64,000 nt of DNA, taken from NCBI GenBank assembly GCA_024305745.1, contig JAHRBS010000005.1, positions 1,426,001 to 1,490,000 of the forward strand. Direction: 5' to 3'. Each line of letters opens with the position of its first letter. Position 1 is the first letter of the stretch. The notes below the pieces were generated by a model. The model saw only the letters and a list, made by a program, of their open reading frames with translations. It was not told where the DNA came from and made no database searches. The position numbers and the translations under genes were made by a program. This DNA comes from Polyporus tsugae. Its lineage: Eukaryota > Basidiomycota > Agaricomycetes > Polyporales > Polyporaceae. This document shows positions 1-64,000 of the stretch, one piece after another.

Positions 1-601
1 AAACCACTTTTCTTCAGCATACAAATGCTTTGAGAAGGAACTCGGGACGCACCTGGAAACGCGACCGTGCCCAATATGCTAAGGACCGTCTGGGCCCATA
101 CATTTGCCGTACAACTGTCATGGGGGAGCCGATGTAAGCATAGATTGACATCTATTCAGTTGATGACCGTCTGATACCTCTACATATACATACGATGATG
201 AGTCCGTCAAAAGGAAGAGAGGTAGCGAGCGAGGTTTCGTACTAGGTCCGACATTGGGTAGATAGTCGCAAGGCCCAGGAGGTTCTGTATGAGCAATGCA
301 TAGCGGCTTAAGCCATACACCAGCCAGGAGACTGTGACTCCAGAGCGCCCGTTCCACATGAACCTGACCTCCTCGTTGAGGCAGAGGAGCCAGTCATAGA
401 CGAAGATCGCTAAGTACCCACGTTAGCATTAGGCAACTATGCGAATGGTTGGTGAGACAGCACCACAAACAGCCATGCCACAGTAAATGTTCGTGTAGCT
501 ATTAATCAACAGTGGTGTTAGCACTCTCTCGATGGACTTCAAAGTTGCTGCGACACTTACAGACTTGACAACTCCTGCGCACCGAGATTAGTCGCGGACA
601 T
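1..601 (-). CDS. DUF6533 membrane protein, copy A (3' end outside window)
   Basis: Five exons are visible on the minus strand: 601-561 (41 nt, ATG at 601), 498-464 (35 nt), 409-243 (167 nt), a 2-nt exon AG at 179-178, and 114-53 (62 nt). The next exon would lie left of position 1. Exon 3 carries the family signature FVYDWLLCLNEEVRFMWN, followed by a hydrophobic stretch ending in SDL. All lengths and phases match the complete paralogues at 27.3, 42.3, 44.9 and 58.2 kb, so this is a family member cut by the window edge and not a fragment. DUF6533 is a fungal membrane-protein domain of unknown function; no activity can be assigned. About 300 bp upstream of the ATG is also shared with copies B and E, pointing to a recent segmental duplication. 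No stop or frameshift is seen in the visible exons. Confidence 0.8.
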
Positions 602-910
602 TGTATCGAGCGTGGGCGTGAACGAGAAGGGCTAAGGGGAATAAGATCGGAAGGGGATTCCTGTGAGGTAGTGCCGCGGTGGGACACTTATATGCCACAT
701 CCATCTGAGTCGCCGCGATGCGGGCTCACCAGATGCAGGAAATGACGCCTACGAACACTATCTTCTTCGACGTGACACACTCCGGGTGGAATGGAAGATC
801 TGTCAGTAAAAACCACTTTTGCCGCACACAGAAGCCAGCCTACACACCAGTGGTGTTCTATCGACACCGCCCTCCCCTGTTTCCTGATTCCGTGGTACCC
901 TAGGCGTGCC
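602..910 (-). repeat. Upstream duplicon shared by DUF6533 copies A, B and E
   Basis: The ~300 bp upstream of copy A closely matches the regions upstream of copy E (about 57915-58201) and copy B (about 26995-27304). A common core is GGCTTCTGTGTGCGGCAA followed by a T-rich run and a TTCCATTCCATCCGGAG-like block. The segment does not code. It shows that promoters were duplicated with the genes. Confidence 0.7.
687..692 (-). promoter_or_regulatory. TATA-like element of DUF6533 copy A
   Basis: TATAAG lies about 90 bp upstream of the ATG at 601. Copies B and C have AT-rich TATA-like sequences at almost the same distance from their start codons, which supports a core promoter. Assignment is by sequence and spacing only. 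Confidence 0.4.
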
Positions 911-1754
911 ATCCCTCGCGATAGCGTGCCGTGGAAGTTATTCTTCCATCAGCCCGGACGTTTGTGCGCTGGATCTCCAACCGACCTGAGGAAGGCGAGA
1001 GTGCTCGCTGAGGAGCCCACAGCAGCTTGAACTGGGTCGACATCTGTTAGTGACGCCGACCGCGGGGCTTTTCAGCCTGATGGCGTCATTCATTCGAGAA
1101 AACTTCCGGCAACAGATGATACTGCAAGCTGCGCTTCCTGTTAGTTGTCGGTAATTTGAGAATATGCACACGCACCTTGAAGGGCCTTCTAGCTGTGGAA
1201 TTGTGGATGCGTCATACACGGATGACTATCCTCGCACCTAGGGGACGCCAGCTAATATATTGACCAATGACAGTAACCACGCTCCACCACACCGCGCCAA
1301 GAGCCTAGTCTGGCTCGTCAACTGAGGTTCCGTAAGCGCATCGCAGGAAGATTGCGGGGCCGTCTGTCGTGATGATACCCTAAAACGGTGGAGCTTCAGC
1401 CAGAAATGAATTCTGTTCAGGACTCACTGAGATGATGGTTGCGACAAAGCCGCAACAGGTGATCGCCGTGTCGGAGGAATACTCAAGTACTCCACGTCCA
1501 GGTTACTTATGGTTGATGTCCGAGAAGAGGTAATTTTGACGTCCAATGGTAAAATGCCCGTCGCCTGCGGCCGTGGCGGCGCCTGATGACAATCATCTCA
1601 TCCGGTCGAGTGCCCAATGGCTGAGTCATACCAAAAGTATCCAGGGAAGAAGACTCATAGATGACGGATAATTAGATTTGTGAGCATCGAAGATAGACTC
1701 ACAAGATGGTAGGGAATAAACTTGAAGCACTACAATACCTCGCCCCAGCAGCCT
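911..1754. other. No gene recognised
   Basis: Only short overlapping ORFs without recognisable protein features or consistent splice structure. It separates DUF6533 copy A from the 3' end of GEP4. Confidence 0.5.
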
Positions 1755-3056
1755 TCAATTCGAAAACCTTTCCCACATCCTCCTAACCAACCCACGCTCC
1801 TTCACCGGCCTCTCCTCCACCGGCATAGGCTTCACGAACCTATGCTGCAAAGTCTCCCTCCACACCGCCTCCTGCGGTCCCAGCACCCACCTCTCCACTC
1901 CTGCCAGCATGCCCTTCTCAATCGCCCGCAGCGCCAGTGCCTCCCTCTTCCACAGCCCCTCCGTCCACACAGCTAACGGACCCTCCCTATCTAGGCGCAC
2001 TGGTCCAAGGCTCTGCGCGTTCTCCTCGACCGTAGCGCGCTTTTCATCCTCGTACGCCGGACCCTGCAGCCGAGTTTTCCGCGCCATACGGTTGGCCATG
2101 ATCACATCCGTCAGGAGTCGGTCGCCGACGATGACGAGCTCCTGGTCGCGCACCGGCTGCGGAAGTGACCTGAAGTACGCACGGATGCTCTTGATACACG
2201 AATACGACGGCTTGAGCGACGAATGGCGCAGCACCGGGACGGAGAGGTGGTACGTGACCGACTCGGCCTGGACCAGGGGCCGCGGAGTGAGATCGAAGGG
2301 CGGAGATGAGGGGTGAGGATGGACGGCGACGTACCTCGATCTCTCCGACGTCCGTATGTGACCCGGCTGTGTTGCTCACGATGAGCACGTTGCCCGGCCC
2401 GAATGTCTCACGGCATTCCTGCCATGCGTCCTAAGGTTCAGATGGTCGATCAATGTTCTGGAGGTCGTATACTCGGTTCGGAAGGCGGCTACTCACTGTG
2501 AGCTCTGGGACCAATCGGTCTTCATAGGGTACCGTCTAAGTTCTTGTGTTCAGTAATCGGGAAGTAGCGGTTCAACAATGACGGGGGACACAAGGTAACA
2601 TGCGCGTAGCACATGTGGGAAAACGGGGTGAGCGTGGACCTGGGTGTGGGTGTGGGTTGGGTGGTGTTCGAACAGGGATGGGTGGAAGAGTTGGGGCATC
2701 GAAGTACTATATAACAAGGAGCACTCACCAGACAGTTATCCTTGTCAAACACCGCTCCCCGATATCCCGCCTTGTACAATGCCTGGAAGTCCAGCTGGCG
2801 GATGTCTTCCTAACGCGGGGCATCAGCATCTCCATCAAACAAAATCGCAGCCTGCCGATTCGATTTAAAGACCACGCAGTAGGTTCTACGCAGGAAGAAG
2901 ACAAATAGCCGCAGCAGATATCGGGAATATGTAGAAGATTAAGGCTGAGCATTTGAGGGCAGGACACAGACCTTTGACCACAACACTGGGAACCACCAGC
3001 CGCGGATTGATGAGCAGGTGTATGGGAGCAAGGATCCCAGGGAGGTTGAATGGCAT
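1755..3056 (-). CDS. GEP4: Mitochondrial phosphatidylglycerophosphate phosphatase
   Basis: A HAD-superfamily phosphatase that dephosphorylates phosphatidylglycerophosphate to phosphatidylglycerol, a step of cardiolipin synthesis in mitochondria. Five exons join in frame: 3056-2972, 2805-2729, 2535-2497, 2430-2335 and 2267-1755, giving 269 residues. The N terminus MPFNLPGILAPIHLLINPRL is typical of the family. The catalytic motif FDKDNCLT (nucleophile and acid/base Asp) spans the exon 2/3 junction. Exon 4 has the second HAD motif VSNTAG, and exon 5 the metal-binding motif VGDRLLTDV. The C-terminal ~90 residues extend beyond the compact yeast protein, as in other basidiomycetes. The exon 2 acceptor ggaag/ACATC was chosen because it alone restores KDIRQLDF. 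The gene appears intact. Confidence 0.9.
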
Positions 3057-4103
3057 GTTCGAGTCCCAGCACTGCCCAAGCCTCCAGTCAGGGATGTGAT
3101 GTCAGAGGTGCCGCCTTAGTGGTGTCGTCAGAAGCCGAAGGGGACCAAAAGTTGGATTAAAAGGGGATTGGGTGTATGCGCCGTGCTCTGTGAACCAGGA
3201 CGAGACTATGATCTGGGAGAGAGCGAAGGAGGAGACGGAGTGGCGGAGCAGGAAACACGAAGGCACAAGGCGAAGGCGTCCGCTGGCGTTTGGGAGGACG
3301 TGACAGCCACGCGAGGGGGAATGTCACAGACTCTGTCACGCCCATGCAGCCGGCGGGAAGAAGTTCGAGTCTGCAAGCAACCTCGACATCTTAACTTTGC
3401 ACTGGCAGGTCTTTGTACTTACCATGCGATGCTCATGACAACGGCATAGCTCCCTCCTTAAACATACCGACATCGCCGAGACGAGCCTGAACTTGTGCAA
3501 GGCCGTTCTCCAGCTACGAAGTGTGTGCCAGACGTAGGACCCACGCACAGTGCTTTAACTTGACGATCGTCTTGAACAGAAGAGCTTGTCCAGAAGCCCA
3601 AGGCTCTACATAAATGTGCGCGTGATAGGTGAAATGAGTTAACATTAAGCCTGTTAACTTCTTCTGACCTTTGTACTTACCGACATTTTATGATAGACAC
3701 CCCTCACGATCTAAATTTACAAGCACCAAGCATTCCTGCAGCCCGTCAACGCCACGGAGGTTGCCAGACAACTTTCTTACCGACGTCGCCACCACTCAAC
3801 TCTCGAGAGTCAACAATTTTGCTCAGAGTCAAACCGAAGACTCCCGACTTGTTGGCGGCGGCGGCGCTGGAGCTTGGCAACCGACCAACCATCCGTACTG
3901 GATTCGACGCTTCCGTCGGCCCTGGACGAGAACGTTTAAACACCGACATCAGTTCGTATTTCGAGGGCTTGTCTCAGGCTGAGGTCAGCATACAGTAAGT
4001 ACCGCATCAGTCTTAGTGAGAGGACTTGAATCGCAGCCGTGCCCCGCGATGTCATGCTCTCTATTTGGGGAGAGGCAATCGTGACCTGGGAGCGGCCCAT
4101 CAG
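3057..4103. other. No gene recognised
   Basis: The stretch between the GEP4 start and the candidate transposon. A plus-strand ORF at 3690-3998 ends at a possible donor (cagtaagtacc), but it has no recognisable domain and no partner exon that I can defend. Confidence 0.45.
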
Positions 4104-4106
4104 TGG

Positions 4107-4125
4107 CGGCTTATATAAGTGCGCG
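4107..4125 (+). repeat. Left terminal inverted repeat (candidate)
   Basis: CGGCTTATATAAGTGCGCG; pairs with 7587-7605 (16/19). TGG precedes it at 4104-4106. Confidence 0.45.
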
Positions 4126-4271
4126 TGACGCGTTTCGATCGCGTTTACACGCGTTTAGCGCGCACGTCCTCGTCATACCACGGTACACCTCCCTGCTTCT
4201 ACTGGCTTACACTGTTACAGCATGCTTTGGGTTAGCTAGCGACACAACTATCATACAACACAGTCAATGTA

Positions 4272-7200
4272 TCATATTTCCTCATCTGTTTCCTCGAACA
4301 AACCCGCCTCGCCCACGATATGAGCTTCGTCATCCGGGTCCCCTTGAACCTTCGCCTCCACTCGATCCCGGATGTCCTGAGTCAACAAGACGTACCGAGC
4401 AATAGCGTCCTTCAAAGCAGCAATCTTCAGCGCTTTCAACCCAACAGTGTTCTTCCTGGGCACTTTAACGGCCGTGTTTTCTGTGAGGGGATCAACGAAA
4501 ACGCGGTACCAGTCAAGCTGGAGGTCGAGAGCGACATTGACAAGGGCTTCAGTGACAGTGTCGGGATTGGTGATCCTGGTAAGTCCCATTAGTTTTTCCA
4601 CCATTGCGCTCTTCTTCCGTGCCCGCTCGATCCTCTTCTGGCGCTTCGCCGCGACCGCCTCCTTCTCCAACTCGATCTGCTCCTGGCGGCGCTTCCTCTC
4701 CAGCCCGCTCCCGTCCTCGTCGCGTGCCGCCTGGCGGAGGAACTTGTGCTCCTCTGCGGTGAAGGTGTCGACGAAGTCGGCTGTCTGGTTCAACTTGTAC
4801 ATCTCGCGGGCATTGTGCTGGTGGAGTGTCATGCTGGGTGCGAGACGAGCACGGACACGGTACGTGCCCAAGGCACCCTCGTTATCGTCATTCGTCGGGC
4901 GCGCCCAAGCCTCGTTCCGCTCGGAGGCATTGAGGGTCGAGATCAGGCCACCGGGGTTGAATTCTGCGCAGAACCGGTCCCAAGTCTTGAGTGCACCCTG
5001 GAAGAAGCGTACAGTGACGTTCTCGATGTCGGGCAGGAGGGGACGAAGCTGGTGTACAGCAGCGAAGGCCGCGGGGCGCTCCCACTGTTTGCCATCGAGG
5101 GCGCCAAGCATGTGGGATGCATCGAGGGCAAGGAGGCGGCCGGGCTGTTCGGTGATGGCCTTGCAGTGCGCTCGAACCCGCTCGTGAAGGGGGCCGAGAT
5201 CAAGGTGGTTGACTTGACTGGAGTCTGGCCCGCGCACCTCACGGAGGTAGGGGTGGGACACAGCCTGAGAGTACAAGGAGAGTGCGCAGAGTTCCGTGAG
5301 CGTGGGTTGGTCCTTCAGCGCGCGGTAGACGTTCTTCTCCATATGGCTGTGGTTCATGAGAACTTTCTTATCGCGCGCATGTTCCAGGAACTCGATGTAC
5401 ACCGGCAGGTGGACAAGGATCTCAGAAGCAGCATCACCGAATGCGCCAAAGCGGACGCTGCTGACATTCGGAAACTGCACGAGTTTGTCGACTTCGGGGG
5501 AATCCTCGAAGTACCAACGGTAAGAGTCTTGATGTCCCTTCTTGTCGTCGCGGTGCCGAAAGACTGAGCCAGCCAGTTCTAGCAATTTGATTGCGCCACC
5601 GGTGGAGACCTGGATAGCGCGGTTCATCGCAGCTGTCGAAGGACCAGCCACTCGGGTCGTTGCGTCATTGTCTCGGTTCATCAGGAGAAGTGGGGGAGTC
5701 CGGTTCGCGTCTTTCCAGTATGTCATCATCTCTGTGTTGTGCCGCCTTTCACTGCGTTCAGGTCCTTGTGCATACAGCAGAAGCTGCTGACAAACAAGGA
5801 GACCTTACGCTGTTCAGCGGCTGGAAGATTCTTGAAGGCGGTCTCTCCGAGGGCCATCTTGACGGAAAGGATGGCGCTGTCGTAACGGGCAGCCCGCTCG
5901 GCCGGTGAGAGACGTAACCAGGCGTCGGCACCACCCGCACTGGAAACAACACGGTCCATCTCGTCGGTGACTAGAAGGACCATGGACTCCGTTGGAAGCT
6001 CTGCAAGTGCGCGCTCCCCTCGCACCTCTCGGTCGTTGCGAGTCTTCAACTCAGCTGTCAGGCGGTGCAACTTCTTCTGGTCCTCGGCGTGGTCCGTGTT
6101 CATACCGCGCAGCTTGTCCGTGAACTCACGTGCGTCTGTAGGGTTGTCCTGACCGCGAGGGCTAGCGTTGTAGACGTCGTACAGCTCCCCAACACGCTTC
6201 TGCAAGCCATGCAGCTGCATCTCGCTCGTATGGTTGGGTGCCGACGAGATGCCGAGGAAGCGCCGTGTGTGAGTATCCCCTTGGTTCACGTAAAGGTTAC
6301 GCGCCTCGTAGTTGATGTGCTTGTGCGTAGTACCATCGCCACTTGCAGTAAAGCCTAGCATAATGTGAGAAGGCATCTAGCATTAAGTCCATGTGATGGT
6401 GCGTACCGTCAGCCTTGGAGATCTCCTCTACTAACTGCATCTTCGCCGCGATCCCTCCTTCCAGGACTATCCGACGCACGGATCGATTGTTAATCGACCC
6501 GACTACGGTCACCCCGGTAAGCTGTGAGAGCGCGCCAATGACCCGGTTGACCTTCTTAACAGGGACCCCCAGTACAACCAGTTCTCGGACCAATCGGCGC
6601 GCGGCAGGAGTAATGACTCCGAGCTTCTTCAGACGGAGCTTGCTGCCTCGCTCCACAAGGGCTGCCTGTTTGACACGGAGGAGAGCGCGGCTGAATGAAG
6701 CGGGGAGACGTGTGAGACGCTTGGACAGGGCCCGCTTTGCCGCAACGAGCATCTTGTTGCGACGGCGGATACAATCAAGGGTCGATTGGAGGGTGATGTG
6801 AGTGGCTTGACTCTCTTGCGCAAGCCGAGCATGCTGACAGCGAACCGCAAATAGCTCCGCACGCACCCGAGCAACACGCTCCTGCGACATCCTGACCACG
6901 TCTGCGACCTCCCGCGCTGAAACCTTCTTAACAGCGTCGACCTTTGCAAGGGCCTCGCTTTTGATGACAGCGAGCTCCGTTTGAGCAGCGGCGACAAGCT
7001 GACGCTGCGCTTCAGCTTCTGCACGAGCCTCTTCTGCGACGGTGAGCGTGTCGTTGAGCTGGCGGGTCGTGTTGCCAAGGTTTGATTGTACTGTGTGCAT
7101 TGCAGTGTCTGACTCCTGCTTGTGAACTTTTAGGTCTTCCCGTGCTTGAGTGGCACTCTGGCGAGCACGGTCTTCCCGACGTCGCACATTTCGGAGATCC

Positions 7201-7529
7201 CGGAAGAACCCTTCAGCGCGCTCCTTCTGCCGGACAACCTCCGCCTGTAGCTTCTTCAGCTGGTCCGTAAGCGAGGTGAATGGCCCGCCAGATGCTGAAG
7301 GTGCAGAGGTAGAAGCTGGATTGGAGATGGTAGAGGGAGGAGCATTCTCTTTGTCTGCAGTCCCGGAGGAAAGCGACTCAGAGCCTGAGGCACGGAAGGT
7401 CGGTGGAAAATCATAATCAAAGGGTGGAGAGCTCGAACCTGATGACTTCTCTCGGATTTTAGCCAGGTTTAGAAGACTTTGTAGCTTTTGTGCACGAGAG
7501 CGCCGCTGCGTAGGAGACCGGGAGCTCAT
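4272..7529 (-). pseudogene. Multicopy basidiomycete coiled-coil/element protein, frameshifted
   Basis: Three exon-sized segments: 7529-6407 (374 codons), 6354 to about 5727, and about 5729-4272. Segment 1 has a low-complexity N terminus, a long Ala/Glu/Arg-rich coiled coil (residues about 95-290) and a basic region. The first intron (6406-6355) joins cleanly to give GFTASGDGTTHKHINYEAR, the hallmark of a large unnamed Agaricomycete family found in many copies per genome. Segment 3 has HMEKNVYRALKD and the conserved TNDDNEGALGTYRVRARLAP. Between segments 2 and 3 (5725-5730) the frame shifts after KGGTTQ, whereas relatives read straight through KGG...MM. No GT-AG intron fits there, so a small indel is likely. 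Asp in SGDGT and Glu in DNEG could belong to an RNase H-like transposase fold; that is inference. It sits inside the candidate inverted repeats. Confidence 0.65.
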
Positions 7530-7586
7530 AGTAGGATGTCGCTGTGATGAACATCGTCGGGACGTGCCTCAAACATTGGCCACAGT

Positions 7587-7605
7587 CGGGCGCTTATGTA
7601 AGCCG
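7587..7605 (-). repeat. Right terminal inverted repeat (candidate)
   Basis: Inverted copy of 4107-4125 with three mismatches; followed by TGG at 7606-7608, matching the left flank. Confidence 0.45.
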
Positions 7606-7608
7606 TGG

Positions 7609-9252
7609 CCAAGCACCTCCTCATGTTGTCCTCATCACAAGTATCTCAGTATCTACTTGGCCCTCTGGCCTCGTATTTTGTGCATAGTTCCCAGATGGCA
7701 TTTTAATTACGTCCTTGGGGCCCAAATTCCGGTAGGCATACCAGAAGTAAGGCTTATTGTATATGTTCAAGGGAAATTTCGCAAAATTTGTTATTTGGTC
7801 CCCACGGATTGCATTTTCCACTTATGTACTGATGGGAATTGTATACTTTGGGTAGAAATACGCGTCCGTGCCATCATATCCTGAGGTGCAATGAGTGTTC
7901 CACCTCTTCAGCCACAGTCGCGTCGAGCTGCGCGACAGTATCATTGCGCGTTACTGCAAAAGGAAGGTGGGCGCTAGTTCGCGCGCTTATGGCCGATTCG
8001 CAGGGATTGCCCCTCCCCACTCTATTGCAACCGCTCACAAATCATCAATGTCATCGACATCACCTTGGTCCTTGCCGTTCGAGTCCCCCTCCGCGAACTG
8101 CGATCCCACCGTCGCACCCGCCACAACCGTCGGCAGGTCTAGACCTCACTGCATGTGGGCGCAAGGAGGCGTAAGGAGGCTCGACGGGTGGGGCGCATCA
8201 CAACGTTCTGATGCCGCGGAAGCTTTTAGTGCCTCCCGCAGGCCCGCTGCATGCGTGCGATGGGCCCGACGCTCGTGTCTCACCAAACATTTCACCCCGT
8301 TCTAGAACCCACATCCCGCCGGGAGTCCCACGTTGGTGGGTCAAAGACGTAAAACCTCGTGTTTTCCTGGTGACGGAGTGGTATAAGCGAGCAAGCAAGC
8401 GAGGACGCACTGTAACAGTAGCAACCTTCAGGCGTCAGGCACCTTGAGGCTTGCATGCAGGCTTGGACTCCAGGCGAGTTGGGGGGGCAACGGAGAGAGA
8501 GAATGGGGTGCGAGACATGTATCTCTTTGGAGCTCCATAGGACCATACATATACATCCATAGTAACACCGGTTTGCACCAAGCCCATAGCGATAGCGAGA
8601 CAGAGACACTGAACGACAGACACGAAGACATGGACTGCTCCAGCTTCAAACAGTCTAATGCAAGACAGACGACCCCCTCCTCCCGATGCCCGCGCGCATT
8701 CCGCAAGAGGAGAGCGACGGGAACGGGCGAGGGAGGACGCAAGAAGAAAACCGGAATAACCAACAACCGACAAAAAGGAAGGCAAGTGCGGCGAGGCGGG
8801 TATGGGATATGTTAGGGTAGTAGGAGGAATACTGAGTATATGTACGATACTTGCTTCTTTGTAAGTCGGTGTATACGTATGCGATGATGTATGTATGTAC
8901 GATGTATGGTGTATGGATGGGTGGTGTATCGGAGGTATGTAGGTATGGTACGGGGGGGGGTTTTTTACGATGTAAGACTGCAATGGGCGAGGCGAGAGCA
9001 CGAGAGCCAGGATAATACAGACGAGTGAGTAGAGTACGACGAGACCAAACAAAAGTTAACGCTGCAAACATAAAAAAGGAAACCACCGCGTGCGCACAAG
9101 GCGCACACAGACGAAGAATCCGATTCAAAACAACGGAGTCGAAGGTGAAAATTCAAAAGGAGTTACGGTGGAACCACACCGAGGATATAGCTTAACGCAT
9201 AATCGCACCTCCAGCAGCGTCCGCGCTGCACATCCTCCTCCAGGCATCAAGC
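7609..9252. other. Intergenic, 3' flank of the bZIP gene; low-complexity tracts
   Basis: No supported gene. From about 8870 to 8950 there is an irregular (TATG/GGTG)n tract. It ends in a run of ten G followed by six T at 8952-8966. The part next to 9252 is probably the 3' untranslated region of the minus-strand bZIP gene. Confidence 0.5.
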
Positions 9253-11610
9253 CTAGCAAACCTCGACCTCCCATTCGCCGCCCTCCTTCCCCTTGCCCGG
9301 CATCCCGCGCAACGCTATACGCACTCGCCGTTTGCCGCTCGCGCTCATACCCGGGCTGCCCGCACGCGAAATGCCGCTTCCGACGCTCCCGTACTCGCTC
9401 CCGAGCTCGAACTCGTACTCGTTCGGTGTCTGGGAAGGCGACGGCATCGGCGGGAAGAACGCGCTGGTCGGCGAGGATACGAGGGACGGCGTTGCAGAAG
9501 CTGCGGAGTAAGCCGAGGAGGACTGCGACGAAGACGGGAACGAGAAGTCGAGCGGATGGAGACCGGTCGCGCCGAACGACGCCTGATCGAACTCGGACCC
9601 TACACCGAGGAACGGCCCGAGATCGTCCTCGGCGTCGTGCCACATCGTCTGGTCCTCCTCAAGCTCCTTGATGTGGGCCTGCGATTGCTCGCTGCCGTTA
9701 TCGGACGCCGGCGGGGGGTGAATCCGGACGCGGATACGCCCGTCCTTGGCCGCGCTCGCGTCGAACGAGATGTCCAAGCCGCTCAAACCAAACTTCTCCG
9801 CGTCGATGTCCACGAACTCCAATTTCTTAAACTCGGGCTCGACACGCTCTTGCGTGGGCAGAGTCGAAGAGGAGAAATCGAGATCCATGGCGCTGGTGCC
9901 AAAGCCGAGGCCCCAGTCGTAGTCGTTAGGGGGAAACGCGGCCATGTCCAGCGAGGTCGAGTGCGAATGCGAGTGGGAGTGGGAGGGGTTGAACGACATG
10001 CTGCTCGGCATCGCGTTGTGCGTGGGCATAGAGAGGAGCGTGGGGAGCGCGCAGAGGAGGACCTATCCGACAGCCTATGTTCATCTCCGCTCGTGGAAAC
10101 GGAGACAAGAAGTAAGGACGCACCATGAGTCCAAAGCTCGCGCCCGACCGCTCGCCCTTGTGCGCACGCAACGATACCGGGAGCTGAGGCTCGACCACTT
10201 CCATCTTCACCGCGGGCTTCTCGACGGGCGCTGGCTCTGGCATGCTCGACAGCTTCTTAGCAAGCTCACGTTCACGCTGTTGCGTCTCCGCGAGCTGACG
10301 CTTAAGCTGCTCGAGTTCCGACTCGAGACCATGGCTGGGTGAAGCCGGAGCTGATGGCTGCTGGTGGTGGATCGACGCAAGCAAGCGGGCGTTCTCCTGC
10401 TCGAGCTCTGCGACGCGACTTTAAAAAAAGCAATGTCGTTAGCAAACCAATCCAACTGGCCGGTTCATATCCAGTTCCCATGGCCCACAAGATTAGATGC
10501 GAGACGCGTCATAGACCGGCGCAGCAGCCCTCCATCAGAAGCCATGGACAGATCCCATGAGATGTGATCCCTGGCGGACTGATGGGGTTGTATCTGGATA
10601 AGCCTGAAGTGTGCGAGCAACGTGCTTTGGAAACGGTTGCGGGCCCTGAATCAACACGCGCTCCGACAGGCGTGTGCTTCTCAGCCTGCTTTGCCTCCGG
10701 ACAGTCTCCGGACAGAGCCTTCGGCGGCGACCGTCGCATCCAATCACAACCCGACCTTGGCGCCCGAGTAACCCACGCTTGGCGCCTACCGCGTCCTCTC
10801 AGGCAACAAAGATACACCGCTGCCCGAGGAGACGCGAGCCACATGGTGGGCAAGGGGGTGACAAAGAAGGGTGCTCGACGACGCGAGGAATGGGACGTGC
10901 AACAAGAAGGATGGGAAGGGGAGAAGGGAAAGAACCGGCCGACCAGTCAGGGGAAAAAAACCGAAAAGTACTCACACCTCCATGGTCTCAAACTCCTCCC
11001 GCTTCCTCTGCCGACTCAAAAAAGCCGCCGCGCGGTTCTTGACCAGCCGCGCCTCCCGCTTGCTGAGCCCGCTCACGTCCGGGGGCACAAAGTCCTTCGT
11101 GCTCACCCGCTCGCCCGAGCGCGCCTTCTTCGTGCTGCCGCAGCTCGCCTGCGTAACCGACGGCCGCTTCGCAGGCACGACCACGCTTCCGGCCGAGGGC
11201 ATCTCGCTTGGCGACGACGCGGCGGAGAAGGTGTGTTCGGTGCTAGACCGCTGGGGGAGCGACTGCGGCGCCGTCTGGGGGGACGACGCGGGCGTGGACG
11301 CAGGGCTGCTGCCCTGGACGGGTGTTGGGGTGCTGCCGGGCACGAAGTCGAAGACCTGGTGCGTGGGGAGGCACCGTTCTGCGTCGGGGGTCATGCGGCC
11401 CTTGAGGGCTCTGCGGGTTTCAGGGAGCGCCCCTGGCATGACAGAGGGGGGCGAGGCGGAGAAAGGGAGCGAAAATGGGTCGTAGAGAGCGGCGAGGGCG
11501 GGTTCGCGGTCCCATGGGACAGAGAGCGACTCGGAGACAGGCGAGGTGAGGGGGGCATCGGCGGCAATGATGTGAGACATGTGCAGTGCGGGGAGGTGGA
11601 TGGAGGACAT
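9253..11610 (-). CDS. bZIP transcription factor
   Basis: Three exons join in frame: 11610-10976, 10418-10124 and 10062-9253, giving 579 residues. After a Ser/Pro-rich N terminus comes a basic region, SKREARLVKNRAAAFLSRQR (about residues 180-202), with the bZIP pattern N-x2-A-A-x2-S-R. A leucine zipper follows, with Leu217 and Leu224, and then a second Glu/Gln/Leu-rich helix (ELEQLKRQLAETQQRERELA). Right after the exon 2/3 junction (about residues 305-323) lies the hydrophobic stretch FGLMVLLCALPTLLSMP, then His/Ser-rich and acidic Ser-rich tails. The basic region resembles CREB/ATF6-type fungal bZIPs. The target genes are unknown. The first intron, 10975-10419 (557 nt), is long for this genome. 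It was chosen because it completes the zipper with VRVAELEQENARLL. Confidence 0.88.
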
Positions 11611-14600
11611 GCTGCTCGTTTTCTAGGGCGTAAATGCCTGTGGGCGGAATGGTTGGCGGGCGGACGACTGCGGAGGAGGATGGCGACGGAGGTGGGGGTT
11701 CGGGTTCAAAAAGATGGGAAGCTTTAGGAACGCGGACTTATATCGCTTCAGCTGGGACGTTGCCGCCAAAGTTACCGAAAACGGGAGGAGTTCACCAGAG
11801 AACTTTAGCTTGCCGATGCATCAACATCACCTTCGCCCTTTCCCTTTCCAAGATATCTCTCACAACGACATCAACACCGCTCTCAAACCCCCCTTTGCGA
11901 AAGTTTCATCTTTATTCGTCTTGCAAGCTCGAATGTCTTCAAGCTGCTTGCAGAATCGGCATGGTTGAACGTTTTCGGCGCCCCGGATCGTCATGGAGTC
12001 CATAAACACGCGATATTGCGCGCGTCCGTGCGCACGGCCGCTAAGTAAGGGGGTCATGCCAATTTGCTGACTGCGCCTAGCTTTGATGCCGTGTTCTCAC
12101 CCCCTTTCATCTTCCTCCGCCCGTCGCCGCACGCCCAGAGCCAATCCCGCCTTCGAATATAGCGCTGAGCTGCTTGATAACGACTCGAACTCCCTCCCCG
12201 CTCTCCCGTCGGAATGCTACGAATACGATCCTCGAGCGACGCCCGAGGACACACCGTTCCGCCGACATTCTGACCACTCCGTTCCGTCACCTGCATGCCA
12301 ACATTTCCAGCCCTTCACCTATTCTGGTGAGAAGTGCCTCACGGGAAGCTGCAGGGGTCCGGGTCAAGCGCGGGCCCGCGACCTACTGCCTCCGTCGATC
12401 AGGTCATGAACGCTTCACATCCTCCGTCCAGATCTCCGATGCGGAGCACGTTCCTCCTCCAGCAGTGGACCGTATCCCGCGAGGTCGCCGCACCCGTGTG
12501 GTTGCACGGCGAGCATTCCGGATCCGCGAGGACAGAGAAGTACGTTGTGGGCGGCATCGCATAAGTATATGGAGTCCGTTCTCGCCCTTGGACCACCGGC
12601 ATCTCCGACGGTCCTCATTCCGAGAACACGATGCGCGGGCATGAAACGTGGTTGTCGCCAAACTCTGGTCTTCCGCCGACCATTCTGGTTGCCTGTTGCA
12701 ACTTCCCTTGCCGGTACGCGAACGACTCGTGCAAGTCATCGTGCCCATCGTTCAACCGCTTCGTAGCGCTGGAAGTAGCATCGACGATCTACGTCCACCG
12801 GTTCGCGTCTCGTCCTTCCTTAGTTGTAGAATCGCACCCATGTGCTCTTCCTCGACGTTCTGTATGGAAATATCCGGCTCAAAATAACCTTTACGTGATG
12901 TCAAGAGATGGACAAACCTCGGCGGCCCATCGCGTGTTCCAAAGGTAGTTTCTACCAGGAGGCTTTTCACCGCTTCCTGACCCCACTGCTCGACCTCGTT
13001 CACGCGTCCCGGAATCGCCAGGTGATGCTTTAGGTCGTACATGGGTGCATCCGCGATTGTGAAATGGCATAGTCCTGTCCACGACTCCTGTGTCCTTTCC
13101 TGTGAAAAGCGCATTCTCGGCATACGAAAGTCAAAGAGAACAACCTGATATCACGGGTTCTAGCGCAGGATGCAAAGGAATCAGCTCATGCGATCAGATG
13201 GTATAGAAATGAGAGGTATACGTGACGCACTTAGCGTCATCATGCCGGACAATCCTATCGTTCTCGTATCAAGTCGTCCCTTGAAAACAGAAGCGTGGAC
13301 GTCATACAGTGTTCTGCAATTGAAAGAAGGTTCTGCTCCGGACCCTGGACCGCGCCCAGCCGTCCTGAGTGACACTTGGAGGACGCGCCTCTGAGCATTG
13401 TCAGAGACTTAAGAGCATGGACAGCGATACGCACCTGGTCTTTCAGCCTGCGACACGCTAGTGGGACTGAACGAGAACTGGTCGTACCCCCGGGCGCTGT
13501 CTTCGTTGGCTATTCGGACGGATGCAGGCGTGATACACGCGACCCCACATGTGCAATGCATGTAAGCTTCAAGCGAACGTTGACTTGCCCGGCGAGGTTG
13601 GCACTGGCTGACCCTGTACGTAAATGTGCGGGTCTAGACGTAGGCACGCACCAGAAACGTGGAAATACGCATGTACTCCCCCGCGTACTTCAAGCATCGA
13701 AGCCTAGAATGGGGATACTAGAGCGCAAGGCGAAGGCATGTCGTTGTATGCGACCACTGCCCGACCCGCGATGATCAATGGCCAGGACGTCCATGTTGGC
13801 CGTGCGGTTGTTCGAATAGAGCCAAGGCTGCTAGTCGTACAGTTGCCAACCCGGATGTGGGGAGCGTGTCAGTGAAAGGTGAGCGACGATGGGGGCGTCC
13901 TTGGAGATCACTCGCCTGATCCTCCTGGTTGTACGGTGTCTGTGCATATATGAACACAAACATTCATATATGCGTCCACTCGCACACGGACCAATGACCA
14001 CACTGTTAGGTGGGGAAGTGGCTTGCTAGGAAGCGGAGAGGAAGACCCGAACTTCAACATATCGCGAGGTCTCGGAGCATGCCTGGGGAGACACAGTACT
14101 GTCCTTTGGTCCGCAAAACTACACAGTACTCACCGGCAGACGGTCCGACTTCACATTCATAAACCATCCATACGAGACCTATGAACTATCACCACGATCT
14201 TCGAAACCTTGCTACCACGGTATGAGGGTAGTATCAGCGAGTGGTTGGCCTACGGCGAAAGGGTAAGCTATTGTAAGAGTCAAGGATGCATGACTATACC
14301 TCGGTAGACGACTGGTGCAAGGGGTGCAATGTAAAGTGGACCAGTATAGCGACAGCGTAGAATTGCTTATTGTGGTTTGGGTGCAAGAAGTAAGTCCTCC
14401 CGTTCGTTCAAGTGGCCGCTCCGACCTGAGGCTACGACGCCGAGACTCGTCGACGTCACACTGCTCGAGCGTTTACTGGCGACCAACTTTTCCACGACCC
14501 GGGACCCGGACCGGGTCTGCACTCGAGGTTCAACCCTCTGCTCTTCACGCATTCATCGAGGATCATACGTATCATCTGGGAGGTAGTCGACAAGAACTCC

Positions 14601-14968
14601 ATGTAGGAGAATCGGGCGCGCGGGAGGAGAGAAGACGTTTGAACGCTGATGCAAACGCGTGAGGAGCAACGCGCTGCGAGCCGTACTAAATACACGGGTG
14701 GACAAGATGGGAGTCTGGAACAAGACAAGTCGGTGAGACGCGAGCACGGTGCGAAGCTCGCTTATGTAATACAAGATTCTACACTCCATCCAGCTTGCGG
14801 CTCGGTGACAGTACTTGTGAAACCGTTCGTCAAGCAGTCTGGGAGCAGGAAGAGTGGGCCACTGGCGCTCTCGGAGATCTCCGGCCGAAGCCCTGTTTGA
14901 CACCGTTATCTTACCAGCATCAGTGCAGCTCGCTTTGAACCGCCATCTCGTCGAACAACATCTTGACA
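11611..14968. other. Mostly unassigned; bZIP upstream region
   Basis: A 3.3-kb region without a gene that I can name. It holds the promoter side of the bZIP gene and a plausible but unidentified minus-strand ORF at 12752-13160 (listed separately). A plus-strand ORF at 12083-12409 ends near a possible donor (tctggtgagaag) but has no recognisable domain. Confidence 0.4.
12752..13160 (-). CDS. Unidentified coding-like segment
   Basis: The frame is open from about 13160 and reads VVLFDFRMPRMRF, then LCHFTIADAPMYDLKHHL and TTFGTRDGPPRFVHLLTSRK, ending at 12752. The balanced composition and alternating hydrophobic pattern look like protein. I do not recognise the family. A second open stretch, 13375-13181, in the same orientation may be an upstream exon, but no junction gives a clean frame. 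It may be a decayed gene. Confidence 0.25.
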
Positions 14969-17005
14969 ATGCTTGGTCGATCAGCGAACAGTAATGATAT
15001 CTATGGGCTCGTCGAACGAGTCCTTGCTACCCAGGTAGCCAGCTTGGAACAAGCCGCGAATGAAACTGGGGTCAGGTACGTATATGCTCCTTGCGTAGAT
15101 GATCTTCCCCACCTACCACAGCATACTGACCAACCTCCTTGTTCATGTAGCCTCATATATCCATCCACGGTGAGCGTGCTGGCTGATCGATGCACAACCA
15201 CAACGCTCAATAGTTACCCTCAGTCAGAAACCCTTGAGATGACGCTACTGCACGCAGTGGCTACTTTACGGCGCATTCGCAAGAGTGGAAGACCCGTGAA
15301 CAAACTTCCCCCGGAAATCTTGAGTCGTGTCTTTTTCTTCGTACGCCATCACGGTCACGCCCTGGATAAGCTCTCACACGAGTTTGGACTGCACACAGTC
15401 GGTGAGCCTGTGGCAAGCCTCCTGCCATTGCTCCGCGTTTGTAGCCGTTGGCGATCCATTGCTACGACCTCATCCTTCCTCTGGTCTATCATCGACAACC
15501 GAGACCTTTTCGCTCTCTCGATCTTGTTGAAATACCGACCTGTCAGTGGCACACTTGACGTGCACATTGTCGAGCATTTTCTTCGGCCCGCAGACTTTGA
15601 CTTTCGGCGTCACCCGCAAGCACTCCGTTGTTTTCGCGACTTCAACCCCACATTTGTGGACGTTTTGCGGAATGAAGGACATCGCATACGCGAGTTCTTC
15701 GCATCAGTCCCAGCGGTGCTTCTACCAGCTTTGATGGACTTTCCTGGGGAAAGCTTGCGTGCGTGCGAGCTATGGCCCTTGGAGGGTAGCCTGGATGACC
15801 TGGGGGCAATTCGTCCACTCTTCAACGCATGGACCCCGATGCTGAGGTCACTGGTCATAGGGAACCTTCTTTTCATCCCCTCTAATCACTTCCCGTCATT
15901 GACGCATCTCCTACTCGCCGGGGGAGTGAGGTCTACCGCTCCCGACGGCCCATTTACATTTGCGAATTTCCTGCTCTTCCTCTCTCACTGCCCCAACCTC
16001 CAAGTACTCCATCTTTATGATCTCGACGTCATCCAGCTTCAATAGTTGCCGGATGATCGGGTGTCTGCTCCGCTGAACCTTCGATACCTCCGCAAGTTTT
16101 CTAAAGAGGAGGTCCTTACTGGAGCTTACTTTCGCCCTCGGTTCCGACCTGCCCTCCTCGCAAATCTCCAACTATCCCCCGATTGCGTCATTTGACTCTC
16201 CACCGTCCGGCCTGAAACCTTTGAAAGGGCTCTTCACTCCCTTCCCTTTGACGAACCTTTTACTTCCGTTTACCTCGGGGCGCACGACTACCGACCGTTG
16301 AACACGAACGCACTCAATGCCCTCGGACCAGAGCGCTTCTCGATAATGGCTACGGATCCGCGTCGACAGCGGGGCGTGCGCATCGACTTCCAGATGCTCG
16401 GAACGCGCTACACACCCCCAAATATCAGCACGATATTTATGCGCGAATGCATACGAGACGCTATCCGCAGTGCGCCTTTGCTCTCCGGCGTTGAGGCACT
16501 GTGGGTCGTGCCGGCAGTGAACCTGCTGCTCTGGGAGCCGAATTCGCTCCTGGCCGCCTTTCCCCACCTGACCACGCTCGTCCTTGGACTTTTCCCGAGT
16601 GCACTGATGCCGACGACCATCAACGGCGTGGAGAATCAAATGGTAGCCGGCGGGGATCGCTGGGATCCCCTCAGTGCCCTCGAGGTGCGCGACGACCTCG
16701 TCATCCCATGCCCGAGGCTCCGTACGCTCTGCGTGTACCTCACCACGGAAAGACAAGCTATGCGGATGTACAATGTCATGTTGTCGCGCGGAGAGGCAGG
16801 GTACCCGATACACCGTCTTGTTGTAGGGTTTTACGAGCCGCCTGAACTTACTGTTCTAGAGCTGGTGGAGGGGCTTTGGGGGCTGGTCGAGGACTTCACG
16901 CTCATCAAACAATGGGAGCCGTGTCCGGACGATTTGTGCTGGGTGCAACATCTTCCATCCGCCTGTCGCGATAGATCCGAACACAACTCATATTGGCCTG
17001 CTTAG
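14969..17005 (+). pseudogene. F-box protein, copy 1, two in-frame stops
   Basis: Same structure as the intact copy at 17723: exon 1 14969-15075, intron 15076-15150, exon 2 15151-17005. The F-box-like core VNKLPPEILSRVFFFV and the following leucine-rich region are well kept. Two stop codons interrupt an otherwise continuous frame. TAG at 16043-16045 falls where copy 2 has Glu (LHELPDG). TGA at 16193-16195 falls where copy 2 has an Arg CGA codon, so it can be explained by one C-to-T change. A short in-frame deletion lies between them. After the second stop the frame stays open to the shared C terminus SACRDRSEHNSYWPA. F-box proteins recruit substrates to SCF ubiquitin ligases. This copy could make only a truncated ~355-residue product. 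Confidence 0.85.
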
Positions 17006-17064
17006 ATGTAGTACTGCCATTTGTCACTGTGTAAAGATAAAGATCATCCGCCTATCCCGACCCA

Positions 17065-17540
17065 TGTATCGCGATCCGAACTGGCCATGATTCTCGAATG
17101 ACCCCGTCGTATAAATCGATGTGCCCTCCTGGGATTAATGAACATTGTTCTCAGATTGACTACTTGGCGCCATCACGGTGACTCACCGCCTCCGCCGACG
17201 CGTAGAAAGCATCCTTCTTGACCCATCCCACGTCTGCTCGATCGTATCCGCCTGGACAACCATTCAAAAGTATGAGCCCTCGATCTTCGAATGCGCGTCC
17301 GCATTCGATCCGTTCGCTGCCTCGGGAAGGATACCACCATTAGCAAGTGCATGGAGCGATGGTTGTCTCGGCCGCGATATCTGCACAGTGGTGAGAGCTT
17401 GTGGGCGAACTGGGACGTACTACTGAATTATCCGTTCTGAGTGATCGGAGTGGCGCGTTGCCTGTCAGTGTTCTGGCAGCGGCGTCGGGTTGGTCGTGTG
17501 CCACGATGAGCAAGTAGTTCCTGGGAAACGAGCAGATGAG
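17065..17540 (-). pseudogene. YCII-related protein, copy 1, degenerate
   Basis: Counterpart of the intact YCII gene at 19792-20301, in the same position relative to its F-box neighbour. Recognisable parts are RNYLLIVAHDQPDAAAR (17480-17530), GGILPEAANGSNADAHSKIE, and a C-terminal remnant GHSRIMAS. Damage includes loss of the conserved H...H region after the first strand. A TGA stop lies just before MVVQADT, and a one-base shift in the VKKDAFYAS segment changes its frame to basic residues. No functional product is expected. Confidence 0.75.
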
Positions 17541-17722
17541 CCAGCTGCAGTACTGAGAAAGTCCACTTGAAAGTTGAGGACACGAGAAGGTCCACGTGGC
17601 TTTATGTATCGGGAACACCCGGACGTAAGTATGTAACTTTAACTATGGGAGTAGTCCTGCAGCCTCAACGTTAACTCAAACCGCCACTGCCATCGATCAT
17701 CTCATTCAACATCCTCTCGACC

Positions 17723-19731
17723 ATGTCTATACAACCAGGAAGCAATGACGATATTTATGGGCTCGTCGAACTCCTTTCTAAACAAATCGAGCGCCTAGAG
17801 CAAGTAGCGAATGAAACTGGAGTAAGGTGCGTCACTTCTCCCCTCACCTACCGCGGCATACTAATCGTCCTGCCTGCGCGCGTAGCATCGTGGATATATC
17901 GAAAGTGAGCACCCTGGAAATCATTTGCGCGGCCACGGGGCTTAAGGGTTACCCTCAGTCAAAAATCGTTGAGACGATGCTGCTACGCGGGATCGCCGCA
18001 TTACGGCGCATTCGCAACGGCGAACGGCCTTTGAACAAACTTCCCCCGGAAATCCTGGGTCGTATATTTTCTCTCGTACCCGCACCCCGCCGACGTGACA
18101 GGTTTCATGACCTGACGCGTGACTTTGGACCGCATGCGCTCGCGCCCGTGGCGGATCTTCTGCCCTTGCTGAGCGTCTGTAGCCTCTGGCGATCGGTCGC
18201 TACGAGCTCGTCCTTCCTCTGGTCTACAATCGACAACCGCGACCCTCGCGCCTTCTCCATCGCGTCAGAACATCGACCGACCAGTGGCCTACTTAATGCG
18301 CACATCGACGACTCCTTTTGGCAGAGTCCTCGCCGTAATGACCATCTGCACTGGTTCCGCGAAGTGAATTCCACCCTCTTGGAACTTTTGCGGAATGAAG
18401 GACACCGCATACGCGAGTTCTATGCTGAAATACGGGCCGTTCTTCTCCCAGACTTGATGGAATTTCCCGGAGAAAACTTGCAAACATGCCAACTACGGCT
18501 GGTAGAAAACCCGCGGCCGGAGGACAATCTCGGAGAATTTCGTCCTCTCTTCAGCGATTGCACACCAAAGCTGACGTCACTTCTGATGGAGAACCTCCTT
18601 TTCATCCCCTTGAACCACTTCCCGTCCCTGACGCACCTCATACTCGGAGGACTGAGGCATTCTACTACTACTACCGAAGGCCTGTATTCGTTCTCTAACT
18701 TCCTGCTGTTCCTCTCTCGTTGCCCCAACCTTGCAGTACTTCATCTCTATGCTCTCGACATCGCATGCTTACATGAATTGCCGGATGGTCTGATAGCTGC
18801 CCCATTGAGCCTCCAACGCCTCCGGAAGTTTTCTAACGAGGAGATCTCCCTTGATCAATCCGGACCCCCGTTTCAATATCCGTACTTTGGTCCTCAGTTC
18901 CGACGTGCCATCCTCGCCCACCTCCAATTATCCCCGGACTGCATTATTCGACTCGCCACAATCCTGCCTGACGACCTTGGAAGGACCCTTCATCACATTC
19001 CGTTCGACGCACCTCTCACTTCTATGTACCTTAGTGCATACGACCCATCATCGGACACCAATGGAGGCAACGGCGTCGAGCAGGAGTGCTTCTCAATCAT
19101 GGCCACCGATCCGTCCCGCCAACGGGGGATCCGCATCGAGTTTCAGATGCCTAGCACGCGCTACGTAGGCATCACCACCGAGTCTGCGCGCGCATTCGTG
19201 TGCGCGGCCGTCCGCGGTGCGCCCTTGCTCGCAGCCGTCCACGAACTCTGGGTCATCCCGACAGCAACAGTCATGCTTGGGGAGCCGTACTCGCTCCTAG
19301 GAAGCCTTCCCCATCTGACGACGCTCGTCCTCGGCCTCTATCCATTAGATCCAGACGTCCCGGAGAACATCAAATGCCAGTGGGAGCCCCTCCGCGCCCT
19401 CGAGGTGCGCGACGACCTCGTCATTCCCTGCCCGAGGCTCCGCACGCTTTGCGTGTACGTCACCACGGAGGAACACGTCATACAGCTGTACGCCATGCTG
19501 CTCTCCCGCGGAGAGGCGGGGTATCCCGTGAACCGTCTTGTTGTAGGGTTTTACGGGCCACCTCAGCACAGTGTGCTAGAGCTCGCTGCGGGCCTTTCGG
19601 GACTGATTGAGGACTTTACCCTTCTCAGACATTGGGAGCGGTGTCCGGAGGACTTGCTCTGGGTGCATCGGCTTCCTTTCGTCTGTCGCGATAGCTCCGA
19701 GCGCAACGTGTATTGGCCTGCTTGGATATAG
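17723..19731 (+). CDS. F-box protein, copy 2 (intact)
   Basis: Two exons, 17723-17826 and 17886-19731 (intron 59 nt), encode 649 residues. The N terminus MSIQPGSNDDIYGLVELL is followed by a short helix. The F-box begins near residue 84 (LNKLPPEILGRIFSLV) and continues through SLWRSVATSSSFLW. The rest is a divergent leucine-rich region (for example FPSLTHLILGG, CPNLAVLHLYALD, CPRLRTLCVYVTT) typical of Agaricomycete F-box proteins. It probably acts as the substrate-recognition subunit of an SCF ubiquitin ligase; the target is unknown. It lies convergent to the YCII gene. The pair is duplicated upstream in broken form, so this is the surviving copy. Confidence 0.88.
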
Positions 19732-19791
19732 TGTATAGCCTCGATCGTCTACTGCTCCACGACCCCCCCTCCGATTCCGAGTCGTGTATCC

Positions 19792-20301
19792 TCACTCGAC
19801 GTTAGGGAATGCAGAGAAGACCGGCGTCACCGCGATCCTCGAATGATCCCACTGTACGTACGCACCATAAGTCCGTCAGGATCTCTCCAATGTCAACTAC
19901 ATTCTCGGGACGATTGGTACCATCACTCACCACTTCCCCCGACGTGTAGAACACGTCCTTCTTGAGCGCCTCCCATACCTGCTCGGCCGTATCCGCCTGG
20001 ACGACCATGTACGAGCCCACGATCTTCCCGTGCACGTCCGCGTCCGACGCGTTCACGCCCTCAGGAAGGAGGGCGCCTCCGGCGACTGGATTGAACGGAG
20101 GCTGCCTCAGCCGCCAAGAATCTCCATGGCGAGAGTCCGAGGGCGTGAATGGGGGTCGGACGTACCGAAGTATCTATTCTGGATGAAAGGCTGGTTGTAT
20201 GCCATATGCTCTGGGACGTGCTTCGTACGACGCACCCTGGCGTCGGGCTGGTCGTGTGCGACGATGAGGAAGTAGTTCTTCGTGAGGGTCGGGATGGACA
20301 T
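19792..20301 (-). CDS. YCII-related (YciI-like) protein, copy 2 (intact)
   Basis: Three exons: 20301-20166, 20121-19931 and 19851-19792, giving 128 residues. Start ATG at 20301, then MSIPTLTKNYFLIVAHDQPD with the conserved HD of the ferredoxin-like YCII fold. Next come KHVPEHMAYNQPFIQNRYF, GALLPEGVNASDADVHGKI, GSYMVVQADTAEQVWEALKK, and after the last intron WDHSRIAVTPVFSAFPNVE. YCII-domain proteins are small dimeric enzymes or binding proteins with a His-Asp pair; the substrate is unknown. The second exon's acceptor (ccatggag/ATTC) is inferred from frame, and a slightly different junction is possible. It is convergent with the F-box gene at 17723, 60 bp away. Confidence 0.8.
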
Positions 20302-21232
20302 GTCTTCTGTAGACGGTGGGGAATGGAAGCTGTATGGAGTAGGATTTTTGAGAACGCTGACATGACCCCCGTCGAGACTTTATACGACTCTGGAACGCAT
20401 GGGCCAGAGGGACAGTCTAGCCGAAGCTGGTACTGCGCCGAGCGCCCGAACCTAGGAAGAATTCAGTAAAAGCTTGTAACAGGGGACAGACCAGTAATAT
20501 ACCGACCGGCATGACGTTAGCCCACGCTCTCTGCGACGCCATTCTAATCACGATTCCGACCGGGGATTACGAGTGCCTTGGCTAAAATACGGTTTGACGA
20601 AACTCCTTCTCAGAACCCCCGCGGGAGGGGCAGTAGATCAGCGTACGGCATGACAGTCGGGATTAGCAATCACTTTTCAATAGACACGGACGTTTGCCAG
20701 TGGACAGTATCATCACGAGCCGAAACAATAACGCCAAGAGATGTATTGAACTGGAACCGCGCAGTCATACGAACGACACCCCCAGAAAAAACCGCGCTGC
20801 AGGAACGTCCGAGAAAGAGGTGAGCTGCTAGTAAGCGAGTAGTTTCGCGCCCGCTGTATGTTTCTCGCGTACGTCGCGGGCACATGAACGGACATAGGCC
20901 AACACTATGGCATGGGACGCTGGATGAGATCGAGGCAACGACGGGGGTCATACGAGGAAGGAAGAGGCATGGACAGTGCGTCAAGGCTGACTGAGAGGAA
21001 GCTCCGCAGACGGCGCAGCACCTGATGCAGATGGGTCAAGATTGCTTGGAGGACCTAGTAAAGTGTGCAGTACGAGGTTTCAGATCGCGCTGCGGGAAGG
21101 AACGGACTAACGTCAGCGACCCTGAAATCCTAGCGACACGGGAATCAGGACGTAAACCCTAACTCACCTTCGCAAGGAGACATTGCCTGCTCATCCCATA
21201 TCCACGCCGCACATCTCATCTGTCCCCCGCTT
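20302..21232. other. No gene recognised
   Basis: Only short ORFs on both strands without family features. It separates the YCII promoter from the 3' end of DUF6533 copy F. Confidence 0.5.
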
Positions 21233-23039
21233 TCAAGGCAACTCTTCCTCGATAGACCCTCTCTCTCCACCGTTCGTGTGCGCCATGTCCAAGCCCTGGC
21301 CCTCGTCCCCGCCTATCCCATCCACAAAGGGCAACCCGGTGTAGACTGGCTCCCCCATCGACGCGACGAACGCGGGGAGCGTCCCCGTCCCCGGACCATG
21401 GCCGCCCTGGGAGCCCACTGAGAAGTTCAGGTTGAGCGATTGGATCGCCGAGGGCGACGACGGCGCGGCTGTCCTGCGGTCCGCTTGGCGTAGGTCGAAG
21501 AGGAAGCGGCAGATCAGGATCGCGGTCAACCTTCCACGGATGGGTTAGCAGAGGGAGTATTGGGGGAAAGAACGAGTCGACGTACGGGGGCGCGGCATAG
21601 GTGGCGAAGTTTCCAAGGGCGAGGGCCGATGGAGCCTGGTGTGAGAGTATGGTAAGACTTTGGTATGCACAATGACAGGAGACGGGGTGGCGGAGAAGGA
21701 TATACGTACCTGCGAGAGAATCGACTCCAGAATGTTCATGACCGTGATGACGCTGGTATTGGCGTCGTCACGTAAGCAGTGGTAGTTAGGGGAGACAATC
21801 GACGGGGGAACCAAATGCTCACATGAAGTAGATGCTCCCTATATCCCAAGATGGTGAATCAAACTGGCGCAGGGACGGTAGAACATGAACACGCACCATT
21901 ATACAACAGGACACGGGTTATCGATGGCCCCTTCACTACGCCCCGTTGCGCTCGATACGACGTGTACGTCTTGTGCCACGTTACAAACAGGACGAGGATG
22001 TCTCCCGTGATAGAGAGGATCCTGCTGGCTATAGTTACTGAACAAATATCATCGTTCTGCGTCGTGAGTGTGCGAGTGCTTGCTACGTACAGCTGGGGAA
22101 CGCGACAAATTCAAATCACAATAAGTCAACGTATACCCCAAGGAGTCAAGCAGATTCTCACCGGTGCGCTATGTCCGGGGGTATAGAGACCGGATTATTG
22201 GTGCAGTTGAAAGGGCTCGGCAGCACTGCCGGTGTGGCAGTGGCATTCACCGTCTACTCGGATATCACAAGTCAGGAAATGGGGTACTCTGGAGGACGAG
22301 AGACTCCCGACAGGTACAAACGCACCGATGTGACGAGCGCGGGGACAAAGAGGATGAGAAACGTGACGATCGCTGTGGCTTTGTGTTCCGGCGAGAGCGT
22401 ATAGACCCGAATGGCGGAGAAGACTGCATGAAGTCCGGAGTAAGAAATTGTCTATCAATAGATCGTGTTTGCCTGGGCTTACTCGCCGGGGTGAGCGCAA
22501 ACGGAATGATCGCTACCGTTTGAAGGCGATAGTTGATTTCACAACTATAGATATCTCGCGATTAGTATGCAAGGGGCGACCGTCACAGTACCACAGGCAA
22601 CGTACGCCTGAGGGATCATCAGACATTTGCGGCGGGAATTCCTACGATGACAGTAGCGCACGCACCTTGTAAGACATGGGGAACACCGTCTGCAACTGAA
22701 GGATGATAAGAACGATCGGAGGGTAGCGGCTCAGTCCATAGAGGAGCGCTGCAGCAGTGAGCCTGCGGCCCTTGCGAAAGTCCCAAAAGCATCGAATCTC
22801 CTCGTCCAAGTTGATGAGCCAATCATAGGTGACAAATGCTGGATGCGTACAGCACATCAGCGACCCTTTACGTCATCAAAGGTTCCGAACGCACTGAAGG
22901 TAGCGAAGGTGTAGTACTGTGCGGTCACCCTGAAGATAGACGGCGAAAACCATAAACTATTAGCTTAAATGCGCGAAGGGCCGGTATGGGAAGCTTACAG
23001 AGTCGAAACCGCGTCGATAAGAGCCGTTTGTGACGCCAT
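21233..23039 (-). CDS. DUF6533 membrane protein, copy F (complete)
   Basis: Thirteen exons keep one frame over 1053 nt (350 residues): 23039-22999, 22929-22895, 22838-22666, 22607-22606 (GC), 22544-22483, 22423-22326, 22253-22162, 22092-22091 (CT), 22037-21897, 21838-21823 (16 nt), 21752-21710, 21635-21586, 21530-21233. The N terminus MASQTALIDAVSTLVTAQYY leads into FVTYDWLINLDEEIRCFW. Later hydrophobic blocks include IFSAIRVYTL, IVTFLILFVPALVTS, GDILVLFVTW and YFIVITVMNILESIL, then ILICRFLFDLRQ and a Ser/Gly-rich tail. About seven membrane segments are expected. Function is unknown. This is the most divergent copy in the window, yet it has the same two 2-nt exons, so they predate the recent duplications. 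Confidence 0.85.
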
Positions 23040-23089
23040 AGTGGAGATTGTATGTGGCAAAAGGTGTGAAGGAGTGACTGCTTGGGATG

Positions 23090-24240
23090 TCACTGGCCCC
23101 AGGGGCTTTTATGAGGATGCGATAGGTGTTTCCAATACCTTTCGAGCATGGAAGTATTTGCACCAGACGAGGTATACGATGCGACAGATGGCGATCTGAG
23201 CGGTTTTTTGAAGTCGGAGTAGAGCTTGGTCCAGCTGCTATGCGCGGATAGATGTGCGAGCAGACGACCGATGAAAAGAAGCAAGGTTGGCATTGCTTCG
23301 GATGTTTCCGCCAGAGATCTGCACAGGTGAAACGTAGGCACCTGGATCAACATCAAACTTCGTCAATGTGGCCACATGCGCCTCTTGCTAAGAAGTGCTT
23401 ACAGTACGCGCGGGCCCCCACAACGCCCGTCTTGCCATCCACGCGAAGGAACATCGCCCGAGGCGCCAGCGTTGAGGAAGCAAACACGAACATCACTGCG
23501 ATCGTGACCGTCGCACAAGACCGCAAGAGCGTCAAGCATACATGACACCTTCTCGCGCACGGCGATGCAAGAGAAGACGGCAACCGCGTCCTTTCTCCCT
23601 CGCGGGCGGCGACGAACAGGCTACGAGGCTGGTAATCGAATTTCCCCATGACAAACAAACACAAAAGGACAGGGTGTCGCTGTCGTAGGAACGGATGGCA
23701 GCTTCGAATGAACGGTGTGCACTAGCGTAGGCAAGCGTGTCTCACCTAGGTTGAGGTAGATCTACACATCTGCGAGAATCCTCGGAGCGAGACTGTGGCC
23801 GGTGTTCGTAGTACTCGAGTGTATGGTTCTCCAGGAGCAGGAGGAATCCAGTAAGTAGGGGAGGGAAGATCCCGGTCGTAGGCTCCAACCCGAAGAATGC
23901 TAGCGATGTGTGTGAACCACTATTCGCTCGCTGATATGAATGTCCGGATAAGAGTTGGTTGAATGACTGCGACGAGAACGTTCTTCCACACCAGTGGCAC
24001 TCCCTGTTTGTCGACACCCGTTGCCTGAAGCGAAAGAGAGTACTAAAAGTACGTACTTGGGTAGGTGTATGCCTGTGGAGCCGAACTGGCACGGCATATA
24101 GGAGGAAATTCAATCGGAAGTTACAGATCCAGACTATCCTGTATGTCGCCAAGTGTGTGGTTTCGGTTGAAGACCAACCGACTAAGGTCGCTGAGGTTTG
24201 GTTCAAGAGTCACGGTCTCATTATCTTGATTCACAGCAGT
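23090..24240 (-). CDS. Possible multi-exon gene, not identified
   Basis: Several open stretches on the minus strand look protein-like. They include a segment near 24200-24120 (ETVTLEPNLSDLSRLVFNRN), VPLVWKNVLVAVIQPTLI (about 24000-23940), GIFPPLLTGFLLLLENHTL (about 23850) and AMPTLLLFIGRLLAHLSAH (about 23280). Hydrophobic helices suggest a membrane protein. I could not connect them into one frame or recognise a family. Treat this as an unresolved or decayed gene upstream of DUF6533 copy F. Confidence 0.25.
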
Positions 24241-24687
24241 CCTAAGCAGTAGACAAGGCAAGAAAACGTTTACAGGGTGGAGGGGGAGGAGAATATCGAC
24301 ATGGATGGCGGAAGAAAAGACATCCGCTGTGGGATCTGTAAGCGCGCAACGTGTTCGCTTGCAGGATCGCATGGCTCGACTGGACATGCTTCCTTCCTCC
24401 TGCCGTCATCTGTCTCGTTACGTCTCCTCCACAGGCTCCCGCGCTGCATTCTTAACCGTCGCTGTCGCCGCCCCGAAAACACCCGGGACGGTCTTCAGGG
24501 AAATGGTGGGCCAAGCTTGGCACAGCGTGGGAACGGATGACTCGACTAACCCAAGCCATCTTGCTCTGTCTGCAACGCACCTGACTTGCACGGATACGAT
24601 TTATCTACCCAGCCTCTCGGTCTCCATACCCAGTCATTCTCCCCCCGCAGTCCTTCTCGTCTTCCGCACCCGCCGACATACCCAGCC

Positions 24688-26181
24688 ATGTCGTCAGAGA
24701 TGACCCCCTCCCCTCCCTCACCGACGAGACACTTTACGAATCCACCAGACTACCAGTTCCCAGCACACCGCCTCGCCCGTGTCCTCCGGAACCCGGACAA
24801 ACAGCCGGTCGTGCTCGTCGCCTGCGGCTCCTTCAGCCCCCTCACCTATCTCCACCTCCGAATGTTCGAGATGGCGAAGGACTATGTCCGCCAAAACACC
24901 GACTTCGAGATCGTGGGCGGGTACCTGAGTCCTGTCTCGGACCAGTACAAGAAACCCGGCCTTCTCAACGCGCACCACAGGTGAGCTTCGCTCCCTGTGC
25001 CTCGTCTCCTACTTTCTGTTCTGCTCTGTTTTCCTTCCCCGTGATGACGGCCGTGCCGTGGTTCTCACCCCTTGGAAGGGTGAGCCATCCGCTCCATTTC
25101 CAAGTCACGTGAGCAGATTCCCGCTTCCTGCTACCTCTTCGGCCCTTTGCAGTGGGATATCTTGTGTAGTTCGCGCATGGATCTGCTGTAGTATTGGAGA
25201 ACGGCGGGGTTGAGGCAGTCCCGACACCGCATCTCTCTCGTCCTGAATTGCCCGAGCGTTTTAGGACGCTCGCGCTATTCCGAGCAGCTCATATGACGCC
25301 ATCGCGTGTGCACTTTCAGGCGTGTATTCGTCCACCTTCCCGCGATGCCCTCCACTCTCCACCCTTGTCGCTTCCGCTTCCGATGTCCCGAGTCCCATGA
25401 CGCCACATGCTATGGGTTGTAGACGACCCCATGCTCGAGCTCGTCCAGTCCAAGCGCAAAATGCGCACCATCGTTCCCGTGTCCTGTCGTTCATCCTCTG
25501 TCGAATAACTTCACACATGCCTGACCCTTCTACGAAAGCGAAGACTGACACACCGAACCATCTTTCCTTAACAGAGTAAACATGTGCAACCTCGCCGCCG
25601 AGCAGACCTCGCAGTGGCTCATGGTCGACCCCTGGGAGGCCTTCCAGTCCTACCAGCGCACGGCCGTCGTCCTCGACCACTTCGAGCACGAGATCAACAC
25701 CCGCCTCGGCGGCATCGCTGTCCCCCCCTCCCCCCCCGGCACCCCAGAGACGAGACGGCCCGCGCGCGTCATGCTGCTCGCGGGCTCGGACCTCATCGCG
25801 ACGATGTCCGAGCCAGGGGTATGGTCCGAGCCGGACCTCGACCACATCCTCGGGCGGTACGGCGTGCTGATCATCGAGCGTGCGGGATCGGACGTCGACC
25901 AGGCGATCGACACGCTCGCGCGCTGGCGCCACAACATCCACCTCATCCACCAGCTCGTCCAGAACGACGTCTCGTCGACGAAGGTCCGTCTGTTTTTGCG
26001 CCGCGGGCTCAGCGTGCGCTACCTCCTGCCGGCGCCCGTCGTGGACTACATCGAGCAGCATGGGTTGTACGTAGACGAGGGCGCGACGCCGAGTGCGGCG
26101 GTGGGCGCGATCCAGGCGGAGAGGGAGAAGGGGAAGGAGACGGAGCCGTCGACCTCGTCATCAGCAGCGGGGGGTTGCTAG
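24688..26181 (+). CDS. NMA1: Nicotinamide/nicotinate mononucleotide adenylyltransferase
   Basis: Transfers AMP from ATP to NMN or NaMN, the central step of NAD synthesis. Two exons, 24688-24980 and 25575-26181, give 299 residues. Residues 47-56 hold the nucleotidyltransferase motif GSFSPLTYLH (GxFxPxTxxH), followed by LRMFEMAKDYV and YLSPVSDQYKKPGL. Across the intron the chain continues AHHR/VNMC without loss, matching relatives. Exon 2 carries the substrate-binding Trp segment QWLMVDPWEAFQ, LLAGSDLIATM, and the second ATP-binding motif SSTKVR near the C terminus. A Pro-rich insertion (VPPSPPGTPETRRPA) lies in the usual variable loop. The intron, 24981-25574 (594 nt), is far longer than others nearby. 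Confidence 0.92.
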
Positions 26182-26994
26182 CCGTCGTTAGTCGTTATCG
26201 CCAAGCATTCTACCGGGGTTGTACGTTCATCATATAGTAGGGGGATATCTGGCGACCACCATTAGATGTTACTTCACATATATATTGAGGGGACGACGAG
26301 TAGACGGAACGCAAACGAAACATAGTTGTTACCATCCTCATTCGCGATTTTGACGAGTCCAATGACACCGCTCTCTCTGAGTCTTCTTGCCTCTATATCT
26401 CGCTTCCAGTTTCGTGACATGACCGTCACTAACCTACTTACTTAGGTCCACAGGGTCGTCACCACAGCATCAGGCACCGGGATTTCGACATTGGGCGTCG
26501 AAACCACTTCTTCGTCAAGTGTTCAGTTCCCCCAAAACTGCGACCGCCTATCCCGACGTCTTTGTCGCGGCCATGGTCTCAGTGCGTCTTGAACTGACCT
26601 CATTTCCGGCTGCAGCTCATCCTTCCAGGGTACCATCACTACAAATGACCCCCCTTGATTATTCCTGCGATGCGCTCAAAGAACCTTGACAGACGACGAG
26701 GGCGTGGTAGACGGTGGATACTGTCATTTGACGTCAATATCTTAGTTGGCGTCCCTTAGATAAGAAGATACGTGTGCAGATTCTCAAATCACCGACACCC
26801 GACGGGAAGCACACTGCTCGCTTTACCATCTGTCCCCTCAATTATCGACGAAACCATGACTTTATCGAGATGGTCAGCCAGTTCCTCATCTAGCACGTCT
26901 CTCGCTTTCCCCAGGTCAAGCGGATAATAGGCACGCTCGTTCGAGTTGCTGGAAGAGGAACTGCCACCTCACGGTACCGCGCCAGATTGCGCAC
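26182..26994. other. No gene recognised
   Basis: Downstream of NMA1 the sequence is AT-richer (probable 3' UTR) and then lacks defensible ORFs up to the duplicon ahead of DUF6533 copy B. Confidence 0.5.
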
Positions 26995-27304
26995 TAGGAG
27001 GGCCGCGGGATCAGGAAGCAGAAGCAAGGAAAGGGCCAGTGTGGATAGAAGATCACTGGTGTGTAGCCTCTGCCTTCTGTGTGCGGCAACTGCGGGTTTT
27101 TGCTAACACATCATGCATTCTATCCGGACGGTTGCATATCGAAGATCACGTTTATGGGCATCGTTGTATGCATCTGGTGAGTCGACATCGCGACCACTCA
27201 GACAGATGTAGCATATATGTAAGTGACCCAGGCGCGATCTGACAGTAATTCTCTTCCAACCCCGCCACCCTCAGGAGTTTTTATTCGCCTTCACGCCTGA
27301 TACA
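26995..27304 (+). repeat. Upstream duplicon of DUF6533 copy B
   Basis: Related to the regions upstream of copies A (602-910) and E (57915-58201), including CTTCTGTGTGCGGCAA and TCTATCCGGACGGTTGCA-type blocks. It is the most diverged of the three. TATA-like TATATG sits near 27214, about 90 bp before the ATG. Confidence 0.6.
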
Positions 27305-29132
27305 ATGTCCGCGATTAATGTCAGTGTGCAGGAGTTGTCGTATCTGTAAGTGTGGCAGCAGCTTTGATGCCCATCGTGAGAGTGCTAACACCCTGAAATA
27401 ATAGCTTCACGGACACATACTGCGTCCTTGCTGTTTGTGGTGCTGTCTCGCACACTATCACCGAATTTCCTGATGCTAACATAGGGCCTCAGCACTCCTC
27501 GTCTATGACTGGCTCCTGTGCCTCAGCCAGGAGGTCAGATTCATATGGAACTGGCGCTCTCGGGGAGTCACTGTCTCCTCGCTTGTGTATGCCTTCAGCC
27601 GCTACGCATTTCTCATAGAGAATCTCCTCAGTATCGCGACGACGTATCCGATGTCGGACGTAGTACGCCCATCTCGCCACTATCATTCTTCCTTCTAACG
27701 GGCTAATCATTGTACATATAGAGGTATCCGGCCGTCGTCCACTGACTATATATCGATCTACGCTGTTTACACCTGCCCCATCACAATAGCTGTAGGGCAA
27801 ATGCATGGACCCAGGTTGCCATGGAGATACTGGGGGTGGTCGCGTTGAGCGGTGGGTCCGAGCCCCTTCTCACAACAAATCGTATGCTGAACCCAACCGG
27901 TCTCTAGCCTTCTCTGCCCTACGTGCTTACGCGCTGTCGAACAGGAGCATATGGTTGGCGGCCATAATCTTGCTTTTGGCGCTACCACCTGTGGTGATGC
28001 GCATTGTGAGTGCTTCACTGCAGACGGTGACCCTGTTTGTGGTTGGTGAACCATTTGTGGAAAAGGTCGAGTGGTCCTACCTAGTTCCTGAGAATCTACC
28101 AAGCCCGTTGAATTGTAGCAATTCAAGCTCGCTACCTCCGACACTCTCTGTCAGGTGTGTGTTTGACAGCTCACATTTTATGCGACCACTCTAACAAACA
28201 GATACTATTTTCCAGTGGTGCGTAGGATGTCGATTATTCATGTTTCCATGGTGCCCATTTCTATCATCTATAGTGATTGCCATTCTCCGGGGGTCGCAGT
28301 TTGTGGCAGAGCTGCTTGTCGCCGGTATTACCTGGTGGTACACCTACCAGTCGTATCGCATCCGGAAAGGCATCAAACTCGGAAAAACTCTTAGTTCTCT
28401 CCTGTTCTACAACGGTGAGTCGGCTCATGGATCCTCGTGTTGCTAGCTGACGTGATGTGCGAATGCTCAGGAAGCATGTATTTCCTGTGCGCTTAACCTC
28501 CACGATGCTGTGATTCACGGGGCTCATTTCAACATTCACAGATTTCTCGCGACCTTGTGCATCCTCGACATCATTTTCGGTATATCAGTTGTACGTCCTT
28601 TCAATGCAGATCATGTGTCAGGATATATCCTCATACATTGCTCCAGTTCCCTTTGGAGGTCGTAGATGCGGCAAGGTTTTTGGAGGCATTCGTGGATCCG
28701 TACGTCCGCGCCGTGGCCCTTCAAGTTGGTACCCGCTTCCTTTTTCTGACAGATCGTCATGAGCGCAGCCTAGCTTCGATAATCACCTGTCACTTCATGC
28801 TCTCGCTTCGCCAGTTCGACAGCACCATCGCGTCCATGAATGATTCTGGGCTGGGCCCTCGAGTTCGAGAGCACATGGCCTCGACGGTGCTCGAGTTCGG
28901 TGCGCAACCCAGTGACAGCCTCCCGGCCCTCATCGCGTCCTTTGCTCACCCCGTCCACGTCGATACGACCCTGTCCGAAACGGTACTACCACCCGATGCA
29001 ATTGTCGAGGGTGCCGGGTCCGAGTGGCGAGAGATGTCGGACGTGGCGGTCGCACCGAATCTAGGGACGCCATCCGGCCAGAGTCCGGCCCGTGATCAAA
29101 CGTCCGGTTTGGAACCTTGGGTCACGGTGTAG
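27305..29132 (+). CDS. DUF6533 membrane protein, copy B (complete)
   Basis: Thirteen exons, 1122 nt, 373 residues: 27305-27345, 27405-27439, 27493-27662, 27722-27723 (AG), 27790-27851, 27908-28005, 28066-28154, 28216-28217 (TG), 28274-28414, 28471-28486 (16 nt), 28542-28590, 28647-28699, 28769-29132. Signatures are LLVYDWLLCLSQEVRFIWNW, CRANAWTQVAMEILGVVA, FSALRAYALSNRSIWLAAII, LPSPLNC, GSQFVAELLVAGITWWYTYQ, and the C-terminal CHFMLSLRQFDSTIASM with an acidic tail. The frame closes only with both 2-nt exons. Multi-pass membrane protein of unknown function. Its nearest relatives in the window are copies A, C and E. Confidence 0.85.
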
Positions 29133-29379
29133 AAGTTCGTGTGTAGCCATTGCTATGGGTGAGCTACCCATTCGCAGAAAATCGCAGGTATCAGTGGCTG
29201 ACCGTCGGCGGTGATAGGTACCACAGCCCGAGGCGTATCGCAACACATCTGATGCAGCTCTCTAATATTGTCTGAAACGTAGATGCTTTTGAAGTCCGTT
29301 CCTTGCCCGTTCCTATCCTTTGTAGATCTTGCGTGATGGGCCGGCTCGCAGTGTAGACGGTGGGGTGGGATGTGGAAGA

Positions 29380-29402
29380 GGCAGGCAGGCAGGCAGGCAG
29401 GG
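29380..29402. repeat. (GGCA)n microsatellite
   Basis: Five tandem GGCA units in the region between DUF6533 copy B and the deacetylase gene. The rest of 29133-29952 shows no supported gene. Confidence 0.85.
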
Positions 29403-29952
29403 TGGCGCTGCGTGCGATCGACAAGGGCATGGTAGGGAGGTCTGTGCTGGACAGGCAGGAGGCGGAATGGGGGGAAGAGGTTGTAGCATAGGTTCTTGAG
29501 CCCGCACGTACGGGGATCCATCGTTCTGTCTATGATACATCATCGGTCTCACAGCAGTCACAGCCAGAAGTTCGGTTAAGCTGCGCATGCGGTGGGTTCT
29601 TAAATCATCGAGGACAGCTCGCTCTATCATCTGTTTCCTCAAGTATTCTTGAATCAAGGACTTTCAAGTTGTTGAACGAGCACACCGCGTCACTATCACT
29701 TACTGTAAGTTACAGACATTGACCGCGGATCTAGTTCGATTTACAGCGTGATCATGCATGATCTGCTAGCACATTTCTTGCCTTCCCACTAGTACTGGTC
29801 ACTGTATGACATTCTGCATTGCTAGGTATGCTCGAGTATCCTATGGACCTCGTGATTAAATACACGGTCAGTCTGAGTCTATGTACACATTCATTCCATC
29901 GGTGTTGTCTTGAGGGCTGCTTCGACCGCTCTTTGGTCGGTTGGTTGACTAC

Positions 29953-32424
29953 TTATGATGACACTCTCTTCCAGACTTCGTGCCCGCGTACCCAAGTGCC
30001 GAGCACCTTGCCCTTGCGGTCGAGCACGACCAGGTCGGCGTCCGCCCCCGGGCGGAGAGTCCCCTTCTTGTGCTCAATGCCGAGGCACCTGCCATGCGAC
30101 GCTCCGTCAGCTTCCAAACCCCAAACACAACAGTCTCACGGCCAACTCACTTCGCAGGGTTGTACGTCGCGCACTTGATCGCCTCGCCAAGCGAGCACCC
30201 CGTGAAGCGCGAGAAGTTGCGCACGCACTTGTCGAGCGTCACGACGCTGCCCGCGAGGGTATCGGTTCCTTCGAGGTAGAGCTTGTCGCCCGCCTTGACG
30301 AACCGCTTCCCATCGCGCCACTCGTGGATGCCGTCCTTCAGGTTCGGGTCGAGGATCTTCATCGCGTCCGTGATCAGCACGCAGCCCTCCGGGTACGACG
30401 AGTACGCCAGCTGCACATGCACACAACCAACGCCCGTCAGCTGTCTGCGTCATTCTACCAACATGGAACGGATACATACCCGGACAGAGTTGGGGTGCGA
30501 GTGGATCCCGTCGACGATCATCTCGTAGAACGGCCTTTCGAACGACATTTCGGCGACCTTGCCCTTCTGCAGGCTAAGCTCGCCGATATCGTGTGCGCGG
30601 AGCACAGGCGTCTGCGGTGGCGTCTGCACGTCGTCGAACGCCTCTGACGTCGCCTGCGGGCCCTTCTCCGCCGCCGCACGTTTCACCACGCTCGGCACGC
30701 GGTGCAGCGCGGACGCGCCAGTAGGGAACGTCGGCGACACGGGTGAGGTCGAGGCGGGGGACGACGGTGACGAGAGGTGGGGCGATGCACCAAGGAGGCC
30801 GATGATCGATGGGTCGCGGTGGTGCAGCTGCGGCATCGCGTTGAACAGATGGGTAATGAGGCGAGCGCCGGACTGGACGGCGGCCGTAGCGAGGCCCGTC
30901 GACGCGATACTGCGAAGGGTCAACGTTAGTGTTGAGTCCGACAAACTCGGAAACAAAGGAAGGTGAACACTGACCTGTGTCCGATCGAGAAGACGATCCC
31001 GCGGCGCGTGAGCTCCTCTATCGAGTTGCCGACGCCTTCCACCTCCGGGGCGGCGGTGATGACACGGACGCCGACCGAGTCGTCGTGGCCCTCGCCGGCC
31101 ATGAGCCAGTCCTCGGTGACGGTGAGATTCTCGGCGCCGTAGACCTCCTCGAACGACTTCAGCCCGTCCTGCGCGGCGAGGAGAAACTGGGGCGCGTGGG
31201 CGCCGCGCTTCGCGAACTGGATGAACGGCCCTTCGGCATGCCAGCCAAGAAGGGTGGCGGACTTTGTGGAGGAGTACGGGCGGAGGAGATGGAGGAGTTT
31301 CGGGTAGAGCGAACGCTCTTGGGTCTGTGGGACGAAAGAATGTCAGTGAACCAGTTCGCCACGCAACGAAACGGAGAAGGAAAATAATGCAGAGAAACTC
31401 GGCTAAACGAAGGACATTTCATGAGGAACACGACCAAGACGAAGACATGGTCATCAGGATTTTGACGGAGGTACACGCTTAACGGCCACGATGGGTACAA
31501 CGGGAACACGATAAACGTGACGCGACGCGTGTACTGGGCATACCTATGGACTCGTTTAACCACGAACCCACGGCCTCCAACCACACAATGGGCACGACAT
31601 TGACTAAACAGATGGGCATTCACCTGAAGAGAAGGGAGAAACAGGAACACCAGGGCGGGAGCAGCGTACGGATGAGCACTCCGAACGCCACAGCGGAGTC
31701 CGCACCGGGGTACAACGCCATGAATGACGCACGTTCCTCGGTGAACGTAAATGACATGGTTCGTGGTCGAAGAAGCGCGTGTACGTGCCGCCTGACCAGC
31801 GGGTGCAGTCCTTGCAGCCGAGAAGATCTTTCCCATCCTGGAACACGACCAGTTCCACAGACACGTACCCATGAACGCGCATCATACAAGCTCGTTCGGA
31901 GGGACACTTAGCGCGTCCCACGGAACGATCTTCCGCGAGGCCAAATTGGAAGAGCTTGAGGGAAGACACTACAAACTCACAATGATGGTAGGCAGCAGCC
32001 TCCCCGCGCACGTTTCAGCGGAACTGCTCACTCAGATATCAGACAGTACACTCACGAAGTGACCCCAGTCTCGACGATCTTCTCTGCCACGAGGCCGAGA
32101 CCCGCCCTGTAGGCCTCGTCGTCTCCCTCGTAAATCGAGAAATCGAAGTTGTATGCGCCGTTGATCTGGATGTCGATGAATCCGGGGCTGTCGTCTGTCT
32201 TCAGAAGGTTGTAGCGTACGATCTGATGCATATACGCACCTCAGAATGTTCCCGCCGAGATCGATGACTCTGTCCGGCCGCTCCTTGCGGAGGAAGAAGG
32301 TGCGCTGCGAGTCGAGGATAACGCCGCGTCGCTCATCGATCCAGAGGTCCTTGTGAACGAGCGCGCCATCCTCCTGCGGCAAGAGGCAGTTCGTGAAGCA
32401 GATGAGACCGTTCGGGGACGCCAT
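29953..32424 (-). CDS. nagA: N-acetylglucosamine-6-phosphate deacetylase
   Basis: Removes the acetyl group from GlcNAc-6-P during amino-sugar or chitin use. Seven exons keep frame over 1512 nt (503 residues): 32424-32240, 32187-32056, 31999-31981 (19 nt), 31324-30975, 30909-30480, 30410-30151, 30088-29953. Landmarks are SPGFIDIQINGAYNFDFS, GVTSLLPTIITQE (completed by the 19-nt exon), LLGWHAEGPF with the metal Glu, FSIGHS, LITHLFNAMPQLHHRDP with the metal His, VDGIHSHPNSVRLAY, and VLITDAM with the catalytic Asp. A Ser/Pro/Thr-rich insertion of ~80 residues (after IIGLLGA, exon 5) makes it longer than the usual ~400 residues. The intron 31980-31325 (656 nt) is unusually long. Confidence 0.9.
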
Positions 32425-35258
32425 GGTGTAGTTCCGAGCGGGTTCCGAGTGAAGTGTGGGGGGCGGACTGGTTGTTGAGAGTGCAAAACTGGGCCGGAGG
32501 TTGCACGGGGTGGATTAAGTAGATGAACCAGTCGCTCCAGGCACTGACTCCGATGGCGGCATCAGTCGACGGGGGGCTATGAAGCAGGCGAGACCTGCTG
32601 AGTTGGATGCTGCATGGAGAAGAGCGAGGACCATATGGCTCCTGACCATCTTGGGCATGCGCATCGAACGGCGTGGTCGACGAACGTTGTTCCGGGTCCC
32701 CGGGCCAGGGCACGCCATAAGCCGAACGTTATCGCCGCCATTTGACCAGGCTTCAGGCCGCCGGACAAGGCAGAAGCTTACAGAGCAACGCTGCAGCAAT
32801 AGTAGGTAAAGTCCAGATCGTGGTAAGTACACGACGCCGAACGGACGAGCTCATCGACGGAGGGAACGGTCCCGACCGGTCCACCGACAGCGAGCACAGC
32901 TCGGCGCCTCTCTCGGCGACGTCCGTCGCCAATCATCTTCATGGCGCATGCTCACCATTTCTTCACATTCTTATGACAGACTTACCTGCGCACCCGGCAT
33001 ACTCGCATAAGTACGTCTCAGAGCTGTGTCTCACCTGTGTAACATCCCTCAGCCAGTCTGGCCAGCTGAAGTGATGATGTCTTTGTCTTGCCAGCACGTC
33101 GATATCCAGGAGGGTCTACATAAGTCTCCACTTCATATGCGTCATGCTATTGTCTTCAAATCCTCGTCCACTAGGTACTACGGCTACGGCTCAGCTCCGA
33201 CCCTAGCCGTTTTCTGCACTACAAGCTGCATATGTATCTGGCTTCGCAACCTGTGCGTACTTTGTTTGATGCGGTTGTTCAGCATCTCACATACTACTGT
33301 ACCGTCAAAATTCGCTTGATCCTTCTCGACCTCCCACATGCCTGCAGAAGCCAGCGACGACAGCACTGTCACTTCGCGCTGTCTGTATCCTCCAGGCTCC
33401 TGTGTTCTGAGTGATCGACCCGCCAGCTCCGCATGCAATAAGTAAGTACTATACGCCAGAAGAGGGCGTAGGTCGAGATACTTGGTCGTCCAAGGTCCCG
33501 AAGGTACCGATACTGTTACGTCTTTTGCCGCCCTGCTCTGAGCACGGTGCCACTGGCGTGCTGGCCGTTCCGAGTCCAATCAGGGTTGTCACGGCAACGA
33601 CCTCAGTGAGTCCCAATCTGAGCTCATCTGCAGCTGCGGCTCACAACTTACATATACGTATCGTCTAGTGCCGCTACTCATGCAGAGTGCGGGAGAGGGC
33701 GACGTGGTTAACGGAACTTGCTTGGCGCCCGAGCAAAGAAGCCGGATAACTTCGTCCATCCATCCAACGTCAATCTGTCCATCCATGTTTCACCCAGACG
33801 GTGATAACTATAAAGTGCGTCGAAGCGCTTGAATAGCGTGCTTCACTCGCTAACGGCTGGCACCCAGCACAACCCACTCCAGCTTCTCCCTCGGGACCAG
33901 GTGTCCGATTCGAAACGATGACTCTGTTAACAATCGCCGGCGATTATCAGGAAGTGTACTCCCTGTGAGTCTTTTCAGTGTTCTCACACATCTATTGCGT
34001 GTAAGGGGCGTATTATTTCTCACACCAACTGTCCACTCACACCGGGATGCAAACGGGGCGCAAGATTGGCAGTGAACTATTGTGTCTTCGCCATGTTTGG
34101 TATATCCCTTCGTCGCTGGCAGAGTTAGAGCCCTGAGACGTGCCCGTCGCGCCTGATAGCCCCCACAGAGAGCATCCAGCCCTCGACACACCTCTACCAG
34201 GAAGGCTGCCGTAACGGTAAGCTGTACATCTTCTTGACCTACCACTGATCAGCTCTTGGCCGTAACTGGAGAAGCCCTGTCGATGAGCCAATGCGACGTC
34301 GCTTATGTTATTGCGGCCGTGTTTGCGCAATATACGACGAAGCAGAGGGCCCGATAGAAACTACGCACGAATCACTTTTAAAGCGGGTCTCGTACCCCTC
34401 GTCTCCTGCACGCGACTGATTTCTCGGCGTTGCCCAACAGTCCTGGACCGCTAGCTTAGCGAGGGCATATGCATACGACGGCTGCGAAACGAGGTACGTA
34501 TACTCGGAGCAGACGATGAGCGCAGGAGACCCAGATAACTTCCTGGCCAGTGCGTCAGTAGAGGAAAGACAAATGTGTAATACAACTCAGCACTGTAAAG
34601 CACATCAGGCAGTCGGTGACGGACCGCAGGAGGGATACTCGGTGCTAATCACGATCGACATCCACCGACTTTACCGTCGTCTTCTACTCACCGGACTGCA
34701 GTGTTGCCATTATAGATCTTTGCCATTAATAAACGCATACCATTCTTCCTCAGAATATATTTGCCAGATGCGAGCTGCTGAGGCTGGGGAGCAAAACGGT
34801 GAAGGGAAACGGAGCGTGACCAGCAGTGGGTAGAGTAAACACTCTAGCTTCGAGTTTCGCAGCATAAGTTATGGAGGCGCCTTCACGGACCGGGACAAAT
34901 CTCAGTAGACGTACGACATGGCAGATCCGGCGATGCGCGAGAAGACGAAGTGGCCCGGCAGATTGAGAGGGGATGCAGTCGAAGTCCCCACGGTCGAAGG
35001 CATCGCACGCACGCGCGTACAGTATAGCGGGACGAAACTGTAATATCATGCCAACAACGCCGCGGTGAGATGTACCTGATACAAGACAAGATCTACGGGT
35101 ACGGCATGCTCGGGACAACGGTATGTACAGACCGCATGTGCTCTAACCCAAAGCGATGTCTTGCGCGGAGAGCCGATGGGGGAAGGAACGGGGAGGTGAC
35201 GAAGGGAGGGGAATGGGGAGAGGAGTAGGGAGACGATGCAGGCGGGCCAATTGACGGC
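32425..35258. other. No gene recognised (2.8 kb)
   Basis: Both strands hold only short overlapping ORFs. Stretches such as 33160-33320 (+), with a hydrophobic segment, and 33850-34245 (-) look mildly protein-like, but no family, start or splice path could be supported. It may contain decayed genes. Confidence 0.35.
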
Positions 35259-36066
35259 CTACTCATCGATGTCCGCGAGCGAGCGCAAACCGATGTCGCC
35301 GAGCAGCCCGCCGACTACGCTGCCGCCCTTGCCCTTGTGACCCTTGTGGCCCTTGCCCTTGGGCTTGGTCGCCTTGTGATGCGCCTTGTGGTGCTTCTTG
35401 GCGCGCGCCTCGAGGCTGGTCTCCTCGTCGTCGTCGAACTCGCGGGTCTCGAGGTCCTCGTCGTCCTCGTCGTCGAACTCGCGGACCTCGACGTTGAGGC
35501 CCGCGTCGCCGTGGATGCCGAGGTCGCCGAGAATACCGCTGACGATGCCGCCCTTGCCCGAGTGGCTCTTGTGGCCCTTGTGGGCCTTGGGCTTGGTCGA
35601 CTTGTGGTGGGCCTTGTGGTGCTTCTTGGCGCGCGCCTCGAGGGTGTTGTCCTCGTCGTCGTCGAACTCGCGGAGGGTGAGGTCCCCGTGGCCGGAGAAA
35701 CCGACGCCGTCGTATGTACCGGAGCCCTTCACCTGGATGCCGGGGCCTTTGTGGCCCTTGTGACCCTTGTGCTTGGTCGACTTGTGGTGGGCCTTGTGGT
35801 GCTTCTTGGCGCGCGCCTCGAGGCTGGTCTCCTCGTCGTCGTCAAACTCGGGGGCCTCGACGTCGTCGAAGGGCACGACATCGGCCTCCGCGGAGCGGCT
35901 CACCTAGAATTTACAAATGATCAGTAAGGACGGGAACGCGCAGGGAAAAGGTGGTGCGGCGTACATGACCGAGGTCACGGCTTTCAACAGTCTCGACGGG
36001 GGCGGACTGGACGGAGAGGGAAAGAGCGAGGACTGAGAGAACGAGAAGGTGTTGGAAAGACGGCAT
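35259..36066 (-). CDS. Secreted repeat protein with acidic and His/Lys-rich units
   Basis: Two exons, 36066-35965 and 35903-35259, give 248 residues. A signal peptide (MPSFQHLLVLSVLALSLSVQ, cleavage probably near SVQSA) is followed by three repeats starting at residues 53, 113 and 189. Each has an acidic block (EFDDDEETSLEAR or a close variant) and then a strongly basic block, AKKHHKAHHKSTKPK with HKGHKGKGG. Gly-rich spacers (for example SGILGDLGIHGDAGLNVE) lie between them. A fourth acidic block without a basic partner is at 176-188. The AR/AKK junctions could be processing sites for secretory proteases, so it may be a precursor releasing cationic His-rich peptides; that is inference. Alternatives are a wall-associated or metal-binding protein. 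No homologue is known to me. Confidence 0.75.
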
Positions 36067-37530
36067 GATTGATCGAGTTGGCGATTGAAATAAAGTTTCG
36101 TTGTGGAAAGCCGCACAGCTGGAGGAGGTGCGTCAGCATGACGGTGGCAAGTTGACGATGGGGCATATGGTTGGAACTTACCAGCTGAAGGGGGTTCGGA
36201 GAGAAGAAGGGTAGGTGGCTCGAAGGGAAAGCGAAGACGAGCTGGGGATCTCAAGCGCATCATGCTGGCCTTTTATACCCAAGACGTGCGGAAATTTTCG
36301 AGGGACACCTGGAGGCTGGCATGGCGTGACCTTACACACCACCCAAAGACACAGAGAGAGAGGGCTCACCTTAGAGTGGCTAGATCAAAACGAAATGCGG
36401 AGTCGCCATGATGCCTGCTGTTTAGTTACCAACTCTCAAACGCATGCATCCCAGCCATCAATCTCAATCGACACTCACAAAGAGAAGCTAGAAGCATCCA
36501 CGATGGCCGAGGCCCCGACAGCTAAGACACAGAGCCGTCCCAGTAGATGTACAAGTTTCCAATATCGAGTACGGCGAGATTGCGCCCTAAATGTGAACAC
36601 AAATATTATACCGACGAGCAGGCTTTGTTTGCAGGGGTACTTAAGAAGGAGTTTCTTGGTTCGAGCCAGTTGTGCTTTGAAACCCCGGATTAGGGGTTGC
36701 ATCTTGTGGCAAACCAACCATCACGGACGCCTCGTGATTGTAGCGCCTCTGGCGGGCCACGCTGGCTTTGCCGTGGGCCCCGGGCTCGTGAGTCGTCAAC
36801 CGAATCGGGGATAGTAGTCGTCTTAGTAGGCACGCGTAGATACAAAGCTTTACTGTAAAAGTATCCGCCCGCGCTACCCACCTGATGGCGAGGTAGCGAT
36901 GAGCATTGGTCGATCGAGTTGAAGTGAGGAGCGTTCAGCGCTTATGTGGACATGAGGTACGACAGGCGCTTCTGGGTCGCCATGTGCACGGTCACTAGTA
37001 CGTAAGTTACTCCTTCGGCGACGACGACCTGAGACCTCGAAATGCATTGCTTATCGGACCTTTAGGCTCCAGCTGTCCAGCTTGAAGCTTGATGCGTTGT
37101 GCACTGGACCACGGTCTGCTTGCGTCTTTTCCATCTTGTGAATCTTTCACTCGACATCTACACCTACACGCCTCATCAGCATTCGGAGCATGGAGGATGG
37201 TGGATAATGACGAGGTGAGCGTTCCGTTGTTGGAGAAGTCGCACTATGTTGGTATGGGATGGTGGGAGGCCGAGGGCAGTGTTCTGGTTCTATGTTTAGC
37301 ATGGAAAGGGCCGTCTCTCAGCGTTTCGTGATGGGTGGTTATCCTACCTTGTCGCAAACTTGTTTGGTGCGTGCTTCCTCTGAAACTGATTTATATCCTG
37401 CACGAGGCTGACCCCCTTGTTGTAGATAAGTAGTCATCGGCGTGTCTACAGTGGCTGGAATCGCTAGACACCTTCTCAATGCCGCCGAATATATTCATAG
37501 CAGTGTTCGAACCTTCTATGACCCTGTGAT
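36067..37530. other. No gene recognised
   Basis: Contains the promoter side of the secreted repeat protein. Beyond it lie only short ORFs on both strands without family features. Confidence 0.5.
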
Positions 37531-37733
37531 CCTTACAGCGCCTTGCAAAACGATAGCTCGCGCTCCACAACCTTGCTCAGGAAACTTCGAGGCCCGACGC
37601 CCCAATCTAGGCAGGAGGCCCCACCGTGCCCCACCGCGCTCGTACACGCTGGGGCGCGTAAGGGCGTCGGACCTGGAAAATTCCTGAGCAAGAGGGTGGA
37701 ACGCGAGCTATCGTTTTGCAAGGCGCTGTAAGG
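37531..37733. mobile_element. Fold-back element / MITE-like inverted repeat
   Basis: A 203-bp near-palindrome. CCTTACAGCGCCTTGCAAAA at 37531 is repeated in inverted orientation, ending at 37733. The arms stay alignable for about 70 bp through ACGATAGCTCGCG and TTGCTCAGGAA, with a short unpaired centre near 37610-37650. There is no coding capacity, and no clear target-site duplication was found. It fits a non-autonomous transposon (MITE) or a long hairpin. Confidence 0.7.
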
Positions 37734-38184
37734 TGCTACGCATCTCCAAATCTCTTCCCCACAGTTTGAACAACCGCGTCCACGGCCTGATGTTGTGGTA
37801 CAAGCTCTAGGTTTAGCGTGGCGCTGTCTCTCAGCGTGCGCCATTCTTCAGCCACTTACCGCAGCACTCCGGCCTGTCCTCCCATCGTCAATGATCGGTT
37901 CGTACGCCAGTGAGCCCTATACGCTCATCTCCTCCTCATCTTCGACTTCGGATTGCCATTCAAGATGCTCCGCCCGTCTTCGAAGGTCCCAATGGAGAGC
38001 ACGTTGTGCACGCGGGGCGCGCGCGCGTGGCTGCCATGCTGCAAGCTCGTATATCTGGCTCCGTCGTACAGGTACCGTCGCTCTCCCACCGTCCTTCTCC
38101 ACTAGCTCATTCTCAGTCGGCTTTGCAGCCCCAACGCAAACGCAGACGGCAACTCTCCTTCGCCCTACTTAGCTTGACATCAAC

Positions 38185-39490
38185 ATGTCCCACAAGCCTT
38201 CCCCATCTATTTCGAGCATCGCCTCCCCGTTATCTGCGGTGGGCGGCGGCGGCGGAAGCGTTCTCACAGCGCTGACTGCAGCGCCTGCGGAAGTGACTGC
38301 GGCAGCAGAGATCATAGAAAAGATGAGGGGCTCACTGGGAAGCTTCGGAGTAAGTCCCAGTTTCTCAGTTTCTCGCCATGGATCCCCAAATCGTCGTACC
38401 AGTGTGTGGTCCGTGGCCTCAACACTTGCATTGGCTGATCTCCTATCGTACAGAAAACCCTCGACTCGTTAGGCGAGCAGACCGTCCGCATGATACAGGT
38501 CGGCGGGGAGGCCGAGATCGCGACTCAAATCGACAGGTATGTAGCGCTTTTGAGCAAGTGAGGCCTGGGGTTTTAGTCCTGAGGGGTCGAGGGTGTTTCT
38601 AGCATACGGAAGCACATGGATGGTGCGGATGAAAGACAAGAAGCTCAGATCAAGGAGATCGAAGGTATGTAACCACTACTAGTATAAAGTTGTTTGGCGC
38701 GGTGTGGTCGCTGATACTAGCTGTGTGTTACCTTCTTCGAACAGAGATGCTCTGGGAGGTACTCGAGCATGATGTGATCGAGCACCTCACGACGCTCAGT
38801 ATGTTGCACACGCGAGATGTGATGTCACCCGGCTCACCGTACCTACCCCGCGATCCATGCAGTTCAAGACGGCGTCCTCGAAGAGATCGATGCTATTGTT
38901 GAAGAGGAAGTCGCTCGCCAGCGCCCTGCATTTATCCCGCAAGGCCTGCAAGATGAACTGCGAGAGCAGAAGATGCAGCTCGAGGAGGTTCAGAGGGCTC
39001 TGCACGACTCGTGTGTCCCCTTGACTCTATCCAGTCTGTCCAACTCCTAACCATCCTCTCAACCCACATAGTGAGAGCCGGCGGGCTAACTCCACTCTGC
39101 GCTCGCATCGCCTCCACGAGAAGGTGCATTCCCTCTACAATGTGAAGGGCGAGATCAGCGAGCACTTCCCGCTGACGCTCGGCGACATGTTCGCCATCCC
39201 TGGTATGTTGTTGATTGTACATTGGACTAGCTGAGATTTATTTGACCCTCTAGGGGAGGCCGCGAAGGCGCTTCTCGAGGAGTACAATCTTGAGGTATCG
39301 GACTCGCGGGAGAAGAACATCAACACCTTCATGTGCCACTGTGGTGTTCAGTACCAGCTTGTAAGTCCCTTTCTCGAGTGTACTTGTCATCGAATGTGTA
39401 CGACGTCACTTACGCTAGTGATTACGCCTGAAGGTGGCGACGAGGGAGGGTGGTCCAACGCTGCATCGTATACAACCTGGCGTGTCGTGA
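38185..39490 (+). CDS. Small conserved coiled-coil protein, function unknown
   Basis: Eight exons, all in frame: 38185-38349, 38454-38536, 38603-38664, 38745-38798, 38863-39010, 39072-39202, 39254-39360 and 39434-39490, giving 213 residues. A Ser/Gly-rich N terminus (MSHKPSPSISSIASPLSAVG) precedes helical segments: KTLDSLGEQTVRMIQVGGEA, IRKHMDGADERQEAQIKEIE, EEIDAIVEEEVARQRPAFIP, LREQKMQLEEVQRALHDS and HRLHEKVHSLYNVKGE. The C terminus is AKALLEEYNLEVSDSREKNI. It resembles conserved basidiomycete hypothetical proteins. It is probably cytosolic, with no enzymatic motif. The consistent phase across seven introns supports the model. The last exon is the least certain. Confidence 0.7.
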
Positions 39491-40079
39491 GGGGCTGAAG
39501 ACGAAGTGCCACGCTGACGCTGGAGGCAAGACGTGTAAGATTTGACCCTTGACTCGGTTGCGGACTTTATATCTCTTGTATAATACCGAGGGACCCTGAC
39601 GCATTATCTATCGCATTACACTCATCAAGGTCGGTAGACAAGACACATGAACGATATGGCATGGACAGGACCGATTTCCGTCACGCCCAACCGTGCTCCA
39701 TATTCGATCCCATCCATTGGGGCGGTCATGGTGAGTAAGGCCGATATTTGGCTTAATCGTGACGTTGCATGGTCGACCTCTTTGCTTTTCATCAGGCGGG
39801 ATCGGCATCGGCATCGGCATCGGCCTCTACGAGCGGTGAATCAGACGCTAGTACAGTCGACGGGCCGCTGGGACTCGGACACGGGGCTTGTCCGCGATCC
39901 GCTTACTCCTCCGAGTCGCTAACTGCCCGAGCTCCCTGGGCCTCAGGGCCCCTCGCCGAGTAAGCAGGCAACGCTATGGCTCGGGATAGTTTGGCTTCTC
40001 CCCGATGCCATAAATGACCATAAAGGTCTACGTGCTATCATGATCGGGGTGCGTTCAAATCGACGTCTCATGTTGCTCC
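39491..40079. other. No gene recognised; GGCATC microsatellite
   Basis: Holds a short (GGCATC)n tract at about 39798-39825. An ORF around 39769-39963 reads through it but has no supporting features. Confidence 0.5.
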
Positions 40080-40618
40080 ATGCCCTCAGCGCACAACTTC
40101 GGCACCAAGAATCACTTCTTTCTTGTCGCACACGACTACCTGAACGCGGCTGCACAGCACGCGAAACACGCCGCGGAGCACTTCCAGCAGAATTCTGCCT
40201 TCTTTGCTTCGGGGCGCGCCAGTAAGTCCAGTCATGGTTGCTCGTCAGAAGCAGCTGAGCCTTACTGATCCCTGGCTTGGAACCGAGGCGGCGGGAGCGA
40301 TACTCGGAAATAAGCCCAAGGCCTCCGAGCCCTCTGATGCGTTAGACGATGTTCGAGTCGGTCATTCATGGTCATCGAGGCGGAGGGCGCGGACGAAGTG
40401 TGGGAGAGACTCAAGGAAGATGTGCTTTACGCGTCCGGAAAAGTGGTATGGACGGTTGTTTTTCTCACTCGAATGACCAAGACTGATGCACTTACCACGG
40501 AAAATGCCAGTGGGACCACGGAAAGATCACGGTGGATCCAATTCACCTCGTTCTCAGGCTGCCGAAAGACAGGTGGATGGGGGGAGCCTTAGAGGCGTCA
40601 TGGAAAATGGGATACTAA
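40080..40618 (+). pseudogene. YCII-related protein, copy 3, probable one-base frameshift
   Basis: Exon 1 is 40080-40221 (NHFFLVAHDYLNAAAQHAKH) and the last exon 40511-40618 (WDHGKITVDPIHLVLRL). Between them GAILGNKPKASEPSDALDDV and FMVIEAEGADEVWERLKE are in different frames. They meet near 40358-40366, where loss of one base from a GGN codon would restore the usual V-G-S-F-M-V. No intron fits the gap. It is related to the gene at 19792 but diverged, with a longer C terminus. If transcribed, it would give a truncated product; a sequencing error at one base could mimic this. Confidence 0.6.
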
Positions 40619-42281
40619 GTCATCGTTTCGACTATGCCAATCTACCGCTCTATATTGCAGCGGAGGCAGTACTATAATACCCATACCATGTCCGCAAAGA
40701 CAACAACCCGGTCTGGATATGATTAATATTCCAATCCGATCTGAACCGACGACAGGCGGGACTGGGCCGGGAGATCCAGATAGTAGCCAAGGTGAGAAGG
40801 CCTGCCGAACAGCGTTGGAAGGGGTGTACTTACTGGACCTAAGGAGCGCGGGCCTATACCACCTGAGGATGAACGGGGTCGGCATCATGACCAGGTTGTT
40901 ATGGGAACTTGTGGCATAGTACTAAGTCGGAGTGACATCACGCGAGAAGACCGACTCCATATCACTGCGGCGCGGGCAAAGTCGCACGAGCAGCGCGTAG
41001 CATAACCTGTGAAAAAGGTGGATATAGGATGCTGAGGGTATTGTCATGGTAGTCGTGATCGCCGTCACTGTCGAGTCGAACTTGGAGTCGGAGCCGCACT
41101 GGGACTCGCTGCACCGGGCCGGGCCGCCGAGGAGGATAAGGAGCGTCTAGGTTCCCAAAACGGGATCTCATCCGACACGTCATCACTTGCGATTATCCTT
41201 GCCTTCGACCGCGATCGTTCTCCTCTTGGCCTCAAGCTTAAGTCTGCTACTTGGGTCACTGCACTGGCTGATGCGGTGAATGTCTTTTGTCCAGTATGCC
41301 TTCAATTCTATGCTTAATTTTGCCTATGTTTAACTTACAGTCTCTCAGTTACCGCGGCTTCCAGTCTGTCTACCAGCTGTATTCAATCTGCTTTCCCCTA
41401 TCTATCAACGCTGCCATGACCATATGGCACCAGGCCGTCACTTGTGCGATTGGGACGTCCCCGTGGTCAACCTTGAGGCTCATGATCACGTCATAGGTCG
41501 GCTCGCGCGTTGCACGGGTGCAACTTTGGCCGGATAACGGTGGTGCAGCATAACGTCGTCCGAAAAGGTTTACTTTGGGCCATATCTGAGGTGAGAGCCA
41601 AGTCCGTTTTTGTTACCTGTCCTTGCCCTGGGAGGATTCGAGAGATCTGCTCCCAGAGACGTGTCAAGCTGCGATAAGCAGTGCGTTTCTTCGAAACGTG
41701 GTTGCGCTAGCTGCCCCGCCGTTGTGGTTTAGGTGCGAATATTGCAGGTTCGCACAGCCTGCGACGTGGATATTGGCAATACATCGGTGTTCGCAGAACA
41801 TTGTCCGGGTGGGGTCATGAAAACGTGGGGCCCTGTCTGCCCAACAAGAGCGCCGAGTACGTAACACCATAATACTTCCGTGAACTTCCCGGACTGTTAC
41901 CTCGCGTTGTTCGGCACTACGTCCCCCCTGACCTTGGATGATCCAGCTAACATGTCAGAGTGCTTTTGGCGTCCAGGTGACTTCTTCGACACGTCTTTGT
42001 GAGAATCATCAGTGGGCGATCCGCGACTTTATAGTTGAAGACGATGGACGTGGATCGTTATCACCTGGACTTTCAAATTCAAGGTATGCGCGGTGTCGTT
42101 TTTCCGCCATCGCTTTTCGGATTGAGTTTACAGCCATCATTTTCTAGACCTGTTTAGGAGACCTCGCAGGGACTCGGACGGTTGCGAAATATAAATGTCC
42201 CGCCATGGCACCACCCCACGAAAATCCTCCTCCGCTCCCGCCACCTTTGATAGGCTTGGTCAACATCCACACCTGACTGCA
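40619..42281. other. No gene recognised; promoter of DUF6533 copy C at the right end
   Basis: About 1.6 kb without a supported gene. TATAAAT at 42190-42196 lies about 90 bp before the ATG of copy C. Confidence 0.5.
42190..42196 (+). promoter_or_regulatory. TATA-like box of DUF6533 copy C
   Basis: TATAAAT about 86-92 bp upstream of the ATG at 42282, matching the spacing of similar AT-rich boxes before copies A and B. Confidence 0.45.
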
Positions 42282-44067
42282 ATGTCCGCCATCCATGTGA
42301 GCGCGGATGAGATGTCATCTCTGTGAGTCTGCCGGTTTTGATGCCCATTACGAGAGTTCTGACACCGTTGTGAACTAGCTACACGACCGTATACTGTGTT
42401 TACGCGGCTTGTAGTACGGTCTTGCACAATGATACTCGCCTGACTCTCCAATGCTAACTCGGCGCCCCTTAGTGATTCTCGTCTATGACTGGCTCCTGTG
42501 CATCGACCAGGAGGTCAGATACATATGGAACTGGGATTCCGGGCTCACTGGCACCTCGCTGGTGTACGCTCTTAGCCGCTATATGTTGCTCATACAGACC
42601 TTCCTGGCTGTCGTGACGAATTACCAGATGTCAGACCTGGTACGCAAGTCTGCTACTCCGTCCCGTTCTCCGCTTTGACTGACTGATGTCCATGTAGAGG
42701 TACCGCTGCCTCAATTGAACGAACATTGATTTCCGCTTACAACCGCTCCCCTACAATAGCTGTAGGGCGGTGGGATGGACCCAGACCGCTACCGGGATCC
42801 TGGGTGCGATCGCGTTTGCAGGTGTGTACGAGCTCCTTTCAAGAATTCCCGGTTTTAAACCAAATCGGTTTCCAGCCTTCTCCGCTTTGCGTGCATACGC
42901 GCTGTCCAACAGGAACATGTGGCTGGCTATCGTAATCATCCTGTTGGCGCTACCGCCGACGGTGATTCGCATCGTGAGTCTGTCTGAGTGTTGGTCCTCC
43001 ATGTCGGTAGTAAACCGTTTTCGGCGGAAGATTCAAGGCATCAATAGTGACTTTCAGAACCTGCCTAGTCCGTTCAATTGCAGCGTCTCGAATTCGCTAT
43101 CCCCAATGCTCAATCTCAGGTGTGTTCCGCAGTCAACGTTCTTTATGACGACGCTAACGAACGGACGATCATCCTTTCCAGTAGTGTGTAGGATATTAAC
43201 CCATGGCTTTTCGGTTGTACTCACATCTACTACCTATAGTTACTCTGGTTACGCGGGTATCCCAGCTTGCGGCAGAGCTGCTAGTCGTCGGTATGACCTG
43301 GTGGTACACTTACCAGTCGTACCGCATTCGGAAAGATGGCATCAAACTCGGAAAATCTATCAGTTCCCTTCTCGTATACAACGGTGAGTCGTCCGCTGTA
43401 TCATCGCGTTCCCCGCTAAATGGACGTTCGAACGCGCAGGAAGCATCTATTTCTTGTGCGCTCCACTCTTTCGGTGTTATGACACCCTGCGCTCATGACA
43501 AAATGCACAGGTTCCTCGCGAGTTTGTACATAATCGACGTCATCTTCAGCACGGCATCGGTAGGCACTTCGACCGCAGGTCACATATGTTAACGCGTTTT
43601 CTCATGCTTCCCTCTAGGTTCCAGACTCCGTCGTGGATGCGGACAGTTTGCTGGAACTATTCTACGACCCGTGAGTCCCCTCCGCGGCCCTCGGTGCTAC
43701 CCACCTTCGTTTCCTGACGATGCATAACGCTCGCAGCATAACCTCGCTCCTCGTGTGCCACTTCATGCTCTCCCTCCGCCGTTTCGACAGCAGCAGCACC
43801 GCGGCCACGACGTATTCCGGGGCGGAATCTCAATCTCGTGAGCACGCAACCTCGTCGGGCGTGCTCCACTTCGCGGCACAGCCCAGCGACACCCTCCCGC
43901 ACTTCATCGCGTCCTTCGCGCAGCCCGTCCATTTCGACTCGTTCTGGTCCGAGACGGACCCTAACGCGATGCCAGCCGACGACGACTCGGAGTCCGAGTG
44001 GCGAGAGATGGATTTGATGGCGGTGGCTCGGAAGACGCAGGGCGGCGGCGAGAGTCCGGTACCGTGA
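42282..44067 (+). CDS. DUF6533 membrane protein, copy C (complete)
   Basis: Thirteen exons, 1089 nt, 362 residues: 42282-42322, 42379-42413, 42473-42639, 42698-42699 (AG), 42760-42821, 42876-42973, 43031-43119, 43182-43183 (TA), 43240-43383, 43440-43455 (16 nt), 43511-43559, 43618-43670, 43737-44067. Signatures are ILVYDWLLCIDQEVRYIWNW, CRAVGWTQTATGILGAIAFA, FSALRAYALSNRNMWLAIVI, LPSPFNC, VSQLAAELLVVGMTWWYTYQ and CHFMLSLRRFDSSSTAA. A multi-pass membrane protein is expected, of unknown function. Copy D follows in tandem 0.8 kb downstream. The upstream region lacks the A/B/E duplicon, so this copy arose in a different event. Confidence 0.86.
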
Positions 44068-44859
44068 TCAGACTGTGGAACACTCGATGCACATAGTAGT
44101 TCGTGAGTCGGCTTTTGAGTGGGCGAATCGTTTACTGACTGTTAATCATGTTAGACATTGACGTACTGTTATCTCTAATCCCTGAACGGACCCTTAATCT
44201 ATCACACATCTTTCGAAACTCTACGTAGAAGGCGGGATAGAGCACCCGTAATCAACCATTCCGCCCTATGGGGGGTAGGCGGCAGCACAGCGTAGGTGCT
44301 GTCACCGTCTTTTCCGCGCTTCCCCCAGAGGCAGACAGTCTGGCGATTGCGCACGGAGGGTAGGGCTAGCTGACAACACGTTTCCTCGTGATTTGCGACC
44401 TGGATATCTCATTCTAGCTTCTGTTCGAACCGTGGCCAGTGTGTAGGACGAACTGGGAGAGTCACACTCGGTTTATATCGTAAGTTATCTTGCCACTGTA
44501 TAATATGACGTGTACGCCTTCGGCGACTGACGCTTGTGACAGAACCCAAAGTGCTTCCCCGAGGTAGACGTCGGATTGGCCATCTGCCAGCGTTGAAGAA
44601 CTACGCTTTCCCTCCGCCCAACGTCCGGCACAGCTGTCTAACAGTGTCTGGTACAGATGCTTTGCACCGCCGAGGCCTTCGTAAAGTTCGCTATGCGCTT
44701 TTCGTGCTGCTCACTATATCACCTTGATAGCGTACAGGACGTGGCCGTTCCCACATTGCCTGCTTAAATCGCGAGTCGCTCACGACGCCATTCAAGTTCC
44801 CAGTGCCCATCGGCATACCCGTTCACTTTGTTCTGGTCTATTAGGCTCATTGGATCGCA
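44068..44859. other. No gene recognised
   Basis: The spacer between tandem DUF6533 copies C and D. A small ORF at 44536-44727 has no supporting features. Confidence 0.5.
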
Positions 44860-46533
44860 ATGGCTTCATTAGCATCTATGGCAGAAGTTCTGTCCTCCTT
44901 GTGAGTGGATTTCTTCCCGAATCCCGTTCTCACCTGACCTCCGTATGCCTCTGACAGGTTCACGACCACCTATTGCACAAACACCTCGCTCAGTATGTTG
45001 AATGCCGCGTCTTTCTCCGTACATGTGCTGATCCGACTCTCAAAGCTATCCTCTTCTATGACTGGCTGCTCTGCCTTGACCAGGAAATTGTCTGCGTCTG
45101 GAAGGCTGGTGGCGTTCTCAACGCAGCGTCGCTCGTGTACGCGCTCAGCCGCTTCCCGTTGATGTTGGGTATGGTCTTCTCCACCGCAACCATTTTTCCG
45201 CTGTCCGTGCCGGTAAGCAATCATGTCTGTCGTTTATCAAATGTAGCCACTCACATGCGTCCAGAGGTGAGACTAGCCGGCCTCCCGTGTGCCCACTACT
45301 CTGAGGATCCTCACAACCATGACACACAGTTGTCACTTCGTATTTTGGGCGGAGAACTTCGTGATCTTCCTCTCGCGCTTCGCGATAGGCAGTACGTGTC
45401 CCCGGTCATCCAATCTCGTACTCAAATGCCCACTGCGTGCTATGCAGTGTTCTCAGCGTTCCGAGTATACGCGGTATCCGGACGAAAGATCATACCGACG
45501 CTCATCGTATCTATTTTATCGATAATCCCAATCATCAATAGCCTGGTGAGTGCTTCGAGGCCAATGCTACTTGCATTTTAATTGGACGTCATCAATAGGT
45601 CCTATATATTGGGTTCACCTCCGTGGAGGTCCTCCCGAGCCCTTTCAACTGCAGCGGCATAATCAGGCTTTCTTCACAGTGGTCCTTCAGGTGAGTCCGC
45701 ATCTATCTCGAACAGAAGCGACTATCTGCTGACAGATCTCCTGCCATGCATAGGAGTAGGTCATGGTTTGTTTAATTGTGGACCCCACTGATACGATATT
45801 CTTCAGTTGCCGTGATTACCCGAAGCTCGATCATTGCAGCGGACACCATCGTTATAGCCATCACATGGTTGAACACATACAGAGTACGTAGGCTCGAGAG
45901 ATCTCACCACCTTGGAGAGACCTTGGGAAGCGTCTTGCTGCGCGATGGTGCGTTGTGGCGAATTCGGCCTGTTTTACTCCCCCGCTCACCCTAAACCACT
46001 CGCAGGAAGTCTCTACTTCATGTGAGACGCACGAGGCTCCGCCAGCGAGAACCGCACGCTCATCGGTAAATCCCAGCGTACTGGCGTTGTTGAACGTCTT
46101 GCAAGTCATTCTTACCGCGGTCTCCGTAAGTTGCACCACTTTCGTGTCGAGACCTTTCCTTTTTATGGCCTCGTTCTGGACGCACAGCTCGACTCGATAA
46201 CCAGCAAAGCAAGCTACGTCACGATATTCATCGACCCGTAAGCCGCCAGCCCCTCCATGTCCATTTAATACTTACCATATCCACGAGTTCCCCAGCCTCT
46301 CGTCCATCCTCACATCCCGCTTCATCCTCAACCTCCGCCAAGTCGACCACATTGGGACGCCTTCCACTGTAGCTTCGGCCGGAGATGTGCAGTTCGCGGA
46401 GCGAGGCTCGAGGAGCACGCTCCCGCGGTTCATCGCGTCCTTTGGCGAGCCGCTTCACACTGCCTCGGCCGGGTCGGAGGTGTTCGGTGAGGTTGGAGAC
46501 GTAGGGGAAGACTCGGCAAGCGCGGATACTTGA
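44860..46533 (+). CDS. DUF6533 membrane protein, copy D (complete)
   Basis: Thirteen exons, 993 nt, 330 residues: 44860-44900, 44958-44992, 45046-45212, 45265-45266 (AG), 45330-45391, 45448-45545, 45599-45690, 45754-45755 (GA), 45807-45947, 46006-46021 (16 nt), 46077-46125, 46188-46237, 46296-46533. Signatures are ILFYDWLLCLDQEIVCVWKA, CHFVFWAENFVIFLSRFAI, FSAFRVYAVSGRKIIPTLIV, LPSPFNC, ITRSSIIAADTIVIAITW, YFIVLALLNVLQVILTAV and RFILNLRQVD. Protein identity to the other copies is clearly lower, yet exon lengths and both 2-nt exons are retained. Function is unknown; expected in a membrane. Confidence 0.85.
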
Positions 46534-46927
46534 TTCCTCGGGAAGGCAAAACGAGGTCGATATGTCGACGTACCGTTGATAATAGGAGTCACATCCCTGA
46601 AGCCGGCGGTGGGATATCCATATTAGTATTCTAGGGTTTCCCTCGTGTATTGTGTATTGTATCGTTGCATGACCGTTCTAAGTTACGAGGCGTGTTCTAT
46701 CACTGTGCGTTGGGTCGATAAAGGCATACACTGGTACAGACTTGGATGAGCAGCGACTTGGACACTCCCCCGGGCCCCGCGGCAGACTCGACCCGAACAA
46801 TAAAAGAGAATGGGCGTCTAATAGCACGTGGTCAGCGTCACATGGTGCGCATCTCCGTCGCGTCGCGTCCTGACGCTCCTTTGACCCCGACCACGACCAT
46901 TGTTTCCCCTCCTCACCACATCCCGCC
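46534..46927. other. Intergenic
   Basis: No supported gene. It contains the 3' flank of copy D and the promoter side of the AT-hook gene. Confidence 0.5.
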
Positions 46928-49893
46928 ATGCGCACACGACGGCGACCCGTCTTGCAAGACAAGACTCCAGGAAACACACCCCAGAAACCGAAGGCGAAGG
47001 CTACTCGCGCCGCGAAACCTGAACTCGTCCCGGTGGTGGAGATCAAGGCGAGAGTGCGCCGGAGCAAGAGAGGGAAGCATGCAGAGGCGGATGAGCCTGC
47101 AGACGTCGACGATGCTGGTGAGCACCCCAATAGTCACTCGTACTGGACGCGTCATAGACGTGTTCGACACCGCGAAGCTCCTGCCGCAGTTGCACAAGAC
47201 GTTCCGCCGCCCCCGAAGCGAGGGCGAGGACGGCCTCGGAAGGTCGCACCCACGAAGGCTCCAAGTCGTAAGTTCTATATGCTACCACTTCCGCTTTCCC
47301 TATCACTGACATCTGTATAGCCCCCGCACCTTCGTCTCCAGAAATAAATGTCGTTCTTCCTGTTGCAGAGGATGTCGCTTCAGGTGAGTTTGCCATCATT
47401 TTCCTTTTTATGTTTGTTTCTGGTCTGCGGTCGTGGCAGTTATCCTGGCCAGAGAGACGAAGCCGCTCGACGTTCCCGTCGTCGGGAGAGTTAAAGCAGC
47501 CTTAGACTGTCACGATTGCTCGCGTGGAGCATCTCACCTATGATGGACCTAACCGCTATGAAGCCCGGTGGCCGCGGCGAGTGGCGTGCATCCGCCAGTC
47601 GACCAGAATCTCACTCTCTGTACACAACACACACGCGCAATGGATGCAGTAAAACTCAAGTATGCGAAACAACGAGGTCCAGCTCAGTTGGGGCGCCAGT
47701 ATATTTCACGACCACCTCAGCTTGTGATTCCGCGCCCTTTTTGCACATCGTTCTGATAAGCTTCGAGTCTCCTACAGTTTCTGACACGGATGCTTCACAG
47801 ATCACAGTGCGGAAGAAGACGATGGCGATGAGAACGCTCCACCTCTTCCTTCCCCTGTATCTCCGACCATTGAACGACAAGCGGCTCGCCCTCGAATCCC
47901 TCGTGCAGTACGCCATGTACCGCTTGGTTCCCTGCCTCCCTCTTCATTCCCTGTGAGCGTACGTCCGAGTACACCGGAATCCGTGCCCATCGCCGATGAC
48001 GACAGCACGGCGTCCGAAGCCGCCAGGGCGATCCTCCACACTCCATCTCCCGCACGCATCGTTCGCGCTCCGATTCCAGTGGAATCCACCCCGTTAGGGC
48101 GTCTCCCGACCCTTGAAGCGTCCTTGCGACCCAGCGCTGAGCGTGGCCGGCACGTACACAGTATTCGCAGGTGGAATGCGGTTGTATCGCGAGCATATTC
48201 CCCCCTACCGCCGTCTTCTCCTCCCGCCCCTTCGCCGCCAACCCAGGTTCCTATCGCGACAAGCTCACAGCCGCGCTATCAGGCAGACTTTTCCGACGAG
48301 CCAGATGAGAACCAGCCTGCTCACGGTCCCATTTACGTCAAGAGGAACACACCTCCAAGTGACGACGACCTTTTCGGCCTACTGGCTGCTGAGAAGAAGC
48401 TGAAGACCATTCGCCAACGGCGGACCGCGGTCGAATCGTCGCGTGCTCCTGGAGGCACTCGCGCACCCCTCGGCATGCTTGCACTCGACGAGGTCCCCTC
48501 GGTGGCTGTGTCCATTCCCGATCGTCTGCCTACGCCCATCCCGTCCGACGATGATCACAACATCGACGACCTGTACTTGGACGTCGATCCTGTCCGCCCC
48601 GGTCCGTCTCACCTTGACGACTTGGAGGACCTGGAGGACGAGGACAAGGAGAACGTTGCGATAGAAGACTACGACCTGAACGAGGACAAGGAGAACATGC
48701 GCCCGCCACACCTCGTCTTTGACGACCTCAAGGAGAACGACGCACCCCTTGATGGCTCGGGCTCTGAGCCCGACGGTGCGGTCGACGAGAACGAGAACGA
48801 GAACGAGAACGAGAACGAGAACGAGAACGAGAACGAGAACGAGAACGAGAACGAGAACGAGAACTCGATCGCCCCGATCCTGCTTGCGTCGGTGAGGAAG
48901 ACGGGGCTGGACCAGCTCCTCGAGTCGCCATCGTCGTCCTCGGGGAGCCCGACGCACGCGCTGCGCACCCCGCACAAGCACCGCAGCGCGCACCACCGCT
49001 CGCCGCTGCCCACGCCGCACTTCTCCGATGCGGGCCTGTCGGACGAGCCAGGCATGATGGGGTCCGACGAGCGCGACGACTCGCCGAGTCCCGTCAAGAA
49101 GCCGTCTGTCGTACGCGCCGCCGTTGTGAAGGGCAGAGCTGTCGCCGCTGCGCAAGACAAGGGCAAGGGCAAGGAGAAGGCGGGCCCTTCGAAGCCTCGT
49201 CAGCCACTGGCGACACTTGAGTACGAGGATCCGTACGCGGAGCCGCCGAAGATCGCGGGGAAGAAGCGCACGCGGGCACAAGAGAAGGAGAGCGAGGAGG
49301 ACTCGGATCCGAAGGCGGCCGTGCGGAGGCTGGAGGCGCTGTTGCCCAAGAGGCCGAAGAAGAAGGCACGGGCAGGGGAGGCCAGCGGGACTCGGGCGGA
49401 GGCGGTGAAGAAGGGGAAGGGGAAGGGGAGAGAGAATGTGCCGGAGAGCACGGAGAGCGGGCCGGGGAGCGAGGACGAAGATGACAGCGCAGGAAGCGAC
49501 TCGTCCCCGCCAAAGCCTCCCGCTCGAGCGGCGCGTGGGAGGGGGAGGGGACGGGGGAGGGGAACTGGCAGAGGGAGGGGGAGGGGGAGGGCTGGTGCTC
49601 CAGCTGCGAATGGACGTGCGGTTGCGGCTAAGCCTGCTTCGAGGGGCCGGTCGACGTCGCGGGGCAGGCCTCCCGCGTCCAAGGACAAGGGCAAGAAGAG
49701 GGCGATTGAGGAAGTAGATCCTGACGAGGACGAGGTGCGCAATGATTAAATCATCCTGCGATCCGTCAATGCGGAGGCTGACGGGCTCGTGACGGTATTG
49801 CAGGAGAGAGCGCGGAAACGCCAGGAGCGGATGGAGTACTTCAAGAAGCTCCAGGAGTACAGCCTGGAGAAGGAGGACGTCTACGTAATCTGA
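46928..49893 (+). CDS. AT-hook nuclear protein with acidic and basic low-complexity regions
   Basis: Exons 46928-47117, 47178-47267, 47321-47383, one starting at 47440 with an uncertain end (47508 or 47523), 47801-49734 and 49804-49893; about 811 residues. An AT-hook (PPKRGRGRPRKVAP) lies near residue 80. The large exon has Ser/Pro-rich stretches and NTPPSDDDLFGLLAAEKKLK. It also has a Glu-Asn repeat (48786-48864), acidic DDLEDLEDEDKENV, and C-terminal Lys-rich and Gly-Arg-rich (GRGRGRGRG) tracts that suit DNA or RNA binding. The last exon reads ERARKRQERMEYFKKLQEYS and ends in EDVYVI, the most conserved-looking part. It is probably a chromatin-associated protein; a specific role cannot be given. 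Confidence 0.75.
48786..48864 (+). repeat. (GAGAAC)n coding hexanucleotide repeat
   Basis: About thirteen tandem GAGAAC/GAACGA units encode alternating Glu-Asn within the AT-hook protein. Length polymorphism in multiples of six would keep the frame. Confidence 0.9.
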
Positions 49894-50442
49894 GCGGCTT
49901 GGTTATGGCCACTCAGCTGCGATTGTTTCAGTTATAATCTTCTTGATTGGGTCGTGCTCTCGTTGCTTGCTGTCCATTGCGCTTTCTCGCTGACGTCGAC
50001 GTCCTTCGCCATTCTGTATCATAGTCAGCGCCCCGAGGCCTCCACCGTCACCCCTCTCTACCATTGCTGCCCGCTGCTCCCACCGCTTGTATTCCAGCTC
50101 ATTCTGACACCGCTTCTCGGGGTCACAGTTTATTCTCTATGTAATCGCCGACCAACGCTCGGTTCTCTTAACGGACGCCAGTTCGTCTATGATTCTTTTG
50201 TCGGCACGATACGGTACTATAGGATACCTCAATGTGAGGCAACGATTTTGGTTATGATTCTATTTGTATATGTAGCCCTATGGCTTTGTCTACTCGCAGC
50301 CTTGTTATACCGTATTCATCTGCCTGAAAAGACGTGCGTGTGCGCATTCCTTAGAAAACGCGATGATCCTCTTGCCTCACGAAATCGGAGATCTAAAGAC
50401 GAGATGAGTGCTTTCTCCCGCTGGGTCAGTGAGGCAGCGTAG
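49894..50442 (+). CDS. Possible small membrane protein exon
   Basis: An open frame from just after a TGA at 49891 to the stop at 50442. It has two or three hydrophobic segments: WVVLSLLAVHCAFSL, LVFQLILTPLLGVTVYSLC and ATILVMILFVYVALWLCLLA. A basic tail (CAFLRKRDDPLASRNRRSKD) follows. There is no ATG before the first helix in this frame, so an upstream exon or a chance ORF are both possible. It overlaps no other gene. Family not recognised. Confidence 0.35.
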   Translation, partial: AAWLWPLSCDCFSYNLLDWVVLSLLAVHCAFSLTSTSFAILYHSQRPEASTVTPLYHCCPLLPPLVFQLILTPLLGVTVYSLCNRRPTLGSLNGRQFVYDSFVGTIRYYRIPQCEATILVMILFVYVALWLCLLAALLYRIHLPEKTCVCAFLRKRDDPLASRNRRSKDEMSAFSRWVSEAA

Positions 50443-50577
50443 TGCTGGATCCAAATATATCCAAACGATGTATCTGGTGTGCAGAGGTTGCTTGTTTTAT
50501 ATACGTATACGAGATGTTTTCTACCGCGGCCTGACGTCTGTAAGAAGTGGACTGAGTCTGAGGCAACGCTGTGTGTA

Positions 50578-52685
50578 TCATCTGCGACGCGGAGTGTTCC
50601 CGGACGCTTGCACGTGAGCGTTCCTCGAATCTTGAGGGATATATAGGCGGGAAGGACCGGCGACCGGCGTGTCGCGACTCGGGCGGGAAATACGGGATGT
50701 CGTTTGTTGACTGGGAGGGAGCGGCGCACCCCGGGGTTCGCGCCGACCGGTGCTCTTCCCCGTGAGTCCAACGTCCTCGCGGGGCGGAAACGCAACGTTC
50801 CGCCGGTCTTTCATATCGCCATACACCATCCCCTCGAGCTCGATGTGGATGACCAAGGTGTGCTCGGGATTCAGCTTGCAGCGCGAGAACGACAGCCGGA
50901 CGGTCCGCTCGGAGTCTCCGAAGTCCTTCGTCCAGCGCGGCCACGCATTGACATGGTCCTCGAGACAATTGTGCGAGAGGATGTCGGCCAAGTCCAATTC
51001 GAACGCGAACCGCGGGAACACCTTCGCCCAGTGCGCCGGCCGTCCTGGAGAGCGCACGCACGTCCCGAACAAGAGCTCGACGCACTCGTTGCTGTCGATG
51101 TCCTCGAACGCCACGCTCACGCGGAGCGGCATCCCGTTGACGGCGTCGTTTTGGATGCTCATCGGGTGCATCTCCATGCCAATCAGCGACAGCCTGCCGA
51201 GGAGCCAGTGCGGGAGGCGGAAGGGCGGGGCGGGAGCGATGGAATGCAGGGCGAAGCAGCGGCTCGGCGCGGTGTCCTTCCTGATGGGCGGCGGGGTGTC
51301 GGCGATGAAGATGTCGCGCCACTGGGCCGTCACCACCATCCCGTTAAGACGCAGATTGTAGAGGTCGTTTCCGAGGGAGATGAGGCGCTTGAAGCCACCG
51401 ACCCTGAACATGCACCCGGTGTGGTACTTCTTTCGCGACGGATCCTGGAGAAGATCGTCGAACTGGCGGAGGAGGAGGCCGATGTGTTCGCGACCTGTGT
51501 CGCACAGGAGGACCGCAATGGTGAGCCCGCCCGACTCGATGATGGGGAAATGGCATTCAAATCCGTAGCTTGTAGATGAAAACCGAGGTAGTTCTTGACG
51601 ACCAAATGGGCCAAACTCTCTCTCGAAGCGACTTCTGGGATCTGTTGCACGCTAAGGACCACGTTTCGTTAACTACAACATAGTATCATTTGAAGACGAC
51701 TACTTACCTGCTCCGTTGTCCATTGCTCGTCGAGATATGGCTGCAATGGATTCTTTGTGGAGGGCGTATAACGCACATGATGATGCGGCTCGGTGAAGCT
51801 CGTCGGCGAAGAGGCGAGGAGGTAGATGTCGTTCATTGAGGATAGGAATCTGTCGTAGGATAAAACCTTGTACATCTCTGGTAGTACCGGGTCGTCGGCT
51901 CTAGTAGAGGACTCCAACTCACAACCCCAAGCGAACAGGCTCGTGTCGAACGACTGCTTCACGATCTCGTGCTGGAGGCGAAGGAACGCCTGACGACCCT
52001 CCCCGTAGATCGTAGGCATGTTGACGTTGAAGAGGCCCATCAGGCAGTACGCCTCATCCTCCACACGGGTCGTGTTCCGCTTCGACGCCCATGACATGCG
52101 CTCTGCAACGCACACTGCCGAGTAGTGCTCCTCGCGCGTCAGCACTTGCGACGATACGCCGGTGACCTGTTCAAGGAGCGGCGCGAGCTCCACCTTGTTC
52201 CCTATGATCTCCCAGTCTCGCGATAGAAAGATGACGAAGAAGGGGGCGAGGAGCTCCTGCAGCGTCCATCCACGCGTGTGCCACCGCGCCGTCCTGAACA
52301 TCGAATCCGGCGCTCTCAGGTCGTCGGAACTGTCGACGTCGTGCAGATATGCATAGCACACCTCTGCGAGAGAATACCAGTGGAACATCGAGTTGATCGC
52401 CCCCGATAGTTCGGTGCTGCTCGTCTTGTCGATGCAGCACGTGTCGTTCCACACCCACCGGTACCCGTGGCGTTCCGCGAGGAGGCAGCACTCGCGGACC
52501 TTCGAGGTCGCAAGGTCTCGAGGGTTTGCGCCAGTTTCCTTGCACCGCTCGCGGAGGGCTTGTATCTCTTGGAACGTCTGCTCGTTGTCGCTCCAAGTGT
52601 GGGATAGGATCGCGTAACCACCGATGACCGCTTCCGGGCTACGGAAGAAGTGGAGTTCGGCGCGATCGGTGCTTAACAACCACAT
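50578..52685 (-). CDS. HET-domain (heterokaryon incompatibility) protein
   Basis: Two exons, 52685-51708 and 51651-50578, join in phase to give 683 residues. The HET domain starts MWLLSTDRAELHFF and continues AILSHTWSDNEQTFQEIQAL, VRECCLLAERHGYRWVWNDT, CCIDKTSSTELSGAINSMFH, WYSLAEVCYAYLHDV and HTRGWTLQELLAP. It is followed by the DUF8212-type segment DEAYCLMGLFNVNMPTIYGE with LQHEIVKQSFDTSLFAWGC. The C-terminal half (FECHFPIIESGGLTIAVLLC and onward) is a less conserved region common to Agaricomycete HET proteins. It ends in a Ser/Arg/Pro-rich tail. HET proteins trigger cell death on non-self recognition in ascomycetes; the role in basidiomycetes is less certain. No NACHT or WD40 part is present. 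The intron is 56 nt. Confidence 0.88.
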
Positions 52686-53338
52686 TGCGTTGTTCTGGAA
52701 CGGATCATCAGGAAAGCTGAACCGACGGATAGCTGAGGAGCACCCGACTCACTGTTCAGCTCACCTACAGTGGGGTGGAAAGCAGAGGGAGAGGGGGAGA
52801 ATGAGGGGTGCGATGTAGGGATTTATACTTGGGGGCCTGATACGCTGACCTATCATATTTGAACTGTCGTGGGATTTCGAAGGACACCTGGCCGGTGGCA
52901 TTGCAGCACATGACAAAGTTCCCGAAAGCATACAGAATCATTGACAGCATGTCATTCTCAGAACTGAATCGTTAAACTGAGGGGAAGTATACACCGATCA
53001 TACTTGAAATCAGTTCTGTGATTCAATATTTGTCAAAGTTACGAAGTGGCACCTACTGTACCAATGGCTTTTATACCGTGTCATCCATGGAATGTCGCAC
53101 ACCTCCGAAGTTGTAGATAAGGCGATCGTCGTGCTCTTCGAATTGTCGGGCCATCGCGTAGCATCTCGCTCATGTCTCCTATCGGGTCTCGTGACGGCTA
53201 TACATACATTGGAATGTCAATGCATATCTTCCTCATGATATTAACAGCCGTCGTCACCTTCCTCCATCATCAAATTGCGCAAGGCATCGACCACTTCATC
53301 CTTGTGCTCGAAACTCGAAGACCCGCTCCCAGAAAGTC
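52686..53338. other. No gene recognised
   Basis: Promoter side of the HET gene and 3' flank of the F-box-like pseudogene. No supported ORF. Confidence 0.5.
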
Positions 53339-54781
53339 CTACAGGATCGTTATCTGCACCAACACTGAACATCGAGTGATGCCATGTGCGATCCTTAGAG
53401 AGGTACCCGGAAGACGTATCGCCGTACGGAAGAGGTCTGCGGTAGCCTCGAGGTCGAGACCGTCAAAGTCGTTGGACGCGGGATACCGTGGTCGGTGGCG
53501 TTCGTTCCCTTCGGTGAGCAAGCTGTAGTTGAGCGTGAGCGTTAAGCATCCTGGCCACGTTGTCCTACCAAGCTCAATCTCCCGTTGTAGAGGGGAAGTA
53601 CGACGTACCAGCATTGCCTGAACGTTCATGCCGCCCGGTTCCGTTGCGAAGCACTGCAGATTTCCAGCTTCAACGTCTGTGGCTGATGTGCAGAGGGATC
53701 CTCAGGACGGCAGCCATCGAGTCGCCTTCAAACATCGCCACGCCAACAACGGTGATCGCGAGACCAGTGAATCGAACGCCCTCGAGAACGACTCGAGCTA
53801 CTAGGTCGTCCAGTGAGAAGGCGCCGGTGAGTCGGAGCCTAGGAACATGACATGCTGGCCCCAGCAGGAACAGATCGGCGACGCCCCCGACGAGTTCTTT
53901 GAGGTGCTCCTACGTCCCTCCGTGTCTCTCCTGGCTCGCCCTGTTCGAGGTGCGGTAAAGCGTGGCCTGGAAGAACTCCACGGGGCCAACGAATTCTCCG
54001 GCTGGGTAGCCGCGGACGAAGGTGAAAGAGAAGTGGACCAGATTGGGGAATACGCTGGCATATGCGAGAGTCTTGGGGGTCCAGATGCCGTCATAGGTCA
54101 CGCTGACCCTACGGACGGAGGGGTAGACGATGTCGTACATGACGTGCTCGAGGGCCATGGCCACATTGGAGGCCGTAATAACCTCGAGCGTGTCTGATAG
54201 ATTCGCGAGAAGAACGATAGGGTTCCGGCGTTGCGCATCTTCCGAATTATGTCAGGTAGTAAGAGGCGTGAAACCGATGGATATCGTCCTGAGGGGCGAG
54301 CGGATCGCGGTGATCAGGCTGCACGCCCGTTGGTCGCACTCGTCGATCGTGAGGTGCCGAAGCGTCGTCAATGCGGAGAAAGTTATGACCAACGGAGTGG
54401 CATCAGCAGTCCCCGCTGGGTGCGGATGTGTTGGTGTCGACTTGAGCATCACGTCCGTCTCGCGTAGGGTCAGCGATTCGAGAGCCAACAAAGGATGTGA
54501 GATCAGTCCTGGAGCGCGTCCACCCCCCGCGGCGGTAATTCCCCACTTGCAATCTCGAGGGCGCGGAGGTATGGGAACCTAGTGGCTGAATTCGCATATA
54601 GGAACTGCACGAAGGAGATGATGCTGCTTCCGGTGGTGAGCGACACCTCGCCATCCAACAGGGATCTCGCTCCGCCCTGGCGGAGGGCGTGACATGTCCG
54701 AGTCATCCTCCCAATGGTTGGTAGGGGGGAAATATCCATGATAAGAAGCAGGATATCGATTGGCAGAGCTTGAATAGACAT
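53339..54781 (-). pseudogene. F-box/LRR-like protein, tandem copy 1, broken
   Basis: Begins MSIQALPIDILLLIMDISPL, an F-box-like start, and continues CHALRQGGARSLLDGEVSL and ISFVQFLYANSATRFPYLRA. Near 54503-54512 one base is missing relative to copy 2 (after GVDALQ), so the frame runs into TGA. SHPLLALESLTLRE then resumes in another frame. A further TGA at 54254-54252 could be removed only by a 36-nt intron, which is very short. Downstream the frame reads RNPIVLLANLSDTLEVI, ALEHVMYDIVYPSVRRVSV and, at 53550, LTLTLNYSLLTEGN. It is probably inactive. The unit is repeated head to tail at 55260-56791. Confidence 0.65.
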
Positions 54782-55259
54782 GATTGCAATGCTCTTCGTC
54801 GTACCGTTCAGCATGAGAAGTCAAGAGACGTATCAGCGAGTTACCAGTTGCGCACATCAGTGAACATACTCACTCACACGTACTAGATATCAGCACTGAT
54901 TCAGGAGAATGAAAAGTGCTTCCTGCTTCTGGGACCCTGCAGATGGACGTAGAGCGATGAGCAAGGGAGGAGTCGAGAACTCCGACGTGATTGGATCGGC
55001 AGTAGCCGAATAGGACGTACGCGCGTCAGATTGATCTTCACTGTCTCTCCGATCGCAATTTGTCGCTTCTACTCGACCCCTACTTGCACAAATACTACGG
55101 AAACAGAGCACACTTCACCATCTATCATACACACATCGGAATGTAGACCTCCTTCCTGACAGACATCACCAACCGTCGTCCTCTTTCTCCGCCATTAAGT
55201 GGCCTACTACTACGTCGCCGGGCTCGAAGACTCTTGGCGCCCTGAATCGAATGTCATGG

Positions 55260-56791
55260 AGCAGTTTAAACCCCCCAAACAGCCACACTGTTGAGCCTAG
55301 CTTCGTATCCCGTGCGATCCGTCGGAAGGTGCTCGACAACATCCGTCGCTAACGAAGGGATCGCCGCACGGAAGAGCGTCCGGGTCTCCACGAGGTCGAG
55401 ACCCTCAACGTCTCTCTCTCTACAGGACAGAACCAGTCGTATCGAGATCGATACGATTCGTCTGCTGGGGTAAGGAGGCCATAGTTGAGGGTGGGAGTGA
55501 GGTGGTGGAGCGGGGGGGGGGCGAGCGTCGTGGCCACGTCGTTCTATCGGAGGATGATCAGCGCGGTTCTTCTCCCATTTTCGAGTTCAGAGGATTACGT
55601 CAAAACGTACCAACACTGTCTGAATGTCTATGTCGCCTTCGGACGGGGAGAAGCAGAGCTCCACCTCCAGTCTTCGCAGCTGCTGAGCGGAGGGCTCCCT
55701 GAACACGGTACCCAGGGCGTCGTCGAAGGTTGGCGCGCCGGCGATGGTGATTGCGAGCGCGACGGGTCGAGTGTCCTCCAGGACGGTTTTGACGTGTTCG
55801 TATTCTTGTGGCTTTGACAGTATCGACCCGGCGAGTCGCAGCTTCGGGACATGGCATGTTATCCCCAGCGCGAGGATGTCGGCGACGCTCCCTTCCAGTT
55901 CTTCGAGGTTCTTCCATGTCTGTCTGGGAATGTGATTCTCCTGGATCTCACGATTCCAAAGCCGGAGGTGTAGTGCCCTCTGTAAACGGGGGGAAGTATC
56001 ATATCCCACTCGAGAGCTGCCGCCAGCGGGGGTGAGAGAGAGGTGTGTCAGACTGGGAAAGGCGGCGACATATGTGATGGTCCGGGGGGGTAAGAGGTCG
56101 CTGAACGTTGCGTTGATCGTGCGAACCAAAGGGTACACGGTATCGTATACGTCCGGCCCTGGAAGCATAGCGAAGTGCGAGCCCAAAATTTCTTCGAGTG
56201 TGGCTGAATGGTTAGCGAGAAGGACGATAGGATTCCGATTTTGAAGCTCGTCCACACGAAGCGAGCGGCCGAGAGGATTGTCTTCAGAGGTGAGCGGAAC
56301 GTCCTGATGAGGCTACAGGCCCAACGACCGCAATGACCATGAACGGTGAGGTGTCGGATCGTCGTTAGCCCTGCGATAGCGGCGATAAGGGGAGGCTGGT
56401 TGAATGCATCGTAGACGACGTCTGAAGAAGATGACGGTGTTGACTTGAGCATCGAGTCCGCCTCCGAGTCTTGCAGCGTCAGCGAGTCGAGAGCCAGCAA
56501 AGGATGCGAGAATAGCTGTAGAAGCGCGACCACCGCCGGTGGCGGGATTTCCCCGCATGCGAGCTCGAGGGTGCGGAGGAACTGGAATCGATTGGCTGCA
56601 TCCGCGTTTAAGAACTGCAAGAAGGAGACGATGCTGTCTCTGGTCGTGAGCAACAACCCGCCGTCCAGGAGGAACCTCGCCCCGCCCTTGCGAAGCGTGT
56701 GGCACATCCGCATCATCTTCGCGGCCGTCGGTCGCGGGGATACCTCCAGGATCAGCAGGAGGATGTCGAACGGTAACGTTTGACGACCCAT
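55260..56791 (-). pseudogene. F-box/LRR-like protein, tandem copy 2, probably broken
   Basis: Starts MGRQTLPFDILLLILEVSPR (an in-frame upstream ATG exists at 56842) and runs through CHTLRKGGARFLLDGGLLL to RWACSLIRTFRSPLKTIL. Near 56270-56290 the frame shifts by one base into DELQNRNPIVLLANHSATLE, with no GT-AG intron to explain it. A plausible intron follows DIQTVL (55606 to about 55540). A second shift near 55420 separates YRSRYDWFCPVE from DVEGLDLVETRTLFRAAIP. Copy 1 has the first region in register and this copy has others, so each is damaged at different sites. Sequencing errors at single bases cannot be excluded. Confidence 0.6.
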
Positions 56792-57185
56792 GATTGCCAG
56801 AAATTTCGAGGTAGCAGCTGAACAGACGTCTTCTACTGGCAATAGAGGTGCACAAGAGAGGCCGAGGCTATGTCAGAGGTCGAGTCTGCGGTGATGAGAG
56901 GCTCAGGCTACAGCTGCAGAAGCTGCAGCGCCGCCAAAGTCGGACCTCTTAGACGCCCGAGGATTGCGCCGCGGCCGAATCCCGACGGTGACGTTCGCCG
57001 CCGACGCCGACAACGATGCTCGGCTCGCACTCCGCGTGCGCATCCTCGTTACCCCAACACTCAGGCCAGCCATTGCGCCTCAAGGCCTCACGTCTCAAGC
57101 CCGCCCAGGCTGACACACACCAAATTGAACCCATCGCCAAGTCAATATAGAGCCGCTTCCCCCCTCGAACGTGCAGGAGTCGGGA

Positions 57186-57550
57186 ATGAGCACGTCCTCA
57201 TTCCGCAAGATCGCCGCTCTCGCGCTCCCGGAGAAGAAGCCCCTGGGCATTGCGATCGGTCTACTCATCGTATCGAGCACGGTGTCGATGAGCGTACCGT
57301 TTACGATTGGGAAACTCATTGATTATTTCTCGAGTGTAAACCCGGTACGTTCGTCCCCGTCTTTGGCATTGTGAAATCCAAGACTATATCCATGCTTATG
57401 CACGGAATTCAGGAAACCCCGTTCGGCTTGTCGCTGGGTCAAGCCTCAGCGGTGCCCCTTCTCCTGTTTACGGCCGGCGCGACTGCGAATGCAGGGCGTA
57501 CAATCCTTATGTGTCTAGCGGGTACATGTCTGTCACACTCTATTCTACGG
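57186..57550 (+). pseudogene. Truncated N-terminal fragment of a mitochondrial ABC transporter (Mdl1-like)
   Basis: Exon 57186-57344 encodes MSTSSFRKIAALALPEKKPL with VSSTVSMSVPFTIGKLIDYF. After an intron ending ggaattcag, the chain continues ETPFGLSLGQASAVPLLLFT, AGATANAGRTILM. This matches the first transmembrane region of Mdl1/ABCB10-type half transporters. Where relatives read MR(L/M)(A/S)GQR(I/V), this copy reads MCLAGTCLSHS and all similarity stops. The rest of the membrane domain and the whole ATP-binding domain are missing. The upstream region of DUF6533 copy E begins within about 350 bp. A truncated relic is the best reading, perhaps broken when the copy E segment arrived. Confidence 0.65.
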
Positions 57551-57914
57551 TCGGTTCCGTTGCGCACAGGAACGCAACTCATACCGGTGCATAAACCTCC
57601 GCCTGAGAGACCAACGCTCTTCAAGCTTCAAGGCGCGTGCACAGGTTCTTAAATCACCAATGACGACTGACAGGAAGCATAGAGCGCTACGATCTGCCCC
57701 CTGTAAGTATCCTTGATCTGATTGTGGACTTTGTCAAGCCAGACACCGTCTGCGCTCGCATCGTCGTCACTAACAGACGTTGACCCGCCTAACCAATCTG
57801 TGGTATGCTCCTCAGCTGGCAGATTTCCGCCTTGATCGTGTCTATTGGACATCCGGCGCACGATAGTCCAAGCTTTCTGGAGAATCGATTCCACGACGAG
57901 GGGTTGCGCGTCTG

Positions 57915-58201
57915 AAGGAATGGGGGGGGGCAGTGTCGATAGGACATTATGCGTAGGTAAGCTGGCTTCTGTGTGCGGCAAACGGTGTTTTTACTGACAA
58001 ATCTTCCATTCCATCCGGAGTATGGCACGTTGAAGAAGATAGAGTTCGTAGCCATCATTGTATGCGCCCGTTTTATCCGACCTCGCGGGGACGCGGGCAG
58101 ATGCAAAATATGAGTGTCCTGCTCAAGCACTACATCACAGGAATCCCCTTCCAATCCCGCCCCCCCCTTAACAGTTCTCATTCACATCCACGCCTGTCAA
58201 A
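57915..58201 (+). repeat. Upstream duplicon of DUF6533 copy E
   Basis: Closely matches the region upstream of copy A (602-910, inverted orientation), including GGCTTCTGTGTGCGGCAAA, TTTTTACTGACA and CTTCCATTC(C/A)(A/C)(T/C)CCGGAGT, and CACAGGAATCCCCTTCC near the start codon. Copy B's upstream region is a more distant match. Confidence 0.7.
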
Positions 58202-60012
58202 ATGTCTGCTCCTCGTGTCACTACGCAGGAGATGTCAAATCTGTAAGTCTAGCAACAGCTTTGATGCCCGTACTGTGAGTTCTAATACCGTCATGAACTT
58301 TTGCATAACAGCTACACGAACGTATACTGCGTTTATGCTGCTTGTGGTACTGTTTCCCACAATATTCGCCTAATTGTCCGACACTAACGTATGCCCTTAG
58401 CGATTCTGATCTACGACTGGCTCCTGTGCCTTGGCCAGGAGGTCAGATTCATATGGAACTGGCACTCTAAAGTCACTGGCTCCTCGCTGGTATATGCCCT
58501 TAGCCGCTATGCGGTGCTCATACAGAGTCTCCTGATTGTTGCGACGAACTATCCAATGTCGGACCTAGTACGCCATCTTGCTATGACTCTCCCTTTCGAT
58601 GAACTCATGTTGTGGATGTAGAGGTAACAGATGGTCATTGATTTAGTGGGTGTTGGCCGATGCTTACACCCACTCCTCCACAATAGCTGTACAGCAAATG
58701 TATGGGCCCAGAACGTCGCGGCGATACTGGGCGGGATCGCATTCAGCGGTGTGTCTGAGTCTGTTCTAAAAACACTTGTATACTGAACCGAACTGGTTTC
58801 CAGCCTTCTCTGCCATGCGTGCATATGCGCTGTCGAACAGGAACGTATGGTTGACGACCATAATCATCCTTTTGGCGCTACCACCAGCGGCAATCCTCAT
58901 CGTGAGTCTCGGACATCGCTCTTGGTTGTGGTTGGTCACCCATTTTCCGGGAAAGCTTGAATGCCTCTACGAAACTCCTACAAATCTACCCAGTCCATTC
59001 AATTGCAGCTGGTCAGCCCCCCTGGCTCCGACGCTCTCGCTCGCGTGCGTTCAGCAGCCATCATTCTGTTTGACGACACTAACGGACCGGCAATCGCTCT
59101 TTCCAGTCGTGTGTAGGATATTAATCCATCATGGCTCCGTGGTGCTCACTTCTGTCACGTATAGTTACTGTTGTTATGCGGGCATCGCAGTTTACAGCAG
59201 AGCTGCTTGTTGTCGGTATCACCTGGTGGTACAGCTACCAGTCGTATCGCATTCGGAAAGGCGTCAACCTCGGGAAAACTGTCAGTTCTTTCTTCATTTA
59301 CAATGGTGAGTCGCCTCATGGACCATCACGTTCAAGTTCCTAGCTGACATGATGTACAACTAGGAAGCCTCTATTTCCTGTGCGCTTCGCTCCGTATGAC
59401 ACTTTGATTCCCCGGCCTCATTGCAAAATTTGCAGATTTCTTGCGACCCTGTACATTCTCGGCATCATCTTCGGCACGGCGTCGGTGCGTCCTTCAACTG
59501 CAGGTCACATACATCGCTACGTTTCCTCATACTTCGCTCCAGGTACCGCCCGCGGTCTTGAATGCGGGCAACCTCCTAGCCGCCGTATTCTATGACCCGT
59601 AAGTCCCCTCCGCTACCCACCGTCTTGTTTCCTGACAAATCATGATGGTTACAGCATAACTTCTATCCTCGTGTGCCACTTCATGCTCTCAGTTCGCCAA
59701 TTCGATAGCAACATCGCATCGGCGACTTATTCGGGAACAGGATCTCAACCTCTAGAACACATGGTCTCGACGGCAGATGTGCTTCAGTTCACGGCACGGC
59801 CTAGCAACAGTCTCCCTGCCTTCATCGCATCCTTCGCTCAGCCCGTTCACGTTGACTCGTCCCTGTCCGGCGAGACGGACACTGACGAAATTGTCGATGA
59901 TGGATCCGAATGGCGAGAAATGGATGTGCTGGTGTCGACTCAGGAGATACCAGCCCGCCAGACTCGGAGTCTGGCCGCCGATCAACCCTCGGATTTGGAA
60001 CATTCCGCGTAG
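58202..60012 (+). CDS. DUF6533 membrane protein, copy E (complete)
   Basis: Thirteen exons, 1116 nt, 371 residues: 58202-58242, 58313-58347, 58401-58567, 58622-58623 (AG), 58687-58748, 58804-58901, 58956-59044, 59107-59108 (TC), 59165-59305, 59364-59379 (16 nt), 59436-59484, 59543-59598, 59655-60012. Signatures are ILIYDWLLCLGQEVRFIWNW, CTANVWAQNVAAILGGIAFS, FSAMRAYALSNRNVWLTTII, LPSPFNC, ASQFTAELLVVGITWWYSYQ and CHFMLSVRQFDSNIASA. Multi-pass membrane protein of unknown function. It is closest to copies A and B, with which it shares the upstream region. Confidence 0.86.
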
Positions 60013-60455
60013 TTCGTGGGCAAGCATTTATGTAGGTCCGACCGTCCGAGTCGGCGATGATAGCTGACGCAACTGTCTAATATTGTCCAAAACCTAGATC
60101 CTTAGCACTTCGGAGGTCAACATAAAGGTCGTCTCGACTCTCGCGTATTGATCTGTCAGATTTTGTCAGAGGTATCACTCTTGGATAGCATAGAGGAAGC
60201 ATCTGGCTTGAAATGTTCAGTATCTTCGGCCGCAATGATCTCGCGCAAATCGCACAACCCATCCTTCTCCAATTCAAGTGAACATTCAAGATAAGGTGTC
60301 TCTACATGACTAGTCTATGTACAATACGTACGGCGACACTCGATGATTGCATGCTGGCTGAAAATTGCGGCCGAAACCTCTCGGTTGTGACCCCTTGAGC
60401 TACGTACTTTGCAATCTGTCTGAGCAAAATAACTCTTCACCGCTACATCTTCATT

Positions 60456-60526
60456 GCCCCCAGGCTGGATTGAACAACCGACCTCACCATTACGAGTGGC
60501 GCGCTCTACCACTGAGCTATAAGGGC
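60456..60526 (-). tRNA. tRNA-Thr (anticodon CGT)
   Basis: A 71-nt cloverleaf on the minus strand. The acceptor GCCCTTA pairs with TGGGGGC (two G-T pairs). The D arm is GCTC-AGTGGTA-GAGC. The anticodon arm is CGCCA-CTCGTAA-TGGTG with anticodon CGT. The T arm is GGTTG-TTCAATC-CAGCC. There is no intron, and the CCA end is not encoded. It reads ACG codons. Confidence 0.95.
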
Positions 60527-61187
60527 ATTGCCATGCCCACTTTTTATGTGGATATGATAGACTGAAGGGCAGAAAAAGCTAAGTTAGGCTGTTCTTACCG
60601 GAAGCGTGGACTAGCCCCTTGCTTGAATCCCTCCCAGCTAGAACATCTCGTCCATGCCAATATTACATGCGTTTCCAACGCACCACCGAAGCCCGCGATC
60701 GTCCCAATGTCAGGAATGGACCGGCATCCGGGTAGCTCGAAAAGCGGTATCTGATCATCCGAGGACCACACGAGCACGCCAGCAGTCACCAGTGTCGCAA
60801 AATTGACAGTCGTGCCACCCCTCCTTGTGAGTCTCCACCGCAAATGCATGTCTTGTACGATCCATGAGCCCCCACCCCGACGGCGCGAGTCCGACTACAG
60901 TCCGAGCCCGACGTTACAGTGTGTAGGGCGCGGCACTGTGCCTCGCTTTGTCATATTTTTTTTGTTCCGCTGGGGCTCGGGGGTCCACTTGCTCCGTCCG
61001 ACTGGCGACAAAACACGTTTTTCCCGACGAGACTCGTACGGTGCCTGCTCTGCCCTGCCCTGGCAATCAGTACTCGTGCGCATCTGATACCTTGTCATCG
61101 TTTTGACAGGACGTACATATAACACCCACCAAGGAGGAAGGACCGCCGCCTAACTCGAACCCCGCATTCGGTATTGCTACTTACGCC
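60527..61187. other. No gene recognised
   Basis: Between the tRNA and panB. Only short ORFs; probably the panB promoter region at the right end. Confidence 0.5.
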
Positions 61188-62830
61188 ATGCTCAGATCGC
61201 CGAAACGCATCCAACGCCCGACAGGGCTTCTCGACTTTCCTCTCCGACCCTACCCTTTTCGCGCCTGTGCTCAACGATGGATGAGTGCAAGACCGGAGAA
61301 ACGTCCCGGAGATGATGCTAATGGTGAGCATTCTTCCTTCTTTGAGCGTTCTTCCTTCTCGTTCTTCTTCGCCTTGGGAGCCGTTGGAGCGGATGCGAAT
61401 ATGCATGCATAGCTTCCACGCCTCGTGGAGCCATGCAAGCACGAGGCTATTCAACGTCCCTACTCGCGCGCTTTGAAGGATACCTCACTCTCCCTTCGCG
61501 CGAAAGACTTGAGGGCTGAAGATACATTTCTGCGTCGTCGCCGACAGAGGAAAGTTTGTGGAGGCTTACCCATACAGGAATCACGCCCTGATTTACTGCA
61601 TGAAAAGAGTTTGTGCGCGGGCTTGCTTTCTCATCATCGCGGTGTGTGGGAATGCCCGCACGCATATAGCCAGCATGTCCTTCGAGAGCTCGCCTCGGGC
61701 CCGTCGCGATGGTGCACGAAAGGACTCGACCGACCCTTCTTTATCCGTAGAGACTGCGAAGAGGCCGGGGCTTCTGGGTACTCTCAGCACCGAGCAGGTA
61801 GCTGCTAGAGACGGAGGCGAAATGAAACCACCAATCCGGCGTAACCGATGACTATCGACTAGTTGTATGGGCGGCGACCCTACCACGTTCCTACTCAATT
61901 TCTTCTTCCGTTATCGTAAACATCTTGACTTAACCCTTCGCCTCCTCCGCAGGCCCCGCATTGCCACGCAAAAAGGTGACAATCGCGCACCTCCATGCCC
62001 TCCGCGCGGCCCGCACGCCTATTACGATGCTCACCGCGTACGACTACCCCAGCGGGCGTGCCTGCGAAGCACACGGTATCGACATCACCCTCGTCGGCGA
62101 TTCACTCGCCCAGGTCTGCCTCGGCTACGACTCCACCACGCGCCTCACGCTCGACGAGCTCCTTCACCACACCCGCGCCGTCGCGCGGGGCTCCAAAACG
62201 CCGCTCCTCGTCGCGGACATGCCGTTCGGGACGTACCTCGCCAGCCCGGAGGACGCGGTGAGGAACGCGGTGCGCATCATGCGCGAAGGGGGCGCCGAGG
62301 GCGTCAAGCTCGAGGGCGGGCTCGAGATCGTCGAGACCGTGCGGAAGCTCACGAGCGTCGGGATCCCCGTCATGGCGCACATCGGACTCCTGCCTCAGCG
62401 GCACGTCGCGCTCTCGGGGTACAGGTCGCAGGGGCGCGACGCCGAGTCCGCGCTGAACGTCCTCCGGAGCGCGCTTGCGCTCGAGGAGGCTGGTGCGTTC
62501 GCAGCGGTGATCGAGGCGGTTCCCCACGTCCTTGGCACGTACATCTCCCAGCGGCTCACGCGCATGGCGACGATCGGGATCGGGGCGGGCTCGGGGACGG
62601 ACGGGCAGGTGCTCGTGTGGGACGACATGCTGGGGACGTGGCACGGGCACCAGGCGAAGTTTGTGAGGCGGTTCGCGCAGGTCGACCAGGAGGTCGAGCG
62701 GGGCGTGCGGGCGTACGCGGACGCGGTGAGGGAGAGGAGCTTCCCCGGACCACAGGAGAGCTACGAGATGCCGAAGGCGCAGTGGGAGAAGTTTGAACAG
62801 CTCGCGGAGGACGTCGTTGGGAAAGCGTAG
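61188..62830 (+). CDS. panB: 3-methyl-2-oxobutanoate (ketopantoate) hydroxymethyltransferase
   Basis: Adds a hydroxymethyl group from methylene-tetrahydrofolate to ketoisovalerate, the first committed step of pantothenate/CoA synthesis. Two exons, 61188-61323 and 61953-62830, give 337 residues. Exon 1 is Arg-rich (MLRSPKRIQRPTGLLDFPLR), like a mitochondrial targeting sequence. Exon 2 reads LPRKKVTIAHL, then ITMLTAYDYPSGRACEAHGI, LVGDSLAQVCLGYDSTTRLT (metal-binding Asp), LLVADMPFGTY (second Asp), GVKLEGG (Glu), MAHIGLLPQ, AVIEAVP (catalytic Glu) and GIGAGSGTDGQVLVWDDMLG. The enzyme core is full length. The intron (61324-61952, 629 nt) is unusually long. It was accepted because the phase and the junction N/GPALPRKK agree. 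Confidence 0.93.
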
Positions 62831-63309
62831 ATTACTAGGGGGACGCCAGAGCGGATGTTGTGGACACGATTTGAAGGACATCCGGGTATCTTTCAGAACG
62901 TACAATCCATACCTCTACGTATCCTTATATTTGTATGTACTTATGTGCTCGGGCGCGCTATCATCCTATCCTCGAGGGACCCCTGGCCCACTTTTCAGAA
63001 AAGGTGTTCATGCCTGCGTAGTTTTTCGAACTTAGTTATCTGTATTCCTGCTTCCATGATTTTAGATCTCGTCAAGCCAACAGATCGCAAGCCGTAAATA
63101 TCCCTGAAGTCTATTTTAATGAACTACAGCAAGTCTGCTGACATTTCCCACACCGCCCCCTCTGACGAGAACACGATGAACAGGAAACGGGGAAAATGGA
63201 GAGTAGGAAAGTGTTCGAGATGGGTGAGGTGGTCGGATCCGCCCCTGCTGCAGGCTTCAGACCCATCTTCCCGACATTCGCCTCTCGGGATGCACTGCGC
63301 TTCGACGTC
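62831..63309. other. No gene recognised
   Basis: 3' flank of panB and intergenic sequence. Confidence 0.5.
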
Positions 63310-64000
63310 CAACCGCAGCTCTATGAGCACGTTTGGAGAGGGCTACGAGGCGTCCACCCGGGAATGCAGCCCATTCCCAGCCTCTTCGACGAAGAGGGTA
63401 GGGGATCAGGTCGAAGGCCGTTTGCCGTCATCCATGAAGCCTTGGAGAGGAGATCCTTGAAGGGAACTCGGAACCGGAGGTCTGGACTTGCACTCCCGGT
63501 GAGGAGACAACAGAAGCGGCCTAGGGCCGCCGGACCGGAAAGCGATCGTCCACCTCGTCGAGGAAGCCGAAATCCATGAAGTCCCGTGGATGGACAGCCT
63601 TCAAGACGCCGCACCCCGTCCAACACCAGGTGTGTTGGAAGTGTGGTTGGTAGTACGGGGCTCGGAACGAGTCCCCATCCTGCATGCTGGTAGACGTCGC
63701 TGGAACAGAAGGCAAACCGGCCCATTGGGCGAACCTGAGGGGTGGAGGGACATCGGGCGCGCTCTTCCATACTGATCGCCGACCCAGGTTTGTAGCAGTT
63801 CGCCGTCGATCGATACCACCGCTTGGCTGACGGTGTCGATGGATACGTCGACAGACTTCCAGCTGCTAGAGATCGGAGACTGTGGAGTCGCGGGGAGACT
63901 ACCAGGGGAAACGTGAGTCTAAAAATCAAAATCAGAAACTAGAATTATAACGGCAGAAAGCTAGGAGGAACTGCTCACCTTGCACTTCCGCAGTGGCAGA
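63310..64000 (-). CDS. Partial gene of unknown product at the window edge
   Basis: On the minus strand an exon-like end at 64000-63979 is followed by a donor (gtgagcag). An acceptor (tttttag) lies near 63921. The next open stretch reads SWKSVDVSIDTVSQAVVSID and GELLQTWVGDQYGRARPM. Further on, in another frame, come DGDSFRAPYYQPHFQHTWCW and LKAVHPRDFMDFGFLDEVDD. These look like real protein, but the junction between them is unclear and I do not recognise the family. The 5' end lies beyond the window. Confidence 0.35.

Follow-up and report, generated by a model that had tools for sequence, protein, structure and literature searches.

The window, a stretch of 64,000 nucleotides of Polyporus tsugae that spans C5:1426001-1490000 of a 43-Mb genome, carries five genes of the Pfam family DUF6533 (PF20151), here called copies B to F. 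Their PF20151 exons scored 48.4 (B), 50.9 (C), 34.1 (D), 50.9 (E) and 40.2 bits (F) against a curated cut-off of 24.1 bits. Genome-wide, at least 148 exons matched PF20151, a lower bound with 150 of 164 candidates scored. These matches are strongly clustered on C5 and C17 and represent a large expansion of the family. The best protein relatives of copy C come from Ganoderma leucocontextum (top match with 89% identity over 56% of the query), G. adspersum and G. sinense, which places the genome in Ganoderma or very close to it. Two further open frames of the window, at 51669-52685 on the minus strand and at 61961-62830 on the plus strand, are taken by us to resemble a HET-type protein and ketopantoate hydroxymethyltransferase, respectively.

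Splice sites and homology were combined to model all five genes completely. Their features, in coordinates of the window, are as follows.

27305..29132, plus strand: copy B gene (gene model), 13 exons, 373 aa
27722..27723, plus strand: copy B, first micro-exon (AG)
28216..28217, plus strand: copy B, second micro-exon (TG)
42282..44067, plus strand: copy C gene, 13 exons, 362 aa, DUF6533
42698..42699, plus strand: copy C, exon 4, first micro-exon (AG), gives Ser before the TM3 Cys
43031..43119, plus strand: copy C, exon 7 with the ECL2-like LPSPFNC stretch, phase 2 at its end
43120..43181, plus strand: copy C, intron 5′ of the second micro-exon, 62 nt, gtgtgt..ttccag, with a CTAAC branch-like site
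43182..43183, plus strand: copy C, exon 8, second micro-exon (TA), covering position 3 of codon 165 and position 1 of codon 166
43184..43239, plus strand: copy C, intron 3′ of the second micro-exon, 56 nt, gtgtgt..ctatag, with an in-frame TAG near its start
43240..43383, plus strand: copy C, exon 9, TM5 and the following loop
43440..43455, plus strand: copy C, exon 10, 16-nt micro-exon
44860..46533, plus strand: copy D gene, 13 exons, 330 aa
45265..45266, plus strand: copy D, first micro-exon (AG)
45754..45755, plus strand: copy D, second micro-exon (GA)
58202..60012, plus strand: copy E gene, 13 exons, 371 aa
58622..58623, plus strand: copy E, first micro-exon (AG)
59107..59108, plus strand: copy E, second micro-exon (TC)
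21233..23039, minus strand: copy F gene, 13 exons, 350 aa
22606..22607, minus strand: copy F, first micro-exon (GC on the minus strand)
22091..22092, minus strand: copy F, second micro-exon (CT on the minus strand, AG on the plus strand)

All five models consist of 13 exons, with exons 4 and 8 being 2 nt and exon 10 being 16 nt long. Corresponding exons have the same length or differ by whole codons, which is why the exon phases agree among the copies; exon 2 of B, C and E was set to 35 nt, as in D, F and the homologues P0001 and P0005. The 60 introns measure 51-74 nt with a median of 58 nt, and none is longer than 90 nt. An earlier note on this DNA had placed a second 2-nt block in each of the five copies and had stated that the frames close at 373 (B), 362 (C), 330 (D), 371 (E) and 350 (F) residues. 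All five blocks were found at these places with proper splice sites, and the models that we built have identical lengths. The 16-nt exon, a third micro-exon encoding G-S-x-Y-F, was observed in all five genes (C 43440-43455, B 28471-28486, D 46006-46021, E 59364-59379 and F 21823-21838).

The conservation of the second 2-nt block was assessed by running a profile of the TM5 exon on DUF6533 loci collected from the genome. After removal of repeats, 72 distinct loci were obtained: 30 close copies from C5 and C3, 8 more distant copies found by protein similarity, 32 copies found by the Pfam model only, and D and F. L001-L005 and 7 of the 42 loci fetched with the Pfam model had been dropped as repeats before counting. 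Another three of these 42 loci, L006, L080 and L085, gave no match to the TM5 exon and were excluded; they have the look of broken copies or of members of other subfamilies. An AG-N8-GT arrangement, possibly a longer form of the exon, was seen by eye near the expected place in L080 and L085.

The arrangement AG-NN-GT was found upstream of the TM5 exon in 70 of the 72 loci, with the GT 39-75 nt upstream of where the acceptor ends, although these loci are mutually related, some of the C17 copies closely, and do not amount to 72 independent trials. Other spacings k from 0 to 15 in AG-N(k)-GT occurred in 1-23 of the 72 loci, with the exception of k=6 (54 loci), an excess that we put down to an artefact of the second GT inside GTGTGT or GTACGT. 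Widening the limit to 90 nt raised the number to 71 of 72; the sole failure was L058, whose donor is not GT. L048 has a weak donor after the block. Two loci appear damaged at or beside this place, L049 with a stop inside its TM5 exon and L058 through the lack of a GT donor after the block. As AG-NN-GT is not rare in a random intron of about 60 nt, a single copy proves little. The paralogues with the block lie on five contigs and share 31-45% protein identity over the TM5 exon, and none of the 72 loci carries a copy in which the exons are fused. The flanking introns have median lengths of 61 nt (first) and 56 nt (second), and a branch-like motif was counted in the first intron of 56 and in the second intron of 48 of 71 loci, both being raw counts without a chance control.

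The two bases themselves vary, with 13 different pairs among the loci. In the 42 distant loci, N1, the third position of a codon, is nearly free (0.17 bits), while N2, the first position of the next codon, is T in 32 cases (0.88 bits) and begins a codon for Leu or Phe in 35. Columns outside the splice signals, examined over 16 positions on each side, do not exceed 0.45 bits. The donor columns that the search left free show A or G at position 3 in 36 of the 42 loci, G at position 5 in 39 and T at position 6 in 31; AG and GT themselves were required by the search and a donor-like candidate was chosen where several were present, so that these donor counts are slightly inflated. The hydrophobicity of the codon begun by N2 was rejected as a test of coding, as hydrophobicity is decided by the second codon base. 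In 29 close copies together with D and F, the interval between the joined exons varies between 111 and 133 nt and falls into all three classes modulo 3, and the block is constantly 2 nt long.

For the first 2-nt exon, the arrangement AG-N(k)-GT was searched before an exon starting with N-TG[CT]. A spacing of k=2 was found in 58 of the 72 loci, a few of which may be chance matches, compared to 1-12 loci for other values of k. This exon adjoins the codon of the TM3 cysteine and is mostly AG in the close copies. The claim that the same genes carry a second, independent 2-nt micro-exon is therefore borne out far beyond the window, and judging from the sequences, both 2-nt exons are old parts of the DUF6533 family in this genome.

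The block is needed for the reading frame. Omission of exon 4, exon 8 or both from B, C and E led to a loss of the frame in nine of nine cases; when exon 8 alone was left out, the frame of the C-terminal part was lost in each of the three copies. With the micro-exon, the tested stretch is open in 30 of 31 copies, and the single stop (L049) falls in the next exon. Direct joining of the neighbouring exons without the block leaves the stretch free of stops in 13 of 31 copies, but in a shifted frame. If the second intron is kept after removal of the first, a stop appears at the third codon past the junction codon in 25 of 31 copies, as in copy C with NGT GTG TAG (43184-43192). Thus, the frame is shifted or stopped when the block is skipped or the second intron is retained, and a working product needs inclusion of the block. 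With both introns kept, the stretch is open in 5 of 31 copies, including C and E, whose open reading frames run through both introns (42770-43387 and 58776-59309, respectively) and could mislead a reader into assuming a longer exon.

Public proteins were compared at both junctions. P0005, a protein with the source tag 'lgn' and a longest contig of 2518 nt, runs unbroken over 364 aa where the genes of the window have 12 introns, and aligning it with copy C reveals no extra residues where the introns lie. From this unbroken frame we infer that P0005 is derived from RNA. As predicted from the micro-exons, it reads S-C at the first (residues 82-83) and S-V at the second (residues 165-166). Its best-scoring single gene among the loci is L055 (64-86% identity over exon-sized matches), in which the micro-exon TG predicts the observed S-V. 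Another 'lgn' entry, P0235, appears by eye to enter an intron unspliced when compared with P0136. Three entries without a species name, P0231, P0233 and P0235, gave no useful coverage of the junction; P0232 is unbroken and belongs to a different DUF6533 subfamily that lacks the motif.

Gene models from Ganoderma disagree with each other at this place. In P0006 (G. adspersum) and P0013 (G. leucocontextum), the upstream exon passes straight into S-V, as the micro-exon predicts. P0001 and P0007 reach S-I or S-V through retained sequence of the first intron and hence support the donor of the second intron only. P0018 and P0032 have R-V, as a GG micro-exon could give. Other Ganoderma models skip or garble the junction, and by eye many of the DUF6533 models among P0001-P0048 are garbled at one or both micro-exons. 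In other polypores, 119 models were examined, 100 of which bear the motif; in nine of these (P0063, P0080, P0099, P0111, P0117, P0136, P0137, P0145 and P0148), [AS]-[KR]-x-[LF]-T-I-[AV]-S-R is read unbroken. These nine match the micro-exon prediction for the distant class, and the remainder belong to other subfamilies or differ.

It would be possible in some copies to join the exons without a micro-exon by a single intron of about 118 nt whose donor lies 2 nt downstream (CAG GT|GTGT), which stays in frame and changes S-I of copy C to R-F. Such a donor is present wherever the upstream donor starts with GTGT, in 23 of 71 loci (22 of 29 close and 1 of 42 distant copies; in all path counts over 71 loci, the upstream donor of the distant copies was chosen by score, without proof by homology). 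Five public Ganoderma models read accordingly, namely P0003 with R-C, P0011, P0019 and P0040 with R-F, and P0044 with R-L; some genes may truly use the shifted donor, or these readings may reflect an error of the gene predictor. It is impossible in 48 of 71 loci, including D (gtgagt), E (gtgcgt) and F (gtgaga), and it cannot produce the R-V of P0018 and P0032. Additionally, it requires an intron roughly double the length of the others in the five genes, and given that all 60 of these measure 51-74 nt, a single intron of about 120 nt is out of range. The shifted donor would also give R-F, whereas P0005 reads S-V, and it leaves the conserved AG-NN-GT unexplained. We therefore regard it as a very unlikely explanation. 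A [D1,2] stwintron, in which the first intron splits the G and T of an outer donor and removal is sequential, would likewise remain in frame, with the loss of one codon (I instead of S-I in copy C). Stwintrons of this kind are known in fungi, as far as the accessible parts of the sources go (PMC12403724, PMC9024468), and one is workable on paper in copy C (CA|G..TAGTGTG). The upstream exon ends in G and N1 is T, as such a stwintron needs, in 23 of 71 loci, B and C among them; in 41 of 71 loci, however, N1 is not T, so that the stwintron fails as a reading for the whole family. Its outer donor would be GTNGTG, which is weaker than the adjoining GTGTGT, and P0005 retains the extra codon (S-V), whereas a stwintron would yield I. 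This makes a stwintron extremely improbable.

The shifted donor, the stwintron or both are possible in 29 of 71 loci. Allowing any in-frame single intron within 12 nt, no alternative exists in 33 of 71 loci, and the commonest one is the shifted donor. No single-intron alternative is common to all loci, and the micro-exon alone fits all but one of the 72. It could also be that the stretch is retained as coding sequence, as the open frames through both introns in C and E might suggest, or that the block is a remnant in pseudogene copies, for which the damaged appearance of L049 and L058 could be cited. Against retention, the frame is open through both introns in only the few copies given above, through the first intron alone in 9 of 31 copies and in none of the 31 through the second alone; the length of the interval changes in steps other than multiples of 3, and it is in a different frame that the TM5 exon is conserved. 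There is hardly any chance that an unspliced stretch or pseudogenes account for the block.

We thus consider it highly probable that the second 2-nt block is a true coding exon, ancestral in the family and spliced by removal of one intron at a time. The evidence consists of the sequence, the frame, the conservation, the family-wide failure of the alternatives and one matching transcript-like protein, P0005. The block shows the features of an ultra-short exon, with canonical AG and GT in two introns of normal size, a need for it in the frame and a conserved position. Most likely it is a real, old and frame-essential micro-exon between two minimal introns that are removed sequentially. Close to the N-terminal end of TM5, it would complete one codon with its first base and open the following codon with its second. 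Most DUF6533 genes of the genome probably go back to an ancestor that already had it, nearly all of the genes examined have inherited it, and presumably every copy is spliced via the micro-exon.

A 2-nt exon is unlikely to hold the 3′ and the 5′ splice complexes simultaneously. As the two splice sites are too close for binding at the same time, one intron would have to be removed first. Splicing most likely proceeds by intron definition, one intron at a time: after one intron is out, the other would use the splice site beside the newly joined exon. The earlier note had seen a functional or mechanistic constraint in the retention of two such exons by diverged paralogues. Our data agree with a constraint on inclusion, as skipping shifts the frame in three of three copies tested. 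A special function need not be assumed, because inheritance together with rare intron loss would suffice. With no fused copy among the 72 loci, inheritance is the simplest explanation for the long retention of the arrangement, and conservation alone does not establish a regulatory role. It is conceivable, though improbable, that the paired 2-nt exons serve the whole receptor-like family as a common checkpoint of splicing, each with two strictly ordered, recursive-like steps. If so, a change in the splicing machinery or in the growth state could switch off many 7TM proteins together through frameshift and mRNA decay.

Proteins of the type of copies B-F are predicted to adopt a GPCR-like 7TM fold. 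The predicted model has seven helices with cysteines in TM3 and ECL2, and in a VIA-align comparison of the P0005 model the fungal receptor Ste2 was the top row. Foldseek alone gave a weak match (best E 7e-4, TM 0.33), and a sequence search against solved structures at E up to 1 gave no match. Since a fold does not show function, the label GPCR-like refers to the predicted fold and not to G-protein coupling. Within the open-licence literature searched, DUF6533 turned up in just two papers, one of them PMC8955403.

Exons this short are already known, according to the accessible parts of the literature (PMC4674806, PMC8831610, PMC12940212). A 1-nt exon was described in APC11 of Arabidopsis, where the authors favour intron definition with consecutive removal of the two introns (PMC4674806), and 1-nt exons were described in plant APC11 and VPS55 (PMC8831610). 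As far as these texts extend, they resemble the present case in that an exon of 1-2 nt lies between ordinary introns, is essential for the frame, is conserved for long and is mostly missed by annotation. They differ in having one such exon, in single genes or small pairs, supported by RT-PCR and reads, whereas here a family of about 150 matches carries two per gene on the basis of sequence. In fungi, the available text on CYP621A of Fusarium reports a 1-nt exon in 20 members, confirmed by SRA reads; the authors note that the joined intron exceeds twice the median length, describe the exon as the first of its kind in a fungal gene, and mention in the introduction that exons of 2-5 bp are known in other organisms (PMC12940212). 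That exon is likewise fungal and frame-essential, but it is 1 nt long and from Fusarium, whereas here 2 nt occur twice per gene in many paralogues of a basidiomycete. P450 genes of Phanerochaete chrysosporium contain micro-exons, the shortest of 6 bp, and introns of 45-55 bp in the portion seen of PMC1184071. These genes share the white-rot basidiomycete background, the short introns and very small exons across a gene family, and no 2-nt exon fixed at one family position is described there. Fungal stwintrons, as presented in the accessible sources, are similar in that two nested minimal introns are removed sequentially at one place; a [D1,2] stwintron, however, leaves no coding bases between its introns, whereas here two bases are read. 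In the open-licence literature, as far as its accessible text goes, no description of a 2-nt exon in a fungal gene family was found. A large gene family with a 2-nt exon fixed at one position, and another 2-nt exon elsewhere in its genes, thus appears to be new.

The literature, in its accessible parts, has exons of 1-2 nt for few genes, whereas two per gene are present here in most examined members of a family of about 150 matches. The family offers dozens of natural variants of a single 2-nt exon, which makes it testable how the spliceosome handles splice sites that are 2 nt apart, and in which order. The micro-exon also explains why many public models disagree at this place, a disagreement that hampers work on what may be a large set of fungal 7TM receptors.
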